Source: Phaeobacter sp. J2-8 (lineage in GTDB: Bacteria > Pseudomonadota > Alphaproteobacteria > Rhodobacterales > Rhodobacteraceae). Taken from it: a DNA stretch of 64,000 nucleotides. The translations under genes and the position numbers were made by a program. Where the stretch lies: assembly GCF_022867865.1 (NCBI RefSeq), contig NZ_JALIEC010000002.1, positions 496,001 through 560,000 on the forward strand, written 5' to 3'. Position 1 is the first letter of the stretch; every line of letters begins with the position of its first letter. Shown here one piece after another: positions 1-64,000 of this stretch. The notes below the pieces were generated by a model that ran no database searches, was not told where the DNA came from, and saw only the letters and a list, made by a program, of their open reading frames with translations.

Positions 1-63
1 ATAAGCCCACCGGCCAACCGCCGCCACAATCCCGCCCATCAAACGACGCAGAGGAGAGCGCCA

Positions 64-827
64 ATGAATTTGCCCAAAAATGCCTTCAAGGCCGCATTGA
101 AAGAGGGGCGACGCCAGATCGGGATCTGGAACACAATTCCCAACAACGGGGTTGTCGAATTGCTTGCCGGGTGCGGCTATGACTGGATCCTGATCGACAC
201 CGAACATTCGGCCATGGGGCCAGAGGATACAGTGTCCCTGATGCAGGCGGCGTCGGCCTATCCGGTCACGACAATCGTGCGCCCCGGCTGGAACAACCCG
301 GTCGAGATCAAGAAGCTGCTGGATTGCGGCGCGCAAAGCCTGTTGATCCCATATGTGCAGAACGCAGAAGAGGCACGCGCCGCCGTGGCCGCTGTGCGCT
401 ATCCGCCCGAAGGCATTCGCGGCGTGGCGGGCGCCACCCGTGCCACCCGTTATGGCGCGGTCAAAGACTATGCCAAACACGCGCATGAGGAAATTTGCCT
501 GTTGGTGCAATGCGAAACCCAAGAGGCGCTGGAACAGATCGAAGCCATTGCAGCGGTCGAGGGTGTTGACGGTATCTTCATCGGCAGGCCGATCTCGCCG
601 CCTCCATGGGGTATCTGGGCGAGCCGTCCCACCCAGAGGTCAAGGCCGCCATCCTGGATGCGACACGCCGGATCAAGGCCGCGGGCCTGCCCCCCGGCAT
701 CCTGTCCTTGGATCAACCATTGCTGCGAGAGGCCGCCGAAGCCGGCAGCCAGTTCATTGCGGTGGATGTGGATGGTATTACACTGCGCCAAGGTGCGGCG
801 GCACGTGCCGCAGAATGGGCGTCTTAG
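64..827 (+). pseudogene. HpcH/HpaI-family aldolase, frame-broken
   Basis: Class II pyruvate-type aldolase of the HpcH/HpaI family, which cleaves 2-keto-3-deoxy acids using a divalent metal. The N-terminal part (64 to about 586) shows the DTEH motif (residues 45-48), RPGW (Arg73) and the metal-ligand region VQCE (Glu151). The protein then continues in another frame from about 587 to the stop at 827 (ASMGYLGEPSHP onward). Restoring one base near 584-588 gives a 254-residue protein, normal for the family. The start is fixed by GAGGAG just upstream. It lies before a reductase-like gene on the same strand, suggesting sugar-acid catabolism; the substrate is unknown. One missing base could be a sequencing error or a real lesion. 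Confidence 0.82.
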
Positions 828-848
828 GGTCCTGACCCGCAACAACTT

Positions 849-870
849 GACCAGCGCACCTGCGCTGGTC
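849..870 (+). terminator. Perfect 10-bp hairpin after the aldolase gene
   Basis: GACCAGCGCA and TGCGCTGGTC are perfectly complementary around a 2-base loop, 21 bases after the aldolase stop. No T-run follows, so it may be a weak terminator, a processing or stability hairpin, or a protein-binding palindrome. Confidence 0.4.
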
Positions 871-962
871 GAGCGTGGATCGGTGGGGCGCCAATGACAG
901 CCCCCTTTCCTTGCCATCGACAAACCGCAATACTTTCATTGGTCCGGCAAGGAGGATGAAAG

Positions 963-1891
963 ATGAAAATTGCAGTGATGGGCGCAGGTGCGCTGGGGGA
1001 TATTTCGGCGGGCGATTGGCGCAGGCCGGGCATGACGTCACCCTGATTGCACGCGGGGCGCATCTGGCGGCGCTGCGCGACAATGGATTGATCATCAACA
1101 GCCCCAAGGGCGATGCGCATCTGAAAGACATCCGCGCGACCGCGACACCCGGCGACGTCGGTCAGGTCGATGTGATCCTGTTCATGGTCAAGAACATCGA
1201 CGTGGAAACCGCCGCAACCGCGATCAAGCCGATGATCGCGGCCGACACCATGGTGGTCACCTGCCAGAACGGCATCACCGCATGGGAGCGGCTGGCGGCC
1301 ATTATCGGCAAGCAACATGTCGTGCCCGGCGTCGCCCGCATTCCCGGTGCGATCACCGCGCCGGGGGTCATCTCCCATTCCGCCCCGCTGGATATTCTGA
1401 CCTTTGGCGAGCCCGAGGGCGGCACGACGCGCCGGTGTGAAAATCTGCATGAAGCACTGGCCGAGGCCGGGACCTCGCCTGTGCTGCATGACAATATTCT
1501 GACCGATCTCTGGATGAAATTTTGCAGCCAATCCACCCTGGCCTCGATGACCACGTTAACCCGGCTGGACATTGGCCCCTTGCGCGACAATCCAGCCTCC
1601 TGGGCGCTGTTTCAGGCCGCCGTGCAAGAGGCCTTTGACGTGGCCAAGGCCGTGCGCCCGGACATGCCGGATGGGGCCCTCGACACCATGCGGGGGTTTG
1701 TGGCGCAATTGCCGGACACGATGCATGCCTCGATGCTGGATGACCTGCGCAACGGCAAACCGCTGGAACATGAATATCTGAGCGGCGATCTGGTGCGATT
1801 GGGCGAAAAGCACGGCGTGCCAACCCCGATACATTCGGTGCTTTACGCCGCGCTTCGGCCCATTGCCGACCCGCTGTTGCCCCAGGGCTAG
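963..1891 (+). pseudogene. 2-dehydropantoate 2-reductase-like protein, frame-broken
   Basis: Ketopantoate reductase (PanE/ApbA) family NADPH-dependent oxidoreductase. The start ATG at 963 follows AAGGAGG and reads MKIAVMGAGALG, the GxGxxG nucleotide-binding loop (Gly7, Gly9, Gly12). The frame breaks in the G-run at 995-999; adding one G restores GGYFGGRLAQAGHDVTL and the rest of the protein to 1891 (309 residues, normal length). The C-terminal ApbA domain is complete. The position beside an aldolase and the inositol operon suggests a catabolic paralogue rather than pantothenate synthesis. It converges on iolB with 12 bases between stops. Confidence 0.82.
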
Positions 1892-1903
1892 ACCACCCGG
1901 ACC

Positions 1904-2710
1904 TTATGCGTCGCGGTCCATGATCCATTGCACCGCTGGATCGGCCTGAAACCGCCATTTGCGCAACGGGCCGGCCATGACGTTGAGGTAATACATCTCA
2001 AACCCATAGGGCGCGCCGCAGGGGTGATGCCCGCGCGGCACCAGCACCACGTCACCATCCTTGACCGCCATCGTCTCGTCCAGGGTGCCATCCTCGGTAT
2101 AGACCCGCTGGATGCCAAAGCCGTTCGCCGGGTTCAGCCGGTGATAATAGGTCTCTTCGAGATAGGTGATATCGGGATAATCGTCGACGTCATGGCGGTG
2201 GCTGGGATAAGACGACCAATTGCCATCGGGTGTAAAGACCTCGGTCACCAAAAGGCTGTCGCAGTAATCTTCGCCTTCCATCGCGATGTTGTTGATGTGG
2301 CGGGTGTTGTTGCCCTTGCCCCGCTGGGTCAGGGTGATGCCGTCCGGCCCGATGCGGCGCGCTGCATGCCCGCCCTTGCCCGGCGCGGCACAGACCGCCA
2401 CGGTGCAATCGGTTTCGGCCACCAATGACCACTCCTGATCATTCGGCACATAGAGACAATGCGGCGGGGTTTTCTCAAACACATTCATCCGCTCGCCCAG
2501 CACACCCCAGTCCTGCCCCGCAGCGGTGATCGCGGCCTTGCCTTCGACCATGACAAGGATCACCTCGGTGTCGCCCGTCGCCTCTGCCGCGGTTTCGCCC
2601 GCGCGCAGGTGATAGAGCGCGAAGCCGACATAGCGCCAACCGGCATTTGCCGGGGTGATGTCATGTACCTTGCCGTGGGTGCCAAAGGGTTTGCGCAGAA
2701 GTTCGGGCAT
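1904..2710 (-). CDS. iolB: 5-deoxy-glucuronate isomerase IolB
   Basis: Isomerises 5-deoxy-D-glucuronate to 2-deoxy-5-keto-D-gluconate in inositol catabolism. The protein is 268 residues with a double-cupin architecture; the SHRHD stretch and the HHPCGAPYGFEMYYLNVMAG block typical of IolB are clear. The start MPELLRKPFG at 2710 was preferred over an in-frame upstream extension that runs into phyH and lacks family similarity. It is the last gene of the leftward inositol operon, 19 bases after phyH. Confidence 0.93.
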   Translation of the reverse strand: MPELLRKPFGTHGKVHDITPANAGWRYVGFALYHLRAGETAAEATGDTEVILVMVEGKAAITAAGQDWGVLGERMNVFEKTPPHCLYVPNDQEWSLVAETDCTVAVCAAPGKGGHAARRIGPDGITLTQRGKGNNTRHINNIAMEGEDYCDSLLVTEVFTPDGNWSSYPSHRHDVDDYPDITYLEETYYHRLNPANGFGIQRVYTEDGTLDETMAVKDGDVVLVPRGHHPCGAPYGFEMYYLNVMAGPLRKWRFQADPAVQWIMDRDA

Positions 2711-2729
2711 GTCGTATCCTCTTTTGGTT

Positions 2730-3896
2730 TCAGGCGCGCCGACGCGCCGCATGTCTATCCAGTGCCGCCTTGAAATCCGCAGGCCCCGTCCCATCGGCAA
2801 GGGCGCGGGCAAACAGCGCCGCCATGGTTTCCGGTGCCAGCCCGCCGGTTGGCGGATCACTGTCGAGATTGGTGGGAAAGGAATAGCCCTCGGCCGCAGC
2901 CGCAATCGCCGCCGAGCTTTCCACGTCGCTTAACGCCCCTGTCGCGCGCAAATTCTGAACCACCGGATAAAGCGCGCGGCACATGCCATCGCGGTCGATC
3001 ACCTCCATCGCGCGACCAAAGGGCGACGAGATCTGCAACAGATTGGCCATGCGGTGAATATCCGTGCTGCGGTTTTGCCCGGCCCCATGGAACAATGCCG
3101 GGTTGAAGAACAGCGCATCCCCCTTTGCCAGCGGCAGTTGCACATAATGTTGTTCAAAGAATTCGCTGAAGGCCGGTTGGCGATAAGCGAGGTATCCGGG
3201 GCGGTACAATTGCGAAAACGGCAGCAATTTCGTCGGCCCGCTGTCCACCGGCATGTCGCAATGTGCCACGGCCCCCTGCAATGTCAGTACCGGGGAAAGA
3301 TCATGCATATGGGCGGGGTATTGCAGGGCCACATCCCCGGTCTGGAACCCGAGGTGATAGTCGCGATGCGCCGTTTGTGCGCCGCCGCCGGGACGGACCA
3401 GATTGACCTGCGCCGACATCTGGTATCCGGCACCCAACCAGGCCTCGCAGACCGCCGCAATTGCGTCATTACCAAAGTAGCGGGCAAAGACCTCTGGTGC
3501 GGCCTGACACAGCTTTTGCAGCGAATTCCAGATCCGGTCATTCGCGCCCTTGGCGGCAAAATGATCGGATTTGCCACCGCTGGCGGCCCGTTCCTCGGCA
3601 ATGATTGCTTCATAGACCTTGGTCGCGGCATCAATTGGCGCGCTGTCCGCATAGGCCCCGCGCAAGACAAGCACACCGGACAGCGCCCCCAACACATGTG
3701 CCCATTCGCCCTTTAGCGCCAACCGCCCCTCAGGATCGCCCAGCGCCGCGCCCAAAACGGCCATGTCGTAGATCGGAACATTTGACACAATATCGGCGGC
3801 CTGCGGCACATCTTCCGGCGGCAACACCCGGCCCGTCAGCTGCGCAAAATCGTCGATATTACAGTCGCTTGCGTCGAAATAGACCCTGTGTTTCAT
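2730..3896 (-). CDS. Phytanoyl-CoA dioxygenase (PhyH) family oxygenase in the inositol operon
   Basis: A 388-residue Fe(II)/2-oxoglutarate oxygenase of the PhyH family. The iron-binding facial triad is visible as HRD (His177, Asp179) and distal His270, followed by Arg276, the expected 2-oxoglutarate salt-bridge residue. It lies between iolE (27-base gap) and iolB (19-base gap) in the same direction, so it is almost certainly co-transcribed with them. PhyH enzymes hydroxylate acyl-CoAs, phosphonates and small metabolites. No known inositol step needs one, so its substrate (perhaps an O-methylated or phosphonylated inositol) is inference. Confidence 0.85.
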   Translation of the reverse strand: MKHRVYFDASDCNIDDFAQLTGRVLPPEDVPQAADIVSNVPIYDMAVLGAALGDPEGRLALKGEWAHVLGALSGVLVLRGAYADSAPIDAATKVYEAIIAEERAASGGKSDHFAAKGANDRIWNSLQKLCQAAPEVFARYFGNDAIAAVCEAWLGAGYQMSAQVNLVRPGGGAQTAHRDYHLGFQTGDVALQYPAHMHDLSPVLTLQGAVAHCDMPVDSGPTKLLPFSQLYRPGYLAYRQPAFSEFFEQHYVQLPLAKGDALFFNPALFHGAGQNRSTDIHRMANLLQISSPFGRAMEVIDRDGMCRALYPVVQNLRATGALSDVESSAAIAAAAEGYSFPTNLDSDPPTGGLAPETMAALFARALADGTGPADFKAALDRHAARRRA

Positions 3897-3923
3897 GCGA
3901 TACCTCCCAATATCCGCAGATCC

Positions 3924-4835
3924 TCAGCCCCGCCCGACGATCTCCAACCCGGCCTTGGCGCAGGTCGCAACAATCGTGTCATATCCCAGTTTGGAATAAT
4001 CTTTCGGGTTGGCCTTGGCCGGATCTTGTTCGGCCTCGACCACAATCCAGCCATCGTAATCCATCGCCGCCAGCCTGTTGGTCACGGATTGAAAATCAAG
4101 ACAGCCTTCAGGGTCGCCCGGCACGGTGAACGCCCCGGCAATCACCCCATCGAGAAAGCTTTTGTTACCGGCGCGGATCGCGCGAGCCACGGGATCGCGC
4201 ACATCCTTGAAATGCACATGTTTCACCCGGTCACCCCATCTGTCGAGCGTGCCGAGGACATCCGCACCGCCAAAATGCAAATGCCCGGTGTCGTACAGCA
4301 ATGTGACCTCGGGCGATGATCCCTGCATCAGCGCATCAATGTCGTCCTGATCTTCGATCATGCTGCCCATATGGTGGTGATAGGCCAGGACCATGCCCTG
4401 ATCCGCCATCCATTTCGCCACTTCGCTGAGCTTCGCGCCATAGGCCATGACCTCGTCCCGGCCAAGCTTGGGGCGGTTGTTCACCGGGGTGGCGATGTCG
4501 CCCTGTACCGTATTCGAACATTCCGCATAGACCAGACAGGGCGAATCCAGTGCCACGAACTGAGCAACCTGCGCCTTGATCGCCGCGATCTCCTCCTCCA
4601 CGGAATTGACCATCAGATTGCCGCTGCACCAACCGCCGCAAAGCGCGATGTCATTGGCCTCCAGATAGCTGCGCAGACCGTCGGTGTCCTGCGGCATGCG
4701 TCGGCCCCGTTCGACGCCGGTATAGCCGATTTCGCGCAACTCGCGCAGCGCCTGTTCCATGGTGAAATCAGCGGTCAGATCCGGCAGGTCGTCGTTCTGC
4801 CAGGCAATGGGGGAAATCCCGATTTTGATGCTCAT
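3924..4835 (-). CDS. iolE: Myo-inosose-2 dehydratase IolE
   Basis: Dehydrates scyllo-inosose (2-keto-myo-inositol) to 3D-(3,5/4)-trihydroxycyclohexane-1,2-dione. The protein is 303 residues with a xylose-isomerase-like TIM barrel. It begins MSIKIGISPIAWQNDDLPDL, the typical IolE start, and carries the metal-site stretches YHHHMGSMIE, YDTGHLHFGG and HVHFKDVRDP. It starts 3 bases after the iolD stop, so translation is probably coupled. Confidence 0.95.
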   Translation of the reverse strand: MSIKIGISPIAWQNDDLPDLTADFTMEQALRELREIGYTGVERGRRMPQDTDGLRSYLEANDIALCGGWCSGNLMVNSVEEEIAAIKAQVAQFVALDSPCLVYAECSNTVQGDIATPVNNRPKLGRDEVMAYGAKLSEVAKWMADQGMVLAYHHHMGSMIEDQDDIDALMQGSSPEVTLLYDTGHLHFGGADVLGTLDRWGDRVKHVHFKDVRDPVARAIRAGNKSFLDGVIAGAFTVPGDPEGCLDFQSVTNRLAAMDYDGWIVVEAEQDPAKANPKDYSKLGYDTIVATCAKAGLEIVGRG

Positions 4836-4838
4836 CGC

Positions 4839-6740
4839 TTAATCCGCCCGTTGGGTTTTCTTCTGAATGTCAAAGCTGGCACGCGCCGCATTGACCGCGT
4901 CGCGTTCAGACACTTCCGGCACGCCGACCTCCCACCAGGTGCCGCCATGTTCGGTGCTGGGATAGGGGTCGGTGTCGATCACGATCACATAGGGCCCTTT
5001 CACCGCATGACGTTTGGCCAATGCGCTTTCCAGCTCGTCAATCGAGCCGACCTTGACCGATGTGGCCCCCATCGACGCCGCATGGGCGGCAAAGTCGATG
5101 GCAGAGGGTTGCGCCTGAATCGTGTGTTGCAGAAGATTGTTGAACTCTGCCCCGCCTGTGCCCATTTGCAGCCGGTTGATACAGCCAAATCCGCGGTTGT
5201 CGGTGATCACAACGGTAAAGCTGATCCCCATCATCGCGGCGGTGGCCATTTCCGAATTCGCCATCATATAGGTGCCGTCCCCGGTAAAGCAGACCACATC
5301 GCGTTCGGGCTGGGCCATTTTGATGCCCATGGCGCCGGCAATCTCGTAGCCCATACAGCTAAAGCCGTATTCCATGTGATAAGAGCCGGGTTTTCCCGAT
5401 TTCCACAATTTGTGCAGCTCACCCGGCATGGTACCGGCGGCGCACATCACGACGGTCTCATCCGTGGCGGCGCGTTGCACTGCGCCGACGACCTGCATAT
5501 CCGTGGCCAGCGCGTTCCTGTTGTTGTGTACCCCGACCGCTTCGCTGCTTGAGGGGGTATCTGGCGCAGCGGTCAACGGGTCGACCAAGGCGAACCAATC
5601 TTCTTTCAGCCCTTCGATGCGACCCGGCGATTTGTGGCCCGCCAGCTGCGCCCCCAATTCCACAAGGCCGACACGCGCATCGGACTGAAGCGGCGCGGCC
5701 CCGTGTTTCATCGCATCATAGGCCGCAACGTTGAGCGAGATCAGCCTGCGGTGCGGGTTGGCGAACAAGCCCCAGGACCCGGTGGTGAAATCCTGAAACC
5801 TTGTGCCAACGCCAATGACGACATCCGCCTCGGCGCAGACGGTATTGGCCGCTGTGCCCCCCGTGACACCAATCGGGCCAAGGTTCAGCTGGTGATCCCA
5901 TGGCAGGGCGGATTTCCCGGCCTGCGTTTCGACCACCGGGATATGATGCGTGGTGGCAAAGTCTGCCAGCGCCTCGGTGGCATCGGAATAATGTACACCC
6001 CCGCCCGCGACGATCACCGGGCGGCGCGCGGCGCGAATGATCTCTGCAACCTCGGCCAATTCATGCGCATCCGGGCAAATCCGGCGTTGCCGCCAGATCT
6101 TGGGCGCAAAGAAGCTTTCGGGATAATCGAATGCCTCGGCCTGAACATCCTGACAAAAGGCCAGCGTGACAGGCCCGCATTCTGCCGGGTCGGTCATGGT
6201 GCGAAAGGCGCGCGGCAATGCTGTGAGCAAATGCTCAGGTCTGGTGATGCGGTCGAAATAGCGGCTGACCGGTTTGAAGGTGTCGTTGACCGTGACAGTG
6301 CCGTCACCCCAATCCTCGATCTGTTGCAAGACCGGATCGGGGCCGCGGTTGGCAAAGACATCGCCGGGGATCAGCAGCACGGGAATGCGGTTCACATGCG
6401 CCAATGCGGCCGCCGTCACCATATTGGCCGCTCCCGGACCAATAGAGGAGGTGACCGCCATCGCCTTTCTGCGCCCGCTCTGCTTGGCATAGGCGATCGC
6501 CGCATGGGCCATAGTCTGTTCATTGTGGCCGCGCCATGTGGGAAAGCGGTCTTTGGCACCTTGCAGCGCCTCACCGATGCCCGCCACATTGCCATGGCCG
6601 AAAATTGCCCAGCAGCCTTCGATAAACCGTTCGGGTTTTTGCCCTACCGCTTCGCTGCTTGAGGGCGCAGCTTCAGTCATCTGAGCCTCGATATAGCGCA
6701 CCATCGCCTGCGCGGCGGTCAGTCTGATTGTTCCGGTCAT
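4839..6740 (-). CDS. iolD: 3D-(3,5/4)-trihydroxycyclohexane-1,2-dione acylhydrolase IolD
   Basis: Thiamine-diphosphate-dependent ring-opening hydrolase giving 5-deoxy-glucuronate. The 633 residues show the TPP-enzyme order: N-terminal pyrimidine domain (FGHGNVAGIG near residue 40), central domain with GGGVHYSDA, and C-terminal TPP domain with GDGTYMMANSE. The start MTGTIRLTAAQAM at 6740 matches the family; an upstream in-frame Met enters iolC. Odd feature: the octapeptide PSSSEAVG occurs twice, near residue 26 and near residue 400, at sites that look like loop insertions, and is encoded by an identical 20-base DNA word. It sits 22 bases after iolC and 3 before iolE. Confidence 0.95.
   Translation of the reverse strand: MTGTIRLTAAQAMVRYIEAQMTEAAPSSSEAVGQKPERFIEGCWAIFGHGNVAGIGEALQGAKDRFPTWRGHNEQTMAHAAIAYAKQSGRRKAMAVTSSIGPGAANMVTAAALAHVNRIPVLLIPGDVFANRGPDPVLQQIEDWGDGTVTVNDTFKPVSRYFDRITRPEHLLTALPRAFRTMTDPAECGPVTLAFCQDVQAEAFDYPESFFAPKIWRQRRICPDAHELAEVAEIIRAARRPVIVAGGGVHYSDATEALADFATTHHIPVVETQAGKSALPWDHQLNLGPIGVTGGTAANTVCAEADVVIGVGTRFQDFTTGSWGLFANPHRRLISLNVAAYDAMKHGAAPLQSDARVGLVELGAQLAGHKSPGRIEGLKEDWFALVDPLTAAPDTPSSSEAVGVHNNRNALATDMQVVGAVQRAATDETVVMCAAGTMPGELHKLWKSGKPGSYHMEYGFSCMGYEIAGAMGIKMAQPERDVVCFTGDGTYMMANSEMATAAMMGISFTVVITDNRGFGCINRLQMGTGGAEFNNLLQHTIQAQPSAIDFAAHAASMGATSVKVGSIDELESALAKRHAVKGPYVIVIDTDPYPSTEHGGTWWEVGVPEVSERDAVNAARASFDIQKKTQRAD
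5537..5556. repeat. 20-bp repeat inside iolD, copy A
   Basis: ACCGCTTCGCTGCTTGAGGG on the plus strand. The identical 20 bases recur at 6646-6665 in the same gene and the same reading frame, each encoding SSSEAV at a probable surface loop. Confidence 0.75.
6646..6665. repeat. 20-bp repeat inside iolD, copy B
   Basis: Second identical copy of ACCGCTTCGCTGCTTGAGGG, 1.1 kb from copy A, near the N-terminal coding end of iolD. It encodes SSSEAV between the first helix region and the conserved FGHGN block. Confidence 0.75.
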
Positions 6741-6762
6741 GTCATGTCCTCCCCTGCCCGCG

Positions 6763-8667
6763 TCAGCTGCGCGCGCTTTTCTTGGCGTTGTCCCAATGGT
6801 CACAGAGCCGCGCGAAATTATCCGCCATGGTGTTGACGGCATCGGCATCGCCAAGCGCGCCTTTCATCCATTTTGCGGCACTTTCGGCAAAGATCGTCCG
6901 CCCGACGGCGAAGCCTTTGACCAGCGGATATTGCGCCGCGATCCGGAAACTGGCCGCCAGTTTGTCTTCGCTTTCGCCAAGCCCCAGAATCACGATCCCC
7001 CGCGTGTTGGCGTCGTTTTTCACAATGGTATCACAGGTGATGGTCCAGGCCTCCGGCGTCAGCATCGGCTCCAGCTTCCACCAATCGGGATAGATCCCAA
7101 GGTCATAGAATCGCTGGATCACCCGCGCGGTTGTGTCGTCTTCTACGGGGCCGCATTTCGACGGGATCACCTCGAGCAGAAACTCCAGATCATTGCGGCG
7201 ACAGGCATGGAACAGGCGCAGCACGGTTTGTTCGTGGCTGGCCCACATCGCGTCATCATCGTCGGGATGGGCAAAGCACAGAACCTTGACCACCTGATCA
7301 CGCGGCCATTCGACCAACCCGCCAAAATCCGGCCCGATTTCCGGTTCCAGAACAAGCGGACGCGACCCCGGCCATTCAACCGGACGCCCAACCCAAAGCC
7401 CGGTTCCGGCGGTTTGATAGAGCGCATCCCGCCCCAGACGGCCATCGCAGAGCAGACCATAGCCCGGCTGATCGCCCGCCACCTTTTGGGTGGCTGCAAG
7501 ACAGAGCTGCTTGAACTGCCCGATCTTGTCCTTGGTCGCGCCGTCCAGATCCTCCAGCTGCATGCGGTGATCATAGGCAAAGATGCGGATATTGGACCAA
7601 TCGGCCTTGCGGTTGGTGGCCCAATGCACTTGCTCCAGCTCGGCATCATGACGCAATGCCGGGTTATCAATGCCGCGATCAAAGAAGAACTGCATCTCCT
7701 CCCAACTGGGATAGGCCGGGGTACAGCCATGGCGCGACACCGCAAAGGCGCCACAGGCATTGGCGTATTTCAGCGCAGTGGGCCAGTTTTCACCGTCCAG
7801 CCACCCCTTGAGCAGACCGGACATGAAACCATCGCCGGCCCCCAGCACATTGAACACCTCGATCGGAAAGCCGGGACCGGCCTCGCCATCATCGAGATTG
7901 TCGGGAATATCACCGGTAAAGGCCACCGCCCCCGCAGCGCCACGTTTACACACCAGCGTCGCGCCCGAAACCGCACGCACCGCCCGCAGCGCGGCAATGG
8001 TATCGGTGGTGCCGCCCGCGATATGGAATTCTTCCTCGGTCCCGACGATCAGGTCAAACAGATGCAATGTCGATTGCAGCTTGGCCGTGACAGCGGCGCT
8101 TTCGACAAAGCGGCTCTCGCCATCGCCATGGCCCGCCACCCCCCAAAGGTTCGGGCGGTAATCAATATCCAACGCGGTCTGCATCCCCGCATCGCGGGCG
8201 ATGTTCAGCGCCTTGAGCGTCGCGGCCTCGACCTGAGGGTTGCTGAGATGCGTGCCGGTCGACACAACGGCGCGCGCCTCGCGGATGAAATCCGGGTCGA
8301 TGTCAGCCTCGGTCAGGCCCATGTCAGCACAGTTTTCGCGGTAGAAGATCAGCGGAAATTGTTCCTGATCGCGAATGCCCAGCAGCACCAGCGCGGTCAG
8401 CCGCTCCGGGTCGGTTTTCACGCCCCGTACATCGACGCCTTCGCGCACCAGCTCTTCGCGAATGAAGCGCCCCATATGTTCGTCGCCCACCCCGGTGATC
8501 AGCGCCGATTTCAGGCCCAACCGCGCCGTGCCAGCCGCGATATTGGTGGGCGAGCCGCCGATGTATTTGTCAAACGACCGCATGTCCTCCAGCCGCCCGC
8601 CGATCTGGGCACCGTACAGATCGACCGACGACCGCCCAATGGTGATCAGGTCCAGCGCCTTGGTCAT
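6763..8667 (-). CDS. iolC: Bifunctional 5-dehydro-2-deoxygluconokinase / DUF2090 protein IolC
   Basis: The N-terminal half (about residues 1-325) is a PfkB-family kinase that phosphorylates 2-deoxy-5-keto-gluconate. It has the GGSPTNIA substrate motif and the GAGDGFMSGLL catalytic anion-hole motif with its aspartate. The C-terminal half (about 330-634) is DUF2090, a barrel domain resembling 2-deoxy-5-keto-gluconate-6-phosphate aldolases (IolJ/LacD-like). This fusion is common in proteobacterial inositol operons and would cover kinase and probably aldolase steps; the aldolase role is inferred. It overlaps the iolG stop by 4 bases (ATGA). Confidence 0.93.
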   Translation of the reverse strand: MTKALDLITIGRSSVDLYGAQIGGRLEDMRSFDKYIGGSPTNIAAGTARLGLKSALITGVGDEHMGRFIREELVREGVDVRGVKTDPERLTALVLLGIRDQEQFPLIFYRENCADMGLTEADIDPDFIREARAVVSTGTHLSNPQVEAATLKALNIARDAGMQTALDIDYRPNLWGVAGHGDGESRFVESAAVTAKLQSTLHLFDLIVGTEEEFHIAGGTTDTIAALRAVRAVSGATLVCKRGAAGAVAFTGDIPDNLDDGEAGPGFPIEVFNVLGAGDGFMSGLLKGWLDGENWPTALKYANACGAFAVSRHGCTPAYPSWEEMQFFFDRGIDNPALRHDAELEQVHWATNRKADWSNIRIFAYDHRMQLEDLDGATKDKIGQFKQLCLAATQKVAGDQPGYGLLCDGRLGRDALYQTAGTGLWVGRPVEWPGSRPLVLEPEIGPDFGGLVEWPRDQVVKVLCFAHPDDDDAMWASHEQTVLRLFHACRRNDLEFLLEVIPSKCGPVEDDTTARVIQRFYDLGIYPDWWKLEPMLTPEAWTITCDTIVKNDANTRGIVILGLGESEDKLAASFRIAAQYPLVKGFAVGRTIFAESAAKWMKGALGDADAVNTMADNFARLCDHWDNAKKSARS

Positions 8668-9674
8668 TGCGCCGCCCCCAGTATTTCGGCCAAAGCCACC
8701 GGAACGCCAATTGCCCTGGATTTGGTTGCGGCCTCGGCCATGGCCAGCGCGGCAACCCCGTCCGCCAGATCAACCGGCAGCGCACCGCCGGTTGTCACCG
8801 CCGTCACAAAAGCATCCCATTCCGCCACATAGGCCGGCATGTAGCGTTCCAGAAAGAAATAGGTGGGTTTGGCCCCGGTCACGCCCGCCGTGGTCGATTT
8901 CACCACGGTATTTTCCAGCATGTTCTGCGCCTGTAGCAAACCGTCCGAGCCCAACAATTCAACCCGCTGATCATAGCCATAGACCGCACGCCGGGAATTC
9001 TTGATCACCGCGATGCGCCCATCACCATAGGTCAGGGTGACAACGGCCGTATCGACATCCCCCGCCGCACCAATCGCCGGATCGACAACTGACGTGCCAA
9101 CCGCGCTGATGGTGACCGGCGCATCGCCCATCAGGAAATTCGCCATGTCGAAATCATGGATCATCATGTCGCGGAACAGCCCACCGGACACCTTGATATA
9201 GCTGACCGGCGGCGGCGCCGGATCGAAAGAGGTGATCGACAACAGCTCGGCCTTGCCAATCTCGCCCGCGTCCAATGCGGTTTTCAACGCGCCAAAGTTG
9301 GGATCGAACCGCCGGTTGAACCCGATCATTACCGGCCTACCGCTGTCCCTGGTGGCCGCCAGACAGGCCTGCGCACGCGCCAGCGAAAGATCGACCGGCT
9401 TTTCGCACAACACCGCCTTGCCCGCCGCTGTGGCCGCTTCGATCAGGTCGGAATGGGTGTCGGTCGAGGTGGCGATCAAAACGGCTTCAATCGCCGGATC
9501 TGCAATGATCTCCTCGGAACTGCGCGCATCACAGTTAAATTCCGCCGCCAGCCTGTCGGCGTTTTCCGTGAATACATCCGACACCGCAACAAGGGTGCTG
9601 CCGCCATGCGCCGTAATGGCGCGCGCATGCACATTGCCAATCCGCCCCGCCCCCAAAAGACCGACTTTCAACAT
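8664..9674 (-). CDS. iolG: Myo-inositol 2-dehydrogenase IolG
   Basis: NAD-dependent oxidation of myo-inositol to scyllo-inosose, the entry step. The protein is 336 residues of the Gfo/Idh/MocA family. The N-terminal Rossmann motif GLLGAGRIG (residues 5-13) is followed by CEKPVDL, the catalytic-lysine motif, and the HDFDMANFL stretch. The start at 9674 (MLKVGLLGAG) is preferred over an upstream in-frame Met that would add residues across the operator region. It is the first gene of the operon, directly downstream of two palindromic operators. Confidence 0.93.
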   Translation of the reverse strand: MLKVGLLGAGRIGNVHARAITAHGGSTLVAVSDVFTENADRLAAEFNCDARSSEEIIADPAIEAVLIATSTDTHSDLIEAATAAGKAVLCEKPVDLSLARAQACLAATRDSGRPVMIGFNRRFDPNFGALKTALDAGEIGKAELLSITSFDPAPPPVSYIKVSGGLFRDMMIHDFDMANFLMGDAPVTISAVGTSVVDPAIGAAGDVDTAVVTLTYGDGRIAVIKNSRRAVYGYDQRVELLGSDGLLQAQNMLENTVVKSTTAGVTGAKPTYFFLERYMPAYVAEWDAFVTAVTTGGALPVDLADGVAALAMAEAATKSRAIGVPVALAEILGAAQ

Positions 9675-9724
9675 CCTGCTCTCCCTGCGAATTCTGACGT
9701 GACTGGCGGCAAGATGGCAAACCC

Positions 9725-9738
9725 TGCACGCGCGTGCA
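9725..9738. promoter_or_regulatory. LacI-type operator 1 in the iolG/repressor intergenic region
   Basis: TGCACGCGCGTGCA is a perfect 14-bp palindrome with a central CpG, typical of LacI-family operators. An identical copy begins 23 bases later, about two helical turns. It lies 51 bases upstream of iolG and 63 upstream of the repressor GTG, so it is the likely site through which the adjacent repressor controls the inositol operon and itself. Confidence 0.82.
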
Positions 9739-9747
9739 AGGTTAAGT

Positions 9748-9761
9748 TGCACGCGCGTGCA
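9748..9761. promoter_or_regulatory. LacI-type operator 2
   Basis: Second exact copy of TGCACGCGCGTGCA. The 23-bp centre-to-centre spacing puts both sites on nearly the same DNA face, which suits cooperative or tetrameric repressor binding. Confidence 0.82.
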
Positions 9762-9800
9762 GAATGTGGTTACCTATGCCCGCAACCCAAGGAACGCAGC

Positions 9801-10865
9801 GTGCCGCACAAATCTGATCCCCCAACAAGTGACGCCGCCGCCCGGGTGCCAAACAGACGTGTGAACCCCAATGGACCGGTGACGGCCGATGATGTTGCCG
9901 AGATCGCAGGCGTGTCGCGCTGGACCGTGACCCGCGCCTTCAAGATGAATGCATCCGTGTCGGAAAAGACCCGCGCCAAGGTGATGAAGGCGGCCGAGCA
10001 ACTGGGGTATGTGCCCGATCTTCTGGCCTCGTCCCTGGCGTCGGAACGGTCCAACCTGGTGGCGGTTCTGGTGGATGATTTCAACAATCCGCACAAGCTG
10101 GTGATGCTGGAACGGCTGACCGCCGTAATGCGCCGGGCCGGGATCGACACGCTTCTGGTCAATACGCTTGGCACCGAAGACGCGCCCACCGCCCTGCTGA
10201 ATGCCAGCCAGCGGCGGGTCGATGCGGCGGTGCTGATCGGGGTGAATTTTGATGACACGATCCTGCACACCGCGCTTGGCGCACGCCGGGTCAAGAAACT
10301 GATCCTGTTTGCCCGTGCCTCGGGCAATGCCGATACCATTTCGATCTGTGTTGATGATGTGGTCGCCATGCGCAGCATCACCGATTACGTGATTTCGCGC
10401 GGCTATCGGCGGCCCTTGTTTCTGGCCGGGCCCAACACCGGATCAGCGCATGTGTTCCGCAAGGAAACCTTTGTCGCGCTGTGGCAGGAACGTTTTGGTA
10501 CGGCGCCCGAAGTGGCCGATGTCGGATCTTATGATCCGACACGCGCCTATCAGGTTGTGACCGAGACCCTGCGATCGCGGCCACGCCCGACCCTGCCGGA
10601 TGTGATTGTCGCCGAAAACGACGCGATGGCGATTGGCGCAATGGATGCGGTGCGCCATGAATTGGGCCTGTCGGTGCCGGGGGACATTGCGATCACCGGC
10701 TTTGACGATGTGCCCTTGGCGGGCACGCCAATCTATGACCTGACCACCTATCGCCAGCCCATGACCGAAATGGCCGAGGCGCTGGTCCAGGTGGTGCAGA
10801 ACCAGCGCGGCGATCTGGCGCTTCAGGCCTTTACCGGCCAGCTCATCCCGCGGTCCAGCGCCTGA
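9801..10865 (+). CDS. LacI-family transcriptional repressor of the inositol operon
   Basis: A 354-residue LacI/GalR regulator. The N-terminal helix-turn-helix VTADDVAEIAGVSRWTVTRA lies at about residues 27-46, followed by the hinge helix and a periplasmic-binding-like effector domain. The GTG at 9801 follows AAGGAA; longer in-frame readings run through the operators and iolG and are unlikely. It is divergent from iolG across two palindromic operators, so it probably represses the iol genes until an inositol-derived inducer appears. Autoregulation is likely from the shared operators; the effector is not visible. Confidence 0.88.
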   Translation: MPHKSDPPTSDAAARVPNRRVNPNGPVTADDVAEIAGVSRWTVTRAFKMNASVSEKTRAKVMKAAEQLGYVPDLLASSLASERSNLVAVLVDDFNNPHKLVMLERLTAVMRRAGIDTLLVNTLGTEDAPTALLNASQRRVDAAVLIGVNFDDTILHTALGARRVKKLILFARASGNADTISICVDDVVAMRSITDYVISRGYRRPLFLAGPNTGSAHVFRKETFVALWQERFGTAPEVADVGSYDPTRAYQVVTETLRSRPRPTLPDVIVAENDAMAIGAMDAVRHELGLSVPGDIAITGFDDVPLAGTPIYDLTTYRQPMTEMAEALVQVVQNQRGDLALQAFTGQLIPRSSA

Positions 10866-10871
10866 GCCCCA

Positions 10872-11842
10872 TCACGCCACCATATCCAGAAGCACCGCGC
10901 CCTTGCGATGCCGCCCCTCTACATGCGCATGGGCGGCGCGAATATCGCTAAGCGCAAAGCGACGGTCGACCACCGGGCGCAATTGCCCGTCCGTGACCCA
11001 GCGGCCCAGAACCGCAAGATCCGCTTTGGTGTCACCACTGACCCCGATGCGCACCCGCCGCCCGCCGAACAGCGCACTGACAAGCGCCTGGCGGATTTCA
11101 CGCAGGCCAAAGTTCAACGGCACAAAGACGCCATTGGCTGTCAGCAGATGTTTGATTTGGCCAAAACGGACCACGCCCACGGTATCAATCACACTGTCAA
11201 ACCGTGTCGCCAAAGCGCCCAGATCCTGTTGACGGTAATCGACAAATTCCACCGCCCCCAGATCGCGCACCAATGCTTCGTTCCCGCCAGAGGCAACGCC
11301 GGTCACCTCTGCCCCCATGATCCGGGCGATCTGCACCGCATAGGCCCCCACACCGCCCGAAGCGCCGATGATCAGCACCTTTTGCCCCGGCTTGACCCGG
11401 GCATAATCGCGCAGGAACACCAGCGCCGACACTCCCCCAAACGGCAGGGCCGCCGCATCGCGCAGCTCCAGCCCCTTTGGCACCGGCAGGACCGCGCCAT
11501 CGGCACGCACCACCAGATATTCCGCATGGGCGCCGGACATGACAAACCCGAACACCGCCTGACCTTCTCCGAAATCGCTCACGCCCTCGCCCAGCGCCAC
11601 GACATGGCGGCAAATTCGCTGCCCAGCACCGGCTGGCGCGGGCGGCGCAGCCCAAACATCAACCGCCCCGGCACCGCCAGAACACCGGGAAAGGCCGCCG
11701 CGCGCAGCCGCCAATCCGCGGTTGTTACGCTGCCATGGGCCACTTTCACCAAAATTTCACCCGGGCCGGGCGCGGGGCGCGGGCGATCCGCGATGCTGAC
11801 CACATTGCTGTCACCGTATTCAAAATACACTGCCGCTTTCAT
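10872..11842 (-). pseudogene. Zinc-free MDR / quinone oxidoreductase-like protein, frame-broken
   Basis: Medium-chain dehydrogenase/reductase of the NAD(P)-dependent quinone-oxidoreductase type. The N-terminal GroES-like part (MKAAVYFEYGDSNVVSIADR from 11842) breaks after PVLGSEFA. Reading resumes as HVVALGEGVSDFGEGQ in another frame and continues through the Rossmann motif IIGASGGVGAYAVQIA to the stop at 10872. One missing base at about 11606-11608 restores 323 residues, normal for the family. No structural-zinc cysteine cluster is seen. It is divergent from a LysR regulator and 6 bases from the stop of the LacI gene. Substrate unknown. Confidence 0.82.
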
Positions 11843-11930
11843 CGCCGGCCTCCTGTTTCAAACCCTCTGATTGCGGCAAAGATAGCCCTGGGTCGGCATC
11901 ATAGGAATTGACCAATCCAGCAGGGCTGTT

Positions 11931-12863
11931 ATGCGGTTTCGCATGGATTGGCGCAGCATCAAATTCGATTGGAACCGCGCGCGGGCGTTCCTTGTCACCG
12001 CCGAGGAAGGGTCGCTTTCGGCTGCGGCCCGCGCCCTTGGCATGGCTCAGCCGACATTGGGGCGGCAGGTCAACGCGCTGGAAGACGAGCTTGGCGTCGC
12101 GCTGTTCGAACGCACCGGGCGCGGATTGGAGCTGACGCCCTCGGGGTTGGAATTGATCGACCACGTCCGCGCGATGGGCGACGCCGCGACCCAGGTGTCG
12201 CTGGCGGCCTCGGGCCAAAGCCAGGTGATCGCCGGTCAGGTCACCATCACCGCATCCGAGATCTATGCCGCCTATCTTCTGCCGCCGGTGATTGCCGAAT
12301 TGCGCGACACCGCGCCGGGTCTGGACATCGAAATTTCCGCAACCAATGCCGTGACCGATCTGCGCCGCCGCGAGGCGGATGTCGCCATTCGCAACACCGA
12401 ACCAGAAGATCCGGTTCTGATCGGGAAACGGATCGCCAATGACACCGGTTGGTTTTATGCCTCCGACGCCTATCTGGCACGGCGCGGCACGCCACAGGGT
12501 CTGGACGATCTGGCCGGGCATGATTTCGTGGCAATGGATACGGCGGATCAGATGATTGCAGCCTTTGCCGGATTTGACATCCACCTGACGCGCGAGATGC
12601 TGACCATTCGCAGCGACAACCATCTGGTGCATTGGCAATTGGCGACCCAGGGCGTGGCGATTGGCATTGCGCCGGATTTCCTTGGCCAATCGACACCGGG
12701 GATGGAGCGGCTTCTGCCGGGCTTTGGCCCGATCACCTATCCAGTATGGTTGGTGGCCCACCGCGAAGTGCAATCATCCCGCCGCATTCGATTGGTCTGG
12801 GACACATTGGAACGGCATTTGCGGGCGCGTCTGGCGTCCGGCGACGAATTTGACCAAACCTGA
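11931..12863 (+). CDS. LysR-family transcriptional regulator
   Basis: A 310-residue LysR regulator. The winged HTH spans about residues 12-70 (RARAFLVTAEEGSLSAAARA, then GMAQPTLGRQVNALEDELG), followed by a periplasmic-binding-like effector domain. ATG at 11931 or 11943 could start the protein. The gene is divergent from the oxidoreductase with 88 bases between, so it probably controls that gene. The next gene follows the stop by 12 bases but is functionally different. Confidence 0.9.
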   Translation: MRFRMDWRSIKFDWNRARAFLVTAEEGSLSAAARALGMAQPTLGRQVNALEDELGVALFERTGRGLELTPSGLELIDHVRAMGDAATQVSLAASGQSQVIAGQVTITASEIYAAYLLPPVIAELRDTAPGLDIEISATNAVTDLRRREADVAIRNTEPEDPVLIGKRIANDTGWFYASDAYLARRGTPQGLDDLAGHDFVAMDTADQMIAAFAGFDIHLTREMLTIRSDNHLVHWQLATQGVAIGIAPDFLGQSTPGMERLLPGFGPITYPVWLVAHREVQSSRRIRLVWDTLERHLRARLASGDEFDQT

Positions 12864-12875
12864 CAGGAGCATTTG

Positions 12876-13568
12876 ATGTTTGCCCGCTATGCGCTCTACT
12901 TCACCCCGACCGGTCCCCTGGCCGAGGTTTTGGCCGATTGGTTGGGCTGGGATCCCATCACCGGCACCGCGCGCAGCCACCCGGATCTGGCGAACCTGCC
13001 GCGCCCGGCGGCAGAGCTGACCGAACGTCCGCGCAAATACGGCGCGCATGCCACGCTCAAACCGCCGTTTCATTTGGCCACCGGTCCAGATGCCCAGGAC
13101 GCCGAGGCGCTGGAAGCCGCAGTCGCGGCCTTCGCGGCCACCCGGGCGCCTGTTGCCCTCGACGGGTTGGCGATCACCCGCATTGGCAGCTTTCTGGCGC
13201 TGACCCCCGTGGGCGACACCGCCGCCCTGTCAGATCTGGCCGCAGATTGCGTGCGCCACTTTGACGGCTTTCGCGCGCCACCCAATGCCGACGAACTGGC
13301 CCGCCGTCGGCAAGCCCGGCTCAGCCCGACCCAGGAAAGCAATCTCGACACATGGGGATACCCCTATGTGATGGATGATTTCCGCTTTCATATCACGTTG
13401 ACCGGCCCCCTGCGGCGGGATAAGATCGACACAACTACAGCGGCCCTGACCGCCCATCTGACCCCGCATCTGACTGCGCCGTTTCAGATTGACGCGCTGT
13501 CGCTGCTTGGCGGTGACCGCGAAACAGGGCGGTTTCACATGATCCGGCGTGCGCAATTGACAGGATAA
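12876..13568 (+). CDS. DUF1045 protein, 2H-phosphoesterase-like, phosphonate-associated
   Basis: A 230-residue protein of the DUF1045 / putative phosphonate metabolism family. Two short His motifs, HATLKPPF and HITLTGPL, are the paired H-x-T/S signatures of the 2H phosphoesterase fold, so cyclic-phosphodiester chemistry is likely. The family usually sits in C-P lyase (phn) operons. Here the only associated gene is the PhnM-like amidohydrolase 143 bases downstream. The ATG at 12876 follows AGGAG; a TTG one codon earlier is also possible. Confidence 0.85.
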   Translation: MFARYALYFTPTGPLAEVLADWLGWDPITGTARSHPDLANLPRPAAELTERPRKYGAHATLKPPFHLATGPDAQDAEALEAAVAAFAATRAPVALDGLAITRIGSFLALTPVGDTAALSDLAADCVRHFDGFRAPPNADELARRRQARLSPTQESNLDTWGYPYVMDDFRFHITLTGPLRRDKIDTTTAALTAHLTPHLTAPFQIDALSLLGGDRETGRFHMIRRAQLTG

Positions 13569-13711
13569 AAGGTCAACGCCGCGCCGCAGCACATAATTCC
13601 GCGTGAAGTCCATGGAAATTAACCTAAATTCACGCAATTTCCGACAATCTGTCACCTTGCCGAAACAATGCGCTCCTAGCTTCGGGTCTACCAGGAACCG
13701 CGAGCAGGTCC

Positions 13712-14959
13712 ATGTCCGTTCTTTCTTTTCCCGTGCGTCTTACCGGCGCCCGTATCTTACATAACTCAGGGTTGGAAGATCATGCCCTGACCATTGCCGA
13801 TGGACACATCAGCAATGGCCCCGCGCGTGAGATCGACATGACCGGGTATGATATTCTGCCGGGGATTGTCGACCTTCACGCCCGCGCGCCGGTGTCCAAC
13901 AGCCTGCCCAATCTGCCAGAAGTCGAACATGACCTTCTGTCCCGGGGGGTCACCACCGGGTGGCTGGCACAGGACTGGGGCTGGCAAGGCGGGGCCAAAA
14001 GCCCGGATTTCGCCGAGGCCCTGCTGTTGGGGATGGCATCCTATCAGGCGCGCATGACCTCTGATCTTCGCATCATGTTGCGCAGTGACATCCATATGAT
14101 GGACAGCGAACACCGGTTCCTGACGCTGCTGCGCCAGTATGACATTGATGCTGTGCTGTTTGTCGATCACGTCAACACCCCGGCCCTGCCGTCGGACGAT
14201 GAATTGCGCCGCATTGCCGAAGGTTTGCGCGCCCGCGGCGATGAGGTGCATCGCCACCTGTGCAATCTGGCGCATGCTTTTGACGTGCTGAACGTCCGCT
14301 CCGGCAGCTACGGCGACCGCGACGGCCAGAGCCGCGAGCGGCTGGCGATGATGGGCGCCAAGATTTGCGCCGCGCCAGAGGCGGTGGGCGCGGCGGCGGT
14401 GGCACGGGCCTGGGGCGATCCGGTGCTGATGCCGGCACGCGGCGTGATGAACGGCCCGGACCAGCCGGGCGCGCCAGTGGCACGTGACATGATCACCGGC
14501 GGCATGTGTGATGCATTGATTTCAGACGGCGCCCCCGAGACGATGCACCGCGCCGCGCTGCATCTGTGGGACACCGGCACCCTGCCTTTGGCCGGGGCCT
14601 GGTCCCTGATTTCAGCCCGCCCGGCCCAGACCATGGGATTACTGGATCGCGGGGTTCTTGTACCTGGGGCGCGGGCCGATCTGGTGGTGCTGCACCGCGC
14701 CAGCCGCCGCATCGCCGCCACCATGGCGCAGGGCCGCTGGGTCTGGCGCGCGCCCGACATTGCGCCATCCTGCATCGCCCCGTCCTGCATTGCCTCTGCC
14801 AACATTGCCCCCACCAACATTGCGCCGCCAAATCGCGACGTCTGGTTTGGGGCGGTCCCGAACCTGCGCCGCGCCGTTGACCCGATCGGCCCAGTTGCTG
14901 TCACACCGGCACCGGACGACACGACCGCGCCCGGCGAAACACAGCCAATTACGGAATAA
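13712..14959 (+). CDS. Divergent PhnM-like amidohydrolase with a repetitive C-terminal tail
   Basis: A 415-residue amidohydrolase-superfamily protein resembling PhnM (alpha-D-ribose 1-methylphosphonate 5-triphosphate diphosphatase). Visible landmarks are the composite N-terminal sandwich, DILPGIVDLHARAP where PhnM has LIELHTDN, SDIHMMDSEHRF, and the late metal-site-like region ALISDGAPE where PhnM has SSDYYP. The usual H-x-D of the first strand is replaced by HAR, so metal binding may differ. Residues about 349-375 are a tandem pentapeptide tail (IAPSC/NIAPT-like), unusual for the family. The partner upstream is the DUF1045 gene, but no phnGHIJKL genes are in view. A non-canonical phosphonate role is inference. 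Confidence 0.72.
   Translation: MSVLSFPVRLTGARILHNSGLEDHALTIADGHISNGPAREIDMTGYDILPGIVDLHARAPVSNSLPNLPEVEHDLLSRGVTTGWLAQDWGWQGGAKSPDFAEALLLGMASYQARMTSDLRIMLRSDIHMMDSEHRFLTLLRQYDIDAVLFVDHVNTPALPSDDELRRIAEGLRARGDEVHRHLCNLAHAFDVLNVRSGSYGDRDGQSRERLAMMGAKICAAPEAVGAAAVARAWGDPVLMPARGVMNGPDQPGAPVARDMITGGMCDALISDGAPETMHRAALHLWDTGTLPLAGAWSLISARPAQTMGLLDRGVLVPGARADLVVLHRASRRIAATMAQGRWVWRAPDIAPSCIAPSCIASANIAPTNIAPPNRDVWFGAVPNLRRAVDPIGPVAVTPAPDDTTAPGETQPITE
14758..14832 (+). repeat. Five tandem 15-bp coding repeats
   Basis: About five copies of a 15-bp unit of the type ACATTGCGCCACCA/T encode DIAPS, CIAPS, CIASA, NIAPT and NIAPP in the C-terminal part of the PhnM-like protein. Unit length is a multiple of three, so copy-number change keeps the frame. 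Confidence 0.7.
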
Positions 14960-15467
14960 GCACGCCGTTGCGCGCCACCACAATCGTATCGCGGGCGAGG
15001 TCGTCATAGGTGATGTGAATGCGGATCTTGTCCACAGTTTGCAAACCAAAGGACACATACGGCAGACCATCCGCCGGCAACAACGCGTTCGGCGCGCCGG
15101 TATCCTCATGGCAATCGGGCAGCGAAAACGCCTCAACCGGGCCATCGTTGATCGCATATTCCAGACCAATCAACCCGCAACGCCAGCTGAGCAGATGGGT
15201 GAAATACACCAGATCGCGCCCCTCATATTCGCGCACCGCAACCCAATTGGCCTTTGTCGCGTTCAGGATCGGCCGCACCTCTGTTGCGGTGGTAAAGCGC
15301 CCGGTGGGTTCCTGCGGTTCGGCCACAGGTTCCGGGGCTATGATCGCGGCGCTTTCGGCCGGGTCCACCCGGTTTCCGCCATCCGCGTCAGCCCCCGGAG
15401 TGTCACCCGCCCCCGGCCCGGAACCGCCATTGGCCAGCAGTGCAATCAAGACCAGAATGAAATGCAT
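14949..15467 (-). CDS. Exported protein of unknown function
   Basis: A 172-residue protein with a short hydrophobic N-terminus (MHFILVLIALLANGG) that looks like a signal peptide. A Gly/Ala/Pro-rich linker to about residue 55 precedes a compact domain with two cysteines (SWRCGL and LPDCHED) that could form a disulfide. I do not recognise a characterised family; similar periplasmic proteins occur in roseobacters from memory. Its 3' end overlaps the PhnM-like stop by 11 bases in opposite orientation. Confidence 0.72.
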   Translation of the reverse strand: MHFILVLIALLANGGSGPGAGDTPGADADGGNRVDPAESAAIIAPEPVAEPQEPTGRFTTATEVRPILNATKANWVAVREYEGRDLVYFTHLLSWRCGLIGLEYAINDGPVEAFSLPDCHEDTGAPNALLPADGLPYVSFGLQTVDKIRIHITYDDLARDTIVVARNGVLIP

Positions 15468-15640
15468 GTCTTTTCCCCCGAATTATTGAAACCACTATGG
15501 CATTGCGACCCATTCGACAGGAATGCAGACTGCACAGGTCAAACTCGGCACCAACCTGTGACCAAGCGCCTTTAGACCCGCGCCATTCCCGCCTATAGTC
15601 GACAACAAAAGACCCAAAAGCAACCAGGGGCAGCCAGGCA

Positions 15641-16645
15641 ATGACAATGCAACCTATCGCAGATACGCCGTTCAACATCGTAATCGTCGGCCAATCCGGC
15701 CGTCTGCAATATGAGGCGCTGTTGTTCGCGGCCTCGTTTCGCTACTACAACCGCGGCTTTCGCGGGCGGCTTTTCCTCGCCGAACCGCAACCCGGTCCGC
15801 TCTGGCCCAACAACCCACGCATCAAGAACGAAGACCTTCGCAACCTGTTGGTCGAATTTGGTGTCGAATTCCTTCCGTTCGAGAACCGGCATTTCGGCCA
15901 TGACTACCCCTATGGCAACAAGATCGAGGCCCTTGCCGCCCTGCCCGAGGGTGAGCCGTTTGTGTTTTTCGACACCGACACCCTGATCACCGGCGATCTG
16001 CGTGAGGTGCCGTTCGACTTTGACCGCCCGACCGCATCCATGCGCCGCGAAGGCACCTGGCCGAAAATCGAACTCTATGGCCCCGGCTATTCGGCGATCT
16101 GGAAATCGCTTTATGACCGCTTTGGTCTGGATTTCCAAAGCTCGCTCGACCTGGGGCAACCGGATGAATATTGGCAACGCTATCTCTATTTCAACGCCGG
16201 TTTCTTCTTTTACAAATGCCCAAAATTGTTTGGCGAGCGGTTTCTGGAATATGCGCTGACCATCCGCGACGATCCCCCGGCGGAACTGGTGTGCCAGACC
16301 ATGGACCCCTGGCTGGATCAGGTGGCGCTGCCGCTGGTCATTCATTCCTTTGGCGGCGGGCGCGACACCCTTCCTGCGGGAATGCTGGATGGCAGCCATT
16401 CGTGTCATTATCGTTTTCTGCCAATGCTTTACGCCCGCGAGGGCCAACATGTTCTTGACACGATCGACATTATCACCGGACCGCATAAGGTCAAAAAACG
16501 GCTGAAGGAATATGAACCCGCCCTGCGGATGATCTATCAGGGGCGCGGCCAAAAGGTGCGCGATCTGTTTGATCAGAACGATCTGCCCAAACGGGAACAG
16601 GCAATCCGCAACAAGATCCGGCGCGAAGGTTTCTGGATGCGCTAG
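15641..16645 (+). CDS. Glycosyltransferase-like protein (GT-A fold, DxD)
   Basis: A 334-residue protein without signal peptide. It opens with a beta-alpha start (FNIVIVGQSGRLQYEALLFA), carries PYGNKIEAL and the acidic FFDTDTLITGDL motif near residue 110, a DxD-like nucleotide-sugar/metal site as in GT-A glycosyltransferases, and later FNAGFFFYKCP and TMDPWLDQVALP, which resemble acceptor-side motifs. The C-terminus is basic. Donor and acceptor are unknown. It stands alone between an exported protein and a ParA-like gene. Confidence 0.7.
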   Translation: MTMQPIADTPFNIVIVGQSGRLQYEALLFAASFRYYNRGFRGRLFLAEPQPGPLWPNNPRIKNEDLRNLLVEFGVEFLPFENRHFGHDYPYGNKIEALAALPEGEPFVFFDTDTLITGDLREVPFDFDRPTASMRREGTWPKIELYGPGYSAIWKSLYDRFGLDFQSSLDLGQPDEYWQRYLYFNAGFFFYKCPKLFGERFLEYALTIRDDPPAELVCQTMDPWLDQVALPLVIHSFGGGRDTLPAGMLDGSHSCHYRFLPMLYAREGQHVLDTIDIITGPHKVKKRLKEYEPALRMIYQGRGQKVRDLFDQNDLPKREQAIRNKIRREGFWMR

Positions 16646-16658
16646 GGCAATTTTCGGG

Positions 16659-16686
16659 TTGAACAAGTATATACATTAAATATACA
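16659..16686 (+). promoter_or_regulatory. Sigma70-like promoter with palindromic operator before the ParA-like gene
   Basis: TTGAAC (16659-16664) and TATACA (16681-16686) are separated by 16 bases, a good housekeeping-type promoter for this GC-rich genome. The inverted repeat GTATAT-N7-ATATAC (16667-16685) fills the spacer and -10 region, so a dimeric repressor or autoregulator could block it. Transcription would enter the ParA-like gene. Confidence 0.55.
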
Positions 16687-16718
16687 TAGCCCACTTTGGA
16701 AACCAAGGAGCTGTAAGG

Positions 16719-17354
16719 TTGAAAACCATTCTCGTCGTGAACCCAAAAGGCGGCACAGGCAAAACGATCACCTCGATCACCCTGGCGGGCGCGCTGGCCA
16801 ATCTGGGGCGGCGGGTGGCATTGGCGGATGCGGATGTTCAAAAGTCGTCGTTTAACTGGCTGAAACGGCGCAACCTGGGCAATCCGCCAATCAAACGACG
16901 CGACTGGACCAATGCGCGCGAACTTGGCACTGCGCCGAAAACCGCCGAATACCTTATTGTTGATGCCCCCGGCAGCATTGATCCGGCAGACGCCGCTGAT
17001 CTGGTCAAGATGGCGGATTTGATCCTTGTGCCCCTGACCGCGTCCTGGATTGACGAAGATGCGACCAAGCGGTTCCTGAAATCCCTGCGTGACCTCAAAC
17101 GCATCCGCAAGGGCAAGGCACGAATTGAGGTGATCGCCAACCGATTGCGCAGCTTCTCGCGCAGCCGCCGCGACCTCATGCGGTTTTGTAACTCGATGGA
17201 GCAACCGCCGCTGGCCTGTATTTCCGACCGCACGATCTATGGTGATTTGGCGCGTCAGGGCCTGTCGGTCTTTGACCGGACCCAGAAACCATTTCGGGTA
17301 ATGCAGGACCAGTGGAAACCGGTGCTGGACGTCATCCTCGCCAAAGCATCCTGA
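16719..17354 (+). CDS. Orphan ParA/MinD-type ATPase
   Basis: A 211-residue P-loop ATPase of the ParA/MinD class. The deviant Walker A KGGTGKT (residues 10-16) with its signature lysine Lys10, the ADADVQKSS region, Walker B-like YLIVDAPGS and switch region are present. TTG at 16719 is the best start: AAGGAG lies 8 bases upstream and the protein then begins MKTILVVNPKGG. No parB, parS or replication gene adjoins it, so a chromosomal positioning role (flagella, chemoreceptors, carbon granules) or another partner is more likely than plasmid partition. The partner cannot be told from the sequence. Confidence 0.85.
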   Translation: MKTILVVNPKGGTGKTITSITLAGALANLGRRVALADADVQKSSFNWLKRRNLGNPPIKRRDWTNARELGTAPKTAEYLIVDAPGSIDPADAADLVKMADLILVPLTASWIDEDATKRFLKSLRDLKRIRKGKARIEVIANRLRSFSRSRRDLMRFCNSMEQPPLACISDRTIYGDLARQGLSVFDRTQKPFRVMQDQWKPVLDVILAKAS

Positions 17355-17402
17355 TCGGCGCGCTCGCGAAATTGGCGGCAATCCGGGCAGGCAAAGGGTG
17401 AA

Positions 17403-17500
17403 CTGCATATTTTAGCAGCGGAAAAACATCAGATAGCTGATTCCAGGGCTGGAAAATGGTGCCGCCTCTGCATACCCTCCGGCAAAATTCCCGAAGGAGG
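17403..17500 (+). promoter_or_regulatory. Structured 5' leader of metY, possible riboregulator
   Basis: Three consecutive small hairpins can form: CTGC/GCAG (17403-17418), ATCAG-N4-CTGAT (17428-17441) and TTCCAG-GG-CTGGAA (17441-17454). Further down, CCTCC (17476-17480) can pair with the metY Shine-Dalgarno GGAGG (17496-17500). The arrangement resembles a translational control leader. It does not show the conserved core of SAM-II, the usual metabolite switch before alphaproteobacterial met genes, so its class is unknown. Confidence 0.4.
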
Positions 17501-17505
17501 ATCCC

Positions 17506-18798
17506 ATGACCGACGCCCCGCAATACGGCTTTGACACGCTGCAAATCCACGCCGGTGCCCGCCCCGACCCCGCCACCGGCGCACGTCAGATACCGATTTA
17601 CCAAACAACGGCCTATGTGTTCCGCGATGCGGAACATGCGGCGGCGCTGTTTAACCTTCAGGAAGTCGGATATATCTATTCCCGCCTGACCAACCCGACT
17701 GTGGCCGCCCTTCAGGAACGTCTTGCCACGCTCGAAGGTGGTGTGGGTGCCGTCTGCTGTTCGTCGGGGCACGCGGCCCAGATCATGGCGCTGTTTCCGC
17801 TGATGGGGCCCGGTTTGAATGTGGTGGTGTCGACCCGGCTTTATGGCGGTTCGATCACCCAGTTCAGCCAGACAATCAAACGCTTTGGCTGGTCGGCGAA
17901 ATTTGTCGATTTCGACGATATGGATGCGGTTGCAGCAGCGATTGATGACGACACCCGCGCGGTGTTCTGTAAATCCGTGGCCAACCCCGGCGGCTATATC
18001 ACCGACATTGCAGCGGCGGCCAAAGTGGCCGATGCGGCGGGCATTCCGCTGATCGTCGACAACACATCGGCCACGCCCTATCTGTGCAAGCCGATCGACC
18101 ATGGCGCGACGCTTGTCGTGCATTCGATGACCAAATATCTGACCGGCAACGGCACTGTGACCGGCGGCGTGGTCGTGGATTCAGGCAAATTCGACTGGTC
18201 CGCATCCGACAAATTCCCGTCTCTCAGCGCACCGGAGCCCGCCTATCACGGGCTGACCTTTGCGGAAACCTTTGGCCCGCTGGCCTTCACCTTCCACGGC
18301 ATTGCCATCGGGTTGCGCGATCTGGGCATGACGCTCAATCCACAGGCGGCGCATTACACGCTGATGGGCATTGAAACGCTGTCGTTGCGGATGGAACGCC
18401 ATGTGCAAAACGCGGAAAAGATCGCCGCATGGCTGGAAGGCCACGACGCGGTTGCGGCTGTGACCTATGCCGGTCTGCCGACGTCGCCCTATGCCGAGCG
18501 CAAAGCGCGGCTTTGCCCCAAGGGCGCCGGCGGTCTGTTCACCATTGCGTTGAAAGATGGCTATGACGCCTGTGTCAAATTCGTGGATTCGCTGGAAATT
18601 TTCAGCCATGTCGCCAATCTTGGGGACACCCGCAGCCTGGTGATCCATTCCGCATCGACCACCCACCGCCAGCTGACAGCGGAACAGCAAACCGCCGCAG
18701 GGGCCGGGCCCGATGTGGTGCGTCTGTCCATCGGGATCGAAGATGCCGCAGATCTGATCGCCGATCTTGATCAGGCATTGGCCAAAGCCTCCGCCTGA
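17506..18798 (+). CDS. metY: O-acetylhomoserine sulfhydrylase (aminocarboxypropyltransferase)
   Basis: A 430-residue PLP enzyme of the Cys/Met metabolism family that makes homocysteine from O-acetylhomoserine and sulfide. PLP lysine is Lys210 in HSMTKYLTGNG; YSRLTNPT (near residue 58), CSSGHAAQ, VDNTSATPY and the C-terminal VRLSIGIEDAADL block are typical of MetY rather than MetB. The start follows GAAGGAGG. It stands alone, behind a structured leader, and ends before a clear terminator. Its sulfide could come from the cysH/cysI operon near 59-61 kb. Confidence 0.93.
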   Translation: MTDAPQYGFDTLQIHAGARPDPATGARQIPIYQTTAYVFRDAEHAAALFNLQEVGYIYSRLTNPTVAALQERLATLEGGVGAVCCSSGHAAQIMALFPLMGPGLNVVVSTRLYGGSITQFSQTIKRFGWSAKFVDFDDMDAVAAAIDDDTRAVFCKSVANPGGYITDIAAAAKVADAAGIPLIVDNTSATPYLCKPIDHGATLVVHSMTKYLTGNGTVTGGVVVDSGKFDWSASDKFPSLSAPEPAYHGLTFAETFGPLAFTFHGIAIGLRDLGMTLNPQAAHYTLMGIETLSLRMERHVQNAEKIAAWLEGHDAVAAVTYAGLPTSPYAERKARLCPKGAGGLFTIALKDGYDACVKFVDSLEIFSHVANLGDTRSLVIHSASTTHRQLTAEQQTAAGAGPDVVRLSIGIEDAADLIADLDQALAKASA

Positions 18799-18825
18799 AC
18801 AATGCACATTTCGTGAGTGCGAAAA

Positions 18826-18855
18826 CGGTCCCGCCCTTTCAGGCGGGGCCGTATT
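18826..18855 (+). terminator. Rho-independent terminator after metY
   Basis: CGGTCCCGCC and GGCGGGGCCG pair around CTTTCA (18826-18851), followed by TATTTAGTTTT. It separates metY from the convergent SIMPL gene and may work for both. Confidence 0.75.
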
Positions 18856-18872
18856 TAGTTTTCAGAACCAGA

Positions 18873-19595
18873 TTAGTTTTCAAGACCATAAACGATGGTG
18901 ATCTGGGCGTTGAAATTCAGCTCTCCCGCCGCAACCGGCATGCCGTCCCCAACCATCATCGCCTCGGCCCGGGCAAAGACCGGCCCCGGGGCGGATCCTG
19001 TGCCGGGCTCGAAAATCTCACTTATGTCGCCCAGCGTCACACCGGCAGCATCGGCGTAAAGTTGCGCCCGTGCACGGGCATCCGCCACCGCAAGACGGCG
19101 GGCCTCATCCAAGACCGGACCGGGATCGCGCAGCCCAAAGGAAATGCCGGAAAACCGGTTTGACCCGCTGTCCAGCATCACCGCAAGCACATCCCCCAAC
19201 CGGGCCATATCCGACACCCGAATGGTCAGATCATTCTGGGCAACAAAGCCGTCAATCACCGGTGTTTCCGGCGGGGTGGACCGGCTGCGGTCGCGCCAGA
19301 CCGGGTCAAGCCGCAGCGAACTTGTCTGAACATCCCGCGGGGCGATGCCCATCTCGGTCAGGGCGGCAAAAAGCTTCTGAATGTCTTCGTTGACCTGCGC
19401 CATTGCATCACGTGCTTCGCGCGCCTCATGTGCCACGCCAAGATGCACCGTCGCCATGTCCGGCACCGCCGTGGCGCGCCCCTCGCCGGTCACTGTGACA
19501 TGGGGTGCACGATCATCGGCCATGGCCGCCCCCGACAGCCCCAGGGGAATCATCAAGGTGATGACAAAAGCCCTTACACTCAAATGTCTCAACAT
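18873..19595 (-). CDS. SIMPL-domain (DUF541) periplasmic protein
   Basis: A 240-residue exported SIMPL-domain protein. The signal peptide is MLRHLSVRAFVITLMIPLGL..AMA, cleaved before DDRAPHVTVTGEG; the VTGEGRATAVPDMATVHLGV start and the late Ala-rich helix VADARARAQLYADAAGVTLG are hallmarks of the family. The start at 19595 was chosen because it gives the signal peptide directly; an upstream in-frame Met adds a non-signal stretch. SIMPL proteins form periplasmic assemblies linked to envelope or oxidative stress; function here is unproven. Confidence 0.88.
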   Translation of the reverse strand: MLRHLSVRAFVITLMIPLGLSGAAMADDRAPHVTVTGEGRATAVPDMATVHLGVAHEAREARDAMAQVNEDIQKLFAALTEMGIAPRDVQTSSLRLDPVWRDRSRSTPPETPVIDGFVAQNDLTIRVSDMARLGDVLAVMLDSGSNRFSGISFGLRDPGPVLDEARRLAVADARARAQLYADAAGVTLGDISEIFEPGTGSAPGPVFARAEAMMVGDGMPVAAGELNFNAQITIVYGLEN

Positions 19596-19779
19596 CAGCA
19601 CTGCCTTTATGTTATGAAAGCGATATTCGCGACAAAGATGCGCGTGACCAGGAAGGCGCACAACCTCTGGTTCGTAACATTATGGTGTCGCGGCTTTTTC
19701 TCGGCAGGAAGCTGCTGTAAAATGGGTGGAAGACGGGTCAGACTTGCGTGACCCATGAAGGAGTGCGAAAGCCGGAGAG

Positions 19780-22700
19780 ATGAAACCAGATTTTGCTCTG
19801 TTGCTTTCCTTTGACGGGATTGCTCTGTTGCGGCGCGCCTCGGCTGATGGCGCGGCCAGGCGATGGCTGGCGTCAATTGGGTGTTGTTTCGCCCGAATTG
19901 CCGGATTTGTCTGAAACCCTGATCGCCCTGCGCGAACGCGTGACCAAGGGCGATTGCGAAGTCAAATTGATCCTGCCGACCGAGCAGGTGAAGTTTCTGG
20001 ACATTGTCGCACCTGCGCCGGGGATTTCCAATCCAGAGGCCGTCGAAGCCGCGCTTGATGGCGCGACGCCCTATGCCATTGACGATTTGGTCTATGATTT
20101 CCACCGCGACGGCGACCATATCCATGTGGCGGCGGTGGCGCGGGAAACACTTGACGAGGCAGAGCAATTTGCCATCCTGCATGGTTTCCTGCCCCTTGGT
20201 TTTGTCTCGGATGTGGCAAAAGACGCCGGTTTCCAGCGCGAGCCGTTTTTTGGCCCGACGCAAAAGGCGCTGACCACCCTGACCCCCGGCATGACGGTCC
20301 AGGGGGATGATACCCCGGTTGCCATTCTGGACGATCTGGCGGAACCGGTCCCCCCGGTGCAAGCCCCCCAAGCGCAAGAAAAACCTGCGCCAGAAACTCC
20401 CCGGGCAAAGCCCGAGGCCAGTGCGCCCAAGTCAGATACGCCTGCGCCGCCAAAAGCCAAAGCCGCGCCCGCCGCGCCAAAAGAGCGCCCGACAGAGGAA
20501 CGCCCGGTAAAGGCAAAGCCGGACGCCAAGACAGCTGCGCCCGCGCCACAGCCCGCAACGCCGAAACCCGCCAGCGCACCAACCGCAAAGACCCCTCCGC
20601 AACCAGAGGGTCAGGCCGCAGGCAAGACACCCGCAGCGCCGAAACCTGATGCCGCGCGGGACACCGACACATCGCCCAAGACACCCGAAGTCAAAGCAGC
20701 CCCCCCGGCGCTCAAGCCCGAGGCAGACGTCCCGCCTCTGCCTTCATTCAAGAAGAAACAGCGCCCCGGCCCTGTGGAAGACGCAGGCAACCGCAAAGAT
20801 CCGCCCGCTGTGCCGGTTGCCAATCCCAATGCCCCACCCCCGCCCGGCCCAAAGGTGCCACCAAGTGTCTCGGCCATGCCGCCGGAACCTGCAACGCCGG
20901 GATTCAGCAGCATTCGGGCCAACCGCGACGCACCAGCGCCACGCGCCAGCAAAAATCTGACAGCGCGGCCCGAAAACCTGCGCGGTCCGGCATCTGACAC
21001 GCCGGTATCGCCCCCTAAACCCCGCGATGTGGCGGATGAGATCGCGGCAAGCGCACGGGCGTCGTTTACGATGCGCCCGAAACCCAAAGCCGACAACGAC
21101 GGGGATAACGACAGCGACAACATCAGCGACCAGATCGCCGCGACGGCACCAACCGCCACCGCCCCGACCGCAGAGGCCACCCCATCCACCGCCAGCGGGA
21201 TAATCGCCCGCGCCTCTGCCGGGATTGGCAAAAACATCGGCTTTGCCAGCCGCCGCACCGGCGCGGCGCAAAGCCCGGGCAAACCTGGCAAACCCGCCAA
21301 ACCCAGCCGCAAAGCGCGACTGTCCAAGGTCAAGCCCGGCGACGCGAAAGCGGCAGAGACCGCCGCAGCCGCCGCCGCGCTGGACGAAGGCGACCGAATG
21401 ACGGTTTTTGGCGCGCGCGGCCAGCAAAAGATCGGCGGCAAACCCCGGTTCCTTGGCCTGATGCTGACAGCCGCCCTGATCCTGGCCCTACTCGCGGTCA
21501 GTGCCTGGGCCTCGCTGTTTCTGGACGATGGTCTCGCTTCCTTGTTCCGGCGCAATGTCGAAGGCCCGGCAGTGGCCTCCGCCACCGCGCCCGCCGTGCG
21601 CGACAGCGCGCTTGACACCACCGACCCCGACAGCGCCGCCGCACCGCCCGAAGCGATCCCGCCAACCGCGCTTGCCCTGCCGGACCTCCCCCGCGAAATT
21701 GACCCCGAAGACCCGACTGACATCAACATTGCCTCGCTGAGCGAAGGCCTGCCAAGCCTCAGCCGCGATCTTGTCGAAGAGCAGGTGGATGGCCTCTCGG
21801 TGCCCTTCGAATCCGAGGCCCTGACACCGGAACAAGCCGAGGCCCGCTATGCGGCGACCGGCATCTGGCAACGCGCGCCCATGCCGCCCAACGAGCCAGA
21901 GCAGGCCTTGGTTGGCGAACTTTACGTGGCCTCCATCGACCCCGATGTGGCGGTCGGCGATGCCATTGCCATCCCAACCCAGCGCGAGGCCGACACCGAT
22001 CAGATCCCGCCAACGCAAATCAATCCCTATCCGGCGGATTCTGGATTTACCTTTGACGACAATGGCTTGATCCAGCCGACCGCGCAGGGGGTCTTGCATC
22101 CCGCCGGGTTCACCCTGGTGCTTGGGCCGCCGCCGTTAAAAGCCCCGTTGCGACCGGGGGTGGAATCCGTGACGCCCGCGGCCCTGCCCGCACCAGAAGC
22201 CGGCCAAGACCCGCAATCCTCCGATCCAGCCTCTGACGACGAAAACGCCGCCCTTGCGGCTGCGATTGCCGCCGCCTCGGCTGCGGTGCCGGTGCCCATT
22301 CCAGGCGCCACTCCGGCCCCCGACACATCCGCGCCAACAACCGCAGCAGATCCCAGCCTTGCCGGGCTGCGCCCACGGCCACGCCCCGGTGATTTGATCG
22401 AACAGAATGAACGCGCCAATCTGGGCGGTATCAGCCTTGAGGAACTGCGCCAGAAACGTCCGAAACTGCGTCCGGCGCAAGACCCGGCCAAAACCGAGGC
22501 CGAAAAAGACATCGAAGCCAGCGAACTGGCGGTGGCAAGCTCTCTCAAACCCAACCGCCGACCGACCAACATGGCGACCCTTGTCGACCGCGCGGCCCAG
22601 AACGCCGCAAATTCGGTGGTGGCCGCCGCCGCCCCGGCCGCCGTTGCCCCGCGCACCGTGACGCCGCGCATCCCGTCGAAAACCACCGTCGCCACCGCCG

Positions 22701-22921
22701 CAACGCAAAAGAACGCGATCAATCTGCGCAACGTCAACCTGATCGGCGTATACGGCAAACCGTCAAGCCGCCGGGCGTTGATCCGCCTGTCCAATGGTCG
22801 CTACCAAAAGGTCAAGGTCGGCGACCGGATTGACGGTGGTCGCGTCTCTGCCATTGATGAAGATCGGTTGAACTACGTCAAAAGCGGGCGCAACGTGGTG
22901 TTGCGCATGCCGCGCGGCTGA
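19780..22921 (+). pseudogene. Large bitopic protein: PilM-like head, Pro/Ala linker, GspC-like tail; frame-broken start
   Basis: With one extra C removed at 19856-19857 the gene encodes 1046 residues from ATG 19780 (MKPDFALLLSFDGIALLRRA..). Without that, the long frame has no convincing start. The head (about 1-180) resembles the actin-like PilM/GspL cytoplasmic fold. Residues about 190-550 are a disordered Pro/Ala/Lys-rich linker. One transmembrane helix follows (LMLTAALILALLAVSAWASL). The periplasmic part is acidic and Pro-rich, ending in a GspC/PilP-like domain (LIGVYGKPSSRRALIRLSNG and GDRIDGGRVSAI). It looks like a one-protein bridge between cytoplasm and secretin, but no pilus or secretion genes adjoin. 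Confidence 0.72.
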
Positions 22922-23066
22922 CGGGCCTGCCCCCCCGCGGCTCTGCGTCGCACGGGACACAGAACACAGCCCCCTCGCGCCAATGTGACGGCCTGCCCCT
23001 CTCGACCTGACCCGGTGAAAAGCGCATACAGAGCACACCCCGGCACCCCGTCGGGAAGGAGCCCAA

Positions 23067-25092
23067 ATGCAGCTTTTACGCCTTTTGATCGCTGTGCTTT
23101 TGCTTGCCCTGCCGGTGACGGCACGGGCCGCACAATCCGACATCTACGAGGCCCCAGCCCTGACCGCACAGTTGATCACCGCCGAACAGGGCGTCGCCCC
23201 GGATGCCGGGACGCTGTCCGCCGGTCTGGTTGTGAAAATGCAAGACGGGTGGAAGACCTACTGGCGCTCACCGGGCGAGGTCGGCCTGCCACCGGAACTT
23301 GACTGGGATCAGGCGCAAAATCTGGCCACAGCTGAATTACAATTCCCGGCTCCGACGCGTTTTACCGCATTTGATATCGAAAACTTTGGCTACGGCGATC
23401 AGGTCGTTTTCCCCATTCGCATCACGCTGGATCGTCCCGGGGCCCCCGCCACCTTAACCTCCCGCGTGCGCTTGCTGGTCTGCAAAGAGATCTGCATTCC
23501 CGAAGATTTCACCCTGACCCTGACCCTGCCAAACGACACCGGAATTGACGCCGAGGCCGCTGAAACGATTGCCGCAGCCCTGAGCAAAGTCCCGGCAGAG
23601 GGCGCAGCCACCAACATGTCCCTCGAAGCGGCCCATCTGTCGCAGACCCATCTGACGGTGGCCCTGCACCGTGATCTCGGCTTTCGCACGCCGGATGTCT
23701 TTCCGGAATTGGAAGGCGCGGTTTTCGGCAAACCCATTGTCCGGCTCGATGCCGATCAAACCCGGCTCTGGGCGGAAATCCCACTGCTATATGCGGCGGA
23801 CCCGAATGCCGAGCTGACCCTGACCGTGACCGACGGTCGCTTTGCCGGGACTCTGCCCGCCCCGCTGACCGACACGCTGCCCGCCGCCCCCCAGGCTGGA
23901 CGGGGTCTCTGGGCCATGGCGTTGATCGCGGTTCTGGGCGGTCTGATCCTGAATGTCATGCCCTGCGTCTTGCCGGTTCTGTCGCTGAAACTGGCGGCTG
24001 CGATTGGCAAATCCGATCTCCCCGGCACAGATCCGGGCAGGCTTTCTCTGGGCGGCGTTTGGCGTGCTGACCTTTTTCTGGGCTCTGGCGGCGGCGACCT
24101 GGGGTCTGCAATCCATGGGCCATGCCGTCGGCTGGGGTCTGCAATTTCAAAGCCCGGTATTCCTGACATTGATGATTGTCATTCTGGTGCTGTTTTCCGC
24201 CAAACTGTTTGGCGCGTTCACCCTGAGCCTGCCTTCGGGGCTGCAAACCCATTTGGCCAGTGTCGGGGGCCATGGCCACTTGGGCGATTTCGCCACCGGT
24301 GCCTTTGCTGCGGTGCTGGCAACCCCCTGTTCCGCGCCGTTTCTCGGCACTGCCGTGGCTTTTGCCATGGCGGGCGGCGGGTTGGATATTGCGGTGATCT
24401 TTACCGCGCTTGGCATCGGTCTTGCCCTGCCTTACCTCGCGGTCGCGGCAATGCCCGGCTGTGTGGCTGTCCTGCCCAAACCGGGGCGCTGGATGCTGGT
24501 GGTCAAGGCCGTGATGGCGGGATTGCTGGCCCTGACGGCGGCCTGGCTGTTCCTGGTGCTGGCCAATGTCGCCGGGCTGGCCAATGCGGCCATCACCGCG
24601 CTGTTGGTGGCAATGATCCTGGCAATTCTGATCCTGCCCATCCGCCTGCCCCGGCGGGCCGTTTGGGTCGCGGCCCTGGCTGTGATCGCCGTTGGCCTGC
24701 CTGCTCTGCGCCCCGCCGCGCCGCAATCCGACACCCCGACCGCAGCCAACTGGGCGCCCTTCGACACCGCCGATATCCGTGACCATATCGCAAATGGCAA
24801 GATCGTCTTTGTCGACGTGACTGCGGATTGGTGCCTGACCTGCAAGGCCAACAAATCACTGGTCCTGGAACGGGGCGAGGTCGCCAGCCTGCTGACCTCT
24901 GGCGACATCATCGCCATGCAGGCAGACTGGACCCGCCCTGACCCGGCGATTTCCGAATATCTGGCTGAGTTCAACCGCTACGGCATCCCGTTCAACGCGG
25001 TCTACGGCCCCGCCGCGCCGACCGGGATCGCCCTGCCGGAACTCCTCAGCGCCAAGGCGATATTCCAAGCCATCGAAAAAGCCGGCGGTTGA
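23067..25092 (+). pseudogene. DsbD/ScsB-like thiol:disulfide interchange protein, frame-broken
   Basis: Transfers electrons from cytoplasmic thioredoxin to periplasmic partners. Domains in order: signal peptide (MQLLRLLIAVLLLALPVTARA), periplasmic DsbD-alpha-like domain with LVCKEICIPED (near residue 140), an eight-helix membrane core with NVMPCVLPVLS and LATPCSAPFLG supplying the two membrane cysteines, and a C-terminal thioredoxin-like domain with DWCLTCKAN. The frame breaks in the C-run at 24020-24023; removing one C restores 674 residues. Nearby ccm genes need reduced apocytochrome cysteines, so a role feeding CcmG/CcmH is plausible. Probably a sequencing indel. Confidence 0.87.
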
Positions 25093-25110
25093 CGTCTTTT
25101 GTCATTCGCC

Positions 25111-25158
25111 TGACCTGTCTTTCTCCTGACCAGTCTTTCGCTTGACCAGTCTTTCTCC
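25111..25158. repeat. Three tandem 16-bp repeats
   Basis: TGACCTGTCTTTCTCC, TGACCAGTCTTTCGCT and TGACCAGTCTTTCTCC follow one another without a gap between the convergent dsbD-like and ccmI genes. Unit 16 bp, 13-15 of 16 identical. Confidence 0.8.
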
Positions 25159-25164
25159 TGGATC

Positions 25165-25200
25165 AAATATCCCGGGGAGTGTGAGGGGCTGGCCCCTCAT
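25165..25200. repeat. AAATATCCCGGGG intergenic repeat, single copy
   Basis: A 36-bp module beginning AAATATCCCGGGG and ending with the hairpin GAGGGGCTGGCCCCTC. About 33 of 36 bases match the terminal module of the array at 40189-40319 in inverse orientation, and the start of the array at 42653. Like them it lies between two convergent gene ends, where it could act as a bidirectional terminator. Confidence 0.75.
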
Positions 25201-25222
25201 TCCCGCCCCGACAACAATCGCT

Positions 25223-26371
25223 TCAGCCGCCGTTTGCTGCCAAACCCTGCGCCACGATCGCATGGCGGGGATCCTCCGCCGCCAGGGTCGACAACAGACC
25301 CTCTGCGGCGCGATAAGCCTCCAGCGCCTTGTCAGATTGCCCCAGCACGCCATAGGCCCGCCCAAGCTGTAGCCAGCCGTCAAGATCCTCCGGCGTCTCC
25401 TGCAAGCGCTCTGCCAAACCGGCCACCATCGATTGGATGAAATCCGCCCGATCATCGGCTGTCATCTCTGCTGCGGCGGCCACGTCGTCGGCGCTTGGAC
25501 CCCGTACTGTCACAAAGTCAGACATTGCTACCGCCGCGTCTCCGGTGGTGGTGCTGATGCGGTTGATCTCGCGGATGAAATATTCCATCCAGGGCTGCGC
25601 GGTTTCCTCCTGGGACAACCGCAACACCAACAGCGCACGCGCCTCTGTCACCTGACCGTCCTGTTCCAGCCATTGCGCCTTATAGAAAATCGCCGCCGGG
25701 TTCAGCACATCCATGTCCAGCGCGCGGTCAATCGCTGCCGCCGCCGATTGCGTCACAATGCCATCAGCCGCCGCAATCAAGGCTTCGGCGTATTGCGTCA
25801 CATGGCCTGCACGGGTGTCAGGGCGATCAAGGATTTCCGCCAGCGCCGCAACCGCGTCCTGATACCGGCCCATCTGCATATAGGTCTGGGCCAAAAGCTC
25901 CCAGCCCTCGATCGGCCCGCCACTTTCATCGGCTTGAAGGCGGGCTTTCAGACGCTCTGCAAGTTCGACAATCTTTTGATCCTCGCCCCGTTCCGCCGCA
26001 CGTTCGGCAAACGGTTGGCTGGAAATACCGGGCGCGCCTGTCGCCAGATAAACGCCCCCCGCCAGCAACGGCACCATGACGGCCATCACAAAAAGCGCCG
26101 CCGTGCCGCCGGTTCTGATCTTGCCACCATCGCCGCCCTGACGTTCCACCGCCAACATGCGCCGTTTGATTTCCAGTGCTGCGGCCTCGGCCTCCTGCGG
26201 GGAAATCACACCGCGCACACGTTCCGCATCGACCTCTTTCAACTGGTCGACAAAGATGGCCAAGGCCCCTTCGCGGTGCCCGACCTGCGCCGTGCCACGC
26301 CGCCACAGCGGCAAAAGGATGATCAAACCGGCCAAAATCGCCATCAGCGCGGCGGGTATCCAGAAATTCAT
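25223..26371 (-). CDS. ccmI: Cytochrome c maturation protein CcmI
   Basis: A 382-residue apocytochrome c chaperone. Two N-terminal transmembrane helices (about residues 4-24 and 92-112) flank a cytoplasmic loop with a leucine-zipper-like stretch, followed by a long periplasmic TPR domain (EGWELLAQTYMQMGRYQDAV; LDGWLQLGRAYGVLGQSDKA) that holds apocytochrome c. It starts 3 bases after the ccmH stop and is the last gene of ccmF-ccmG-ccmH-ccmI. Confidence 0.93.
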   Translation of the reverse strand: MNFWIPAALMAILAGLIILLPLWRRGTAQVGHREGALAIFVDQLKEVDAERVRGVISPQEAEAAALEIKRRMLAVERQGGDGGKIRTGGTAALFVMAVMVPLLAGGVYLATGAPGISSQPFAERAAERGEDQKIVELAERLKARLQADESGGPIEGWELLAQTYMQMGRYQDAVAALAEILDRPDTRAGHVTQYAEALIAAADGIVTQSAAAAIDRALDMDVLNPAAIFYKAQWLEQDGQVTEARALLVLRLSQEETAQPWMEYFIREINRISTTTGDAAVAMSDFVTVRGPSADDVAAAAEMTADDRADFIQSMVAGLAERLQETPEDLDGWLQLGRAYGVLGQSDKALEAYRAAEGLLSTLAAEDPRHAIVAQGLAANGG

Positions 26372-26374
26372 GCC

Positions 26375-26854
26375 TCAGGTGTCTTTCTTGTCCATCTCGG
26401 CGTCAAAACGCGCCATCAATTCACCGACTTTTGCCTCGTCCTCTGGGCTAAGTCCCTCGGGGGCCGTGCCCGCCTTGCGACGTCGCAACGCCGACGCCGC
26501 AGCCATGCCCCCCAACCCCAAAAGCGCAAACGGCGCCAGCCATAATGCATAGGTCGTGGGTTTGAACGGCGGCTTGAACAACACGTAATCACCGTAGCGA
26601 TCCACCAGATATTGCACCACCTCGGCATCGCTATCCCCCGCGACCAACCGCTCGCGGATCAGGATGCGCAGATCGCGCGCCACCCCGGCGTTCGAACTGT
26701 CAATCGGTTCGTTCTGACAAACGACACAGCGGATATCGCGGGAAATGTCGCGCGCGCGCGCCTCCAATGCCGGATCGTCAAGGATCTCGTCCGGCTCCAC
26801 CGCCGCTGCAACACTGGCCAATGCGATCAGACAGACAGCAAGAACCTGTCTCAC
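26375..26854 (-). CDS. ccmH: Cytochrome c haem-lyase subunit CcmH
   Basis: A 159-residue membrane-anchored thiol oxidoreductase that reduces the CXXCH motif of apocytochrome c. The signal peptide is followed by the conserved RCVVCQN motif (Cys43, Cys46), the three-helix bundle and a C-terminal transmembrane helix (YALWLAPFALLGLGGMAAAS). It overlaps ccmG by 4 bases and ccmI follows by 3. Length and motif match CcmH/CycL. Confidence 0.95.
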   Translation of the reverse strand: MRQVLAVCLIALASVAAAVEPDEILDDPALEARARDISRDIRCVVCQNEPIDSSNAGVARDLRILIRERLVAGDSDAEVVQYLVDRYGDYVLFKPPFKPTTYALWLAPFALLGLGGMAAASALRRRKAGTAPEGLSPEDEAKVGELMARFDAEMDKKDT

Positions 26855-27420
26855 GATCCCGCACCCGCCGCCCGCGCAGCAGCAAGGGCGTCGCGCAATT
26901 CATCCTGGGCCTGTGCGCTGGCAATCGGCCCGACATAGCGCCAGACCACCGTGCCTTCGGCATTCACAAGGAAGCTTTCAGGCACCCCGGAAATTCCCCA
27001 TTCGATCCCGGCACGCCCGGACAGATCCGACCCGATCCGTTGATAGGGATTTCCCAGCTCGTTCAGCCAATCACGGGCGGCCTCGGGCTTGTCCTTGTAG
27101 TTTATACCGAAAAGCGGAAAACCCTCACTCGCGGCCAGCCGCGTCAGCACCTTGTGCTCGGCCCGGCAAGGTACACACCAGGAGGCAAAGACATTGACCA
27201 GCACGGGCTCGCCCGCCGCAGCCAGATCCGCGGTTTTCAAACCCGGCACATCCACACCATCGACGGCATCCAGCTCAAAGGCCGGCGCCGGATGGGATAC
27301 CAGGGCCGACGGGATGGCATTGGGATCGCGATCCGGGTTCAACCCCCAAAGAAAGAAACCGCCAATCACAATCACCACCGCAACCGGCAGCATCACCAGA
27401 ACACGTTGCATCTTTTTCAC
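26851..27420 (-). CDS. ccmG: Thiol:disulfide interchange protein CcmG/DsbE
   Basis: A 189-residue periplasmic thioredoxin-like protein anchored by an N-terminal helix (about residues 6-26). The WCVPC active site (Cys82, Cys85) and the GINYKDKPEAARDWL and SGVPESFLVN cis-Pro region are typical of CcmG. It passes electrons from the DsbD-like protein to CcmH/apocytochrome. ATGA overlaps with ccmF and ccmH indicate tight translational coupling. Confidence 0.95.
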   Translation of the reverse strand: MKKMQRVLVMLPVAVVIVIGGFFLWGLNPDRDPNAIPSALVSHPAPAFELDAVDGVDVPGLKTADLAAAGEPVLVNVFASWCVPCRAEHKVLTRLAASEGFPLFGINYKDKPEAARDWLNELGNPYQRIGSDLSGRAGIEWGISGVPESFLVNAEGTVVWRYVGPIASAQAQDELRDALAAARAAGAGS

Positions 27421-29408
27421 TCCGCAGGTTGCGCCATTTCAGGCATTTTGGCGCGACGTGGCGCGCCGACCCTCAGACGTCGATCGCTTAACGACAAAGC
27501 CCCGCCCAGCACCAGCATGAAAGAGCCAAGCCAGATGAAATTCACCAGCGGCTCATAGATCACCCGAAGCGTCCAGACATCGCCGGCAGTCTCGGCCGCA
27601 GGTTCGGAAATCGCGGCGTAAAGATCACCGGCGAGGGTGTGGCGAATGGAACTTTCGGTGGTGGTCGATTGCGCCACCGGATAGATCCGCCGTTCGGGAT
27701 AGAGATTCTGCACAAAGGCCCCGGCACGATTGACCACCAGCGTTGCGCGAAAGGCGGTGTAATTCGGCCCCGGCACGCTTTCGACCTTGGCAAAGCGAAT
27801 GTCAAACCCGGCAATCTGCACCTCGGTGCCCGGTTCGGCAAAGGTCACAATCTCTTCTTTCCAGGCCGAAGATCCGACAAAGCCAAAGATACAAACCGCC
27901 AACCCGAGATGGGCCATGGTCATGCCATGGCTGGCACGCGGCAGGTTGCGGGCCCGGCGCAGGCTCTCGGAGAATGGTGCGCGAAACAATTTGATCCGCG
28001 CGCCCCAATCCTGAAGCGTGGCCAGAAACAGCCAGATCCCAAGTCCAAAAGCCAAAATCGCCAGCACCGGCCCCTTGGTCACCAGATACCACAGCACCAG
28101 TGCGGCCACCGCCGCCACGGCCGCCACCATCCAGAGCCGCTGGGAAATTCCCCGCAGATCGGCCCGTTTCCACGTCAGGAACGGCCCGAAGCCCATGACC
28201 AACAGCAAGGGCATCATGATCGGCACAAAAGAGGCGTTGAAAAACGGCGGCCCGACCGAGATCTTGTCGCCGGTCACGGCCTCAAGAAACAGCGGATACA
28301 GCGTGCCAAACAGCACCGTGCCACAGGCCGTCGCCAACAACAGATTGTTGATCAGCAAGCCACCCTCACGGCTGACCGGGGCGAACAATCCGCCGCCCTC
28401 CATCGACGGTGCCCGCGCCGCGAACAAGGTCAAGGAACCACCAATCGACACGCCCAACAGCGCCAGGATGTAAATCCCCCGCTCCGGGTCGACCGCAAAA
28501 GCATGCACCGAGGTCAAGAGACCAGAGCGCACGATGAACGTCCCCAGCAGTGACAGCGAAAATGTCAGGATCGCCAACAGGATGGTCCAGCTTTTGAACG
28601 CACCGCGTTTTTCGGTCACGATGGCGGAATGCAACAGCGCTGTGCCCAACAGCCAGGGCATGAAGGCGACGTTTTCCACCGGATCCCAAAACCACCAGCC
28701 GCCCCAGCCGAGCTCGTAATAGGCCCACCAGGACCCCAGTGCGAGACCGGCGGTCAACGACACCCAGGCCGCCAATGTCCAGGGCCGCACCCAGCGCGCC
28801 CAGGCCGCATCAACCCGGCCCTCGATCAGGGCCGCAACGGCAAAGGAAAACACAATCGAGAACCCGACATAGCCGATATACAACAGCGGCGGATGCATCG
28901 CCAATCCGACGTCTTGCAACAACGGGTTCAGGTCATTGCCATCCACCGGCGGCGGCGAAATCCGCAAAAACGGGTTCGATGTGAACAACATGAAGCTGAG
29001 GAAACCCAGCGAAATCCACGCCTGCACCGCCAATGTCCGCGCCCGCAGCGCATGGGGAATGTTCGACCCGAACATCGCCACGCCCGCCCCGAACAATGTC
29101 AGGATCAGCGTCCAGAGCAACAATGACCCCTCATGCGACCCCCAGGTCGCGGCGACCTTGAACAACATCGGTTTCAGTGAATTGGAGTTTTCGGCCACAT
29201 TCACCACGGTGAAATCACTGACCACAAAGGCCCACATCAGCGCGCCAAAGGCCACCCCGACAAACAGAAGCTGCCCCAGCGCCGTCGACTGCGCGCTGCG
29301 CATCCACACCAGATTGCCGCGTGCCGCGCCAATCATGGGCACGACGGATTGCACCAGGGCGATGGCCATTGCCAATGCCAATGCAAATTGTCCAAGTTCC
29401 GGGATCAT
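27417..29408 (-). CDS. ccmF: Haem lyase CcmF
   Basis: A 663-residue polytopic protein that ligates haem to apocytochrome c. The tryptophan-rich WGSHEGSLLLW and the WWAYYELGWGGWWFWDPVEN haem-handling signature are present, with about 14-15 hydrophobic segments. It is the first gene of this leftward block; ccmE, which often precedes ccmF, is not here. 130 bases separate it from the bhcR stop and show no clear promoter. Confidence 0.96.
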   Translation of the reverse strand: MIPELGQFALALAMAIALVQSVVPMIGAARGNLVWMRSAQSTALGQLLFVGVAFGALMWAFVVSDFTVVNVAENSNSLKPMLFKVAATWGSHEGSLLLWTLILTLFGAGVAMFGSNIPHALRARTLAVQAWISLGFLSFMLFTSNPFLRISPPPVDGNDLNPLLQDVGLAMHPPLLYIGYVGFSIVFSFAVAALIEGRVDAAWARWVRPWTLAAWVSLTAGLALGSWWAYYELGWGGWWFWDPVENVAFMPWLLGTALLHSAIVTEKRGAFKSWTILLAILTFSLSLLGTFIVRSGLLTSVHAFAVDPERGIYILALLGVSIGGSLTLFAARAPSMEGGGLFAPVSREGGLLINNLLLATACGTVLFGTLYPLFLEAVTGDKISVGPPFFNASFVPIMMPLLLVMGFGPFLTWKRADLRGISQRLWMVAAVAAVAALVLWYLVTKGPVLAILAFGLGIWLFLATLQDWGARIKLFRAPFSESLRRARNLPRASHGMTMAHLGLAVCIFGFVGSSAWKEEIVTFAEPGTEVQIAGFDIRFAKVESVPGPNYTAFRATLVVNRAGAFVQNLYPERRIYPVAQSTTTESSIRHTLAGDLYAAISEPAAETAGDVWTLRVIYEPLVNFIWLGSFMLVLGGALSLSDRRLRVGAPRRAKMPEMAQPAE

Positions 29409-29538
29409 GCGGCCTCCAATGGGTCACCATATCATAGACCAGAAGTCCTAGCGCCTCACACATGAAGTTTTAAGTCACCTTTTCGCCATGTCGCCCCGCA
29501 TTTCGCCGCACCCCCCGGATTTGGGCCGCGGCACCGGC

Positions 29539-30369
29539 TCACTTGCTGGTTTGAAACCGCACGCCGCCTGTGGCCTCTGACAGGGCCAGCGCTGCTTCGG
29601 CCACCTTGTGACCAATCTCTGCAATCCGCTCCAGCGGCAGGCGCACGCTGGGGCCGGACACCGAAATGCCTGCGACGGCCTCGCCGTGAATATCAAATAC
29701 CGGCGCCGCAATACAGCGCATTCCAAGGGCCTTTTCCTCGGCATCCACCGCATATCCCCGCTGCGCCGACAGGGTCAGATCGGCGCGCAGCGCCGCCGCC
29801 TCGACCAGGGTATGCTCGGTAAACACCTCGCGCCGGGTACGCTCCAGATAGGCCGTGAGCCGGTCATCGGACCAGCGCGACAGCAACGCCTTGCCAATCC
29901 CCGACGCATGCAGCGGCGACAATGTCCCCGGGGGAAAGAAAGCGCGAATGGTCTCATGAGTCTCTACCTGGCTGAGAAACATGACCTGATCCCCGCGTGC
30001 GATACCAAGATTTGCCGTCTCTCCGGTGTCCTCCATCAAGGTGCGCATGATGGGACGGGCACGTTCAGCAAGCGACGTCCGCCGCAAAAACGCCGCCCCC
30101 GCCAAAAAGGCCCCCGCGCCCACCGCCCAGCTTTGCGCCGCATCGTCGAATTCGGCAAATCCCCGGCCCTGCAAGGTCACCAACACCCGGTACAGCGTGG
30201 CAGGCGATTGATCCAACTCCTCGGCCAGAACGCTGAGCGTGATCCCCTGATGCTGGCCCAAGGCGACCAAAACCTCCAACGCCCGGTCCAGGGATTTGAT
30301 GGTGTTCTGTTCGGTCTTGTCCTGCCAACCACGCGGGCGGCCGCGTTTTCTCGGGGTTTCTTCGGCCAT
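29539..30369 (-). CDS. bhcR: IclR-family regulator BhcR of the beta-hydroxyaspartate cycle
   Basis: A 276-residue IclR regulator: basic N-terminus (PRKRGRPRGWQD), winged HTH at about residues 25-85 (LDRALEVLVALGQHQGITLS and QSPATLYRVLVTLQGRGF), and a GAF-like effector domain (LHASGIGKALLS; AAPVFDIHGEAVAGISVSGP). It is divergent from bhcA, the position of BhcR in Paracoccus, whose protein senses glyoxylate and controls the bhc operon. The start at 30369 begins MAEETPRKRGRP; upstream in-frame sequence crosses the bhcA promoter and is not coding. The assignment rests on synteny. Confidence 0.9.
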   Translation of the reverse strand: MAEETPRKRGRPRGWQDKTEQNTIKSLDRALEVLVALGQHQGITLSVLAEELDQSPATLYRVLVTLQGRGFAEFDDAAQSWAVGAGAFLAGAAFLRRTSLAERARPIMRTLMEDTGETANLGIARGDQVMFLSQVETHETIRAFFPPGTLSPLHASGIGKALLSRWSDDRLTAYLERTRREVFTEHTLVEAAALRADLTLSAQRGYAVDAEEKALGMRCIAAPVFDIHGEAVAGISVSGPSVRLPLERIAEIGHKVAEAALALSEATGGVRFQTSK

Positions 30370-30370
30370 T

Positions 30371-30392
30371 CTTCTTCTCTTTTGAAATACGC
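30371..30392 (-). repeat. GCGTATTT-type 22-bp dispersed repeat, copy 1
   Basis: On the minus strand GCGTATTT followed by CAAAAGAGAAGAAG, ending 1 base before the bhcR ATG so that its purine end serves as the ribosome-binding region. Related copies lie at 36041, 36077 (inverted) and 59105. Confidence 0.65.
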
Positions 30393-30452
30393 ATTCAGCA
30401 TATGAAAAATAGCAACGCATTGGCAATAATAAATTTTTACTGCAAATTGGAA

Positions 30453-30473
30453 TTTTGAAAAACGATTTCAAAA
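30453..30473. promoter_or_regulatory. Candidate BhcR operator upstream of bhcA
   Basis: TTTTGAAA-AACGA-TTTCAAAA is a perfect palindrome with 8-bp arms and a 5-bp spacer, 63 bases before the bhcA ATG and 84 before bhcR. Size and AT-rich symmetry fit IclR-family operators. It is the only strong palindrome in the bhcR/bhcA intergenic region. Confidence 0.62.
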
Positions 30474-30535
30474 AAATTGAGCTCTCGCGACCCCCAACGT
30501 AACCTCCAACCAAACCCGATAAGGAGGAAAGACAG

Positions 30536-31726
30536 ATGAGCTTCCAGAACCCCGTTTTCATTCCCGGCCCGACCAATATGCCGGAACATCTGCGCCGCGC
30601 CTGTGACATGCCGACACTCGATCACCGGTCGGCGCTGTTTGGCGACATCCTGCACCCGGCCCGTGCCGCCGTGCGTCAGATCCTGAAATCGCAAGAGGCC
30701 GAGGTGTTCATCTTCCCCTCCACCGGCACCGGCGGTTGGGAAACCGCGCTGACCAATACGCTCAGCCCCGGTGACAAGATCCTTGCCGCGCGCAATGGCA
30801 TGTTCTCGCACCGTTGGATCGACATGTGTCAGCGTCACGGGTTGGATGTGCAGATCGTTGACACCCCATGGGGCGAAGGCATTCCAACGGACAAGTTCGA
30901 GGCCGCGCTGGCCGCCGACAAAGGCCATGAAATCAAGGCCGTTCTGGCGACCCATAATGAGACCGCGACCGGTGTGCGCTCTGACATCGCGGGCGTCCGC
31001 GCCGCACTTGATGCGGCGTCTCACCCCGCTCTTTTGCTTGTCGATGGTGTGTCCTCCATCGCGTCGATGGATTTCCGCTTTGACGATTGGGGCGTCGATA
31101 TCGCCGTCACCGGCTCGCAAAAGGGGTTCATGCTGCCGCCCGGCCTGGCCATCACCGGCTTTTCACCCAAGGCGCTAGCGGCAGTCGAAGGCGCAAGATT
31201 GCCCCGGACCTTCTTTGACATCCGCGACATGGGCAAGACCAATGCAGGCGGCGGTTTTCCCTATACGCCGCCGGTCGGGCTGCTGAACGGGTTGAATAAA
31301 TCCTGCAAGATGCTGCTCGATGAAGGCTTGGAAAACGTCTTTGCCCGCCATCATCGCATTGCCGAAGGCGTGCGCCGCGCGGTGTCTGCCTGGGGGCTGG
31401 AGCTTTGCGCCGCTTCGCCGGATCTCTATTCCGACAGCGTCAGCGCCATTCGCACGCCCGACGGGTTCAACGCCACCGACATCGTCACCCATGCCGCTGA
31501 TACCTATGGCGTCGCCTTTGGCACCGGTCTGGGCGAGGTCGCAGGCAAGGTGTTCCGCATTGGTCACCTTGGATCGCTCACCGATGTCATGGCGCTGTCC
31601 GGCATTGCGACGGCGGAAATGTGCATGGCGGATCTGGGTCTGAACATCAACCTTGGCTCTGGCGTTGCGGCAGCACAGGATTACTACCGCAGCCACCGCG
31701 CCGCAGCGGCGCAAAAGGCCGCGTGA
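30536..31726 (+). CDS. bhcA: L-aspartate:glyoxylate aminotransferase BhcA
   Basis: Fold-type I PLP aminotransferase of the alanine-glyoxylate/serine-glyoxylate class, 396 residues. In the beta-hydroxyaspartate cycle it moves the amino group of aspartate to glyoxylate, giving glycine and oxaloacetate. Key landmarks: IPGPTNMPE at the N-terminus, FPSTGTGGWE (cofactor phosphate site), LVDGVSSIAS and the PLP lysine in VTGSQKGFMLPPG. AAGGAGG lies just upstream. First of bhcABCD; the stop overlaps a downstream ATG (TGATG). Identity is secured by the complete operon order. Confidence 0.94.
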   Translation: MSFQNPVFIPGPTNMPEHLRRACDMPTLDHRSALFGDILHPARAAVRQILKSQEAEVFIFPSTGTGGWETALTNTLSPGDKILAARNGMFSHRWIDMCQRHGLDVQIVDTPWGEGIPTDKFEAALAADKGHEIKAVLATHNETATGVRSDIAGVRAALDAASHPALLLVDGVSSIASMDFRFDDWGVDIAVTGSQKGFMLPPGLAITGFSPKALAAVEGARLPRTFFDIRDMGKTNAGGGFPYTPPVGLLNGLNKSCKMLLDEGLENVFARHHRIAEGVRRAVSAWGLELCAASPDLYSDSVSAIRTPDGFNATDIVTHAADTYGVAFGTGLGEVAGKVFRIGHLGSLTDVMALSGIATAEMCMADLGLNINLGSGVAAAQDYYRSHRAAAAQKAA

Positions 31727-31740
31727 TGAAGGATACGACA

Positions 31741-32694
31741 ATGTATATCCCGACCTACGACGACATGTTGGCGGCGCATGATAGGATTGCGCCGCATATC
31801 CACCGCACGCCGGTTCTGACCTCGACCTATCTGAACGAGCTGACCGGCGCCGAGCTGTTCTTTAAATGCGAAAACTTTCAAAAGGCCGGCGCCTTCAAGG
31901 TGCGCGGCGCGTCCAATGCGGTGTTCGGCCTGTCCGAGGATGAAGCGGCCAAAGGTGTGGCCACGCATTCCTCGGGCAATCACGCGCTGTCGCTGTCCTA
32001 TGCCGCCGGTCGTCGCGGCATTCCCTGCCACGTGGTCATGCCCCGCACCGCGCCCGAGGCCAAAAAGGCCGCCGTGCGCGGCTATGGCGGCATCATCACG
32101 GAATGTGAGCCATCGACTTCGTCGCGCGAAGCGGTCTTTGCCGAGGTTCAGGCCGAAACCGGCGCGAATTTCGTCCACCCCTATAATGACCCCCGCGTCA
32201 TTGCCGGTCAGGGCACATGTTCACGCGAATTGATCGACCAGACCGGATACCTTGATATGGTGGTGGCCCCCATTGGCGGGGGTGGCATGATCTCGGGCAC
32301 CTGTCTGACCCTGTCGACGTTGGCGCCCGACACCGCCATCATCGCCGCAGAACCGGAACAGGCCGATGATGCCTATCGCAGCTTTCACGCCGGGCATATC
32401 ATCGCCGACGACGCGCCCGATACGGTGGCGGATGGACTGAAAGTACCGCTGAAGGATCTGACATGGCATTTCGTGTCCAGTCACGTCAGCGACATCCTGA
32501 CCGCCAGCGAACAAGAGATCATTGATGCGATGCGCCTGATCTGGCAGCGGATGAAAATCGTGATGGAACCGTCCAGCGCCGTGCCGTTGGCCACCATCCT
32601 GAAAAACCGCGACCGGTTTACCGGCAAACGCATCGGTGTGATTGTCACCGGCGGCAACGTCGATTTGAACAAACTGCCATGGATTACCGGCTGA
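31741..32694 (+). CDS. bhcB: beta-hydroxyaspartate dehydratase BhcB
   Basis: PLP fold-type II dehydratase of 317 residues related to threonine dehydratase/serine racemase. It converts beta-hydroxyaspartate to iminosuccinate. PLP lysine lies in KCENFQKAGAFKVRGA; the phosphate-binding loop is PIGGGGMISG and SSGNHALSLS binds the substrate carboxylate. ATG at 31741 is preferred (AAGGA 7 bases before) over ATG 31726, which overlaps the bhcA stop and lacks an RBS. Spacing to bhcC is 25 bases. Confidence 0.93.
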   Translation: MYIPTYDDMLAAHDRIAPHIHRTPVLTSTYLNELTGAELFFKCENFQKAGAFKVRGASNAVFGLSEDEAAKGVATHSSGNHALSLSYAAGRRGIPCHVVMPRTAPEAKKAAVRGYGGIITECEPSTSSREAVFAEVQAETGANFVHPYNDPRVIAGQGTCSRELIDQTGYLDMVVAPIGGGGMISGTCLTLSTLAPDTAIIAAEPEQADDAYRSFHAGHIIADDAPDTVADGLKVPLKDLTWHFVSSHVSDILTASEQEIIDAMRLIWQRMKIVMEPSSAVPLATILKNRDRFTGKRIGVIVTGGNVDLNKLPWITG

Positions 32695-32719
32695 TCGCCG
32701 CCGCAAAAGGAGCAAGGAC

Positions 32720-33883
32720 ATGAAAGACATGGACCAACTCGACCAATTCGAAGTCGGCTTTGACATCCCCGCCAAACCCGGCATGGACGCCGCCGACATC
32801 CAGACCCCGGCGCTGGTGCTGGATCTCGACGCGCTGGAACGCAACATCAAGAAGATGGGCGATTACGCAACCGCCCATGGCATGCGCCACCGGGTGCATG
32901 GCAAGATGCATAAATCGGTGGACGTCGCCAAATTGCAGGAAACCCTGGGCGGCGCGGTTGGCGTCTGTTGTCAAAAAGTGTCCGAGGCCGAGGTCTTTGC
33001 CCGTGGCGGCATCAAGGATGTTCTGGTGTCCAACCAGGTGCGCGACCTGGCCAAGATCGACCGTCTGGCGCGCCTGCCGAAACTGGGGGCCCGCACGATT
33101 GTCTGTGTGGATGACCTCGCCAATGTATCAGAGCTTTCGGCAGCGGCGCAAAAGCATGGCACCGAGATCGAATGCCTTGTCGAGATCGACTGTGGTGCGG
33201 GCCGCTGCGGCGTGACCACCACACCGGCCGTGGTCGAGATTGCCAAGGCCATCGACGCCGCCGCGGGGCTGACATTCACCGGCATACAGGCCTATCAGGG
33301 CGCGATGCAGCACCTCGACAGCTATGAAGCACGCGAGGAAAAGCTGAACATCGCCATCGCACAGGTCAAGGATGCGGTTGAGGGGCTGAAAGCCGCGGGC
33401 ATCGCCTGCGATCTGGTGTCGGGCGGCGGTACAGGATCGTATTATTTCGAAAGCAATTCCGGCGTTTACAACGAGTTGCAATGCGGTTCTTACGCCTTCA
33501 TGGATGCCGATTACGGTCGTATCCTCGACAAGGACGGCAAGCGCATCGACCAGGGCGAATGGGAAAACGCGTTTTTCATCCTGACCCAGGTGATCAGTCA
33601 CGCCAAGGCCGACAAGGCGATCTGTGACGCCGGTCTGAAAGCGCAATCGGTGGACAGCGGATTGCCGGTGATCTTTGGCCGCACGGATGTGGAATACGTC
33701 AAATGTTCCGATGAACACGGCGTCATTGCGGACCCCTCGGGCGCGCTGACGGTCGGTGAAAAGCTGAAACTGGTGCCCGGCCACTGCGACCCGACCGCCA
33801 ATGTGCACGATTGGTACGTCGGTGTGCGCAACGGCAAGGTTGAATGCGTCTGGCCGGTCTCGGCCCGCGGCCGCGCCTACTGA
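32720..33883 (+). CDS. bhcC: beta-hydroxyaspartate aldolase BhcC
   Basis: Fold-type III PLP aldolase of the D-threonine aldolase/DSD1 family, 387 residues. It condenses glycine with glyoxylate to beta-hydroxyaspartate, the C-C bond-forming step of the cycle. The PLP lysine lies in HRVHGKMHKSVDVA, metal/cofactor motifs include SGGGTGSYYFES and the C-terminal PGHCDPTANVHDWYVGVRNG is the family signature with the metal-binding His and Cys. AAAAGGAG precedes the ATG. Confidence 0.94.
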   Translation: MKDMDQLDQFEVGFDIPAKPGMDAADIQTPALVLDLDALERNIKKMGDYATAHGMRHRVHGKMHKSVDVAKLQETLGGAVGVCCQKVSEAEVFARGGIKDVLVSNQVRDLAKIDRLARLPKLGARTIVCVDDLANVSELSAAAQKHGTEIECLVEIDCGAGRCGVTTTPAVVEIAKAIDAAAGLTFTGIQAYQGAMQHLDSYEAREEKLNIAIAQVKDAVEGLKAAGIACDLVSGGGTGSYYFESNSGVYNELQCGSYAFMDADYGRILDKDGKRIDQGEWENAFFILTQVISHAKADKAICDAGLKAQSVDSGLPVIFGRTDVEYVKCSDEHGVIADPSGALTVGEKLKLVPGHCDPTANVHDWYVGVRNGKVECVWPVSARGRAY

Positions 33884-33971
33884 CACACCCGCTGATCAAG
33901 CCCTTCCGGGCATTCTTCGCGAAGAGTGCCCGGCACCGGGCCGATGGGCGCCCCGTAAACAGGATACTCTG

Positions 33972-34967
33972 ATGAGCCTCGACATGACCAAGACAACCAC
34001 CCTCACCATCGTCCCCGAAGCCGAGATTGCCGGTCTGATCACCCCCGAAGCCGCCTTTACCGCCGTCGAACAGGTCTTTGCCGCCATGGGACGCGATGAC
34101 GCCTATAATTTCCCCGTGGTGCGCGAAGCGATTGGCCACGAAGATGCGCTTTATGGCTTCAAGGGCGGGTTTGACCGTGCCGGCATGGCGCTGGGGCTGA
34201 AGGCCGGTGGCTATTGGCCCAACAACCTCGCCACCCATGGCATCATCAACCACCAGTCGACGGTCTTTCTGTTCGATCCCGACACCGGCAAGCCGACCGC
34301 CATGGTCGGTGGCAACCTGCTGACCGCGCTGCGCACCGCCGCCGCATCCTCGGTCTCGATTGCGCATCTGGCGCGCCGCGACGCCCGCGTCATCGGCATG
34401 ATCGGCGCCGGCCATCAGGCGACATTCCAACTGCGCACGGCACTGAAGCATCGCAATTTCGAGAAGGTCATCGGCTGGAACCTGCACCCGGAAATGCTGC
34501 CCAATCTGGAAAAAGTCGCGCAAGAGGCCGGTCTGCCATTCGAAGCGGTGGAACTGGACGGGCTGCGCGCGGCGGATGTGATCATCTCGATCACCTCCAG
34601 CTTTGCCGCCATCGCCAATGAGACCCATATCGCGCCCGGCACCCATATCGCCTGCATGGGCACCGACACCAAAGGCAAACAAGAGGTCGCCCCGGAACTG
34701 CTGCAACGCGCCACGGTGTTTACCGATGAAATCGCCCAGTCGATCAGCATCGGCGAGGCACAACATGCAATTGCGGCCGGTCTTATTGCCGAAAGCGACA
34801 TCACCCAAATCGGCGCGGTGATCAATGGCACCCATCCCGGGCGCACATCGGACGAGGAAATCACCCTGTTCGATGGCACCGGTGTCGGGCTTCAGGATCT
34901 GGCAGTGGCGCAGGCCGCGGTCAAACTGGCGCTGGACCACGGCGTGGCGCAGCAAATCGAAATTTGA
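33972..34967 (+). CDS. bhcD: Iminosuccinate reductase BhcD
   Basis: A 331-residue ornithine cyclodeaminase/mu-crystallin-family reductase. It reduces iminosuccinate to aspartate with NADH, closing the cycle. Rossmann motif GMIGAGHQATFQLRTAL (near residue 140); substrate-side Lys in LYGFKGGFDR; GGNLLTALRTAAAS. The start MSLDMTKTTTLTIVPE at 33972 fits the family; an in-frame upstream extension into the bhcC end is unlikely. Last core gene of the BHA operon. Confidence 0.93.
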   Translation: MSLDMTKTTTLTIVPEAEIAGLITPEAAFTAVEQVFAAMGRDDAYNFPVVREAIGHEDALYGFKGGFDRAGMALGLKAGGYWPNNLATHGIINHQSTVFLFDPDTGKPTAMVGGNLLTALRTAAASSVSIAHLARRDARVIGMIGAGHQATFQLRTALKHRNFEKVIGWNLHPEMLPNLEKVAQEAGLPFEAVELDGLRAADVIISITSSFAAIANETHIAPGTHIACMGTDTKGKQEVAPELLQRATVFTDEIAQSISIGEAQHAIAAGLIAESDITQIGAVINGTHPGRTSDEEITLFDGTGVGLQDLAVAQAAVKLALDHGVAQQIEI

Positions 34968-34997
34968 TCGAATTCTGCTGCCACCTCTGGCATAACC

Positions 34998-35044
34998 GCG
35001 CGCTCCTGTTCTAAGTCTCGTAGCACAGCACCAAAGGAGCGCGC
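34998..35044 (+). promoter_or_regulatory. RBS-sequestering inverted repeat upstream of the GAPDH gene
   Basis: GCGCGCTCCT (34998-35007) is perfectly complementary to AGGAGCGCGC (35035-35044), which contains the Shine-Dalgarno AGGAG, with a 27-base loop and the ATG at 35049. Folding would hide the ribosome-binding site, so translation may depend on ribosome passage, an RNA-binding protein or a ligand. Confidence 0.6.
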
Positions 35045-35048
35045 GACC

Positions 35049-36023
35049 ATGACTCTCCGCATTTTCATCAACGGATTTGGCCGGATCGGCCGCACAATTA
35101 CGCGTATCATCCTGACCGAACATGCCGATATCGACATTGTCGGGATCAATGATATCGCCCCGCTGGACAGCTGCGCCTATCTCTTTGGTTATGACAGCGT
35201 CTTTGGCCCCTTCCCCGGCGGCGTGACCGGGCGTGATGGCGCATTGAATGCCGCGGGCCGCAAAATTGCCATGACCCATGCCGAGGATATTTCGACGCTG
35301 GATCTTGCCGGCGTCGACATCGTTCTCGAATGCACCGGCAAAGCCCAAACCCAAATGATCGCAGAGCGCGGCTTGACCGCAGGGGCGGAGCGCATCCTGA
35401 TTTCCGGGCCATCCCCCGCCGCAGAAGACACAATTGTCCTCGGCGCCAATCACGACATCCTGGCCGATCAGAAAATCCTGTCCAATGCCTCTTGCACCAC
35501 CAATGCCCTCGCCCCGCTGCTGCGGCTGCTGGACGAGGCCGCCGGCGTTCAATCCGGCCATATGACCACCGTGCATTGCTATACTGGATCCCAGCCGACG
35601 GTGGATGCACCGCGTGGCGATCTGGTGCGCTCGCGCGCGGCGGCGCTGTCGATGGTGCCGACCACAACCTCGGCCGGTCGGTTGATTGGCACTGTCCTGC
35701 CGCATCTGGCGGGCCGGATCGAAGCCCGCGCCATTCGCGTGCCCACGGCCAGTGTCTCTGCCATCGACCTGACCGTTCAAACCCGCGATCCAATCACGGC
35801 AGAGACATTGAACGGCATGATCCAATCCGCCGATCCGACGTTGTTCGGCTATACAGATCTGCCGCTGGTTTCGACCGATCTGCGCGGCAGACCGGAAAGC
35901 CTGATCGTGGCGGGGCGCGAAACATCCGTCTCGCTCGGTGGTGTGCTGCGCATTTTTGGGTGGTACGACAACGAATGGGGCTTTTCCGCCCGTATGATCG
36001 ACATGGCGCGCCGGATGCGCTGA
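35049..36023 (+). CDS. Type I glyceraldehyde-3-phosphate dehydrogenase paralogue
   Basis: A 324-residue GAPDH-family protein, slightly short of the usual 333-336. NAD site INGFGRIGRTITRI, catalytic Cys in SNASCTTNALAP, His in TTVHCYTGSQ and the C-terminal WYDNEWGFSARM are intact. The region after the NAD site (GINDIAPLDSCAYLFGYDSV) departs from glycolytic GAPDH. It follows bhcD by 81 bases with its own RBS inside a hairpin. It may serve gluconeogenesis from glyoxylate-derived C4 units, or another aldehyde phosphate; cluster membership alone suggests this. Confidence 0.82.
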   Translation: MTLRIFINGFGRIGRTITRIILTEHADIDIVGINDIAPLDSCAYLFGYDSVFGPFPGGVTGRDGALNAAGRKIAMTHAEDISTLDLAGVDIVLECTGKAQTQMIAERGLTAGAERILISGPSPAAEDTIVLGANHDILADQKILSNASCTTNALAPLLRLLDEAAGVQSGHMTTVHCYTGSQPTVDAPRGDLVRSRAAALSMVPTTTSAGRLIGTVLPHLAGRIEARAIRVPTASVSAIDLTVQTRDPITAETLNGMIQSADPTLFGYTDLPLVSTDLRGRPESLIVAGRETSVSLGGVLRIFGWYDNEWGFSARMIDMARRMR

Positions 36024-36040
36024 TCCAACGGTCGGATTTT

Positions 36041-36099
36041 GCGTATTTAGAAAGAGAAGAAGCTCGCTCGGCCTCGGCTTCTTCTCTTTTCAAATACGC
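36041..36099. repeat. 59-bp palindrome of two inverted GCGTATTT/AAGAGAAGAAG repeats
   Basis: Left arm 36041-36063 and right arm 36077-36099 are inverted copies of a 23-bp word (21 of 23 pair), around a 13-base loop, after the GAPDH stop. It can form a long hairpin and may terminate or stabilise the bhc/GAPDH transcript. Confidence 0.75.
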
Positions 36100-36135
36100 C
36101 CGCCGGAGGCGAAAATCTCTTCTCGGTCTCTCAAC

Positions 36136-36168
36136 AAAAACCCCGGGCACGCAGACGCGCACCCGGGG
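36136..36168 (-). terminator. Rho-independent terminator of the permease operon
   Basis: On the minus strand CCCCGGG-N14-CCCGGGG is followed by TTTTTG. It lies 41 bases after the permease stop; a second hairpin, GGGTGCGC-N7-GCGCACCC at 36177-36199, precedes it. Confidence 0.85.
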
Positions 36169-36208
36169 TCAATGTCGGGTGCGCATTTACTGCGCACCCT
36201 CATCTGGT

Positions 36209-37624
36209 TCATTCACCGGGAATGGAGCCCTTTCCACCGCCGGACAGACCACCCGACACCTCTTCGGTAGACTTATCCGCCAGTTCCACTGGCAGAACGA
36301 GGTTCAGAACAATCGCAATCAATGCCGCGGGCAGGATGCCCGATGTCGCCAGAATTTTGAGCGTGCCCGGCAAATGCTGCAAAGCGCCCGGTTCAAGCTG
36401 CAAGCCAAGGCCCAGCGACAGGGCAATCGCAAAGATGACCATGTTGCGCCGGTTCCAATGCACATCGGACAACATGGAAATACCCGCAGAGACCACCATG
36501 CCGAACATCACGATCACACCGCCGCCCAGCACCTCGATCGGTACGGTCGAGATGATGGCGCCGATTTTTGGCACCAGACCGCAGACGATCAAGAAGATGC
36601 CACCAATGGTCACCACATGGCGGCTCATCACGCCGGTCATCGCGATCAGGCCGACGTTTTGCGAAAACGATGTGTTGGGCAGCGCGCCAAACAGACCGGA
36701 AACCGCCGTTCCCAAACCATCAGCAAAGGTTGCGCCCTGGATCTCTTCGTCCGTGGCTTCGCGTCCGGCGCCGCCTTTGGTGATGCCGGACACGTCGCCC
36801 ACTGTTTCCACTGCGGAAACAAAGGACATCAGGCAAAAGCCGACAATCGCCGCCACCGAAAATTCAAGCCCGAAATGCAGCGGGTTCGGCAGCGCAAAGC
36901 TGGCGGCATTGCCGACATTGCCAAAATTCACCATCCCGAACACCCAGGCCACGATATAGCCCGCAATCAAACCCAGCAGCACGGCAGAGATCGAAATCAT
37001 GCCCCGTGCAAAGAACTTGAGGCCCAGAGTGACCAGGATCACCACCGAGGCAACAAACCAGTTCAGCGCCGACCCGTATTCCGGTGTGCCAATGGCCGGC
37101 ACGCCCCCGGCCGCATATTGAATGCCCACCTTGACCAGTGCCAGACCGATCATTGTCACCACCAATCCGGTGACAAGCGGCGGCAGCGCAAAACGGATCT
37201 TGCCAATAAACAAACCCAATACGGCATGGAACAAACCACCGACCAGGATACCGCCCATCAGCACAGCAACCGCATCCACACCTTTGCCCGCGACCAGCGG
37301 AATCATGACCGGCAGAAAGGCAAAGGATGTGCCCTGTACAATCGGCAGTTTCGCCCCGACAGGGCCAAAACCGATGGTCTGGATCAGCGTCGCCAAACCG
37401 GCAAAGAACATCGACATCTGAATCATGTAGATCATTTGCGGAAAATCAGGCGAGTTCGAGCCAAAGCCGAACCCCGCTGCGCCGCAAACGATAATTGCCG
37501 GCGTCACGTTCGACACGAACATCGCCAACACATGTTGGATGCCCAGCGGCACCGCTTTGGCCAGCGGCGGTGTGTAATTGGGATCGCGCAGCTGCGCTGC
37601 GGTCCCGATAGATGAATCAGCCAT
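36209..37624 (-). CDS. NCS2-family xanthine/urate:cation symporter
   Basis: A 471-residue nucleobase:cation symporter-2 with about 14 hydrophobic segments. The QNVGLIAMTGVMSRHV block and SAVETVGDVSG are NCS2 signatures, of the xanthine/urate (UacT/PucK) branch more than the uracil branch. It is the last gene of the leftward operon after allA (58-base gap), all devoted to urate breakdown, so urate or xanthine uptake is the most likely role. Substrate choice is inferred from context. Confidence 0.88.
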   Translation of the reverse strand: MADSSIGTAAQLRDPNYTPPLAKAVPLGIQHVLAMFVSNVTPAIIVCGAAGFGFGSNSPDFPQMIYMIQMSMFFAGLATLIQTIGFGPVGAKLPIVQGTSFAFLPVMIPLVAGKGVDAVAVLMGGILVGGLFHAVLGLFIGKIRFALPPLVTGLVVTMIGLALVKVGIQYAAGGVPAIGTPEYGSALNWFVASVVILVTLGLKFFARGMISISAVLLGLIAGYIVAWVFGMVNFGNVGNAASFALPNPLHFGLEFSVAAIVGFCLMSFVSAVETVGDVSGITKGGAGREATDEEIQGATFADGLGTAVSGLFGALPNTSFSQNVGLIAMTGVMSRHVVTIGGIFLIVCGLVPKIGAIISTVPIEVLGGGVIVMFGMVVSAGISMLSDVHWNRRNMVIFAIALSLGLGLQLEPGALQHLPGTLKILATSGILPAALIAIVLNLVLPVELADKSTEEVSGGLSGGGKGSIPGE

Positions 37625-37682
37625 GAACTTCTCCCCATATAGCTGTCGGATGGGCCGTTTCTCCTCCTGACGGCCCGGATAT

Positions 37683-38171
37683 TCAGCCCGCCACCACCTG
37701 GTATGGGGTGTCGAACCAATGCTCTTCCAGATTCTCGCCAGCGCCGATGCGATCCACTACGGCAAACGTCCCCGATCCTGCGATCGGTGTCAGGACTCCG
37801 TGCCATGTGTTGCGATGAAAGTTGATTGCCTGACCGGGTTCCGTGCGAAAGGCACGCGGATTATCTGGGCAACCGCCCAGATCTTTGGCGACAATGACAA
37901 GAAATGCGTGTTCTGACATCGGAATGAAAGCTTGGGATCCCAGCGGATGCCGCTCCATCATGTCCAGTTCAAGCGGCAGTTGGCGCAGCTCGGCCTGAAA
38001 AAGGCTGAGGCCCGCCGTCCCGTCCGAAAAATCCAGTTGCGCACGGTCATGAAAGCGCCCGCAGAGCCCTTGATTGATCAGCTTGTCCGGCGCGCCAGAA
38101 CAATCCAGCACATCGCCATAGGGCGCGAATTCCGCCGCGCCCAAAGGTTCGATCATGATCGGCTTGGTCAT
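37683..38171 (-). CDS. allA: Ureidoglycolate lyase AllA
   Basis: A 162-residue cupin-like enzyme that splits ureidoglycolate into glyoxylate and urea. The opening IEPLGAAEFAPYGDVLD, HPLGSQAFIPMS and FHRNTWHGVLTP match AllA. It overlaps the uraD end by 4 bases. Its product glyoxylate is the substrate of the adjacent bhc cycle. Confidence 0.93.
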   Translation of the reverse strand: MTKPIMIEPLGAAEFAPYGDVLDCSGAPDKLINQGLCGRFHDRAQLDFSDGTAGLSLFQAELRQLPLELDMMERHPLGSQAFIPMSEHAFLVIVAKDLGGCPDNPRAFRTEPGQAINFHRNTWHGVLTPIAGSGTFAVVDRIGAGENLEEHWFDTPYQVVAG

Positions 38172-39584
38172 GGCAACAGGTCCAGCAGACGGAATTCGGC
38201 AATGCGTTCAACCTGGCGGCAGGCCTCGGCAAATTCGGTGGTGCGGTCATTGCCGATCCGGCGCTCAAAGGCCGCCATGATCGACGCCTTGTCGTGATCG
38301 CGCACCGCGATAATGAAAGGGAACCCGTGTTTGGCGACGTAATCGTCATTCAACTTGGTAAAACGTTCCCGTTCCTGATCGGTCAGCATATCAAGCCCCG
38401 CACCGGCCTGTTCCGAGGTGCTTTCAGCGGTCAACCGTCCCGCCGCGGCGAGTTTGCCAGCCAGATCGGGGTGCGCGGTCAAGACGCCAAGGCGGAGATC
38501 TTCGTCAGCGCTGCGGAAAATGCGGCACAGGGCGTTGTGAACACCGCGCGCCGTGTCATGGGCCGGGCCAAGCTCCAGATCAAAAGCGCCCTCGGCGATC
38601 CAGGGCGAATGTTCGAACACGCCACCAAATGTCGAAACGAAATCCGCACGCGTCATTGCACTGGGCCGGTTCCAGCGCTTGTGCGGATGGGTTTCGATCC
38701 AATGCGCCGCGATCTCGGCCCGTGTCGGGCACCAGACATCACCAAAGCCCTGAATATAATCAATAAACCGCTTCAGCGCCGCAATTTTTCCCGGACGCCC
38801 CACCAAACGACAATGCAACCCGATCGACATCATCTTTGGCGCGCCTGGCCTGCCCTTCGGCATAAAGCGTATCAAAGGCGTCTTTCAGGTAGCTGCCAAA
38901 ATCTTCGCCCGTGACCCAGCCCGGCGCGGTGGCGAACCGCATATCGTTCGCTTCCAGCGTATAGGGAATGATCAATTGATCGCGGTCGCCATATTCGCGC
39001 CAATACGGCAAATCATCGTCATAAGTGTCGGAAATATAGTCGAATTGCCCGGTTTCCGCCGCCAGCCGCACGGTGTTTTCACTGCAACGACCGGTGTACC
39101 AGCCGCGCGGGGCCTCGCCCACGACCTCGGTATGCAGGCGGATCGCTTCGGCAATCGCTGCGCGTTCCTCTGCTTCGGGCATGTCCTTGTGCTCAACCCA
39201 TTTGAGCCCGTGACTGGCGATCTCCCATCCGGCGGACTTCATCGCGGCCACCTGTTCCGGTGACCGTGCCAGCGCCGACGCCACGCCATAAATGGTCACC
39301 GGGATCGCCGCGCCGGTGAACAGGCGATGCAAACGCCAGAACCCGGCACGTGCGCCGTATTCGTAAATCGATTCCATGTTCCAGTGGCGCTGGCCCGGCC
39401 ACATGGCGGCGCCGGGAATGTCCGACAGAAAAGCCTCTGACGCGGCATCCCCATGCAGGACGTTGTTTTCGCCGCCTTCTTCGTAGTTCAATACAAATTG
39501 TACAGCCACTTTGGCATTTCCGGGCCATTGAGCCTCGGGGGCGCGGGGGCCATAACCAATCATGTCGCGGGGGTATCTATTCAC
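38168..39584 (-). pseudogene. puuE: Bifunctional allantoinase (PuuE) / OHCU decarboxylase (UraD), frame-broken
   Basis: The N-terminal part (about residues 1-300) is the polysaccharide-deacetylase-like allantoinase PuuE (RYPRDMIGYGPRAPEAQWPG; GWEIASHGLKWVEH). The C-terminal part (about 305-471) is OHCU decarboxylase UraD (FVSTFGGVFEHSPWIAE; HGFPFIIAVRDHDK). This fusion is known in proteobacteria and catalyses two consecutive-family steps of urate degradation. An extra base in the C-run 38853-38855 breaks the frame; removing it gives 471 residues with the natural junction EGRPGAPKMMSIGLHCRL. GTG start at 39584 with GGAGG 5 bases before. Confidence 0.88.
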
Positions 39585-39613
39585 ATCTGCCTCCAGAGTT
39601 TAGATAACGATAA

Positions 39614-39666
39614 TTCAGAACAATCCCGAAGATTACCAAATAGTTTTTGAAGCACTGTTCAGAACT
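39614..39666. promoter_or_regulatory. Divergent puuE-uraD / hiuH control region with repeated TTCAGAAC
   Basis: The 177-base divergent region holds two copies of TTCAGAAC about 44 bases apart; the second is part of the palindrome GTTC-A-GAAC. They are candidate operators for a purine-catabolism regulator, possibly the LysR at 41.3 kb. Short motif, low certainty. Confidence 0.3.
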
Positions 39667-39761
39667 CGGGGTTTTCCTTTGGCCGAAGTAACGGGCACAA
39701 GAAAGAAACGGGCGCAAGGTTGCACAGTCCGGGCTTGGCCCAGCACAGACAGGAGTTTCAC

Positions 39762-40117
39762 ATGACCGGCTATCTGACCACCCATATCCTTGACACGGCA
39801 CGCGGTTGTCCTGCCGAAGGCATAAAGATTGCGCTTTACCGGGTGTCGGGCAATTCCCACAAGAAAATTGCCGAGACCGTGACCAACGCCGATGGCCGCA
39901 CCGATGCCCCGATTTGCCGGCGGACAAGTTCAAGACCGGCACTTATGAATTGGTGTTCTTTGCCGGGGATTACCTGCGCAACAGCGGTCAGGTCACCGAG
40001 GAGATCTTGTTCCTTGATCAGATCCCGCTGCGCTTTGGCATGGACGACGCGGCGGCGCATTACCATGTGCCATTGCTGTTGTCGCCGTTTGGCTATTCGA
40101 CCTATCGCGGCAGCTGA
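39762..40117 (+). pseudogene. hiuH: 5-hydroxyisourate hydrolase (transthyretin-like), frame-broken
   Basis: Hydrolyses 5-hydroxyisourate to OHCU, the step after urate oxidation. The N-terminal [20 protein letters not shown] carries the catalytic His of transthyretin-like HiuH; the C-terminus ends with FGYSTYRGS, the YRGS signature. One T is missing from the run at 39913-39915; with it the protein is 118 residues, the normal size. The start has AGGAG upstream. Divergent from the puuE-uraD fusion. Confidence 0.9.
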
Positions 40118-40188
40118 TCCGCCGCTGTGCGTTGGGGGCGATGTCGACGCTTGGGGCCTTCGGTTGCCGTAGCGGATGAGTCGGCCAG

Positions 40189-40319
40189 ATGGAGGGCCAG
40201 CCCCCCAAACCGCAGGTGTGATGGGGGCCAGCCCCCCAAACCACAGGTAAGATGGGGGGCCAGCCCCCCAAACCACAGGTAAGATGGGGGGCCAGCCCCT
40301 CAAACCCCCCGGGATATTT
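40189..40319. repeat. Tandem array of 32-bp GC-hairpin repeats, array 1
   Basis: Three 31-32-bp units starting ATGGGGGGCCAGCCCCCCAA, at 40189, 40221 and 40252, and a fourth (40284-40319) ending in CCCCCCGGGATATTT. Each unit can fold into a G6/C6 hairpin. It lies between the convergent ends of hiuH and the LysR gene, facing array 2 at 42653 in inverted orientation. Confidence 0.88.
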
Positions 40320-40363
40320 CTGGTCAGATGAAAGGCAAAAGCGCGCGCCCCCGCATTGCGGCG

Positions 40364-41288
40364 CTAAATGGCGGCGCTTTCCGTTTGTCGAACCGAGGCG
40401 GCCAGACGGTCGACCATGAATTCGATGAAAAGCCGCGTCTTGGGGTCCTGATGACGGCGATGGGTGAATAGAAACGCCATTTGAATATCTTCCGGTGGGT
40501 TGGCCTGTGCCACCGGCACCAGAGCCCCGGATCTGAGGTGGTCGGCGACTTCGAACACCGGTTTCAGGACCACGCCCTGCCCGGTCAGCGCCCAATCTGT
40601 CAGGACATCGCCATCATCCGATTCGAACCGCCCGCCGACACGAAAGCGCTGGACCCCGTTGTCAGTCTGCAAGCGCCATTGAAATTCGGGCGCACCGGGA
40701 TAGCGCAGGTTCAGGCAATTGTGCCTGTCCTTGACCAATGCCTCGCCGCTTTCCGGCATTCCGCGCGCGGCGATATAGCTTGGCGCGGCGCAGATCACCC
40801 GTTTGCAATCCGCCACCTTGCGAATCCGCAGCGTCGAATCCCTCGGGCTGACCAAGGAAAAACGCCACATCCAGACCCTCGGCTGTGAGATCGACATTGC
40901 GATCAGTCAGCCGCAGGCGAATGTCGATCAATGGATAGGCCGCGGCAAATTCCGGCACCACCGGGGCAATCAACCGCCGCCCGACGCCCAAGGGCGCTGC
41001 GATATGCAACACACCTTTGGGGTTTTCGGTGATCGAGCTGACCTGGGCCTCGGCATGATCGACGGCCTCGAGCACGGAAATCGCACCACCATAAAACGCC
41101 CGCCCCTGTTCGGTTGGGGTCAGGGACCGGGTGGTGCGCTGGAACAGCCGCACGTTCAGATGTTGCTCAAGTTGTGAAATCCGCGCCGATGTCACTGCCG
41201 GAGAAATACGCAAATCGCGCCCTGCCGCCGACATAGAGCCAAGATCATAGACACGGACAAAGGTACGGATATTGTCGAAATAGGACAT
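40364..41288 (-). pseudogene. LysR-family regulator, frame-broken
   Basis: The N-terminal winged HTH is clear (YFDNIRTFVRVYDLGSMSAA; ISPAVTSARISQLEQHLNVR), then the effector domain (VLHIAAPLGVGRRLIAPVVP). The frame breaks after GLDVAFFLGQ; one extra base in GGG at 40845-40847 separates it from RDSTLRIRKVADCKRVICAA onward. Corrected length 307 residues. It is divergent from puuD (113 bases apart), so it probably regulates urate oxidation. Confidence 0.87.
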
Positions 41289-41400
41289 TGTTCGGCTTTT
41301 TTTGATGCAGGTGTGTTTTTCTCTGCAATACACGAACAACCAAGCATCCGCTAGTCTGGCAAAAAACGGGTCTGGCAATAAGACAGGAGTTCACCCCAAA

Positions 41401-42633
41401 ATGTTCGAAGCTGCAATTCTCTGGGACTGGCTGGCCTTTGCGGTGCGCTGGTTGCATGTGATCACCGCCATCGCCTGGATCGGATCGTCGTTCTATTTCA
41501 TCGCTCTGGATCTTGGGCTGCGCAAGGCGCCGGATCTGCCTGCGGGCGCGCATGGCGAAGAATGGCAGGTCCACGGCGGCGGCTTTTATCATATCCGCAA
41601 ATATCTGGTGGCACCTTCGGAAATGCCTGACCATCTGACCTGGTTCAAATGGGAAAGCTACGCGACCTGGCTGTCCGGTGCGGCGATGCTGATGATTGTG
41701 TATTGGGTCGGCGGCGAATTGTATCTGATCGACAGCGCCAAGGCCGATCTGGCCCTGTGGCAGGGCATCGCGATTTCCGCCCTCAGCCTGACAATCGGCT
41801 GGATTTGTTACGATTTCCTGTGCAAATCCAAACTGGGTGAGACACCGACGCTCTTGATGGTGTTGCTGTTCGTGATCCTGGTGATCATGTCCTGGGGCTA
41901 TACCCAGGTCTTTACCGGCCGGGCCGCGCTTTTGCACATGGGGGCCTTCACCGCCACCATCATGACCGCCAATGTGTTCTTCATCATCATGCCGAACCAG
42001 CGTATTGTGGTCGACGATCTGCAAAATGGCCGCACGCCGGACCCCAAATACGGCAAGATCGCCAAGCTGCGGTCGACCCACAACAACTATCTCACTTTGC
42101 CGGTGATCTTTCTGATGTTGTCGAACCACTATCCGCTGGCGTTCGCAACGGAATACAACTGGCTGATCACCTGTCTGGTGTTCCTGATGGGCGTGACGAT
42201 CCGGCATTATTTCAATTCGGTCCACGCCCGCAAAGGCGAGCCGACCTGGACCTGGGCGGTCACGCTTATCCTGTTCATCCTCTGCGCCTGGCTTTCGACC
42301 GCGCCCTCCTGGGGCAGCTACGAAGAGGCCGATGCCCGCGCGCTGACGCCCTATGAACAGAAATTCGCATCCGCCGCGCATTTCGAAGACGCTCAGAACA
42401 TCGTGATTGGTCGCTGCTCCATGTGCCATGCCCGTGAACCGGTCTGGGACGGTATTCGCTGGGCCCCCAAAGGCGTGTTTCTGGAAACCGCCGGCGATGT
42501 GGCCCAAAATGCCCGTGCGATCTATCTGCACGCTGGGGTCAGCCACGCCATGCCGCCTGCCAATATCACCGAAATCGAAGTCGAGGAACGCCGCATGCTG
42601 GTTGCCTGGTACACAAGCGCCAAGGCCTACTAA
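41401..42633 (+). CDS. puuD: Membrane-bound urate hydroxylase/oxidase PuuD with cytochrome c domain
   Basis: A 410-residue integral membrane protein that oxidises urate to 5-hydroxyisourate and passes electrons to the respiratory chain. The N-terminal 300 residues carry about 8 hydrophobic helices (WLHVITAIAWIGSSFYFIAL; PNQRIVVDDLQNGR; STHNNYLTLPVIFLMLSNHY). The C-terminal domain has a cytochrome c CSMCH motif near residue 340. ATG 41401 was chosen because it gives the family N-terminus; upstream in-frame sequence is the divergent promoter region. Its c-type haem needs the ccm genes of this window. Confidence 0.93.
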   Translation: MFEAAILWDWLAFAVRWLHVITAIAWIGSSFYFIALDLGLRKAPDLPAGAHGEEWQVHGGGFYHIRKYLVAPSEMPDHLTWFKWESYATWLSGAAMLMIVYWVGGELYLIDSAKADLALWQGIAISALSLTIGWICYDFLCKSKLGETPTLLMVLLFVILVIMSWGYTQVFTGRAALLHMGAFTATIMTANVFFIIMPNQRIVVDDLQNGRTPDPKYGKIAKLRSTHNNYLTLPVIFLMLSNHYPLAFATEYNWLITCLVFLMGVTIRHYFNSVHARKGEPTWTWAVTLILFILCAWLSTAPSWGSYEEADARALTPYEQKFASAAHFEDAQNIVIGRCSMCHAREPVWDGIRWAPKGVFLETAGDVAQNARAIYLHAGVSHAMPPANITEIEVEERRMLVAWYTSAKAY

Positions 42634-42652
42634 GTCCCCTTCTTCTGTTCAA

Positions 42653-42750
42653 AAATATCCCGGGGGGTTTGGGGGGCTGGCCCCCCATCTGCCCTGCGGT
42701 TTGGGGGGCTGGTCCCCCATATGTCCTGCGGTTTGGGGGCCAGCCCCCCG
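42653..42750. repeat. Tandem array of 32-bp GC-hairpin repeats, array 2
   Basis: Starts AAATATCCCGGGGGG, then units of the type CTGCGGTTTGGGGGGCTGG, the reverse complement of array 1 units (about 28 of 32 match). It lies between the convergent ends of puuD and the FAD-subunit gene. Arrays 1 and 2 thus form inverted repeats around the LysR-puuD pair. Confidence 0.85.
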
Positions 42751-42781
42751 GGCTGACATCTCCAAGCCAAACCGACATAGC

Positions 42782-42811
42782 AAAAAGGGCGGCCTATCAA
42801 AGCCGCCCTTT
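42782..42811 (-). terminator. Terminator of the coxGSLM-like operon
   Basis: AAAGGGCGGC-N8-GCCGCCCTTT forms a perfect 10-bp stem; on the minus strand it is followed by a T-run (TTTTTG), 24 bases after the FAD-subunit stop. On the plus strand it could also stop puuD read-through. Confidence 0.85.
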
Positions 42812-42834
42812 CCTGTTTTCTTGGCAAAAAACAC

Positions 42835-43620
42835 TCAACCTGCGGCGGCAACCGCCCGTTTGGTCATCACCGCCACCAGATGCGCGCGATAAGCGCCGGT
42901 GCCGTGCAAGTCGCCGATCATTCCGTCACCCGACAGCGACAGACCGGCCAATGCATCCGCCGAAAAATCTGCCGACAACGCGGCTTCGGCCTCGGTCCAG
43001 CGGAACACCCCTTCTTCAGAGGCACCGGTCACTGCGACCCGCACACCATCGGCGAATTTGGCGACAAACACGCCGACCAATGCGAAACGCGAGGCAGGTT
43101 GCTCGAACTTCACATAGGCGGCTTTTTCCGGGATCGGGAAAGTCACCGCAGTCACGATCTCGCCCTCGTCCAGCGCGGTGGTGAACATGCCCTGGAAATA
43201 ATCGTCTGCCGCAATCTCGCGCGCGTTGGTCACGATGGTTGCACCAGACCCCAAGGCCGCCGCCGGATAACAGGCGGATGGATCGTTGTTAGCCAAAGAT
43301 CCGCCAATGGTGCCACGATTGCGCACCGCCGGGTCGCCGATACCACCGGCCAGCGCCGCCAGCGCCGGATAGGCCCCGGCCCCCGCCGCCACTGCGCCAT
43401 GGGTGCTGCCACCGCCAATCGTCAGGCTGTCGCCCGCTTGCGAAATCCCCTTCATCTCGGAAATCCCGGACAGGCTGACCAATTTCGACGGCATGGCCAA
43501 CCGCTGTTTCAGCGTCGGGATCAGCGTCTGACCGCCGCCCAGCGCCTGTGCGTCTTCATCTGCCAATGCGGCCACGGCGTCAGCCACGGATGTTGGCCGT
43601 TCGATGTCAAAGCTATACAT
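42835..43620 (-). CDS. CoxM-like FAD-binding subunit of a molybdenum hydroxylase
   Basis: A 261-residue FAD subunit of the xanthine dehydrogenase/CO dehydrogenase family. The two FAD pyrophosphate motifs are seen as ALGGGQTLIP and the NRGTIGGSLANNDPSACYP block (family TIGGxxAxxDPA/S). It transfers electrons from the Fe-S subunit to quinone or another acceptor. It follows the large subunit by 14 bases and is the last gene of coxG-coxS-coxL-coxM. Confidence 0.92.
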   Translation of the reverse strand: MYSFDIERPTSVADAVAALADEDAQALGGGQTLIPTLKQRLAMPSKLVSLSGISEMKGISQAGDSLTIGGGSTHGAVAAGAGAYPALAALAGGIGDPAVRNRGTIGGSLANNDPSACYPAAALGSGATIVTNAREIAADDYFQGMFTTALDEGEIVTAVTFPIPEKAAYVKFEQPASRFALVGVFVAKFADGVRVAVTGASEEGVFRWTEAEAALSADFSADALAGLSLSGDGMIGDLHGTGAYRAHLVAVMTKRAVAAAG

Positions 43621-43634
43621 ATCCTAGCCCTCCC

Positions 43635-46013
43635 TTAGCTGGCTTGGTTGATTGCGGCCCACACACGGGCGGGCGTCGCAGGCATATCAATGTGATCCAC
43701 TTTATGTCCGCCAGACTGCAGCGCGTCGAGGATGGCGTTGATCACGGTCGGCGGCGATCCGATCGCCCCGGCCTCGCCACAGCCCTTCACACCCAATGGA
43801 TTGTGGGTACAAGGCGTCTGGCAGGAATGGTCGACGCTGTAGCTGTCCATATGCGGCAGATCATCGGCGCGCGGCATGGTGTAATCCATGTAAGACGCCG
43901 ACAGAAGCTGACCGTTGTCGTCATAGACACAGTTTTCCAGCAAGGCCTGGCCGATCCCCTGGGCGATGCCGCCATGCACCTGACCTTCGACGATCATCGG
44001 ATTGATGACATTACCGAAATCATCCGCCGAAACGAATTTTTCGATCTTCACATGGCCGGTTTCCGGGTCCACCTCAACCTCGCAGGCATAGGCGCCCGCC
44101 GGATAGGTGAAGTTCGACGGATCGTAAAACGCGGTTTCCTCCAACCCCGGTTCGATATCCTCCAGTGGATAGTTATGCGGTACATAGGCGGCCAGACAGA
44201 CATCCCCCCAAGCCACCGATTTATCCGTGCCGGACACCGTGAACTGACCGTCCTTCAATTCGATATCGGCCTCAGAGGCCTCCATCAAATGGGCGGCGAT
44301 CTTCTTGGTCTTGTTGATGATCTTCTCGGTCGCCCGCACCATGGCCGACCCACCCACCGCGATGGAGCGCGAGCCATAGGTGCCCATGCCCATCGGCGTA
44401 TTGGCGGTGTCGCCATGCACGATTTCGACCTGTTCTTCCGGGATGCCGATCATTTCGGAAATCACCTGGGGAAAGGCGGTTTCATGCCCCTGCCCGTGGC
44501 TGTGCGATCCGGTCATCACCACCAATCCGCCGGTGGCATTGACCCGCACTGTGGCGCTTTCATACAGGCCGGCACGTGCCCCCAATTGCCCGACAAGGTT
44601 CGACGGCGCGATGCCGCAGGCCTCGATAAAGCAATTGATGCCCAGACCGCGCAGCTTGCCCTTGGCTTCGGATGCGGATCGGCGCGCGGCAAAGCCGTCG
44701 CGGTCGATCAATTCCAGCATCTTGTCCATGGTAGCATGATAGTCGCCCGTGTCATAGACAACGGCAACAGGCGTCTGATACGGGAATTCCGTGATGAAGT
44801 TCTGACGGCGCAGTTCGACCGGATCAGCGCCCACCTCCCGCGCCGCTTTGTCGATCACCCGTTCAAGCTGATAGGTCGCCTCGGGGCGCCCAGCGCCACG
44901 ATAGGCATCCACGGGCACGGTGTTCGTGAACACCGCCTTGACGTTGGTATAGACCAGCGGCGTCTTGTAGTTCCCGGCCAAAAGCGTGCCATGCAGCCAT
45001 GTCGGCACCGAGGGCGCAAAGGTCGACAGATATGCCCCCATGTTGGCATAGGTCAGACAGCGCAGGGCGGTGAAATTATTGTCTGCATCCAGCCCCAATT
45101 CGATCTTGGTCACATGGTCACGACCGTGACAGTCGGACATGAATGCCTCGGACCGGGAAGAGGTCCATTTGACCGCACGGTTGATCGCCTTGGCGGCAAA
45201 GGTACAAAATGCCTCTTCCGCGTAGTGAAAGATCTTGGTGCCAAAGCCGCCGCCGACATCCGGTGCCACGACGCGCAGCTTGTGCTCGGGAATGCCAAGC
45301 ACAAATGCCCCCATCAAGAGCCGGATCACATGCGGGTTTTGCGATGTGGTATAAAGCGTTGAGTCGCCGGTGCCGCGGGCGTAGTCGCCCACCGCCACGC
45401 GCGGCTCCATCGGGTTGGCCACCAGACGGTTGTTGACCAGTTCCAATGTCGTCACATGCGCGGAATTGGCAATCGCGGCGTCCACCGCGGCCTTGTTTTC
45501 CTCGACAAAGCCCCAATCGTAACACAGGTTGTCCGACAGGTCGTCATGCACCAGCGTTGCGCCATCGGCCAGCGCGGCCTTCATGTCGACCACTGCGGGC
45601 AGCTCTTCGATATCGACTTCGATCGCCTCGGCCGCATTTCGCGCCTGTTCCAGCGTATCGGCGACAATCGCGGCAATCGGGTCGCCGACATGGCGCACCT
45701 TGCCCTGGGCCAGAACCGGGTGGGCCGGTTCCTTCATGGGTTGGCCGTGTTTGTCGGTCACTTCCCACCCGCAGGGCAGACCGCCGACACCTTCGAAATC
45801 GGCGCCGGTGAAAATCCGCACCACGCCGGGCATTGCGGCGGCGGCGGCGGTATCGAGGTTGGTGATCCGTCCATGCGCCACATCAGAGCGCAGGAAATGG
45901 ACATAGGCCTGTCCGTGAATATTGATGTCGTCGGTATAATTCCCGACACCTGTCAAAAAGCGCACGTCCTCGCGGCGCTTGGTGCTGGCTCCGATGCCAT
46001 GATCTTTCGGCAT
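43635..46013 (-). CDS. CoxL-like molybdopterin subunit, form II
   Basis: A 792-residue catalytic subunit binding Mo-molybdopterin cytosine dinucleotide. GGGFGTK and the C-terminal [13 protein letters not shown], with the catalytic glutamate, are intact. The active-site loop reads AYRGAGR, the form II signature, not the AYxCSFR of genuine CO-oxidising form I CoxL. So CO oxidation is doubtful and another substrate is likely. Subunit order, with coxG upstream and xdhC and a molybdopterin-binding gene nearby, is typical of these loci. Confidence 0.93.
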
Positions 46014-46067
46014 TTCAATTCCTCCCTTGGGGTCGGTGCGCGTTCAATGCGCACTGCGACTGTCAAA

Positions 46068-46553
46068 TCACTCGGCGGCGACGGCTGGCACATCCTGGCC
46101 AGAGGCGGCCATGATCGCGCGAACGATGTTGTGATACCCGGTGCAGCGGCAAATATTGCCTTCCAGATAGTCACGCACCTCGGCCTCGGTCGGTTTGGGG
46201 TTGTCCTTCAGCAATGCCGCCGCAGACATCACCATGCCCGGCGTACAGAACCCGCATTGCAGCCCGTGATAATCCTGAAACGCCTGCTGGATGGTGTTCA
46301 ACGTGCCATCCGCAGCGGCCTGGCCTTCGATGGTTGCCACATCGGCGCCATCCGCCTCGGCGGCGAACATGGTACAGCTTTTCACCGCTTCGCCATTCAC
46401 ATGCACCACACAGGCCCCGCATTGGCTGGTGTCACAGCCGACATGCGTGCCGGTCATGCGCAGATCCTCGCGCAGAAATTCGACGAGCAACCGATTGCCC
46501 GCCACATCGCCGCTTACGGATTTTCCGTTCACGGTCATGGTTACCTTGGTCAT
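46068..46553 (-). CDS. CoxS-like [2Fe-2S] subunit
   Basis: A 161-residue iron-sulfur subunit with two [2Fe-2S] clusters. The plant-ferredoxin-type cluster shows [21 protein letters not shown]; the C-terminal cluster shows CGFCTPGMV and [11 protein letters not shown]. The start [13 protein letters not shown] at 46553 matches the family. It lies 54 bases upstream of the large subunit and 44 after the coxG-like gene. Confidence 0.94.
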
Positions 46554-46597
46554 GAAATCCCTCCCTGGGTGTCGTCTGATTGTGGGTCTGGCGCCGG

Positions 46598-47131
46598 TCA
46601 GCTGACCAGACGTTTGATCCAACCTTTTTTGGCTTCGCCCGCCGCTTCATCTGTCGCTTCGGGCGCATCTGCTGCGCTGTCTTCCGCCGGGGGACCTTCG
46701 ACCGCCTGCTGGAAATTGGCAAAGAACTGATCGGCCATCTTTTTGGCAAAACCGTCGATGATGCGACTGCCAAGCTGGGCCAGCTTGCCGCCGACCTTGG
46801 CCTCGACCTCGTAATGCAAGGTGGTGCCGGTTTCGGTGGGTTCCAGCCGCACTTCGGCACCGCCCTTGGCAAAACCGGCAGCGCCGCCCTTGCCCTCTCC
46901 GGTCATGGTCAGGCTCTGCGGTGCCACCATCTCAGACAGGGTGACCGCGCCCTTGAAGGTGGCTTTGACCGGGCCGACCTTTTGCACAACCGTGGCTTGA
47001 AACCCCTCTTCTGGCGTGCCGGACATGTCCTGACATCCGGGCACACATTGTTTCAAAACCTCTGGATCAAGCAGCGCGGCCCAAACGGTTTCGGGCGGCG
47101 CGGCGATTTCGCGGGAATTGGTGAGTTGCAT
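46598..47131 (-). CDS. CoxG-like SRPBCC protein
   Basis: A 177-residue protein with a START-like SRPBCC fold (about residues 1-145: [30 protein letters not shown]), then an acidic Ala-rich linker and a basic C-terminal WIKRLV tail, as in CoxG, which recruits CO dehydrogenase to the membrane. It is first in the leftward molybdenum hydroxylase operon and divergent from the response regulator. Confidence 0.9.
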
Positions 47132-47468
47132 GAATATTTGCCTCCTTGGGTCAGAGCCTAGGCGGAACAGTCGCAGCCCGGCTATTGTACCAAAGTCCAG
47201 ACTGACTGTCGCGGCCCGGGTTTTCCAGCCCTGTTCCGGTTCTGAGATCGCTTTCTTGCGGTTTGGTCCGGAAAACCCGGCGCGATATGCGACCATAGGC
47301 GTAGTGCCTTGTGCCGTCTCGACGCGTAGTATGATCCGCAAGCGATATCCTGTAACCTGGCGCGCACCGCAGACGCACAACCCCGAACCAACGGCCAGAA
47401 CCAACGACCCGAACCAACTGCCCCGAACCGACAGCCCGAACCAATCCTCCCCAACCACAGGCGCACAG
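47132..47468. other. 337-bp divergent intergenic region with 13-bp repeats
   Basis: Between the coxG-like and response regulator starts. It must hold both promoters; I see no strong -35/-10 pair. Its right third carries the 13-bp GAACCAAC tandem repeats (47385-47450). No small coding gene is supported. Confidence 0.6.
47385..47450. repeat. Five tandem 13-14-bp GAACCAAC repeats
   Basis: GAACCAAC or near-copies begin at 47385, 47398, 47411, 47425 and 47438, spaced 13-14 bases with a CCC tract between. Because the unit is not a multiple of three, it is not a coding repeat. It ends 18 bases before the response regulator ATG. Two degenerate copies occur at 51696-51721, after the kinase gene. Confidence 0.75.
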
Positions 47469-48167
47469 ATGACAATCGACCACCTCGCCCCGCTTGACGG
47501 ACCTGCCAGCGCCCTGGTGATTGACGATCACCCGCTGTTTTGTGACGCGCTGGTGTTGACGCTGCGGGCGATTTGTACCGGGGTGCAGGTCGACACCGCC
47601 GCCAATCTTGCCGCCGCTCTGGCACAGATCGACGCCGGTCAGCGGCCGGACGTGGTGTTGCTGGATCTGAACCTGCCGGATGTCAACGGATTGGATGGCT
47701 TGATCCGGCTGCAAACCGCGCTGGGCCGCGAGGTGCCAATCGTGGTGGTGTCTTCGATGGCCGACAACCGGATGATTTCCAAGGCACTGGCCGCCGGGGC
47801 CGCCGGTTTTGTCCCCAAGCACAGCCAGAAGGCAGCCTTTCACGATGCGCTGTCCACCATTCAGGCCGGGGGCATCTATACCCCGGACAATTTCCTGCCC
47901 GACAGCCCCGAGGGCACCTCGCAGGTTGAGGCCGTCGAACGGCTGACGACGCTGACCAACCAGCAAACCCGCATTCTTCAGCTGATCTGCGAGGGCAAGT
48001 TGAACAAGCAGATTGCTTTTGATCTGACAATCGCGGAAACCACGGTCAAGGCACATGTCACTGCGATCATGCGCAAACTGGGGGTGCAAAGCCGGACCCA
48101 GGCGGTATTGGTCGCCCAGGAGGCGCGGTTTTCGGGCATCTTGTCAGAGGGTCGTGAACGGGCGTAA
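47469..48167 (+). CDS. LuxR/NarL-family response regulator
   Basis: A 232-residue two-component regulator. Receiver domain at about residues 12-130 with phospho-acceptor Asp66 in VVLLDLNLPDVNG, the switch residues and Lys in VPKHSQ. The C-terminal LuxR HTH is LTNQQTRILQLICEGKLNKQ then IAETTVKAHVTAIMRKLGV. It is followed by the FIST sensor gene and hybrid kinase in one operon, so the kinase probably phosphorylates it. ATG 47469 gives the family N-terminus; the RBS is weak. Confidence 0.9.
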   Translation: MTIDHLAPLDGPASALVIDDHPLFCDALVLTLRAICTGVQVDTAANLAAALAQIDAGQRPDVVLLDLNLPDVNGLDGLIRLQTALGREVPIVVVSSMADNRMISKALAAGAAGFVPKHSQKAAFHDALSTIQAGGIYTPDNFLPDSPEGTSQVEAVERLTTLTNQQTRILQLICEGKLNKQIAFDLTIAETTVKAHVTAIMRKLGVQSRTQAVLVAQEARFSGILSEGRERA

Positions 48168-48169
48168 AC

Positions 48170-49435
48170 TTGGCCCTGTCGCGACAGACCCACCAGAGGC
48201 GGAAGACGGAATTCTTGGACGGTCCCAATCGCATAACGACCGCCCAGGGCGAAGACGCGAAACGCGAGGGCGAGGGCGAGGACGCGAAACGCCTGCGGTG
48301 CACGCAGGTGTCGATACATGATCCTGACCCGATTGGCGCGATTGTCTCTGGCCTTGGCGCGGGCTCATCTTCGGCCGTCACGTTTGAATTGGTTCTGTTG
48401 TTCATCAGCAGCGACGCCGATTTCGACGCTCTGGTCACTGCGGCCCATCGCCGACTGACGGCCCGCCATATCGTCGCCTGCACCACTGCGGGCGAGATTG
48501 GCGAGAAAGGTTATGAAGACGACCAGATCGTGGCAATGGCGCTGATGCCAGAGAGCTTTCGCACCTCCTGTTACCTGGTGGAACGGCTGGACCAGATCGC
48601 ACCTCAGGACGAGATCGACCACCTGATCCGCTGCCGCGTGGCCCTGGCGGATGCGGCGCCGGATCATGCTGCGGAATTCGCATTTCTGACCATTGACGGC
48701 ATGTCGCGGCGCGAAGATGCGGTGACCGCCGCGCTGTCCACGGGATTGGGCGGCATGCCCCTGTTTGGCGGATCCGCCGGGGACGGCCAGCGGTTCGGGC
48801 GAACCTTTGTCGCCCTGGACGGGCAGATCCATGAAAACGCCGCGGTCGTGACCCTTGTGCGCAGCCGCTGCCCGATCCGGGTGTTCAGCCTCGATCATCT
48901 GACCCCGACCGACACCAAGATGGTGGTCACAGAGGCCGATCCGCAAAATCGGATCGTGCGCCAGATCAATGCCGAACCGGCCGCCCGCGAATACGCCCGT
49001 ATCGTGGGCAAAATGCCGGATCAGCTGGATCAATTCACCTTCGCCGCACATCCGGTTGTGGTGCAACTGGGCAGCCGCCACCATGTGCGCGCGATCCAGC
49101 GGGTCAATGAACATGGCGAGCTGGTGTTCTTCTCTGCCATCGACGAGGGCATGGTGCTGACGCTTGCGGACAGCGGCGAAATGGCGGCGCATCTGGACAG
49201 CGAACTGGCACGTTTGTCGCGTCATGGCGCGCCGGAAATGATCCTTGGCTGTGATTGTCTGCTGCGCCGGATCGAGGCCGAACAACATCAGATCGGCCCG
49301 GCGGTCTCTGAGGTGCTGCGCCGTCACAATGTGCGCGGCTTTGCCACCTATGGCGAACAGGTGGGCGCGCTGCATGTCAATCACACCATGACCGGCGTGG
49401 CGTTCTATCCCCCCGACAGCGACACGCCCAAATGA
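48170..49435 (+). CDS. FIST-domain sensory protein (NosP-like)
   Basis: FIST_N domain (about residues 50-260: VTFELVLLFISSDADFDALV; ACTTAGEIG; FGGSAGDG) and FIST_C domain (about 265-415: LDQFTFAAHPVVVQLG; CDCLLRRIEAE; GFATYGEQVGALHVNHTMTG). Full length is about 421 residues from TTG 48170; GTG 48308 is an alternative because the first 45 residues are repetitive (GEDAKRE-type) and there is no good RBS. Family knowledge: NosP FIST proteins bind haem and nitric oxide and control NahK-type kinases. The stop overlaps the kinase ATG (ATGA), supporting a sensor-kinase pair. Confidence 0.87.
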   Translation: MALSRQTHQRRKTEFLDGPNRITTAQGEDAKREGEGEDAKRLRCTQVSIHDPDPIGAIVSGLGAGSSSAVTFELVLLFISSDADFDALVTAAHRRLTARHIVACTTAGEIGEKGYEDDQIVAMALMPESFRTSCYLVERLDQIAPQDEIDHLIRCRVALADAAPDHAAEFAFLTIDGMSRREDAVTAALSTGLGGMPLFGGSAGDGQRFGRTFVALDGQIHENAAVVTLVRSRCPIRVFSLDHLTPTDTKMVVTEADPQNRIVRQINAEPAAREYARIVGKMPDQLDQFTFAAHPVVVQLGSRHHVRAIQRVNEHGELVFFSAIDEGMVLTLADSGEMAAHLDSELARLSRHGAPEMILGCDCLLRRIEAEQHQIGPAVSEVLRRHNVRGFATYGEQVGALHVNHTMTGVAFYPPDSDTPK

Positions 49436-51681
49436 CACTTGTCAATCCCAACGACAGCCTGGAACGGCAGAACGAAAAGCTGTTGCGCATCACCCAATCG
49501 CTGATGCGACGGGTGGAACAGCAACAGGACCCCTCTGGTCTGGCCTATGCCCAATTCGAGCGCGCCGCATTGCTGGAAGATCAGGTGCGCGCCCGCACAA
49601 GGGATCTGGAACATGCGCTGGCGTTGTTGCATGATTCCAACCTGCGGCTGGAACAGGCCAACGCCGATACCGAAGCGGCCCGCGCCAACCTCGCCGATGC
49701 GATCGAAGCGGTGAACGAAGGTTTCGCCCTGTTTGACCAGCACGACCGGTTGGTGCTGAGCAACAGCCGGTTTTCCATCGACATGCGCGATATCTCTGGC
49801 CAACTGCAACCCGGGCTGCCGTTTGACAGCTATGTCGATATCGTCAGCCGATCCGCCTTTCTTGCGCTGCCCGATGGGGAAACCCCCGCAGGATGGGCCG
49901 CGATGCGCAAGTCGCTGCACAAAGGGCGCAACGCCATGTTCAATGTGCGCCTGAAACAGGGGCTATGGCTTCAGGTGTCGGAACGGCGCACGGCCAATCT
50001 GGGCACGGTTGTGCTGCAAACCGATGTGACCGATCTGATCCGGTTGGAACGCCAGGAACGGGAACGTCTACAGGACAAACAGGCGCGGCTGATCTCGGCG
50101 ACGCTGGACCATTTGAACCAAGGCGTCTGTATCTTTGATGGCGAGGCCCGGCTTCTGGGCTGGAACGTGCGGGTGGCGGAATTGCTGAACCTGCCGCTGA
50201 GCCGGATGCAGATGGGCGCGCGGTTTGCGGCGCTGATTGACCGTATGCCCAGCGATTTCACCCTGTCCCAAGGCATGTCCCGCAAGCGGTTGTTGACCTG
50301 GGCCGCCCATCCCACCCGCCACGGTGCCCTGCGGTTCGAGGCCCGTCAGGGCGCGGCGCGCACGCTGGATGCCTTTGCCCAGGGTTTGCCCGACAGCGGA
50401 TTTGTGATTTCCTTCACCGATGTGACCGCCGAACGCAATGCCGCCCGCGCATTGCAGGACATGAATGAACGGCTAGAGGTGCGGGTCGCCGAACGCACCA
50501 CGGAACTGGCCACAGCACTGGCCACAGCCGAACGCGCCAATGCGTCGAAATCGCGGTTTGTCGCTGCCGCCAGCCATGACCTCTTGCAGCCGCTGTCCGC
50601 GGCGAAACTGTTTATCAGCTCGCTCCAGGGTGCGGGCATGTCACCCCAGGACAACGAGGCGCTGGACAAGGCGACCATGGCGTTGGGATCGGCCGAAAAC
50701 ATCATTGACGCGCTGTTGGATATTTCCCGCCTGGACAGTGGGCTGGCGGAATTTGACATGCGCACCGTCAGCCTGACACCGATCTTTACGGCGCTGCGCA
50801 CGCAGGTCGAACCATTGGCGGCGCAAAAGGGGCTGGTGCTGCGTGTGGTGGACAGCAACCTTCAGGTGGAAACCGATCCATCCTATCTGCGCCGCATCCT
50901 GCAAAACCTGTTGGGCAATGCGGCGCGCTATACCGAAACCGGCAAGATCCTGATGGGCGTGCGGCGCTGTGGACCTTTGGCCCGGATCGAGGTCTGGGAT
51001 ACCGGCCCCGGCATCGCCGAAGAACATCGCGACGAAATTTTTCGCGAATTTGCCCGCGTGCATGCCCCGGCCTCTGCCTCCGAAGGATTGGGGCTGGGGC
51101 TGGCGATTGTCGATCGCGCCTGTGCCGGGTTGGGCCATCAATTGGACCTGCGGTCGGAACCCGGGCGCGGCACGGTGTTTTCGGTCACACTGGCGCTGGC
51201 GGACCCGATTGCCGATCCGTCAGACACCACCCGCCGCCCTGCCCCGCGTCAGGCACCCGCCAAGGGCCGAATGGTGTTTCTGGTGGAAAATGACGCCAAT
51301 ATGCGCCGCGCCCTGACCATGGCGCTGGAAAGCGGCGGTGCCGATGTGATCGACGTTGCCGGCGCAACCGAAGCGCTGGATCTGCTGGACGAGCTGGACC
51401 TGATCCCCGATGCGCTTTTGCTGGACGAGGCCCTTGGCCCCGGTCTGCGCGGCACGGAATTGTTTGACGCCATCACCGCGCGGTACGGGCCGATCCCCGC
51501 CTGTATCCTGTCGGCGGAACGCTCTGCGGATCTGGCACAGCGTTGCCGGGATCTGGGCCTGCCGCTGCTGCACAAACCGATCGACACCGCGGAACTGGAC
51601 CGGTTTCTGGCCACCACCGGCCCCGGCAGAACCGCACGCCAGAACGGCAAGCCGAGGGTGTTTCAGGCCAAAGAGGGCTGA
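49432..51681 (+). CDS. PAS-containing hybrid histidine kinase (NahK-like)
   Basis: A 749-residue soluble hybrid kinase. N-terminal coiled coil (about 1-90), two PAS-like domains (about 90-200 and 215-330), a second coiled coil, HisKA with ASHDLLQPLSAAKLF (His near residue 382), HATPase with LLGNAARYTETG and GLGLGLAIVDRACAG, and a C-terminal receiver with LLLDEALGPGLRGTEL (Asp near 665). This layout and the HDLLQPL phosphorylation box match NahK-type kinases regulated by FIST/NosP proteins. No membrane segments. Confidence 0.92.
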   Translation: MTLVNPNDSLERQNEKLLRITQSLMRRVEQQQDPSGLAYAQFERAALLEDQVRARTRDLEHALALLHDSNLRLEQANADTEAARANLADAIEAVNEGFALFDQHDRLVLSNSRFSIDMRDISGQLQPGLPFDSYVDIVSRSAFLALPDGETPAGWAAMRKSLHKGRNAMFNVRLKQGLWLQVSERRTANLGTVVLQTDVTDLIRLERQERERLQDKQARLISATLDHLNQGVCIFDGEARLLGWNVRVAELLNLPLSRMQMGARFAALIDRMPSDFTLSQGMSRKRLLTWAAHPTRHGALRFEARQGAARTLDAFAQGLPDSGFVISFTDVTAERNAARALQDMNERLEVRVAERTTELATALATAERANASKSRFVAAASHDLLQPLSAAKLFISSLQGAGMSPQDNEALDKATMALGSAENIIDALLDISRLDSGLAEFDMRTVSLTPIFTALRTQVEPLAAQKGLVLRVVDSNLQVETDPSYLRRILQNLLGNAARYTETGKILMGVRRCGPLARIEVWDTGPGIAEEHRDEIFREFARVHAPASASEGLGLGLAIVDRACAGLGHQLDLRSEPGRGTVFSVTLALADPIADPSDTTRRPAPRQAPAKGRMVFLVENDANMRRALTMALESGGADVIDVAGATEALDLLDELDLIPDALLLDEALGPGLRGTELFDAITARYGPIPACILSAERSADLAQRCRDLGLPLLHKPIDTAELDRFLATTGPGRTARQNGKPRVFQAKEG

Positions 51682-51695
51682 GCCGCCTTTGGCCA

Positions 51696-51721
51696 AAACC
51701 AATGACCCAAATCAATTGACG
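51696..51721. repeat. Two degenerate 13-bp repeat copies after the kinase gene
   Basis: AAACCAATGACCC and AAATCAATTGACG resemble the GAACCAACGACCC unit found before the response regulator, so the same repeat brackets the three-gene signalling module. Confidence 0.4.
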
Positions 51722-51869
51722 GCAACGGCGCAAGGATCGCGGGTCACCCCGATCCGGCCATCCACCCAGCCCGAGCAAAGCCCGGCCAAGGGCCTGCGAC
51801 CATGGTCGCACTGCGCGGTTGCAGACAGCGGCGCAATTGCTGATAGACTGCGCGCAAGGAGGATTTCCC

Positions 51870-52828
51870 ATGCAAGGCATTCCGGAAATTGCGCTCGACT
51901 GGCATCGTCAGGGGCATGGCGTGGCACTGGCCACGGTGGTCGAAACCTGGGGCAGCGCGCCACGCCGCACGGGGGCACAGCTGGTGATCCGCGCCGATGC
52001 CGCGATGGAGGGCTCGGTCTCGGGCGGATGTGTCGAAGGCGCGGTTGTGGTCGAAGCGCTGGAGGCGCTGGAAGACGGCGCACCGCGGCTGTTGGAATAT
52101 GGTGTTTCCGATGGCGATGCCTTTGCCGTTGGGCTGGCCTGCGGCGGCACAATCCGGGTTCTGGTCGAACCTGTCGGGCCCGCCCTGCCCGTGGCCATGT
52201 TGGAAGATCTGGTCACGGCCCGCGCCGCGCGCGGCCCGTTGCCTATGTGATCAATCCCAGCGAGGGCAGCCGCCGGTTGGCTTTCGACGGGTACGACACC
52301 CGGTTTCGCATGGACCGTTCGGGTTTTGAGGACGACGGCGAAACCTTTGTCGCCATTCACAATCCCCCGCTGCGTCTGATCGTTGTCGGGGCGGTTCACA
52401 TTGCCCAGCATCTGGTGCCGATGGCACGTGATATAGGCTATGATCCGGTGGTGATCGACCCGCGCGACAGCTTTGCCGCGCCGGCCCGGTTCCCCGACAC
52501 GCGCCTGTTGTCCGATTGGCCCGACGAAGCGGTGGCCGATCTTGGGCTTGATGGGCGCACGGCGCTTTGCCTTTTGACCCATGATCCAAAACTGGATGAT
52601 CCCGCGCTCGCGGCCGCCTTGCGGTCGGGCGTGTTTTATATCGGTGCGCTGGGATCGAAACGCACCCATGCCAAACGGTTGGACCGGATGGCCGAGGCTG
52701 GGTTCACGCCACAGGAGTGCGCCCGCATTCACGGCCCGATCGGGCTTGATATCGGCGCAGCCAGCCCGGCGGAAATCGCGGTGTCGATCCTTGCGGAAAT
52801 GACCCGCGTGCTGCGGCAAGGCGCATGA
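51870..52828 (+). pseudogene. XdhC/CoxI-family molybdenum cofactor insertion protein, frame-broken
   Basis: XdhC proteins sulfurate and insert the molybdenum cofactor into xanthine-dehydrogenase-type enzymes. The N-terminal domain (about 1-125) has ATVVETWGSAPRRTGAQLVI and EGSVSGGCVEGAVV; the C-terminal Rossmann domain has LIVVGAVHIAQHLVPMARDI, YIGALGSKRTHAKR and HGPIGLDIGAASPAEIAVSI. The frame breaks in CCC at 52235-52237; one more C restores ARGPVAYVINPSEGSRR and 319 residues. ATG 51870 follows AAGGAGG. Likely partner: the CoxL-like enzyme upstream. Confidence 0.88.
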
Positions 52829-52838
52829 AGGTGATCCG

Positions 52839-53828
52839 ATGAGGTTCGGCCCCCTGCCGGTTGCCGATGCGCTTGGCGCGGTTCTGGCGCATTCGCTGCA
52901 ACTCAACGGGCGAAAGCTGCGCAAGGGCGTGACGCTGACAGCGCAGCATATTGCCGATCTGACAGCCGCCGGCGAACATGAGGTGATCGTTGCGCGCCTT
53001 GATGCCGGCGACATTCACGAAAACGAAGCGGCGGCGCAATTGGCCTGCGCGCTGGTGCCGGATCCGGCCGCCGCCGGACTGCGCCTGACCAAGGCCTTTA
53101 CCGGCCGGGTGAATCTGATCGCCGAAGGGCCGGGCGTGGCGATGCTGGACGTCGACCGGCTTGTGGCCTTGAACCGGATCAACCCGATGATCACCCTGGC
53201 CACGGTGCCCAATTTCCAACAGATGTCGCCCGGCGGCATGGTCGGCACCGTCAAGATCATTGCCTATGCCGTGCCGGAACATGATTTGAGGGCCGCCATG
53301 GACCGGGCCCGATCCGCCATCCGATTGGCGCGCCCGGTTGTTCAAACTGCAAGCCTGATTGTAAGCGAAATCCCCGGCGGGGCCGGCGAAAAAGGCGTTC
53401 CGGCGATTGCCGCGCGGCTGTCGGCGCTGAATGTCACGCTGGAACAGGTCGTACCGGTCCCGCACAAGACCCAGACCATTGCCGAGGCATTGCGCCGTGT
53501 GGACAGCGATCTGGTGTTGATATTGACGGGGTCTGCCACCTCTGACCCGGCGGATGTGGCGCCCGAAGCCCTGCGCCAGGCAGGCGGTCGGGTGATCCGC
53601 TTTGGCATGCCGGTCGATCCCGGCAATCTGTTGTTTCTGGGGGACAGGGCCGGACGCCCGGTGATCGGCCTGCCGGGCTGTGCCCGCTCTCCGGCATTGA
53701 ACGGTGCAGACTGGGTCTTGTCCCGCGTGGCATGTGGCATCGCGATTGACCATGACGATATTGCGGCCATGGGGGTTGGCGGGCTGCTCAAGGAAATACC
53801 GACCCGCCCGCAACCCCGGGGTGGCTGA
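52839..53828 (+). CDS. MoCF-domain molybdopterin-binding protein
   Basis: A 329-residue protein with a MoaB/MoeA-type molybdopterin-binding domain in the second half (HKTQTIAEALRRVDSDLVLI; LTGSATSDPADVAPEALRQ; MPVDPGNLLFLGDRAGRPVI). The first half is a smaller family-specific domain. Such genes accompany xdhC in cox/xdh loci and are thought to help cofactor maturation, perhaps cytosine-dinucleotide formation; that role is inferred. It starts 10 bases after the xdhC stop, in the same operon. Confidence 0.85.
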   Translation: MRFGPLPVADALGAVLAHSLQLNGRKLRKGVTLTAQHIADLTAAGEHEVIVARLDAGDIHENEAAAQLACALVPDPAAAGLRLTKAFTGRVNLIAEGPGVAMLDVDRLVALNRINPMITLATVPNFQQMSPGGMVGTVKIIAYAVPEHDLRAAMDRARSAIRLARPVVQTASLIVSEIPGGAGEKGVPAIAARLSALNVTLEQVVPVPHKTQTIAEALRRVDSDLVLILTGSATSDPADVAPEALRQAGGRVIRFGMPVDPGNLLFLGDRAGRPVIGLPGCARSPALNGADWVLSRVACGIAIDHDDIAAMGVGGLLKEIPTRPQPRGG

Positions 53829-53865
53829 CCCCACCCCACCTCGCGCGAAAATCCCCCGGAAACGA

Positions 53866-53900
53866 AAACACGCCCGATACCAACCAAGGCATCGGGCGTG
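53866..53900 (-). terminator. Terminator of the Ala/Glu-rich protein gene
   Basis: CACGCCCGAT-N12-ATCGGGCGTG (53869-53900) is a perfect 10-bp stem; on the minus strand it is followed by TTTTCGTTT. It lies 30 bases after the stop at 53930 and also closes the xdhC operon on the other side. Confidence 0.82.
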
Positions 53901-53929
53901 CATGACGTGTCATGAAGGACGGCAGGGAT

Positions 53930-54991
53930 TTACATGCCGATGGCTTCTTTGACCCGGTCCAACGCTGCTTTCAACAGGTCAGGATTGTCGCGCGCTTGCT
54001 CCAGCGCGAGTTTCAGCGGCGCTTTGGCAATTGCATTCAGGTCGCTGTTGTCGATCATTTCGACAACCTTGTCGTAGTCAAAGCCATCCACGGTCAGGTA
54101 ATCCGCCGCTGAGGTTGTTTCCTCTGCCACGGCATCGGCGGCGTCTGTTGTCGCCTCGGTTGTCGCCTCTGTGGCGGCTTCTTCTGCGGCTTCGGTTGCT
54201 TCGGTCACGGTCTCTTCCACCGCGTCAGCTGCGCCTTCGGCGGCTTCTGCTGTGTCTTCGACCGCTTCAGCGGCAGCTTCTTCTGTGGCTTCGACAGCGC
54301 CTTCGACTGTTTCAGCGGCAGTCTCTTCGGCGGCCTCGGCGGTGTTTTCCACGGTTTCTGCCGCTTCGGTTGCGGCGTCTTCTGCGGCTTCGGTGGTCTC
54401 TTCAGCCGCCTCTGCCATATCGGCCGCGGCCTCTTGTGCGTCTTCTGCAACCGCATCAGCGGCTTCCGCCGCTTCTTCGGTGACCGCGGCGGCGTCTTCT
54501 GTCACAGCTTCTGCGGCTGCGGCAGCGTCGTCCTGTGCCTCTTCAACGACCTCTTCGACGGCGTCTTCTACAGCGGCTTCGGCATCTTCAACGGCGGTTT
54601 CGGTCGCATCATCTGCGGTTCCGGTCACCTCTTCGATGGCTTCGTCAACGGCGTCTTCGACCTGATTCACCAGATCTTCGACAACGGTCTCGGCCTCTTC
54701 GGCTGCGGCTTCGGCTTCTTCGACAACCGCTTCGGCTGCGTCATCTGCCGCTTCGGTCGCTTCTTCTACTGTTTCCTCGGCCTCTTCCATGACCTCTTCG
54801 ACCGCCTCTTCAATGCTTTCGGCCTCGGCAGCTTCGCCTGCGGCCTCGGATGCGTCTTCGACAGCCTCCGGCGCGGTCACGTCATCCCCGGTTTCGGCAA
54901 CCGGCGCTTCTGACATTTGCTGGTTGGAATACACGTAATAGCCGCCACCGATAGCCGCAGCAGCCACAACAACCCAGATGATATTTTTCAT
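53930..54991 (-). CDS. Membrane-anchored Ala/Glu-rich helical repeat protein
   Basis: A 353-residue protein. It begins MKNIIWVVVAAAAIGGGYYV, a signal anchor that puts the rest in the periplasm (or leaves a cytoplasmic tether). Residues about 35-305 are almost only Ala, Glu, Asp, Thr and Val in irregular 7- and 11-residue cycles (EAAEETAAETVEG-like), strongly acidic and predicted long amphipathic helix, recalling LEA or apolipoprotein-type repeats. A compact C-terminal domain follows (YDKVVEMIDNSDLNAIAKAP). I do not recognise a characterised family. Start chosen for the hydrophobic helix; it has its own terminator. Confidence 0.8.
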   Translation of the reverse strand: MKNIIWVVVAAAAIGGGYYVYSNQQMSEAPVAETGDDVTAPEAVEDASEAAGEAAEAESIEEAVEEVMEEAEETVEEATEAADDAAEAVVEEAEAAAEEAETVVEDLVNQVEDAVDEAIEEVTGTADDATETAVEDAEAAVEDAVEEVVEEAQDDAAAAAEAVTEDAAAVTEEAAEAADAVAEDAQEAAADMAEAAEETTEAAEDAATEAAETVENTAEAAEETAAETVEGAVEATEEAAAEAVEDTAEAAEGAADAVEETVTEATEAAEEAATEATTEATTDAADAVAEETTSAADYLTVDGFDYDKVVEMIDNSDLNAIAKAPLKLALEQARDNPDLLKAALDRVKEAIGM

Positions 54992-55182
54992 CTTTTGATA
55001 ACCCTCAGAATTGGTTTCAGGGGGCAGGCGGACACCCGCCACATCCCTATGTAACAGACCTGCGCTGCAAGTGCAGCATGTGCAAGGGGAAAAGCTGGCG
55101 TGACGGCGCATTTCAGCCGATTTAACGCTTGAAACTATGGGTATGTCCCACTACCTTGCACATTCAGATTTCCGGAACAAAC

Positions 55183-55199
55183 AAAGGATCAAACCCATA
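55183..55199 (+). promoter_or_regulatory. RBS and non-canonical ATA start of infC
   Basis: AAAGGA (55183-55188) is 8 bases before ATA (55197-55199), exactly where conserved IF-3 sequence begins ([10 protein letters not shown]). No ATG, GTG or TTG is near. infC is known to use rare AUU/AUA-type starts for IF-3 autoregulation. Confidence 0.55.
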
Positions 55200-55745
55200 G
55201 CCCGCAGACCCCACAACGCGCCGCCGACCCGTGAAACCGGCCCCCGCGTGAACGAACGTATCCGCGCCACTGAAATCCGCCTGATTGGCGCAGAAGGCGA
55301 AAACGTCGGCGTTGTAACGCCCGCCCGCGCAATGGAAATGGCCGCCGATGCCGGCCTTGACCTGGTTGAGATTTCGCCGAACGCCACGCCGCCCGTCTGC
55401 AAGATCATGGATTTTGGCAAGTTCAAGTACGAACAGCAAAAACGCGAATCCGAGGCGCGCAAGAAGCAAAAGATCATCGAAGTCAAAGAGGTGAAGTTCC
55501 GTCCGAACACCGACACCCATGACTACGAAGTGAAAATGCGCAACGTGTACAAATTCCTGGAAAATGGCGACAAGGTCAAAGTGACCCTGCGGTTCCGTGG
55601 CCGCGAGATGGCGCACCAGAATCTGGGACGTGAATTGCTGGAACGTGTTGCCGAGGACACCAAGGAATTGGGCAAGATCGAGAATATGCCCAAAATGGAA
55701 GGCCGTCAGATGATCATGATGATCGGTCCTCTTCCGCAGAAATAA
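55197..55745 (+). CDS. infC: Translation initiation factor IF-3
   Basis: Prevents 50S joining and proofreads initiator tRNA on the 30S subunit. From ATA 55197 the protein is 182 residues: IF3-N domain ([20 protein letters not shown]), helical linker ([18 protein letters not shown]) and IF3-C ([37 protein letters not shown]). An in-frame ATG at 55137 would add 20 residues with no family similarity and no RBS, so the ATA start is favoured. A non-canonical start would let IF-3 repress its own synthesis. A strong terminator follows. Confidence 0.93.
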
Positions 55746-55790
55746 ACATGCGGCTTTGCCCGTTTTGGGTATTTGCCATAGTGCATTTGA

Positions 55791-55820
55791 AAACGCCGGG
55801 GATTTTCCCCGGCGTTTTTC
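55791..55820 (+). terminator. Rho-independent terminator after infC
   Basis: AAACGCCGGGG-ATTTT-CCCCGGCGTTT stem-loop followed by TTC and more Ts, 46 bases after the infC stop. Confidence 0.92.
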
Positions 55821-56036
55821 TTTTGCGGGCCCCCGTGCTTTTACCCGCCCTGATACCGGCCCCTGCCCCCTGGGGCATGTGGCTTTGGCGTGACCGGCCA
55901 ATGCAAGGCCAGATTGATATGGTTTGATATGGCGCTTTAATCTCGGATTTTCGCATTTTAAGATACCCGCAATTGCATGCCGATACTCGGCGCTCTTTGG
56001 ATTGGGACGTCGATTTTGGAAATTGCCTTTAAAGTT

Positions 56037-56897
56037 ATGGAAATTGTCACGCCGGTGTTTGCCCTTGCGGCAATCGGCTTTGTCTGGGTCAAACTGGGGT
56101 TTGAATACCGGGTGCAATTTGTCACCCGTCTGGCCATGTCACTGGCCATTCCCTGCCTGATTTTCGTGTCGCTGATGCAGACCAAGATCGACCCGGGCGC
56201 ATTGGGCGCGCTGACCCTGGCCAGCCTTCTGGCCTATGTTCTGGTGATCCTGATGATGACCGCCGTGGTCAGAATCGGCAAACTGGACAGCCGAACCTTT
56301 CTGGCACCGCTGATCTTCAGCAACACCGGCAACCTTGGGCTGCCGCTGGCGTTTTTCGCCTTTGGCGAGGTGGGGCTGGGCTATGGCGTAGTGGTCTTTG
56401 CGGTCTCTGCGATCATCCAGTTCACCTATGGCATCTGGCTGGTGTCGGGGGGCGGATCGCTGGTCAAGGTCATTCAGGAACCGCTGGTCTCGGCCACATT
56501 GCTGGGTGGGTTGTTCATGGCGATGGGCTGGGAAACGCCATCCGTGGTGACCAACACCCTGTCCCTGATCGGCCAGATGGCGATACCGATGATGTTGATC
56601 ACGCTGGGCGTGGCGGTGGCGCGGCTGCACATCGGGGCCTTTTCAAAACCGCTTTTCCTGGCGGTGGCAAAGGTCACGATCTGTGTGGTCTGTGCGGTTG
56701 CGGCCGGGATCTGGTTCGGGCTGGCGCCTGTGGCGCTTGGGGTGTTGATCCTGCAATTGGCGACGCCGGTGGCGGTGACATCCTACATGCTGGCCGAAAA
56801 ATATGGCGCCGACAGCGACAGCGTGGCCGGGTTGGTGGTCGTGTCGACCTTGATGTCGGTGCTGACCTTGCCGGTGATCCTGGCCTTTGTGCTCTGA
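56037..56897 (+). CDS. AEC-family (auxin efflux carrier) transporter
   Basis: A 286-residue permease with about ten hydrophobic helices in two inverted halves. Typical AEC features: N-terminal VTPVFALAAIGFVWVK, the FSNTGNLGLPLAFFAFG helix-break motif, and C-terminal QLATPVAVTSYMLAEKYGAD. The family exports or exchanges organic anions (malonate, malate, auxin-like acids); substrate unknown. ATG 56037 gives the family start; an upstream in-frame Met at 55977 is less likely. It converges on fpr. Confidence 0.88.
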   Translation: MEIVTPVFALAAIGFVWVKLGFEYRVQFVTRLAMSLAIPCLIFVSLMQTKIDPGALGALTLASLLAYVLVILMMTAVVRIGKLDSRTFLAPLIFSNTGNLGLPLAFFAFGEVGLGYGVVVFAVSAIIQFTYGIWLVSGGGSLVKVIQEPLVSATLLGGLFMAMGWETPSVVTNTLSLIGQMAIPMMLITLGVAVARLHIGAFSKPLFLAVAKVTICVVCAVAAGIWFGLAPVALGVLILQLATPVAVTSYMLAEKYGADSDSVAGLVVVSTLMSVLTLPVILAFVL

Positions 56898-56993
56898 TCA
56901 AAGAAAGACCCGCGCCGGTCATCACCAGCGCGGGCAAAATCCACGAACGGATATGTCAAATTCCACCAGCGGAATTTTGATGCGGTAACCCAA

Positions 56994-57842
56994 TCAGTCG
57001 AGGAAAGCCTTTTCCACAACGTAATGCTGCGGGTTCGAATTGGCCCCTTCGACCAGACCATAGTCTTCGAACATTTCCTTGAGTTCCAGATTGAACGCCA
57101 GGTTGCCACAGATCATCGCCCGGTCACTTTCCGGGTTCAGCGGCGGCACGCCGAGGTCTTCAAACGCCTCGCCCGAGCGCATCAGATCGGTGATCCGGCC
57201 CATTTTGGCGCTCTCTTCGCGGGTGGTGGTCGGGTAATACTTGATCTTTTTCCAGAAGCCTTCGCCGATCACTTCGTTCAGCAATTCGTCTTCTTTCAAA
57301 CCTTCGATCAGCTCACGGCCATAGGTCAGCTCGCCCGCCTCACGGCAGGTATGGGTGATGACGATTTCATCATAATCTTCATAGGTTTGCGGCTCGCGCA
57401 GGAGCGAGGCAAAGGGCGCAAAACCGGTGCCGGTGGCAAAGAACCACAGCCGTTTGCCGGGCAGAAGCGCGTCATGCACCAGCGTGCCCACGGGCTTGGG
57501 GCGCAGGATGATCTCGTCCCCGACCTGGATATGTTGCAAACGCGAGGTCAGCGGACCGTCCTGCACCTTGATCGAATAGAATTCCAGCTCTTCGTCCCAG
57601 GACGGCGAGGCAATCGAATAGGCCCGCAGCAGTGGTTTCTGCTTACCGGTTTCGGGGTGCGGTTCGCCCATCAGGCCAATCATCACGAATTCGCCCGAGC
57701 GGAACCGCATGGATGCGGGCCGGGTCACACGGAAGGAAAACAACCGGTCGGTCCAATGTTTGACTTGGGTCACCTTTTGGGCGTCCGGCAGGGTGGGCAC
57801 TTTGATGGCTTTGGCTTCGGTCACGTTGGTCAACTCTGTCAT
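56994..57842 (-). CDS. fpr: Ferredoxin--NADP+ reductase
   Basis: A 282-residue FAD enzyme exchanging electrons between NADPH and ferredoxin/flavodoxin. FAD motif RAYSIASPSW, NADP-site FFATGTGFAPFASLLR and ICGNLAFNLELKEMF, and the C-terminal VEKAFLD typical of the subclass I bacterial FPR. ATG 57842 gives the family start; an earlier in-frame Met lies 10 codons upstream. An FNR-like box is 44 bases upstream. It may supply reductant to the neighbouring sulfite reductase. Confidence 0.94.
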   Translation of the reverse strand: MTELTNVTEAKAIKVPTLPDAQKVTQVKHWTDRLFSFRVTRPASMRFRSGEFVMIGLMGEPHPETGKQKPLLRAYSIASPSWDEELEFYSIKVQDGPLTSRLQHIQVGDEIILRPKPVGTLVHDALLPGKRLWFFATGTGFAPFASLLREPQTYEDYDEIVITHTCREAGELTYGRELIEGLKEDELLNEVIGEGFWKKIKYYPTTTREESAKMGRITDLMRSGEAFEDLGVPPLNPESDRAMICGNLAFNLELKEMFEDYGLVEGANSNPQHYVVEKAFLD

Positions 57843-57885
57843 ATGTCCATTGTCGACGTTTCTAGCCGACACCTCGTCTTAAACT

Positions 57886-57899
57886 TTGATTTGGATCAC
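57886..57899. promoter_or_regulatory. FNR/Crp-type box upstream of fpr
   Basis: TTGAT-TTGG-ATCAC matches the FNR consensus TTGAT-N4-ATCAA at 9 of 10 positions, 44-57 bases before the fpr start. Oxygen-responsive control by FnrL or a relative is likely if the site is used. Confidence 0.5.
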
Positions 57900-57904
57900 G
57901 GAAA

Positions 57905-57929
57905 GGGACGTGCTGTCGCGGCACGCCCC
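57905..57929 (-). terminator. Possible terminator after the DUF934 gene
   Basis: GGG-CGTGC paired with GCACG-CCC (one mismatch) around TGTCGCG, 21 bases after the DUF934 stop; only a short T-run (TTTCC) follows on the minus strand. Confidence 0.4.
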
Positions 57930-57949
57930 CCTGCCCGATTTTCACGGCC

Positions 57950-58348
57950 TCAGGCGCGGGCGCGCAGCCGCGACTGATAGTCATTGGCCTTCCAATCGGC
58001 GCGGAACACCCATTGATCTTCGGGTTGGCGTGCCGCCAGATCGGCCGAGATTTCGACCTCGTCAAACCCCGAACGGCGTGCCATCGCGTATTGATCCGCC
58101 AACACATGGCCCTTGGCGCGCAACCGGCCTTCGAACCCATTGAGCCGCAAAAGGCGCGCAAGGGTAAAGCCGCGACCATCGGCAAAGCTGGGGAAATCCA
58201 CCCGGATCATCCGCAATTCCGGCAACTGGTCTGCGATATCGTCGATATTGGCATCCGATGCCAGATCCAAGACATCCGCGCCATCCGGCCCGGCATTCCA
58301 GTCGTCCTGGCCAAATCCGGTGTCCCGCACGATTACATTTTCACTCAT
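57950..58348 (-). CDS. DUF934 protein of the sulfite-reduction operon
   Basis: A 132-residue DUF934 protein. Conserved stretches LPELRMIRVDFPSFADGRGF and LRAKGHVLADQYAMARRSGF are diagnostic. The family is nearly always in cysI/cysH operons, but its biochemical role is not established; an oxidoreductase-assisting role is guesswork. ATG 58348 overlaps the cysH stop by 4 bases, so translation is coupled. Last gene of cysG-DUF2849-cysI-cysH-DUF934. Confidence 0.9.
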   Translation of the reverse strand: MSENVIVRDTGFGQDDWNAGPDGADVLDLASDANIDDIADQLPELRMIRVDFPSFADGRGFTLARLLRLNGFEGRLRAKGHVLADQYAMARRSGFDEVEISADLAARQPEDQWVFRADWKANDYQSRLRARA

Positions 58349-59091
58349 GCTGCTTGTCCTTTCCGCACCATTTTGCCGTTCACAAAATGGATGCCACATT
58401 CCTCTTTATCTGCGCCGCGCCAGCGTCCGGCACGCGGGTCTTCGCCCGGTGCCACCTTGGATGTGCAGGGCGCACAGCCAATGCTGGGATAGCCCTGTGC
58501 CACCAGCGGATGGCGGGGCAATCTGTTTTCATCCATATAGGCCGCCACATCACCCGGCGCCCAATGGGCCAGCGGATTGACCTTGATCCGACCGGTGCCA
58601 TCTTCGATTTCGAAAAATTCCATCTTGGCACGGGTGCCCGATTGGAACCGTTTGCGCCCGGTGATCCAGCCGTCATAACCGCTGAGCGCACCTTCCAGCA
58701 CCTCGGTCTTGCGCAGATCACAACAGGCGTCGGTGTCGCTGAGGTGCAGCGCGCCATAGGGATCGCGTTTGGCGATCTCTGCTTGATCGGCGCGAATGAT
58801 CTGGACATTGCGCAGCCCAAGCCGTTCGGCGACCTCTGCCTGATAGACAAGGGTTTCGGCAAACAGCATTTGCGTGTCGATGAACAACACCGGCGTGTTG
58901 CGATCCACCACAGCAATCAAATGCAGCAGCGCAACCAATTCCGCGCCGAAACTGGACACCATCGCGATGCGCCCGAATTCCGAACGCGTCAGCGCCGCCT
59001 CAAGCACCGAGGTCGCGCCATGATGGCGGTACTCGGCATTCAGCGCGTCAATGGTTGTGCGCAGGTCCGTTATGTCGGTGACTTTGGTCAC
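58345..59091 (-). CDS. cysH: Adenylyl-sulfate (APS/PAPS) reductase CysH
   Basis: A 248-residue reductase producing sulfite from activated sulfate with thioredoxin. The nucleotide motif SSFGAELV, the cysteine pair ACCDLRK, a second pair GCAPC, and the catalytic ECGIH near the C-terminus are present. The two extra cysteine pairs indicate a [4Fe-4S] enzyme, so APS rather than PAPS is the likelier substrate. GTG start at 59091. A dispersed 22-bp repeat lies in the gap to cysI. Confidence 0.94.
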   Translation of the reverse strand: MTKVTDITDLRTTIDALNAEYRHHGATSVLEAALTRSEFGRIAMVSSFGAELVALLHLIAVVDRNTPVLFIDTQMLFAETLVYQAEVAERLGLRNVQIIRADQAEIAKRDPYGALHLSDTDACCDLRKTEVLEGALSGYDGWITGRKRFQSGTRAKMEFFEIEDGTGRIKVNPLAHWAPGDVAAYMDENRLPRHPLVAQGYPSIGCAPCTSKVAPGEDPRAGRWRGADKEECGIHFVNGKMVRKGQAA

Positions 59092-59104
59092 GAGATCCGC
59101 CTTT

Positions 59105-59126
59105 GCGTATTTTCAAAGAGAAGAAG
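59105..59126 (+). repeat. GCGTATTT-type 22-bp dispersed repeat, copy 4
   Basis: GCGTATTTTCAAAGAGAAGA and AG, between cysI and cysH; nearly identical to the words at 30371 (minus), 36041 and 36077. Confidence 0.65.
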
Positions 59127-59138
59127 TTTCCGACCCTC

Positions 59139-60803
59139 TCAGGCCGCTTTCTCACGCGCTTCGGGGTACAGGATGGCCTTGAACGGTGCCGCGCCCAGAC
59201 GGCGATAAGCCTGCAAGAAGGTCTCATCCGCAGTGGCGCGCAGATCAAGATATCCCAGCACCAGCCGTTCGATCGCCGGAACGATGTCATCTGCCGAAAA
59301 GCCCGGACCGGCACGTTCGCCGATGCTTGCTGTTTCGGTGCCATCGCCGCCAAGGGTGATCTGGTAATTCTCCACCCCCGCCCGGTCGAGCCCGAGAATG
59401 CCGATGTGACCGACATGGTGGTGACCACAGGCGTTGATGCAGCCCGAGATCTTGATCTTCAGATCACCCACTTCATGCTCCAGCTTCAACTCTTCGAAAC
59501 GGGTGGCAATTTCCTGGGCAATCGGGATCGACCGCGCGGTGGCCAGCGCGCAATAATCCATGCCGGGGCAAGCAATGATGTCGCTGGCAAGACCGATATT
59601 GGCGGTGCCAAGACCGGCGGCTTTCAAGGCCTGGAAAAGCTGCGGCAGCGCATCCTTGGCGACATGCGGCAGCACCACGTTCTGTTCGTGGCTGATGCGC
59701 AATTCGTCATAGGCAAATTCCTGCGCCAGATCCGCCATCAGGCGCATCTGATCGGCCGACGCATCGCCCGGCGTGGCGCCATGCGCCTTGAGCGAGATCG
59801 ACACAATGGCATGATCGGCGCGGCGGTGGGTGGCGATATTGGTATCGACCCACGACCGGAACACCGGATCATTGGTATAGGCGGCCTCGAACGCACCGGT
59901 GTCGGCGTCACGGAATTGCGGCGGCGCGAACTGCGCCTCCAGATCGGCAAGCATCGCCTGATCGACACCGCCGAACTGATCGCGCAGCACGGCAAACCGC
60001 GCTTCGACCAGCTCCTGGATTTTCTCCAACCCGTTTTCGTGCACGGTGATCTTGATCCGCGCCTTGTATTTGTTGTCGCGACGTCCCAGCAGGTTGTAGA
60101 CGCTGACAATGGCCTCAAGATAGGGCAGCAGGTCCGCCTTGGGCAGGAAGTCACGCACCACTTTGCCGATCATCGGCGTGCGGCCAAGACCGCCCCCGAC
60201 GATGACCTCGAACCCCGGATTGCCGTCGCGTTCGATCATGCGCAGACCGATGTCATGCGCCTTGACCACGGCGCGGTCATTGGGCGATCCGGTGACCGCG
60301 ATCTTGAACTTGCGCGGCAGGAACTGGAATTCCGGGTGGTCGGTGGACCACTGGCGGATCAGCTCGGCCACGGGGCGCGGGTCTTCGATCTCATCCGCGG
60401 CGGCACCGGCGAAATGGTCGGCCGTCACGTTGCGGATGGTGTTGCCGGATGTCTGGATCGCGTGCAGGTTCACCTCTGCCAGCGCGTCCAGCATATCGGG
60501 AATATCGTTCAGTTTCGGCCAGTTGTACTGGATGTTCTGGCGAGTGGTGAAGTGGCCATAACCCTTGTCCCACTTCTCTGCCAGCAGCGCGAGCTGCCGC
60601 ATCTGGGCCGAATTCAATGTGCCATAAGGGATCGCAACCCGCAGCATATAGGCGTGCAATTGCAGATAGACGCCGTTCATCAGGCGGAGCGGCTTGAATT
60701 CATCCTCGGTCAGCGAGCCGTCAATGCGACGCTCGACCTGAGCGCGGAATTGGCGGTTGCGCTCGGCGAGGAAGGCGGTGTCGAATTCGTTGTAACGGTA
60801 CAT
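59139..60803 (-). CDS. cysI: Sirohaem sulfite reductase (hemoprotein) CysI
   Basis: A 554-residue nitrite/sulfite reductase reducing sulfite to sulfide by six electrons. The [4Fe-4S]-sirohaem ligand cysteines are in CPGMDYC and SGCINACGHH; the ferredoxin-like half-domains show TTRQNIQYNW and RISHEQNVVLPHV. The size and operon suggest the ferredoxin- or NADPH-linked assimilatory enzyme. The lack of a CysJ flavoprotein here, with fpr nearby, favours ferredoxin as donor (inference). Confidence 0.93.
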   Translation of the reverse strand: MYRYNEFDTAFLAERNRQFRAQVERRIDGSLTEDEFKPLRLMNGVYLQLHAYMLRVAIPYGTLNSAQMRQLALLAEKWDKGYGHFTTRQNIQYNWPKLNDIPDMLDALAEVNLHAIQTSGNTIRNVTADHFAGAAADEIEDPRPVAELIRQWSTDHPEFQFLPRKFKIAVTGSPNDRAVVKAHDIGLRMIERDGNPGFEVIVGGGLGRTPMIGKVVRDFLPKADLLPYLEAIVSVYNLLGRRDNKYKARIKITVHENGLEKIQELVEARFAVLRDQFGGVDQAMLADLEAQFAPPQFRDADTGAFEAAYTNDPVFRSWVDTNIATHRRADHAIVSISLKAHGATPGDASADQMRLMADLAQEFAYDELRISHEQNVVLPHVAKDALPQLFQALKAAGLGTANIGLASDIIACPGMDYCALATARSIPIAQEIATRFEELKLEHEVGDLKIKISGCINACGHHHVGHIGILGLDRAGVENYQITLGGDGTETASIGERAGPGFSADDIVPAIERLVLGYLDLRATADETFLQAYRRLGAAPFKAILYPEAREKAA

Positions 60804-60887
60804 GTTGTATCCCTTGCTTTCGGCTGGGCAATCAGGTGGGCGCCAAATTTCATCCCTGAAATTTGCAAAATCCCTTGCAGGATTGGG

Positions 60888-61187
60888 TCAGCTCTCTGCC
60901 TGTTTGCCGTGGAAGTAATTTGAAGGTCCGGTGCGGCGGAAATCTTCGCGGAAATGTGTCGGGGCGGCAGTGCCACCGGCCAGCTTCACGTCGGCCAGAT
61001 AGGCCCCGACGATCTCGCTCTGGCGCGCGCTGGCGTCCAGCAGGCGCAGTTCGGCATGGGCTTCGTCGGTCAGCACCTCGGCCTCTTCCAATGCGCGCGA
61101 CCAGCGGTCATCTTCGGTCAGATAGATCACGTCGCCTTCGATCAGGGCGTTGGCGGTCACAACTTTGGGGGTGAATTCACGGGGCAT
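60888..61187 (-). CDS. DUF2849 protein
   Basis: A 99-residue DUF2849 protein (VVTANALIEGDVIYLTEDDR; SEIVGAYLADV). The family is found almost only between cysG and cysI in alphaproteobacteria and has no assigned activity. The ATG shares a base with the cysG stop (TGATG). It could support sulfite reductase assembly or electron delivery; that is only guilt by association. Confidence 0.9.
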   Translation of the reverse strand: MPREFTPKVVTANALIEGDVIYLTEDDRWSRALEEAEVLTDEAHAELRLLDASARQSEIVGAYLADVKLAGGTAAPTHFREDFRRTGPSNYFHGKQAES

Positions 61188-62616
61188 CAGGCAAGCTCCT
61201 GCGTCAGATGTGTTTCTTGTTGGGCGCGGTCCAAATCGGCCTGTTCCTGCTGAAGCAACGCCGCTTCGCGTGGGGCAAGACCATAGAAGGTAAGCGCCGG
61301 TCCATTCACCGCAGCAGCGGCAAGGTCGGTCGGAAGGTCGGCAAGGCTGGTTTCCAGAATGCGCTGATCCGCGCGCGAGGCGTTTTCCACGATGGTCACC
61401 GGCGTCGCCGGATCAGCACCATGCATCAACAGACGCCCCTGAATGAAGCGGGCGGATTTCTTGCCCATATAGATCGCGGCCACTTCGCGGCACGGGCCAA
61501 AGCGCGCCAGTCGTGATCGGCAAAGCCGCGGGTGTCATGCCCGGTCAGGAAACGCACCGAAGAATTGCGGCCACGTTTGGTCAGGCTTTGACCAATCGAC
61601 GCCACAGCGGCCGAAGCCGAGGTGATGCCGGGCACGATATTCCACGAGATACCGGCCTCTTCGGCCGCATCAATCTCTTCATCAAGACGGCCAAAGACCG
61701 TACTGTCGCCGGATTTCAGCCGCACGACTTGGCTCCCTTGGCGGGCATGTTCCACGATCAGGTCATTGATATCGCCCTGCGCCATCGACGGCCCGAACCC
61801 TTCTTTGCCGGCATCGACCAGCACGGCCTCGCGGCGGGCCAGTTCCAGGATCTCCGGGCTGATCAGCCGGTCGTGGATCACCACGTCCGCCTCATCCAGC
61901 GCGCGCCGGGCCTTGAGCGTCAGCAATTCCGGGTCACCGGGACCAGCCCCCACAAAGGCCACATGGCCCTTGCGCGTCTGGCGTGTCAGGTGGGCACGCA
62001 ACAGATGGTCGAGTGCGGTTTCGGTTGCGGCCTCGCCACCCTCGTCAAAGGCACGCGGGCCAGCGCCGAAATAATAATCAGCCCAGAAGTCACGCCGCAC
62101 CCGCCCCATGGGCAGAATGTCGGCAACCTTGCGGAAGGCTTTGCCAATCCGGGCCAAAGCGCCAAGACGCACGGGCAAACGAGCCTCCAGATCGGCCTTG
62201 ATGGCACGGGCCAGCACCGGGGCGGCGCCTTCGGTGCCGATGGCCACGGTCACCGGGTCGCGGTCCACAATGGCGGGGGTGATGAACTGGCTGTCGTGCA
62301 GGTTGTCGACGATATTGGCCAGCGCGCCTTCGGCGGTCGCAATCGCGGCGGTGCGCGCATCTTCGGCCTGATCTTCATCAGCCGCATAGAACAGGCGCGC
62401 GCCCGCCACGTCACCCGCCGCCAGAGCGCGGCGCACCCACACGAGGCGGCCCTCTTCTGCCCAGGCGGCAATTTCCGGCGCAGCATCGGCAGCATAAACC
62501 ACCAGCGCGGCTTCGGTCTTCATCAACAGGCGCAATTTCGCAAGCGCCGCATCGCCACCACCGGACAGGACAACCCGTTGTCCGGCGAGGTTCACGAAGA
62601 TCGGAAAATGTTGCAT
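61187..62616 (-). pseudogene. cysG: Sirohaem synthase CysG, frame-broken
   Basis: Makes sirohaem for CysI from uroporphyrinogen III. The N-terminal CysG^B half (residues 1-215: MQHFPIFVNLAGQRVVLSGG; TEGAAPVLARAIK) is precorrin-2 dehydrogenase/ferrochelatase; the C-terminal CysG^A half (VAFVGAGPGDPELLTLKARR; VVRLKSGDSTVFGR; VPGITSASA) is the SAM uroporphyrinogen methyltransferase. One base is missing at about 61488; adding it joins ALARAGE to VAAIYMGKKSARF and gives 476 residues. GGAG precedes ATG 62616. Promoter region shared with an Lrp-type regulator. Confidence 0.9.
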
Positions 62617-62641
62617 CGGTCGCTCCAGTTTGGCTTGGGTC

Positions 62642-62659
62642 ATATATAGGAAATTTTCC
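62642..62659. promoter_or_regulatory. Palindrome and -10 element between cysG and the Lrp-type gene
   Basis: GGAAA-T-TTTCC (62649-62659) is a perfect 11-bp palindrome next to ATATAT (62642-62647), a likely -10 for leftward cysG. Lrp/AsnC proteins bind AT-rich sites of this kind, so the adjacent regulator may bind here. Confidence 0.5.
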
Positions 62660-62756
62660 CGATTTCGCGCTAGGTGCTTGCGCCAATAAGGATGTCCGTT
62701 CTAAAAACGACGCAAGCAGGAACGTATGTTTCACATTTCAGGGAAAGGCCGAATGC

Positions 62757-63215
62757 ATGGCACGGATTGACGACACGGACCGGAAAATCCTCAAAGCCCT
62801 GCAGGAAGATGCCAGCCGGTCGCTGGACGAAATCGCCAAGGCTGTCGGGTCGTCCAAGACCCCGGTCTGGAACCGTATTCGCAAATTGCGCGAGGCCGGG
62901 ATCATCGGAAATCAGACCGTGCAGCTCGATGCAGAGAAGCTGGGATTTGAGGCTTGTTTCTTTGTGCTGATCCGCACCTCGGAACATGATGCCAGCTGGC
63001 AGGCGGCGTTTTTAAAGGCCTTGCAAGAACGCCCGGAGGTGCAGGAGGCGCATCGGCTTGCAGGGGATATCGACTATATCCTCAAGGTGCGGGTCACCAA
63101 TGCACGCGCCTATGACACCTTTTATCAGGCGCTGATATCAGAGGTGAAAGTGCACAATGTAACGGCGCTTTTGTCGATGGAGGAGATCAAATCGACAACG
63201 GCGCTGGCGTTATAA
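62757..63215 (+). CDS. Lrp/AsnC-family regulator
   Basis: A 152-residue Lrp/AsnC regulator. The HTH (ILKALQEDASRSLDEIAKAV, then SKTPVWNRIRKLREAGII) is at about residues 10-55, followed by the RAM ligand domain (VQEAHRLAGDIDYILKVRVT). Divergent from cysG with 140 bases between. Neighbouring genes suggest it controls sulfite reduction in response to a sulfur amino acid such as cysteine, but this is not shown by sequence. Confidence 0.93.
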   Translation: MARIDDTDRKILKALQEDASRSLDEIAKAVGSSKTPVWNRIRKLREAGIIGNQTVQLDAEKLGFEACFFVLIRTSEHDASWQAAFLKALQERPEVQEAHRLAGDIDYILKVRVTNARAYDTFYQALISEVKVHNVTALLSMEEIKSTTALAL

Positions 63216-63229
63216 GGGGGTGCCAAAGC

Positions 63230-64000
63230 CTACTCTCGGTCTGGACGCTCATCCCGGCCCAATCTGAGCAAGGTCTCAACTTCACCCTTGAAACCTTCTC
63301 GCCAATCGCAAAGCAGCGCTTCGACACGTTCATACATCCAATTGTGTTGACGCAACCAGTCTGATTCCTCCAAGGCATCGGCCTGCAGCGTACTGAAGTT
63401 CTGAAAAAGACCATTCCGGTTCTGTTTCCATTGATCCGGGTCGATTGAAGGGTATTGTTTCGAGTTTTTCAACCATTGCGCAAACACTTCGGCGTCATGG
63501 CGACCTACAGAGAGGAACACGCCGATCTGGTTAAGGTTCAGCATCCGATGGGCATATATTCCGCAGTCCTTTACAGCGTCCGTTCCCGTAAGCGACATCT
63601 TTAACCAACCCTGATTTGGAGCTCTGGATGGCGGCGAGAGGCTATCGGAAAAGGGAAACCGGTCCAGGAAGGCCTGCCAGTATTCCATTCGCCGCTGGTA
63701 ATCTTCCATCTCATTGGCGCGATTACGTTCTTTTTGGATGCGGGACCACTCGTTCGGTCGAACAACAACTTCGAATTTTGGAGCGGGGACACTGTCGGCA
63801 ATGCGCCAGACTTCGAGCTCAACACCAAAAAATGCGTAGTCACGAGGCGTTATCTCGTTCAACCAATCGATGACGGCGCGATGTTCATCCCTCAGGCTTT
63901 CCGCGATCCAGACAACAGTATGAGCCTCTGCCCCCACTAGGTAGGTCATGATCTGGCCGAGATGCCGGTGGTCCGAAACAGAGAACTGGTTCTCGATCAC
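63230..64000 (-). CDS. DUF4268-like protein with nuclease-type ENQ...HLG motif, partial
   Basis: The 5' end is outside the window; 256 residues remain, reading VIENQFSVSDHRHLGQIMTY at the cut. ENQ followed by HLG is the kind of motif seen in PD-(D/E)XK-like endonuclease proteins, and the C-terminal part (WQAFLDRFPFSDSLSPPSRA; CGIYAHRMLNLNQIGVFLSV) resembles DUF4268. The base composition is clearly less GC-rich than its neighbours, suggesting acquisition by transfer. A role in DNA restriction or defence is a guess. Stop at 63230 faces the Lrp-type gene. Confidence 0.7.
   Translation of the reverse strand: MIENQFSVSDHRHLGQIMTYLVGAEAHTVVWIAESLRDEHRAVIDWLNEITPRDYAFFGVELEVWRIADSVPAPKFEVVVRPNEWSRIQKERNRANEMEDYQRRMEYWQAFLDRFPFSDSLSPPSRAPNQGWLKMSLTGTDAVKDCGIYAHRMLNLNQIGVFLSVGRHDAEVFAQWLKNSKQYPSIDPDQWKQNRNGLFQNFSTLQADALEESDWLRQHNWMYERVEALLCDWREGFKGEVETLLRLGRDERPDRE

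Follow-up and report, generated by a model that had tools for sequence, protein, structure and literature searches.

The closest described counterparts of the locus analysed here are the ped clusters of Pseudomonas, in which a FIST protein, a hybrid kinase and a LuxR-type response regulator (RR), known as NosP-NahK(ErcS')-ErbR or PP_2663-PedS1-AgmR, lie amid genes for a PQQ-ADH, the Ped ABC proteins and pedF (PMC12997753). According to excerpts of the two sources, AgmR/PedR1 activates alcohol oxidation (PMC12997753, PMC13390443). Two-component control of methanol and formaldehyde genes is described for FlhRS of Paracoccus denitrificans (PMC8879981), while in NosP-NosK-NosR of Burkholderia pseudomallei a FIST auxiliary protein acts on a kinase without a sensor domain of its own (PMC12570481). 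The output of the latter system is a degenerate HD-GYP protein, whereas our locus has a DNA-binding RR as output and a kinase with PAS domains. A second strand of background concerns form II CoxL (coxSLM) hydroxylases, whose role is called unclear or unresolved in excerpts of papers from 2026 (PMC13203968, PMC13240472). A NosP-NahK-AgmR-type system is therefore already known; what is new is its link to a form II CoxL, which gives the enzyme a testable role. We found no report of a FIST-form II CoxL link in the open-access literature, and a Roseobacter XoxF paper gave no match to coxL or two-component terms.

The window, a stretch of 64,000 nucleotides from Phaeobacter sp. J2-8, contains a trio of this kind on the plus strand. 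It comprises an RR of the LuxR/NarL type (AgmR/ErbR/FlhR-like; 47469..48167; Response_reg 77.6 and GerE 68.7 bits), a NosP-like auxiliary sensor (48170..49435; FIST 143 and FIST_C 61 bits) and a hybrid histidine kinase (HK) resembling NahK/ErcS'/PedS1/FlhS (49432..51681). In the domain search, the order of the kinase domains (PAS_7 in two stretches, HisKA, HATPase_c and a Response_reg receiver) is that of the NahK/ErcS' type. The start of the FIST gene is ambiguous, with a TTG at 48170 but a FIST domain match only from residue 74. With a gap of 2 bp between RR and FIST and a 4-bp overlap of FIST with HK, the three genes look like one operon. A genome search returned this FIST gene as the only one in the window genome. 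All three proteins fall under the cut-offs of their best NCBIfam models, namely ErdR for the RR (157.5 bits against 390, with receiver and GerE HTH domains present), NosP for the FIST protein (NF041558; 376.9 bits against a curated 450) and the NahK/ErcS' hybrid kinase models NF041831 and NF041832 for the HK (NahK, 376.5 bits against 1500; near_NosP_CTERM, 326.6 against 400), and their likeness to the Pseudomonas proteins is by published description. The NosP cut-off is passed in none of the 199 family genomes searched with the same profile; the NosP-type arrangement is present, with FIST and FIST_C domains and a gene adjoining a NahK-type kinase. The receiver Asp and Lys of the RR are invariant (92/92 aligned rows), as is H382 of the HK (91/91). 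The NosP/NahK-like pair with its regulator, reported in the preliminary description between coxGSLM and xdhC, is thus real.

The hydroxylase genes flank the trio as previously laid out, with the correction that coxGSLM runs away from the trio, on the minus strand, and that xdhC is frameshifted. The cox operon starts with coxG (46598..47131, COXG 110.9 bits), whose start we take as the ATG at 47131, preceded by AAGGAGG. There follow, on the same strand, coxS for the 2Fe-2S subunit (46068..46550; matched best in NCBIfam by glyceraldehyde dehydrogenase gamma, with 216 bits against a cut-off of 290), coxL for the molybdopterin subunit (43635..46013; MoCoBD_1 and MoCoBD_2) and coxM for the FAD subunit (42835..43620; glyceraldehyde dehydrogenase beta, with 186.5 bits against 350). 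Downstream of the trio, on the plus strand, are xdhC, encoding a Moco maturation factor (51870..52828; frameshift near 52245, with XdhC_CoxI in 51819-52250 and XdhC_C in the second frame), and a gene for a MoCF-family molybdopterin-binding protein (52839..53828; MoCF_biosynth 36.3 bits). The CoxL translation carries AYRGAGR, which together with the S-L-M gene order identifies the enzyme as form II by published criteria (PMC13203968, in the part available), in agreement with its first assignment. Form I CO dehydrogenases, in contrast, are defined by AYxCSFR, a coxMSL order and a TIGR02416 score above 991 bits. The NCBIfam scores of CoxL are 630.6 bits for glyceraldehyde dehydrogenase alpha (cut-off 790) and 620.9 for CO dehydrogenase (cut-off 991).

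The survey of 199 family genomes, in which 171 contain a CoxL relative and 88 a FIST match, yielded 98 trio/FIST loci, ten weak FIST matches (<75 bits) having been left out. The trio is a conserved unit, with an RR in 92 and an HK in 97 of these loci. Phylogenetic analysis, for which 90 of the 98 rows were kept (rows whose kinase frame is shorter than 650 aa, L103 among them, were excluded, and L085, where a PQQ-ADH lies between cox and trio, was taken as divergent), separates a close type, which includes the window (70 loci), from a distant FlhRS-like type (28 loci, one of which, L150, is a short contig without the kinase and is unclassified) with an SH-aLRT of 99. At L140 the distant type adjoins mxa-like genes and genes for glutathione-formaldehyde dehydrogenase and S-formylglutathione hydrolase (named by eye from translations), paralleling the Paracoccus system, whose likeness to the window, a member of the other clade, is by published description. 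CoxL is near none of the 28 distant-type loci, and the coxG promoter of G042, which has the distant type only, is without the motif discussed below; we therefore rejected this clade as a cox regulator.

The pairing of trio and CoxL, for which the preliminary description had suggested a survey of neighbourhoods, recurs in the close type well above chance and in several gene orders. Among some 69 genomes that carry this type of trio, 34 have a CoxL gene no more than 20 kb away, where 0.7-2.1 would be expected (pairs were read by hand and checked against the locus surveys; the expectation was reckoned for 68 genomes). Within the fetched stretch of the 70 close-type loci, CoxL is a neighbour in 23, PQQ-ADH, PedA or PedC in 28, both in 2 and neither in 21, not counting matches to the ABC ATPase PedB alone; with these included, 34 have a Ped or PQQ-ADH neighbour, 4 have both and 17 neither. 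In eleven further genomes CoxL is 11-16 kb away and cox is divergent from a ped-xoxF-trio run, forming a composite locus exemplified by Tateyamaria, two Ruegeria and a Pseudosulfitobacter plasmid. The genome G061 is intermediate, with only PedB/PedC left between cox and trio, and Ruegeria THAF33 has the gene order of the window. A PQQ-ADH above the cut-off is missing in 9/14 divergent-cox genomes and in 5/8 downstream-cox genomes. The window genome also lacks one above the cut-off in a profile search, and in this, as in having a molybdenum hydroxylase as the target adjoining the trio, it differs from the Pseudomonas clusters. Since this genome is 95% complete, the gene could lie in a gap. The lack of a PQQ dehydrogenase suggests that the window may hold a remnant of the composite cox-ped-xoxF-trio locus, in which the regulator would have stayed with the hydroxylase. 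Conversely, CoxL relatives are common in genomes without the trio, indicating that the hydroxylase can do without it, and trio-bearing and trio-lacking rows are intermixed in the CoxL tree.

In motif finding, with near-copy promoters removed beforehand and the search constrained to an 18-bp palindrome in real and shuffled sets alike, three promoter sets (pedA1, xoxF and coxG) yielded one and the same palindrome, ATacGACCwwGGTCgtAT. A position weight matrix (PWM) trained without cox promoters places a site at -70..-100 of coxG in 48/54 cases, against 0.65% in shuffles. The motif precedes coxG in 9/9 trio genomes sampled through CoxL and in 0/4 of the few trio-lacking ones (Fisher p 0.0014; L190, L034 and L048 were unusable in this comparison). 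Trio and cox are clearly apart in four of these nine (G079, G153, G142, G169), not counting G120, where both lie at contig ends. Likewise, none of 15 xdhC promoters from trio-lacking genomes has the motif. Where coxS comes first in the cox operon of trio genomes, 4/6 have a site scoring 8.5-10.4 at varying positions and 2/6 have none. Four named plasmid clusters served as outside tests, from which L197 and L198 were excluded because they belong to the training sets. Of the sites in these four clusters, 20/24 are intergenic, with intergenic DNA making up about 9%.

Three predicted operators flank the trio in the window, where P is the chance of attaining the PWM score in random sequence of matched dinucleotide composition. 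One, on the minus strand at 47184..47201 (PWM 12.8, P 0.004), occupies the conserved coxG position, its 5' end being 79 bp ahead of the reference point for the coxG start, which lies 9 bp inside the gene. A second is in the coxG-RR intergenic region on the same strand (47287..47304; PWM 15.0, P 0.0009), and a third, CTGCGACCATGGTCGCAC, precedes xdhC on the plus strand (51794..51811; PWM 16.7, P 0.00015). These sites are imperfect, and an additional one at 45098 (13.6) is inside coxL. A genome-wide consensus search for a regulon returned 12 places, and its reversed control 8, with no window site among the 12; two of the places, one beside an Mrp/ApbC-like gene and the other beside a replication-type gene (both named by eye), showed no link. 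General autoregulation through the palindrome was rejected, as the pedA1 matrix recovers only 41/131 RR promoters; a weaker matrix, built from some of these promoters themselves, recovers 71/131. The available parts of the literature did not state an operator for AgmR/PedR1. With the palindrome, a class of FIST-linked regulators gains a predicted site of binding.

The conserved linkage and the common predicted operator make it very probable that the hydroxylase is under the control of the trio. Relatives have the palindrome before pedA1, pedF and xoxF, and some of them also before pqqA. The predicted regulon is accordingly one of alcohol/aldehyde oxidation, to which the predicted operator ties the window enzyme in a way that sets it apart from other form II CoxL hydroxylases. 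In this context, we put forward as the probable interpretation of the trio a two-component system with an auxiliary sensor, of the NosP-NahK(ErcS'/PedS1/FlhS)-AgmR(ErbR/FlhR) kind, that controls a form II CoxL hydroxylase in alcohol/aldehyde oxidation. From the computed gene content, linkage, common motif and match between motif and trio, we infer signal, phosphotransfer, binding and substrate as follows. The FIST protein would detect a small molecule and set the activity of the hybrid kinase, which would phosphorylate the RR; this in turn would bind the palindrome before coxG and xdhC and control both the hydroxylase and its maturation factor. The data suggest that the trio switches the hydroxylase on and that the enzyme serves alcohol/aldehyde breakdown rather than gas use, CoxGSLM being most likely the aldehyde-oxidising partner. 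Two published statements, from excerpts, count against this mechanism: PedS1 is dispensable for PedR1 in P. putida (PMC13390443), and the ped review assigns alcohol sensing to another kinase than the FIST-linked one (PMC12997753). A predicted operator common with PQQ alcohol oxidation offers a concrete, testable pathway for form II CoxL.

The earlier proposal that gas sensing controls the hydroxylase is upheld by linkage and operator as regards control by the trio, but not as regards gas sensing as its purpose, given the sub-threshold scores of all three proteins and the frequent PQQ-ADH neighbours of this trio type. We regard as doubtful the reading of the FIST protein as a genuine NosP that binds haem and NO and through which NO would control the hydroxylase by way of kinase and RR. 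NosP is indeed its closest model, NosP proteins elsewhere bind haem with NO altering kinase activity (PMC12570481, PMC8846402, in excerpts), and the ped review, in the part available, ties the Pseudomonas FIST-kinase pair to NO, instead of or besides alcohols (PMC12997753). Candidate ligands exist as well, His402 and Cys363 being invariant in 98 rows and His243 and His305 present in 93 and 88. However, no family genome reaches the NosP cut-off, the motif-bearing neighbours are alcohol oxidation rather than NO-handling genes, the NosP haem ligand was not found stated in the literature excerpts, and PDB sequence searches with the FIST protein gave chance-level matches only, with no solved bacterial FIST protein. 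NosP-like FIST proteins should thus not be named NO sensors from sequence alone. A CO dehydrogenase governed by a CO-sensing trio, as the name of the operon, the presence of CoxG and the CO dehydrogenases among the closest matches in solved structures and NCBIfam might imply, is almost certainly not the explanation: CO activity of AYRGAGR (form II) enzymes is unproven in the parts of the sources available (PMC13203968, PMC13240472), the genes sharing the motif belong to PQQ alcohol oxidation and, CoxL itself scoring 620 against 991, no gene of the window genome passes as form I CoxL in the profile search, for which we set this reading aside.

The surroundings of the locus could also point to purine breakdown, with the hydroxylase as xanthine dehydrogenase of a urate pathway, as XdhC follows the trio, a PuuD-like urate oxidase adjoins the cox genes (41302-42633; Urate_ox_N 452 bits) and UraH-like fragments, named by eye, occur near 39720-40117. 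PuuD is, however, near in just 2/98 loci, the window included, and is thus a local neighbour, for which this pathway was set aside; since CoxL also scores higher with glyceraldehyde or CO dehydrogenase than with any xanthine dehydrogenase model, and cox shares its predicted operator with ped and xoxF, we consider it highly improbable. It is very unlikely, finally, that the trio runs another programme (e.g., biofilm or motility) and stands beside cox by history alone. The 21/70 close-type loci with neither CoxL nor PQQ-ADH/Ped neighbour, and the action of Pseudomonas NahK on other pathways (excerpt of PMC12997753), would agree with such a history, but linkage in 34 genomes and several gene orders does not, and the coxG operator tracks trio presence even in the four genomes where the two are clearly apart.

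The structure of the FIST protein leads to a more speculative reading of the signal in the alcohol/aldehyde interpretation. The best VIA-align match of its AlphaFold model (pTM 0.83) is the FIST domain of human FBXO22 (Z 17.0, 241 residues), chains of which take ranks 1-4 (Z 15.1-17.0), with Toblerone-fold enzymes next at about 10.8; by E-value, Foldseek places Toblerone-fold hydrolases first. The FBXO22 domain, as described in the available part of the source, has an aldehyde-reactive C326 with E362 nearby (PMC13316043). FBXO22 is an F-box protein, and its FIST domain shares 11% identity with the model. By analogy, Cys363 with Glu396 is a candidate for forming a reversible hemithioacetal with aldehydes, and the FIST protein might so act as a carbonyl sensor, informing the kinase of the alcohol oxidation product; the kinase would then induce the form II CoxL as the aldehyde-oxidising step. 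We consider this unlikely as it stands; if true, carbonyl sensing would give orphan form II enzymes and the FIST sensors of this clade a role other than gas sensing. The spacing of the invariant Cys363 and Glu396 is 33 residues, and that of C326 and E362 in FBXO22 is 36.

The regulatory trio of the window is encoded on the plus strand. The gene of a LuxR-type response regulator comes first (47469-48167), followed by those of a FIST/FIST_C protein (48170-49435; its start is uncertain) and of a hybrid kinase containing two stretches of PAS_7 (49432-51681). The 2-bp gap and 4-bp overlap between these genes suggest a single operon. To the left lie coxG, coxS, coxL and coxM on the minus strand, and to the right xdhC, which a frameshift near 52245 interrupts, and a MoCF-type gene; open reading frames and domains confirm the placement between the cox genes and xdhC proposed in the preliminary description. 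The translated CoxL contains the form II motif AYRGAGR. Searches of the window genome (assembly 95% complete) returned a single FIST gene, no CoxL above the form I cut-off and no PQQ alcohol dehydrogenase (PQQ-ADH) above cut-off. The nearest NCBIfam models are ErdR for the regulator (157.5 bits, cut-off 390), NosP for the FIST protein (376.9, cut-off 450) and NahK/ErcS' for the kinase (376.5, cut-off 1500), which scores 326.6 bits against near_NosP_CTERM (cut-off 400). Judged by sequence, the three are relatives that score below the naming threshold; the NosP/NahK-like pair reported initially keeps these names as nearest models, with both scores under the cut-offs.

A survey of neighbourhood conservation, suggested in the preliminary description, showed the trio to be kept as a unit. 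The NosP model matched in 88 of 199 family genomes, and among 98 loci (97 strong FIST loci plus the window) the regulator was found in 92 and the kinase in 97. The window's trio type, defined by kinase identity of at least 46%, comprises 70 loci: CoxL occurs in the fetched stretch of 23, PQQ-ADH, PedA or PedC in 28 (a match to the ABC ATPase PedB alone not being counted), both in 2 and neither in 21. None of the 28 loci outside this type has CoxL in its fetched stretch. Where cox adjoins the trio directly, it is either divergent, as in the window, or downstream in the same direction. In eleven further genomes CoxL lies 11-16 kb away; therefore trio and CoxL are no more than 20 kb apart in 34 genomes, against 0.7 to 2.1 expected among 68. 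In the wide stretches of all eleven, coxMLSG and a ped-xoxF-RR-FIST run diverge, PedB/C being undetected in G137. PQQ-ADH and xdhC-mocF are interposed in G101, and G061 keeps PedB and PedC alone between cox and trio. Fifteen of 20 trio-lacking genomes have the order xdhC-mocF-coxS-coxL-coxM without an adjacent coxG; coxG is present in four, and one has neither arrangement.

PQQ-ADH was detected in 60 of the 199 genomes, and not in 9 of the 14 with directly divergent cox nor in 5 of the 8 with cox downstream. On a kinase tree (quick search, 90 of 98 rows) the divergent state requires 14 changes for 14 rows, scattered among ped-type rows. On the simplest reading, a composite locus would have lost its ped/xoxF block repeatedly while keeping cox and the trio. 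Among the best-scoring 80 named loci of the matches listed, cox is present in 23, PQQ/Ped genes are present in 22 (coxG lying at the edge in 2 of these), and 35 lack both; the last include the nearest relatives, Roseivivax, and two loci (L249, L278) with coxG at the edge of a short contig. In named records, a Ruegeria plasmid has the gene order of the window, and composite clusters reside on plasmids of Tateyamaria, two Ruegeria and Pseudosulfitobacter, two of the four with pqqABCDE. A Phaeobacter gallaeciensis cluster combines cox, ped and pqq, with no trio within the stretch.

The pedA1, PQQ-ADH and coxG promoters share a predicted operator. The exact dyad GACCN2GGTC occurs in 18 of 42 pedA1 promoters (0.4 expected) and 6 of 54 coxG promoters (0.25 expected). 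Separate motif searches constrained to an 18-bp palindrome returned an identical palindrome from the pedA1 (n = 42), PQQ-ADH (n = 44) and trio-locus coxG (n = 54) sets, with log-likelihoods of 242-304 versus 25-33 in shuffled sets, and a weaker likeness of it from regulator promoters (158 versus 29). With a matrix trained without cox promoters, 48 of 54 coxG promoters have a site scoring at least 9 at -70 to -100 (shuffles 0.65%). In the window, predicted sites lie at the conserved coxG position (47184-47201; score 12.8, P 0.004), at 47287-47304 (15.0, P 0.0009) and just before xdhC (51794-51811; 16.7, P 0.00015), P being the chance of reaching the score in random sequence of the same dinucleotides; a fourth, scoring 13.6 inside coxL, is probably due to chance. 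Elsewhere in this genome, good palindromes lie beside an Mrp/ApbC-like gene and a replication-type gene, each named by eye (L305, L299).

Among CoxL-centred loci, the coxG-promoter site near -80 is present in 9/9 trio genomes (scores 9.9-17.2), with the trio linked in four, clearly elsewhere in four (G079, G153, G142, G169) and, like the cox genes, at a contig end in G120. Promoters scanned in trio-lacking genomes gave no site before coxG (0/4, best 5.6), xdhC (0/15, best 5.2) or coxS (0/8, best 5.4); for coxG, 9/9 versus 0/4 gives Fisher p 0.0014. Trio-bearing and trio-lacking rows are intermingled on the CoxL tree, and the motif therefore tracks the trio, not descent of the enzyme. Results vary among trio genomes whose cox operon begins with coxS (4/6 with sites of 8.5-10.4); a genome with a weak FIST match alone has a site of 9.4 at a different position, one with a distant trio alone has none in the scanned cox promoter, and trio-lacking loci hold single sites elsewhere, the best (16.5) behind coxM in L297. 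No site of at least 12.5 was found in a cox region of Azospirillum whose stretch lacks the trio. In four named non-training clusters, from close relatives of the training genomes, 20 of 24 sites scoring at least 13 are intergenic, intergenic DNA being about 9%; they lie before PQQ-ADH, between pedA1 and pedF, before a 4Fe-4S/ApbE operon, beside pqqA, before coxG in two clusters and before coxS in one. In the loci L311, L312, L313 and L315, genes for an FMN transferase and a 4Fe-4S protein adjoin coxM, with the operator palindrome upstream; their products may pass electrons to or from the hydroxylase as its partner.

Comparative genomics gives good support to the view that the trio regulates the hydroxylase. 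Its Pseudomonas counterpart, a FIST-kinase pair plus AgmR/PedR1, is encoded in the ped cluster, whose genes AgmR/PedR1 activates on alcohols (PMC12997753, PMC13390443); Paracoccus FlhRS has a like role for C1 compounds (PMC8879981). Given this analogy and the predicted operators, the most likely target of the trio is a regulon for alcohol/aldehyde oxidation, of which CoxGSLM would most likely be the aldehyde-oxidising enzyme. Two reports count against a simple alcohol story: PedS1 was dispensable in P. putida (PMC13390443), and in a review of the ped genes the FIST-kinase pair is linked with NO, either instead of alcohols or besides them (PMC12997753). By analogy with NosP proteins, for which PMC12570481 and PMC8846402 describe an NO/haem signal, the trio may respond to NO or haem. 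The earlier proposal that gas sensing may control the hydroxylase is supported as to control by the trio; gas sensing itself is judged less likely than the alcohol/aldehyde role. The signal may also be a carbonyl compound: Cys363 and Glu396 of the FIST protein are invariant (98/98 aligned rows), and FBXO22 has an aldehyde-reactive C326 with E362 nearby (PMC13316043), a putative match to this pair. The predicted FIST model (mean pLDDT 80.7, pTM 0.83) aligns best in VIA-align with the FBXO22 FIST domain (Z 17.0), then with Toblerone-fold enzymes (Z about 10.8); Foldseek alone places Toblerone-fold hydrolases first and FBXO22 third. One locus of the distant trio type, L140, has its own FIST gene and adjoins mxa-like, glutathione-dependent formaldehyde dehydrogenase and S-formylglutathione hydrolase genes (named by eye); since distant-type loci carry a FIST gene, FlhRS-type systems may commonly have a FIST partner.

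Over a 13-kb part of the window, a UraH-like gene (by eye; 39720-40172), a LysR gene (40364-41378) and XdhC (51819-52828) each appear to be split over two frames, through either decay or assembly indel errors. Repeat units of 32 bp at 40187-40306 and 42666-42739 surround the palindrome GGGGGGCTGGCCCCCC; with up to one mismatch allowed, matches number 24 on the forward and 26 on the reverse strand genome-wide (control 0). Between coxG and the regulator, 47377-47460 consists of tandem repeats rich in C and A, with units of 13 and 26-27 bp.
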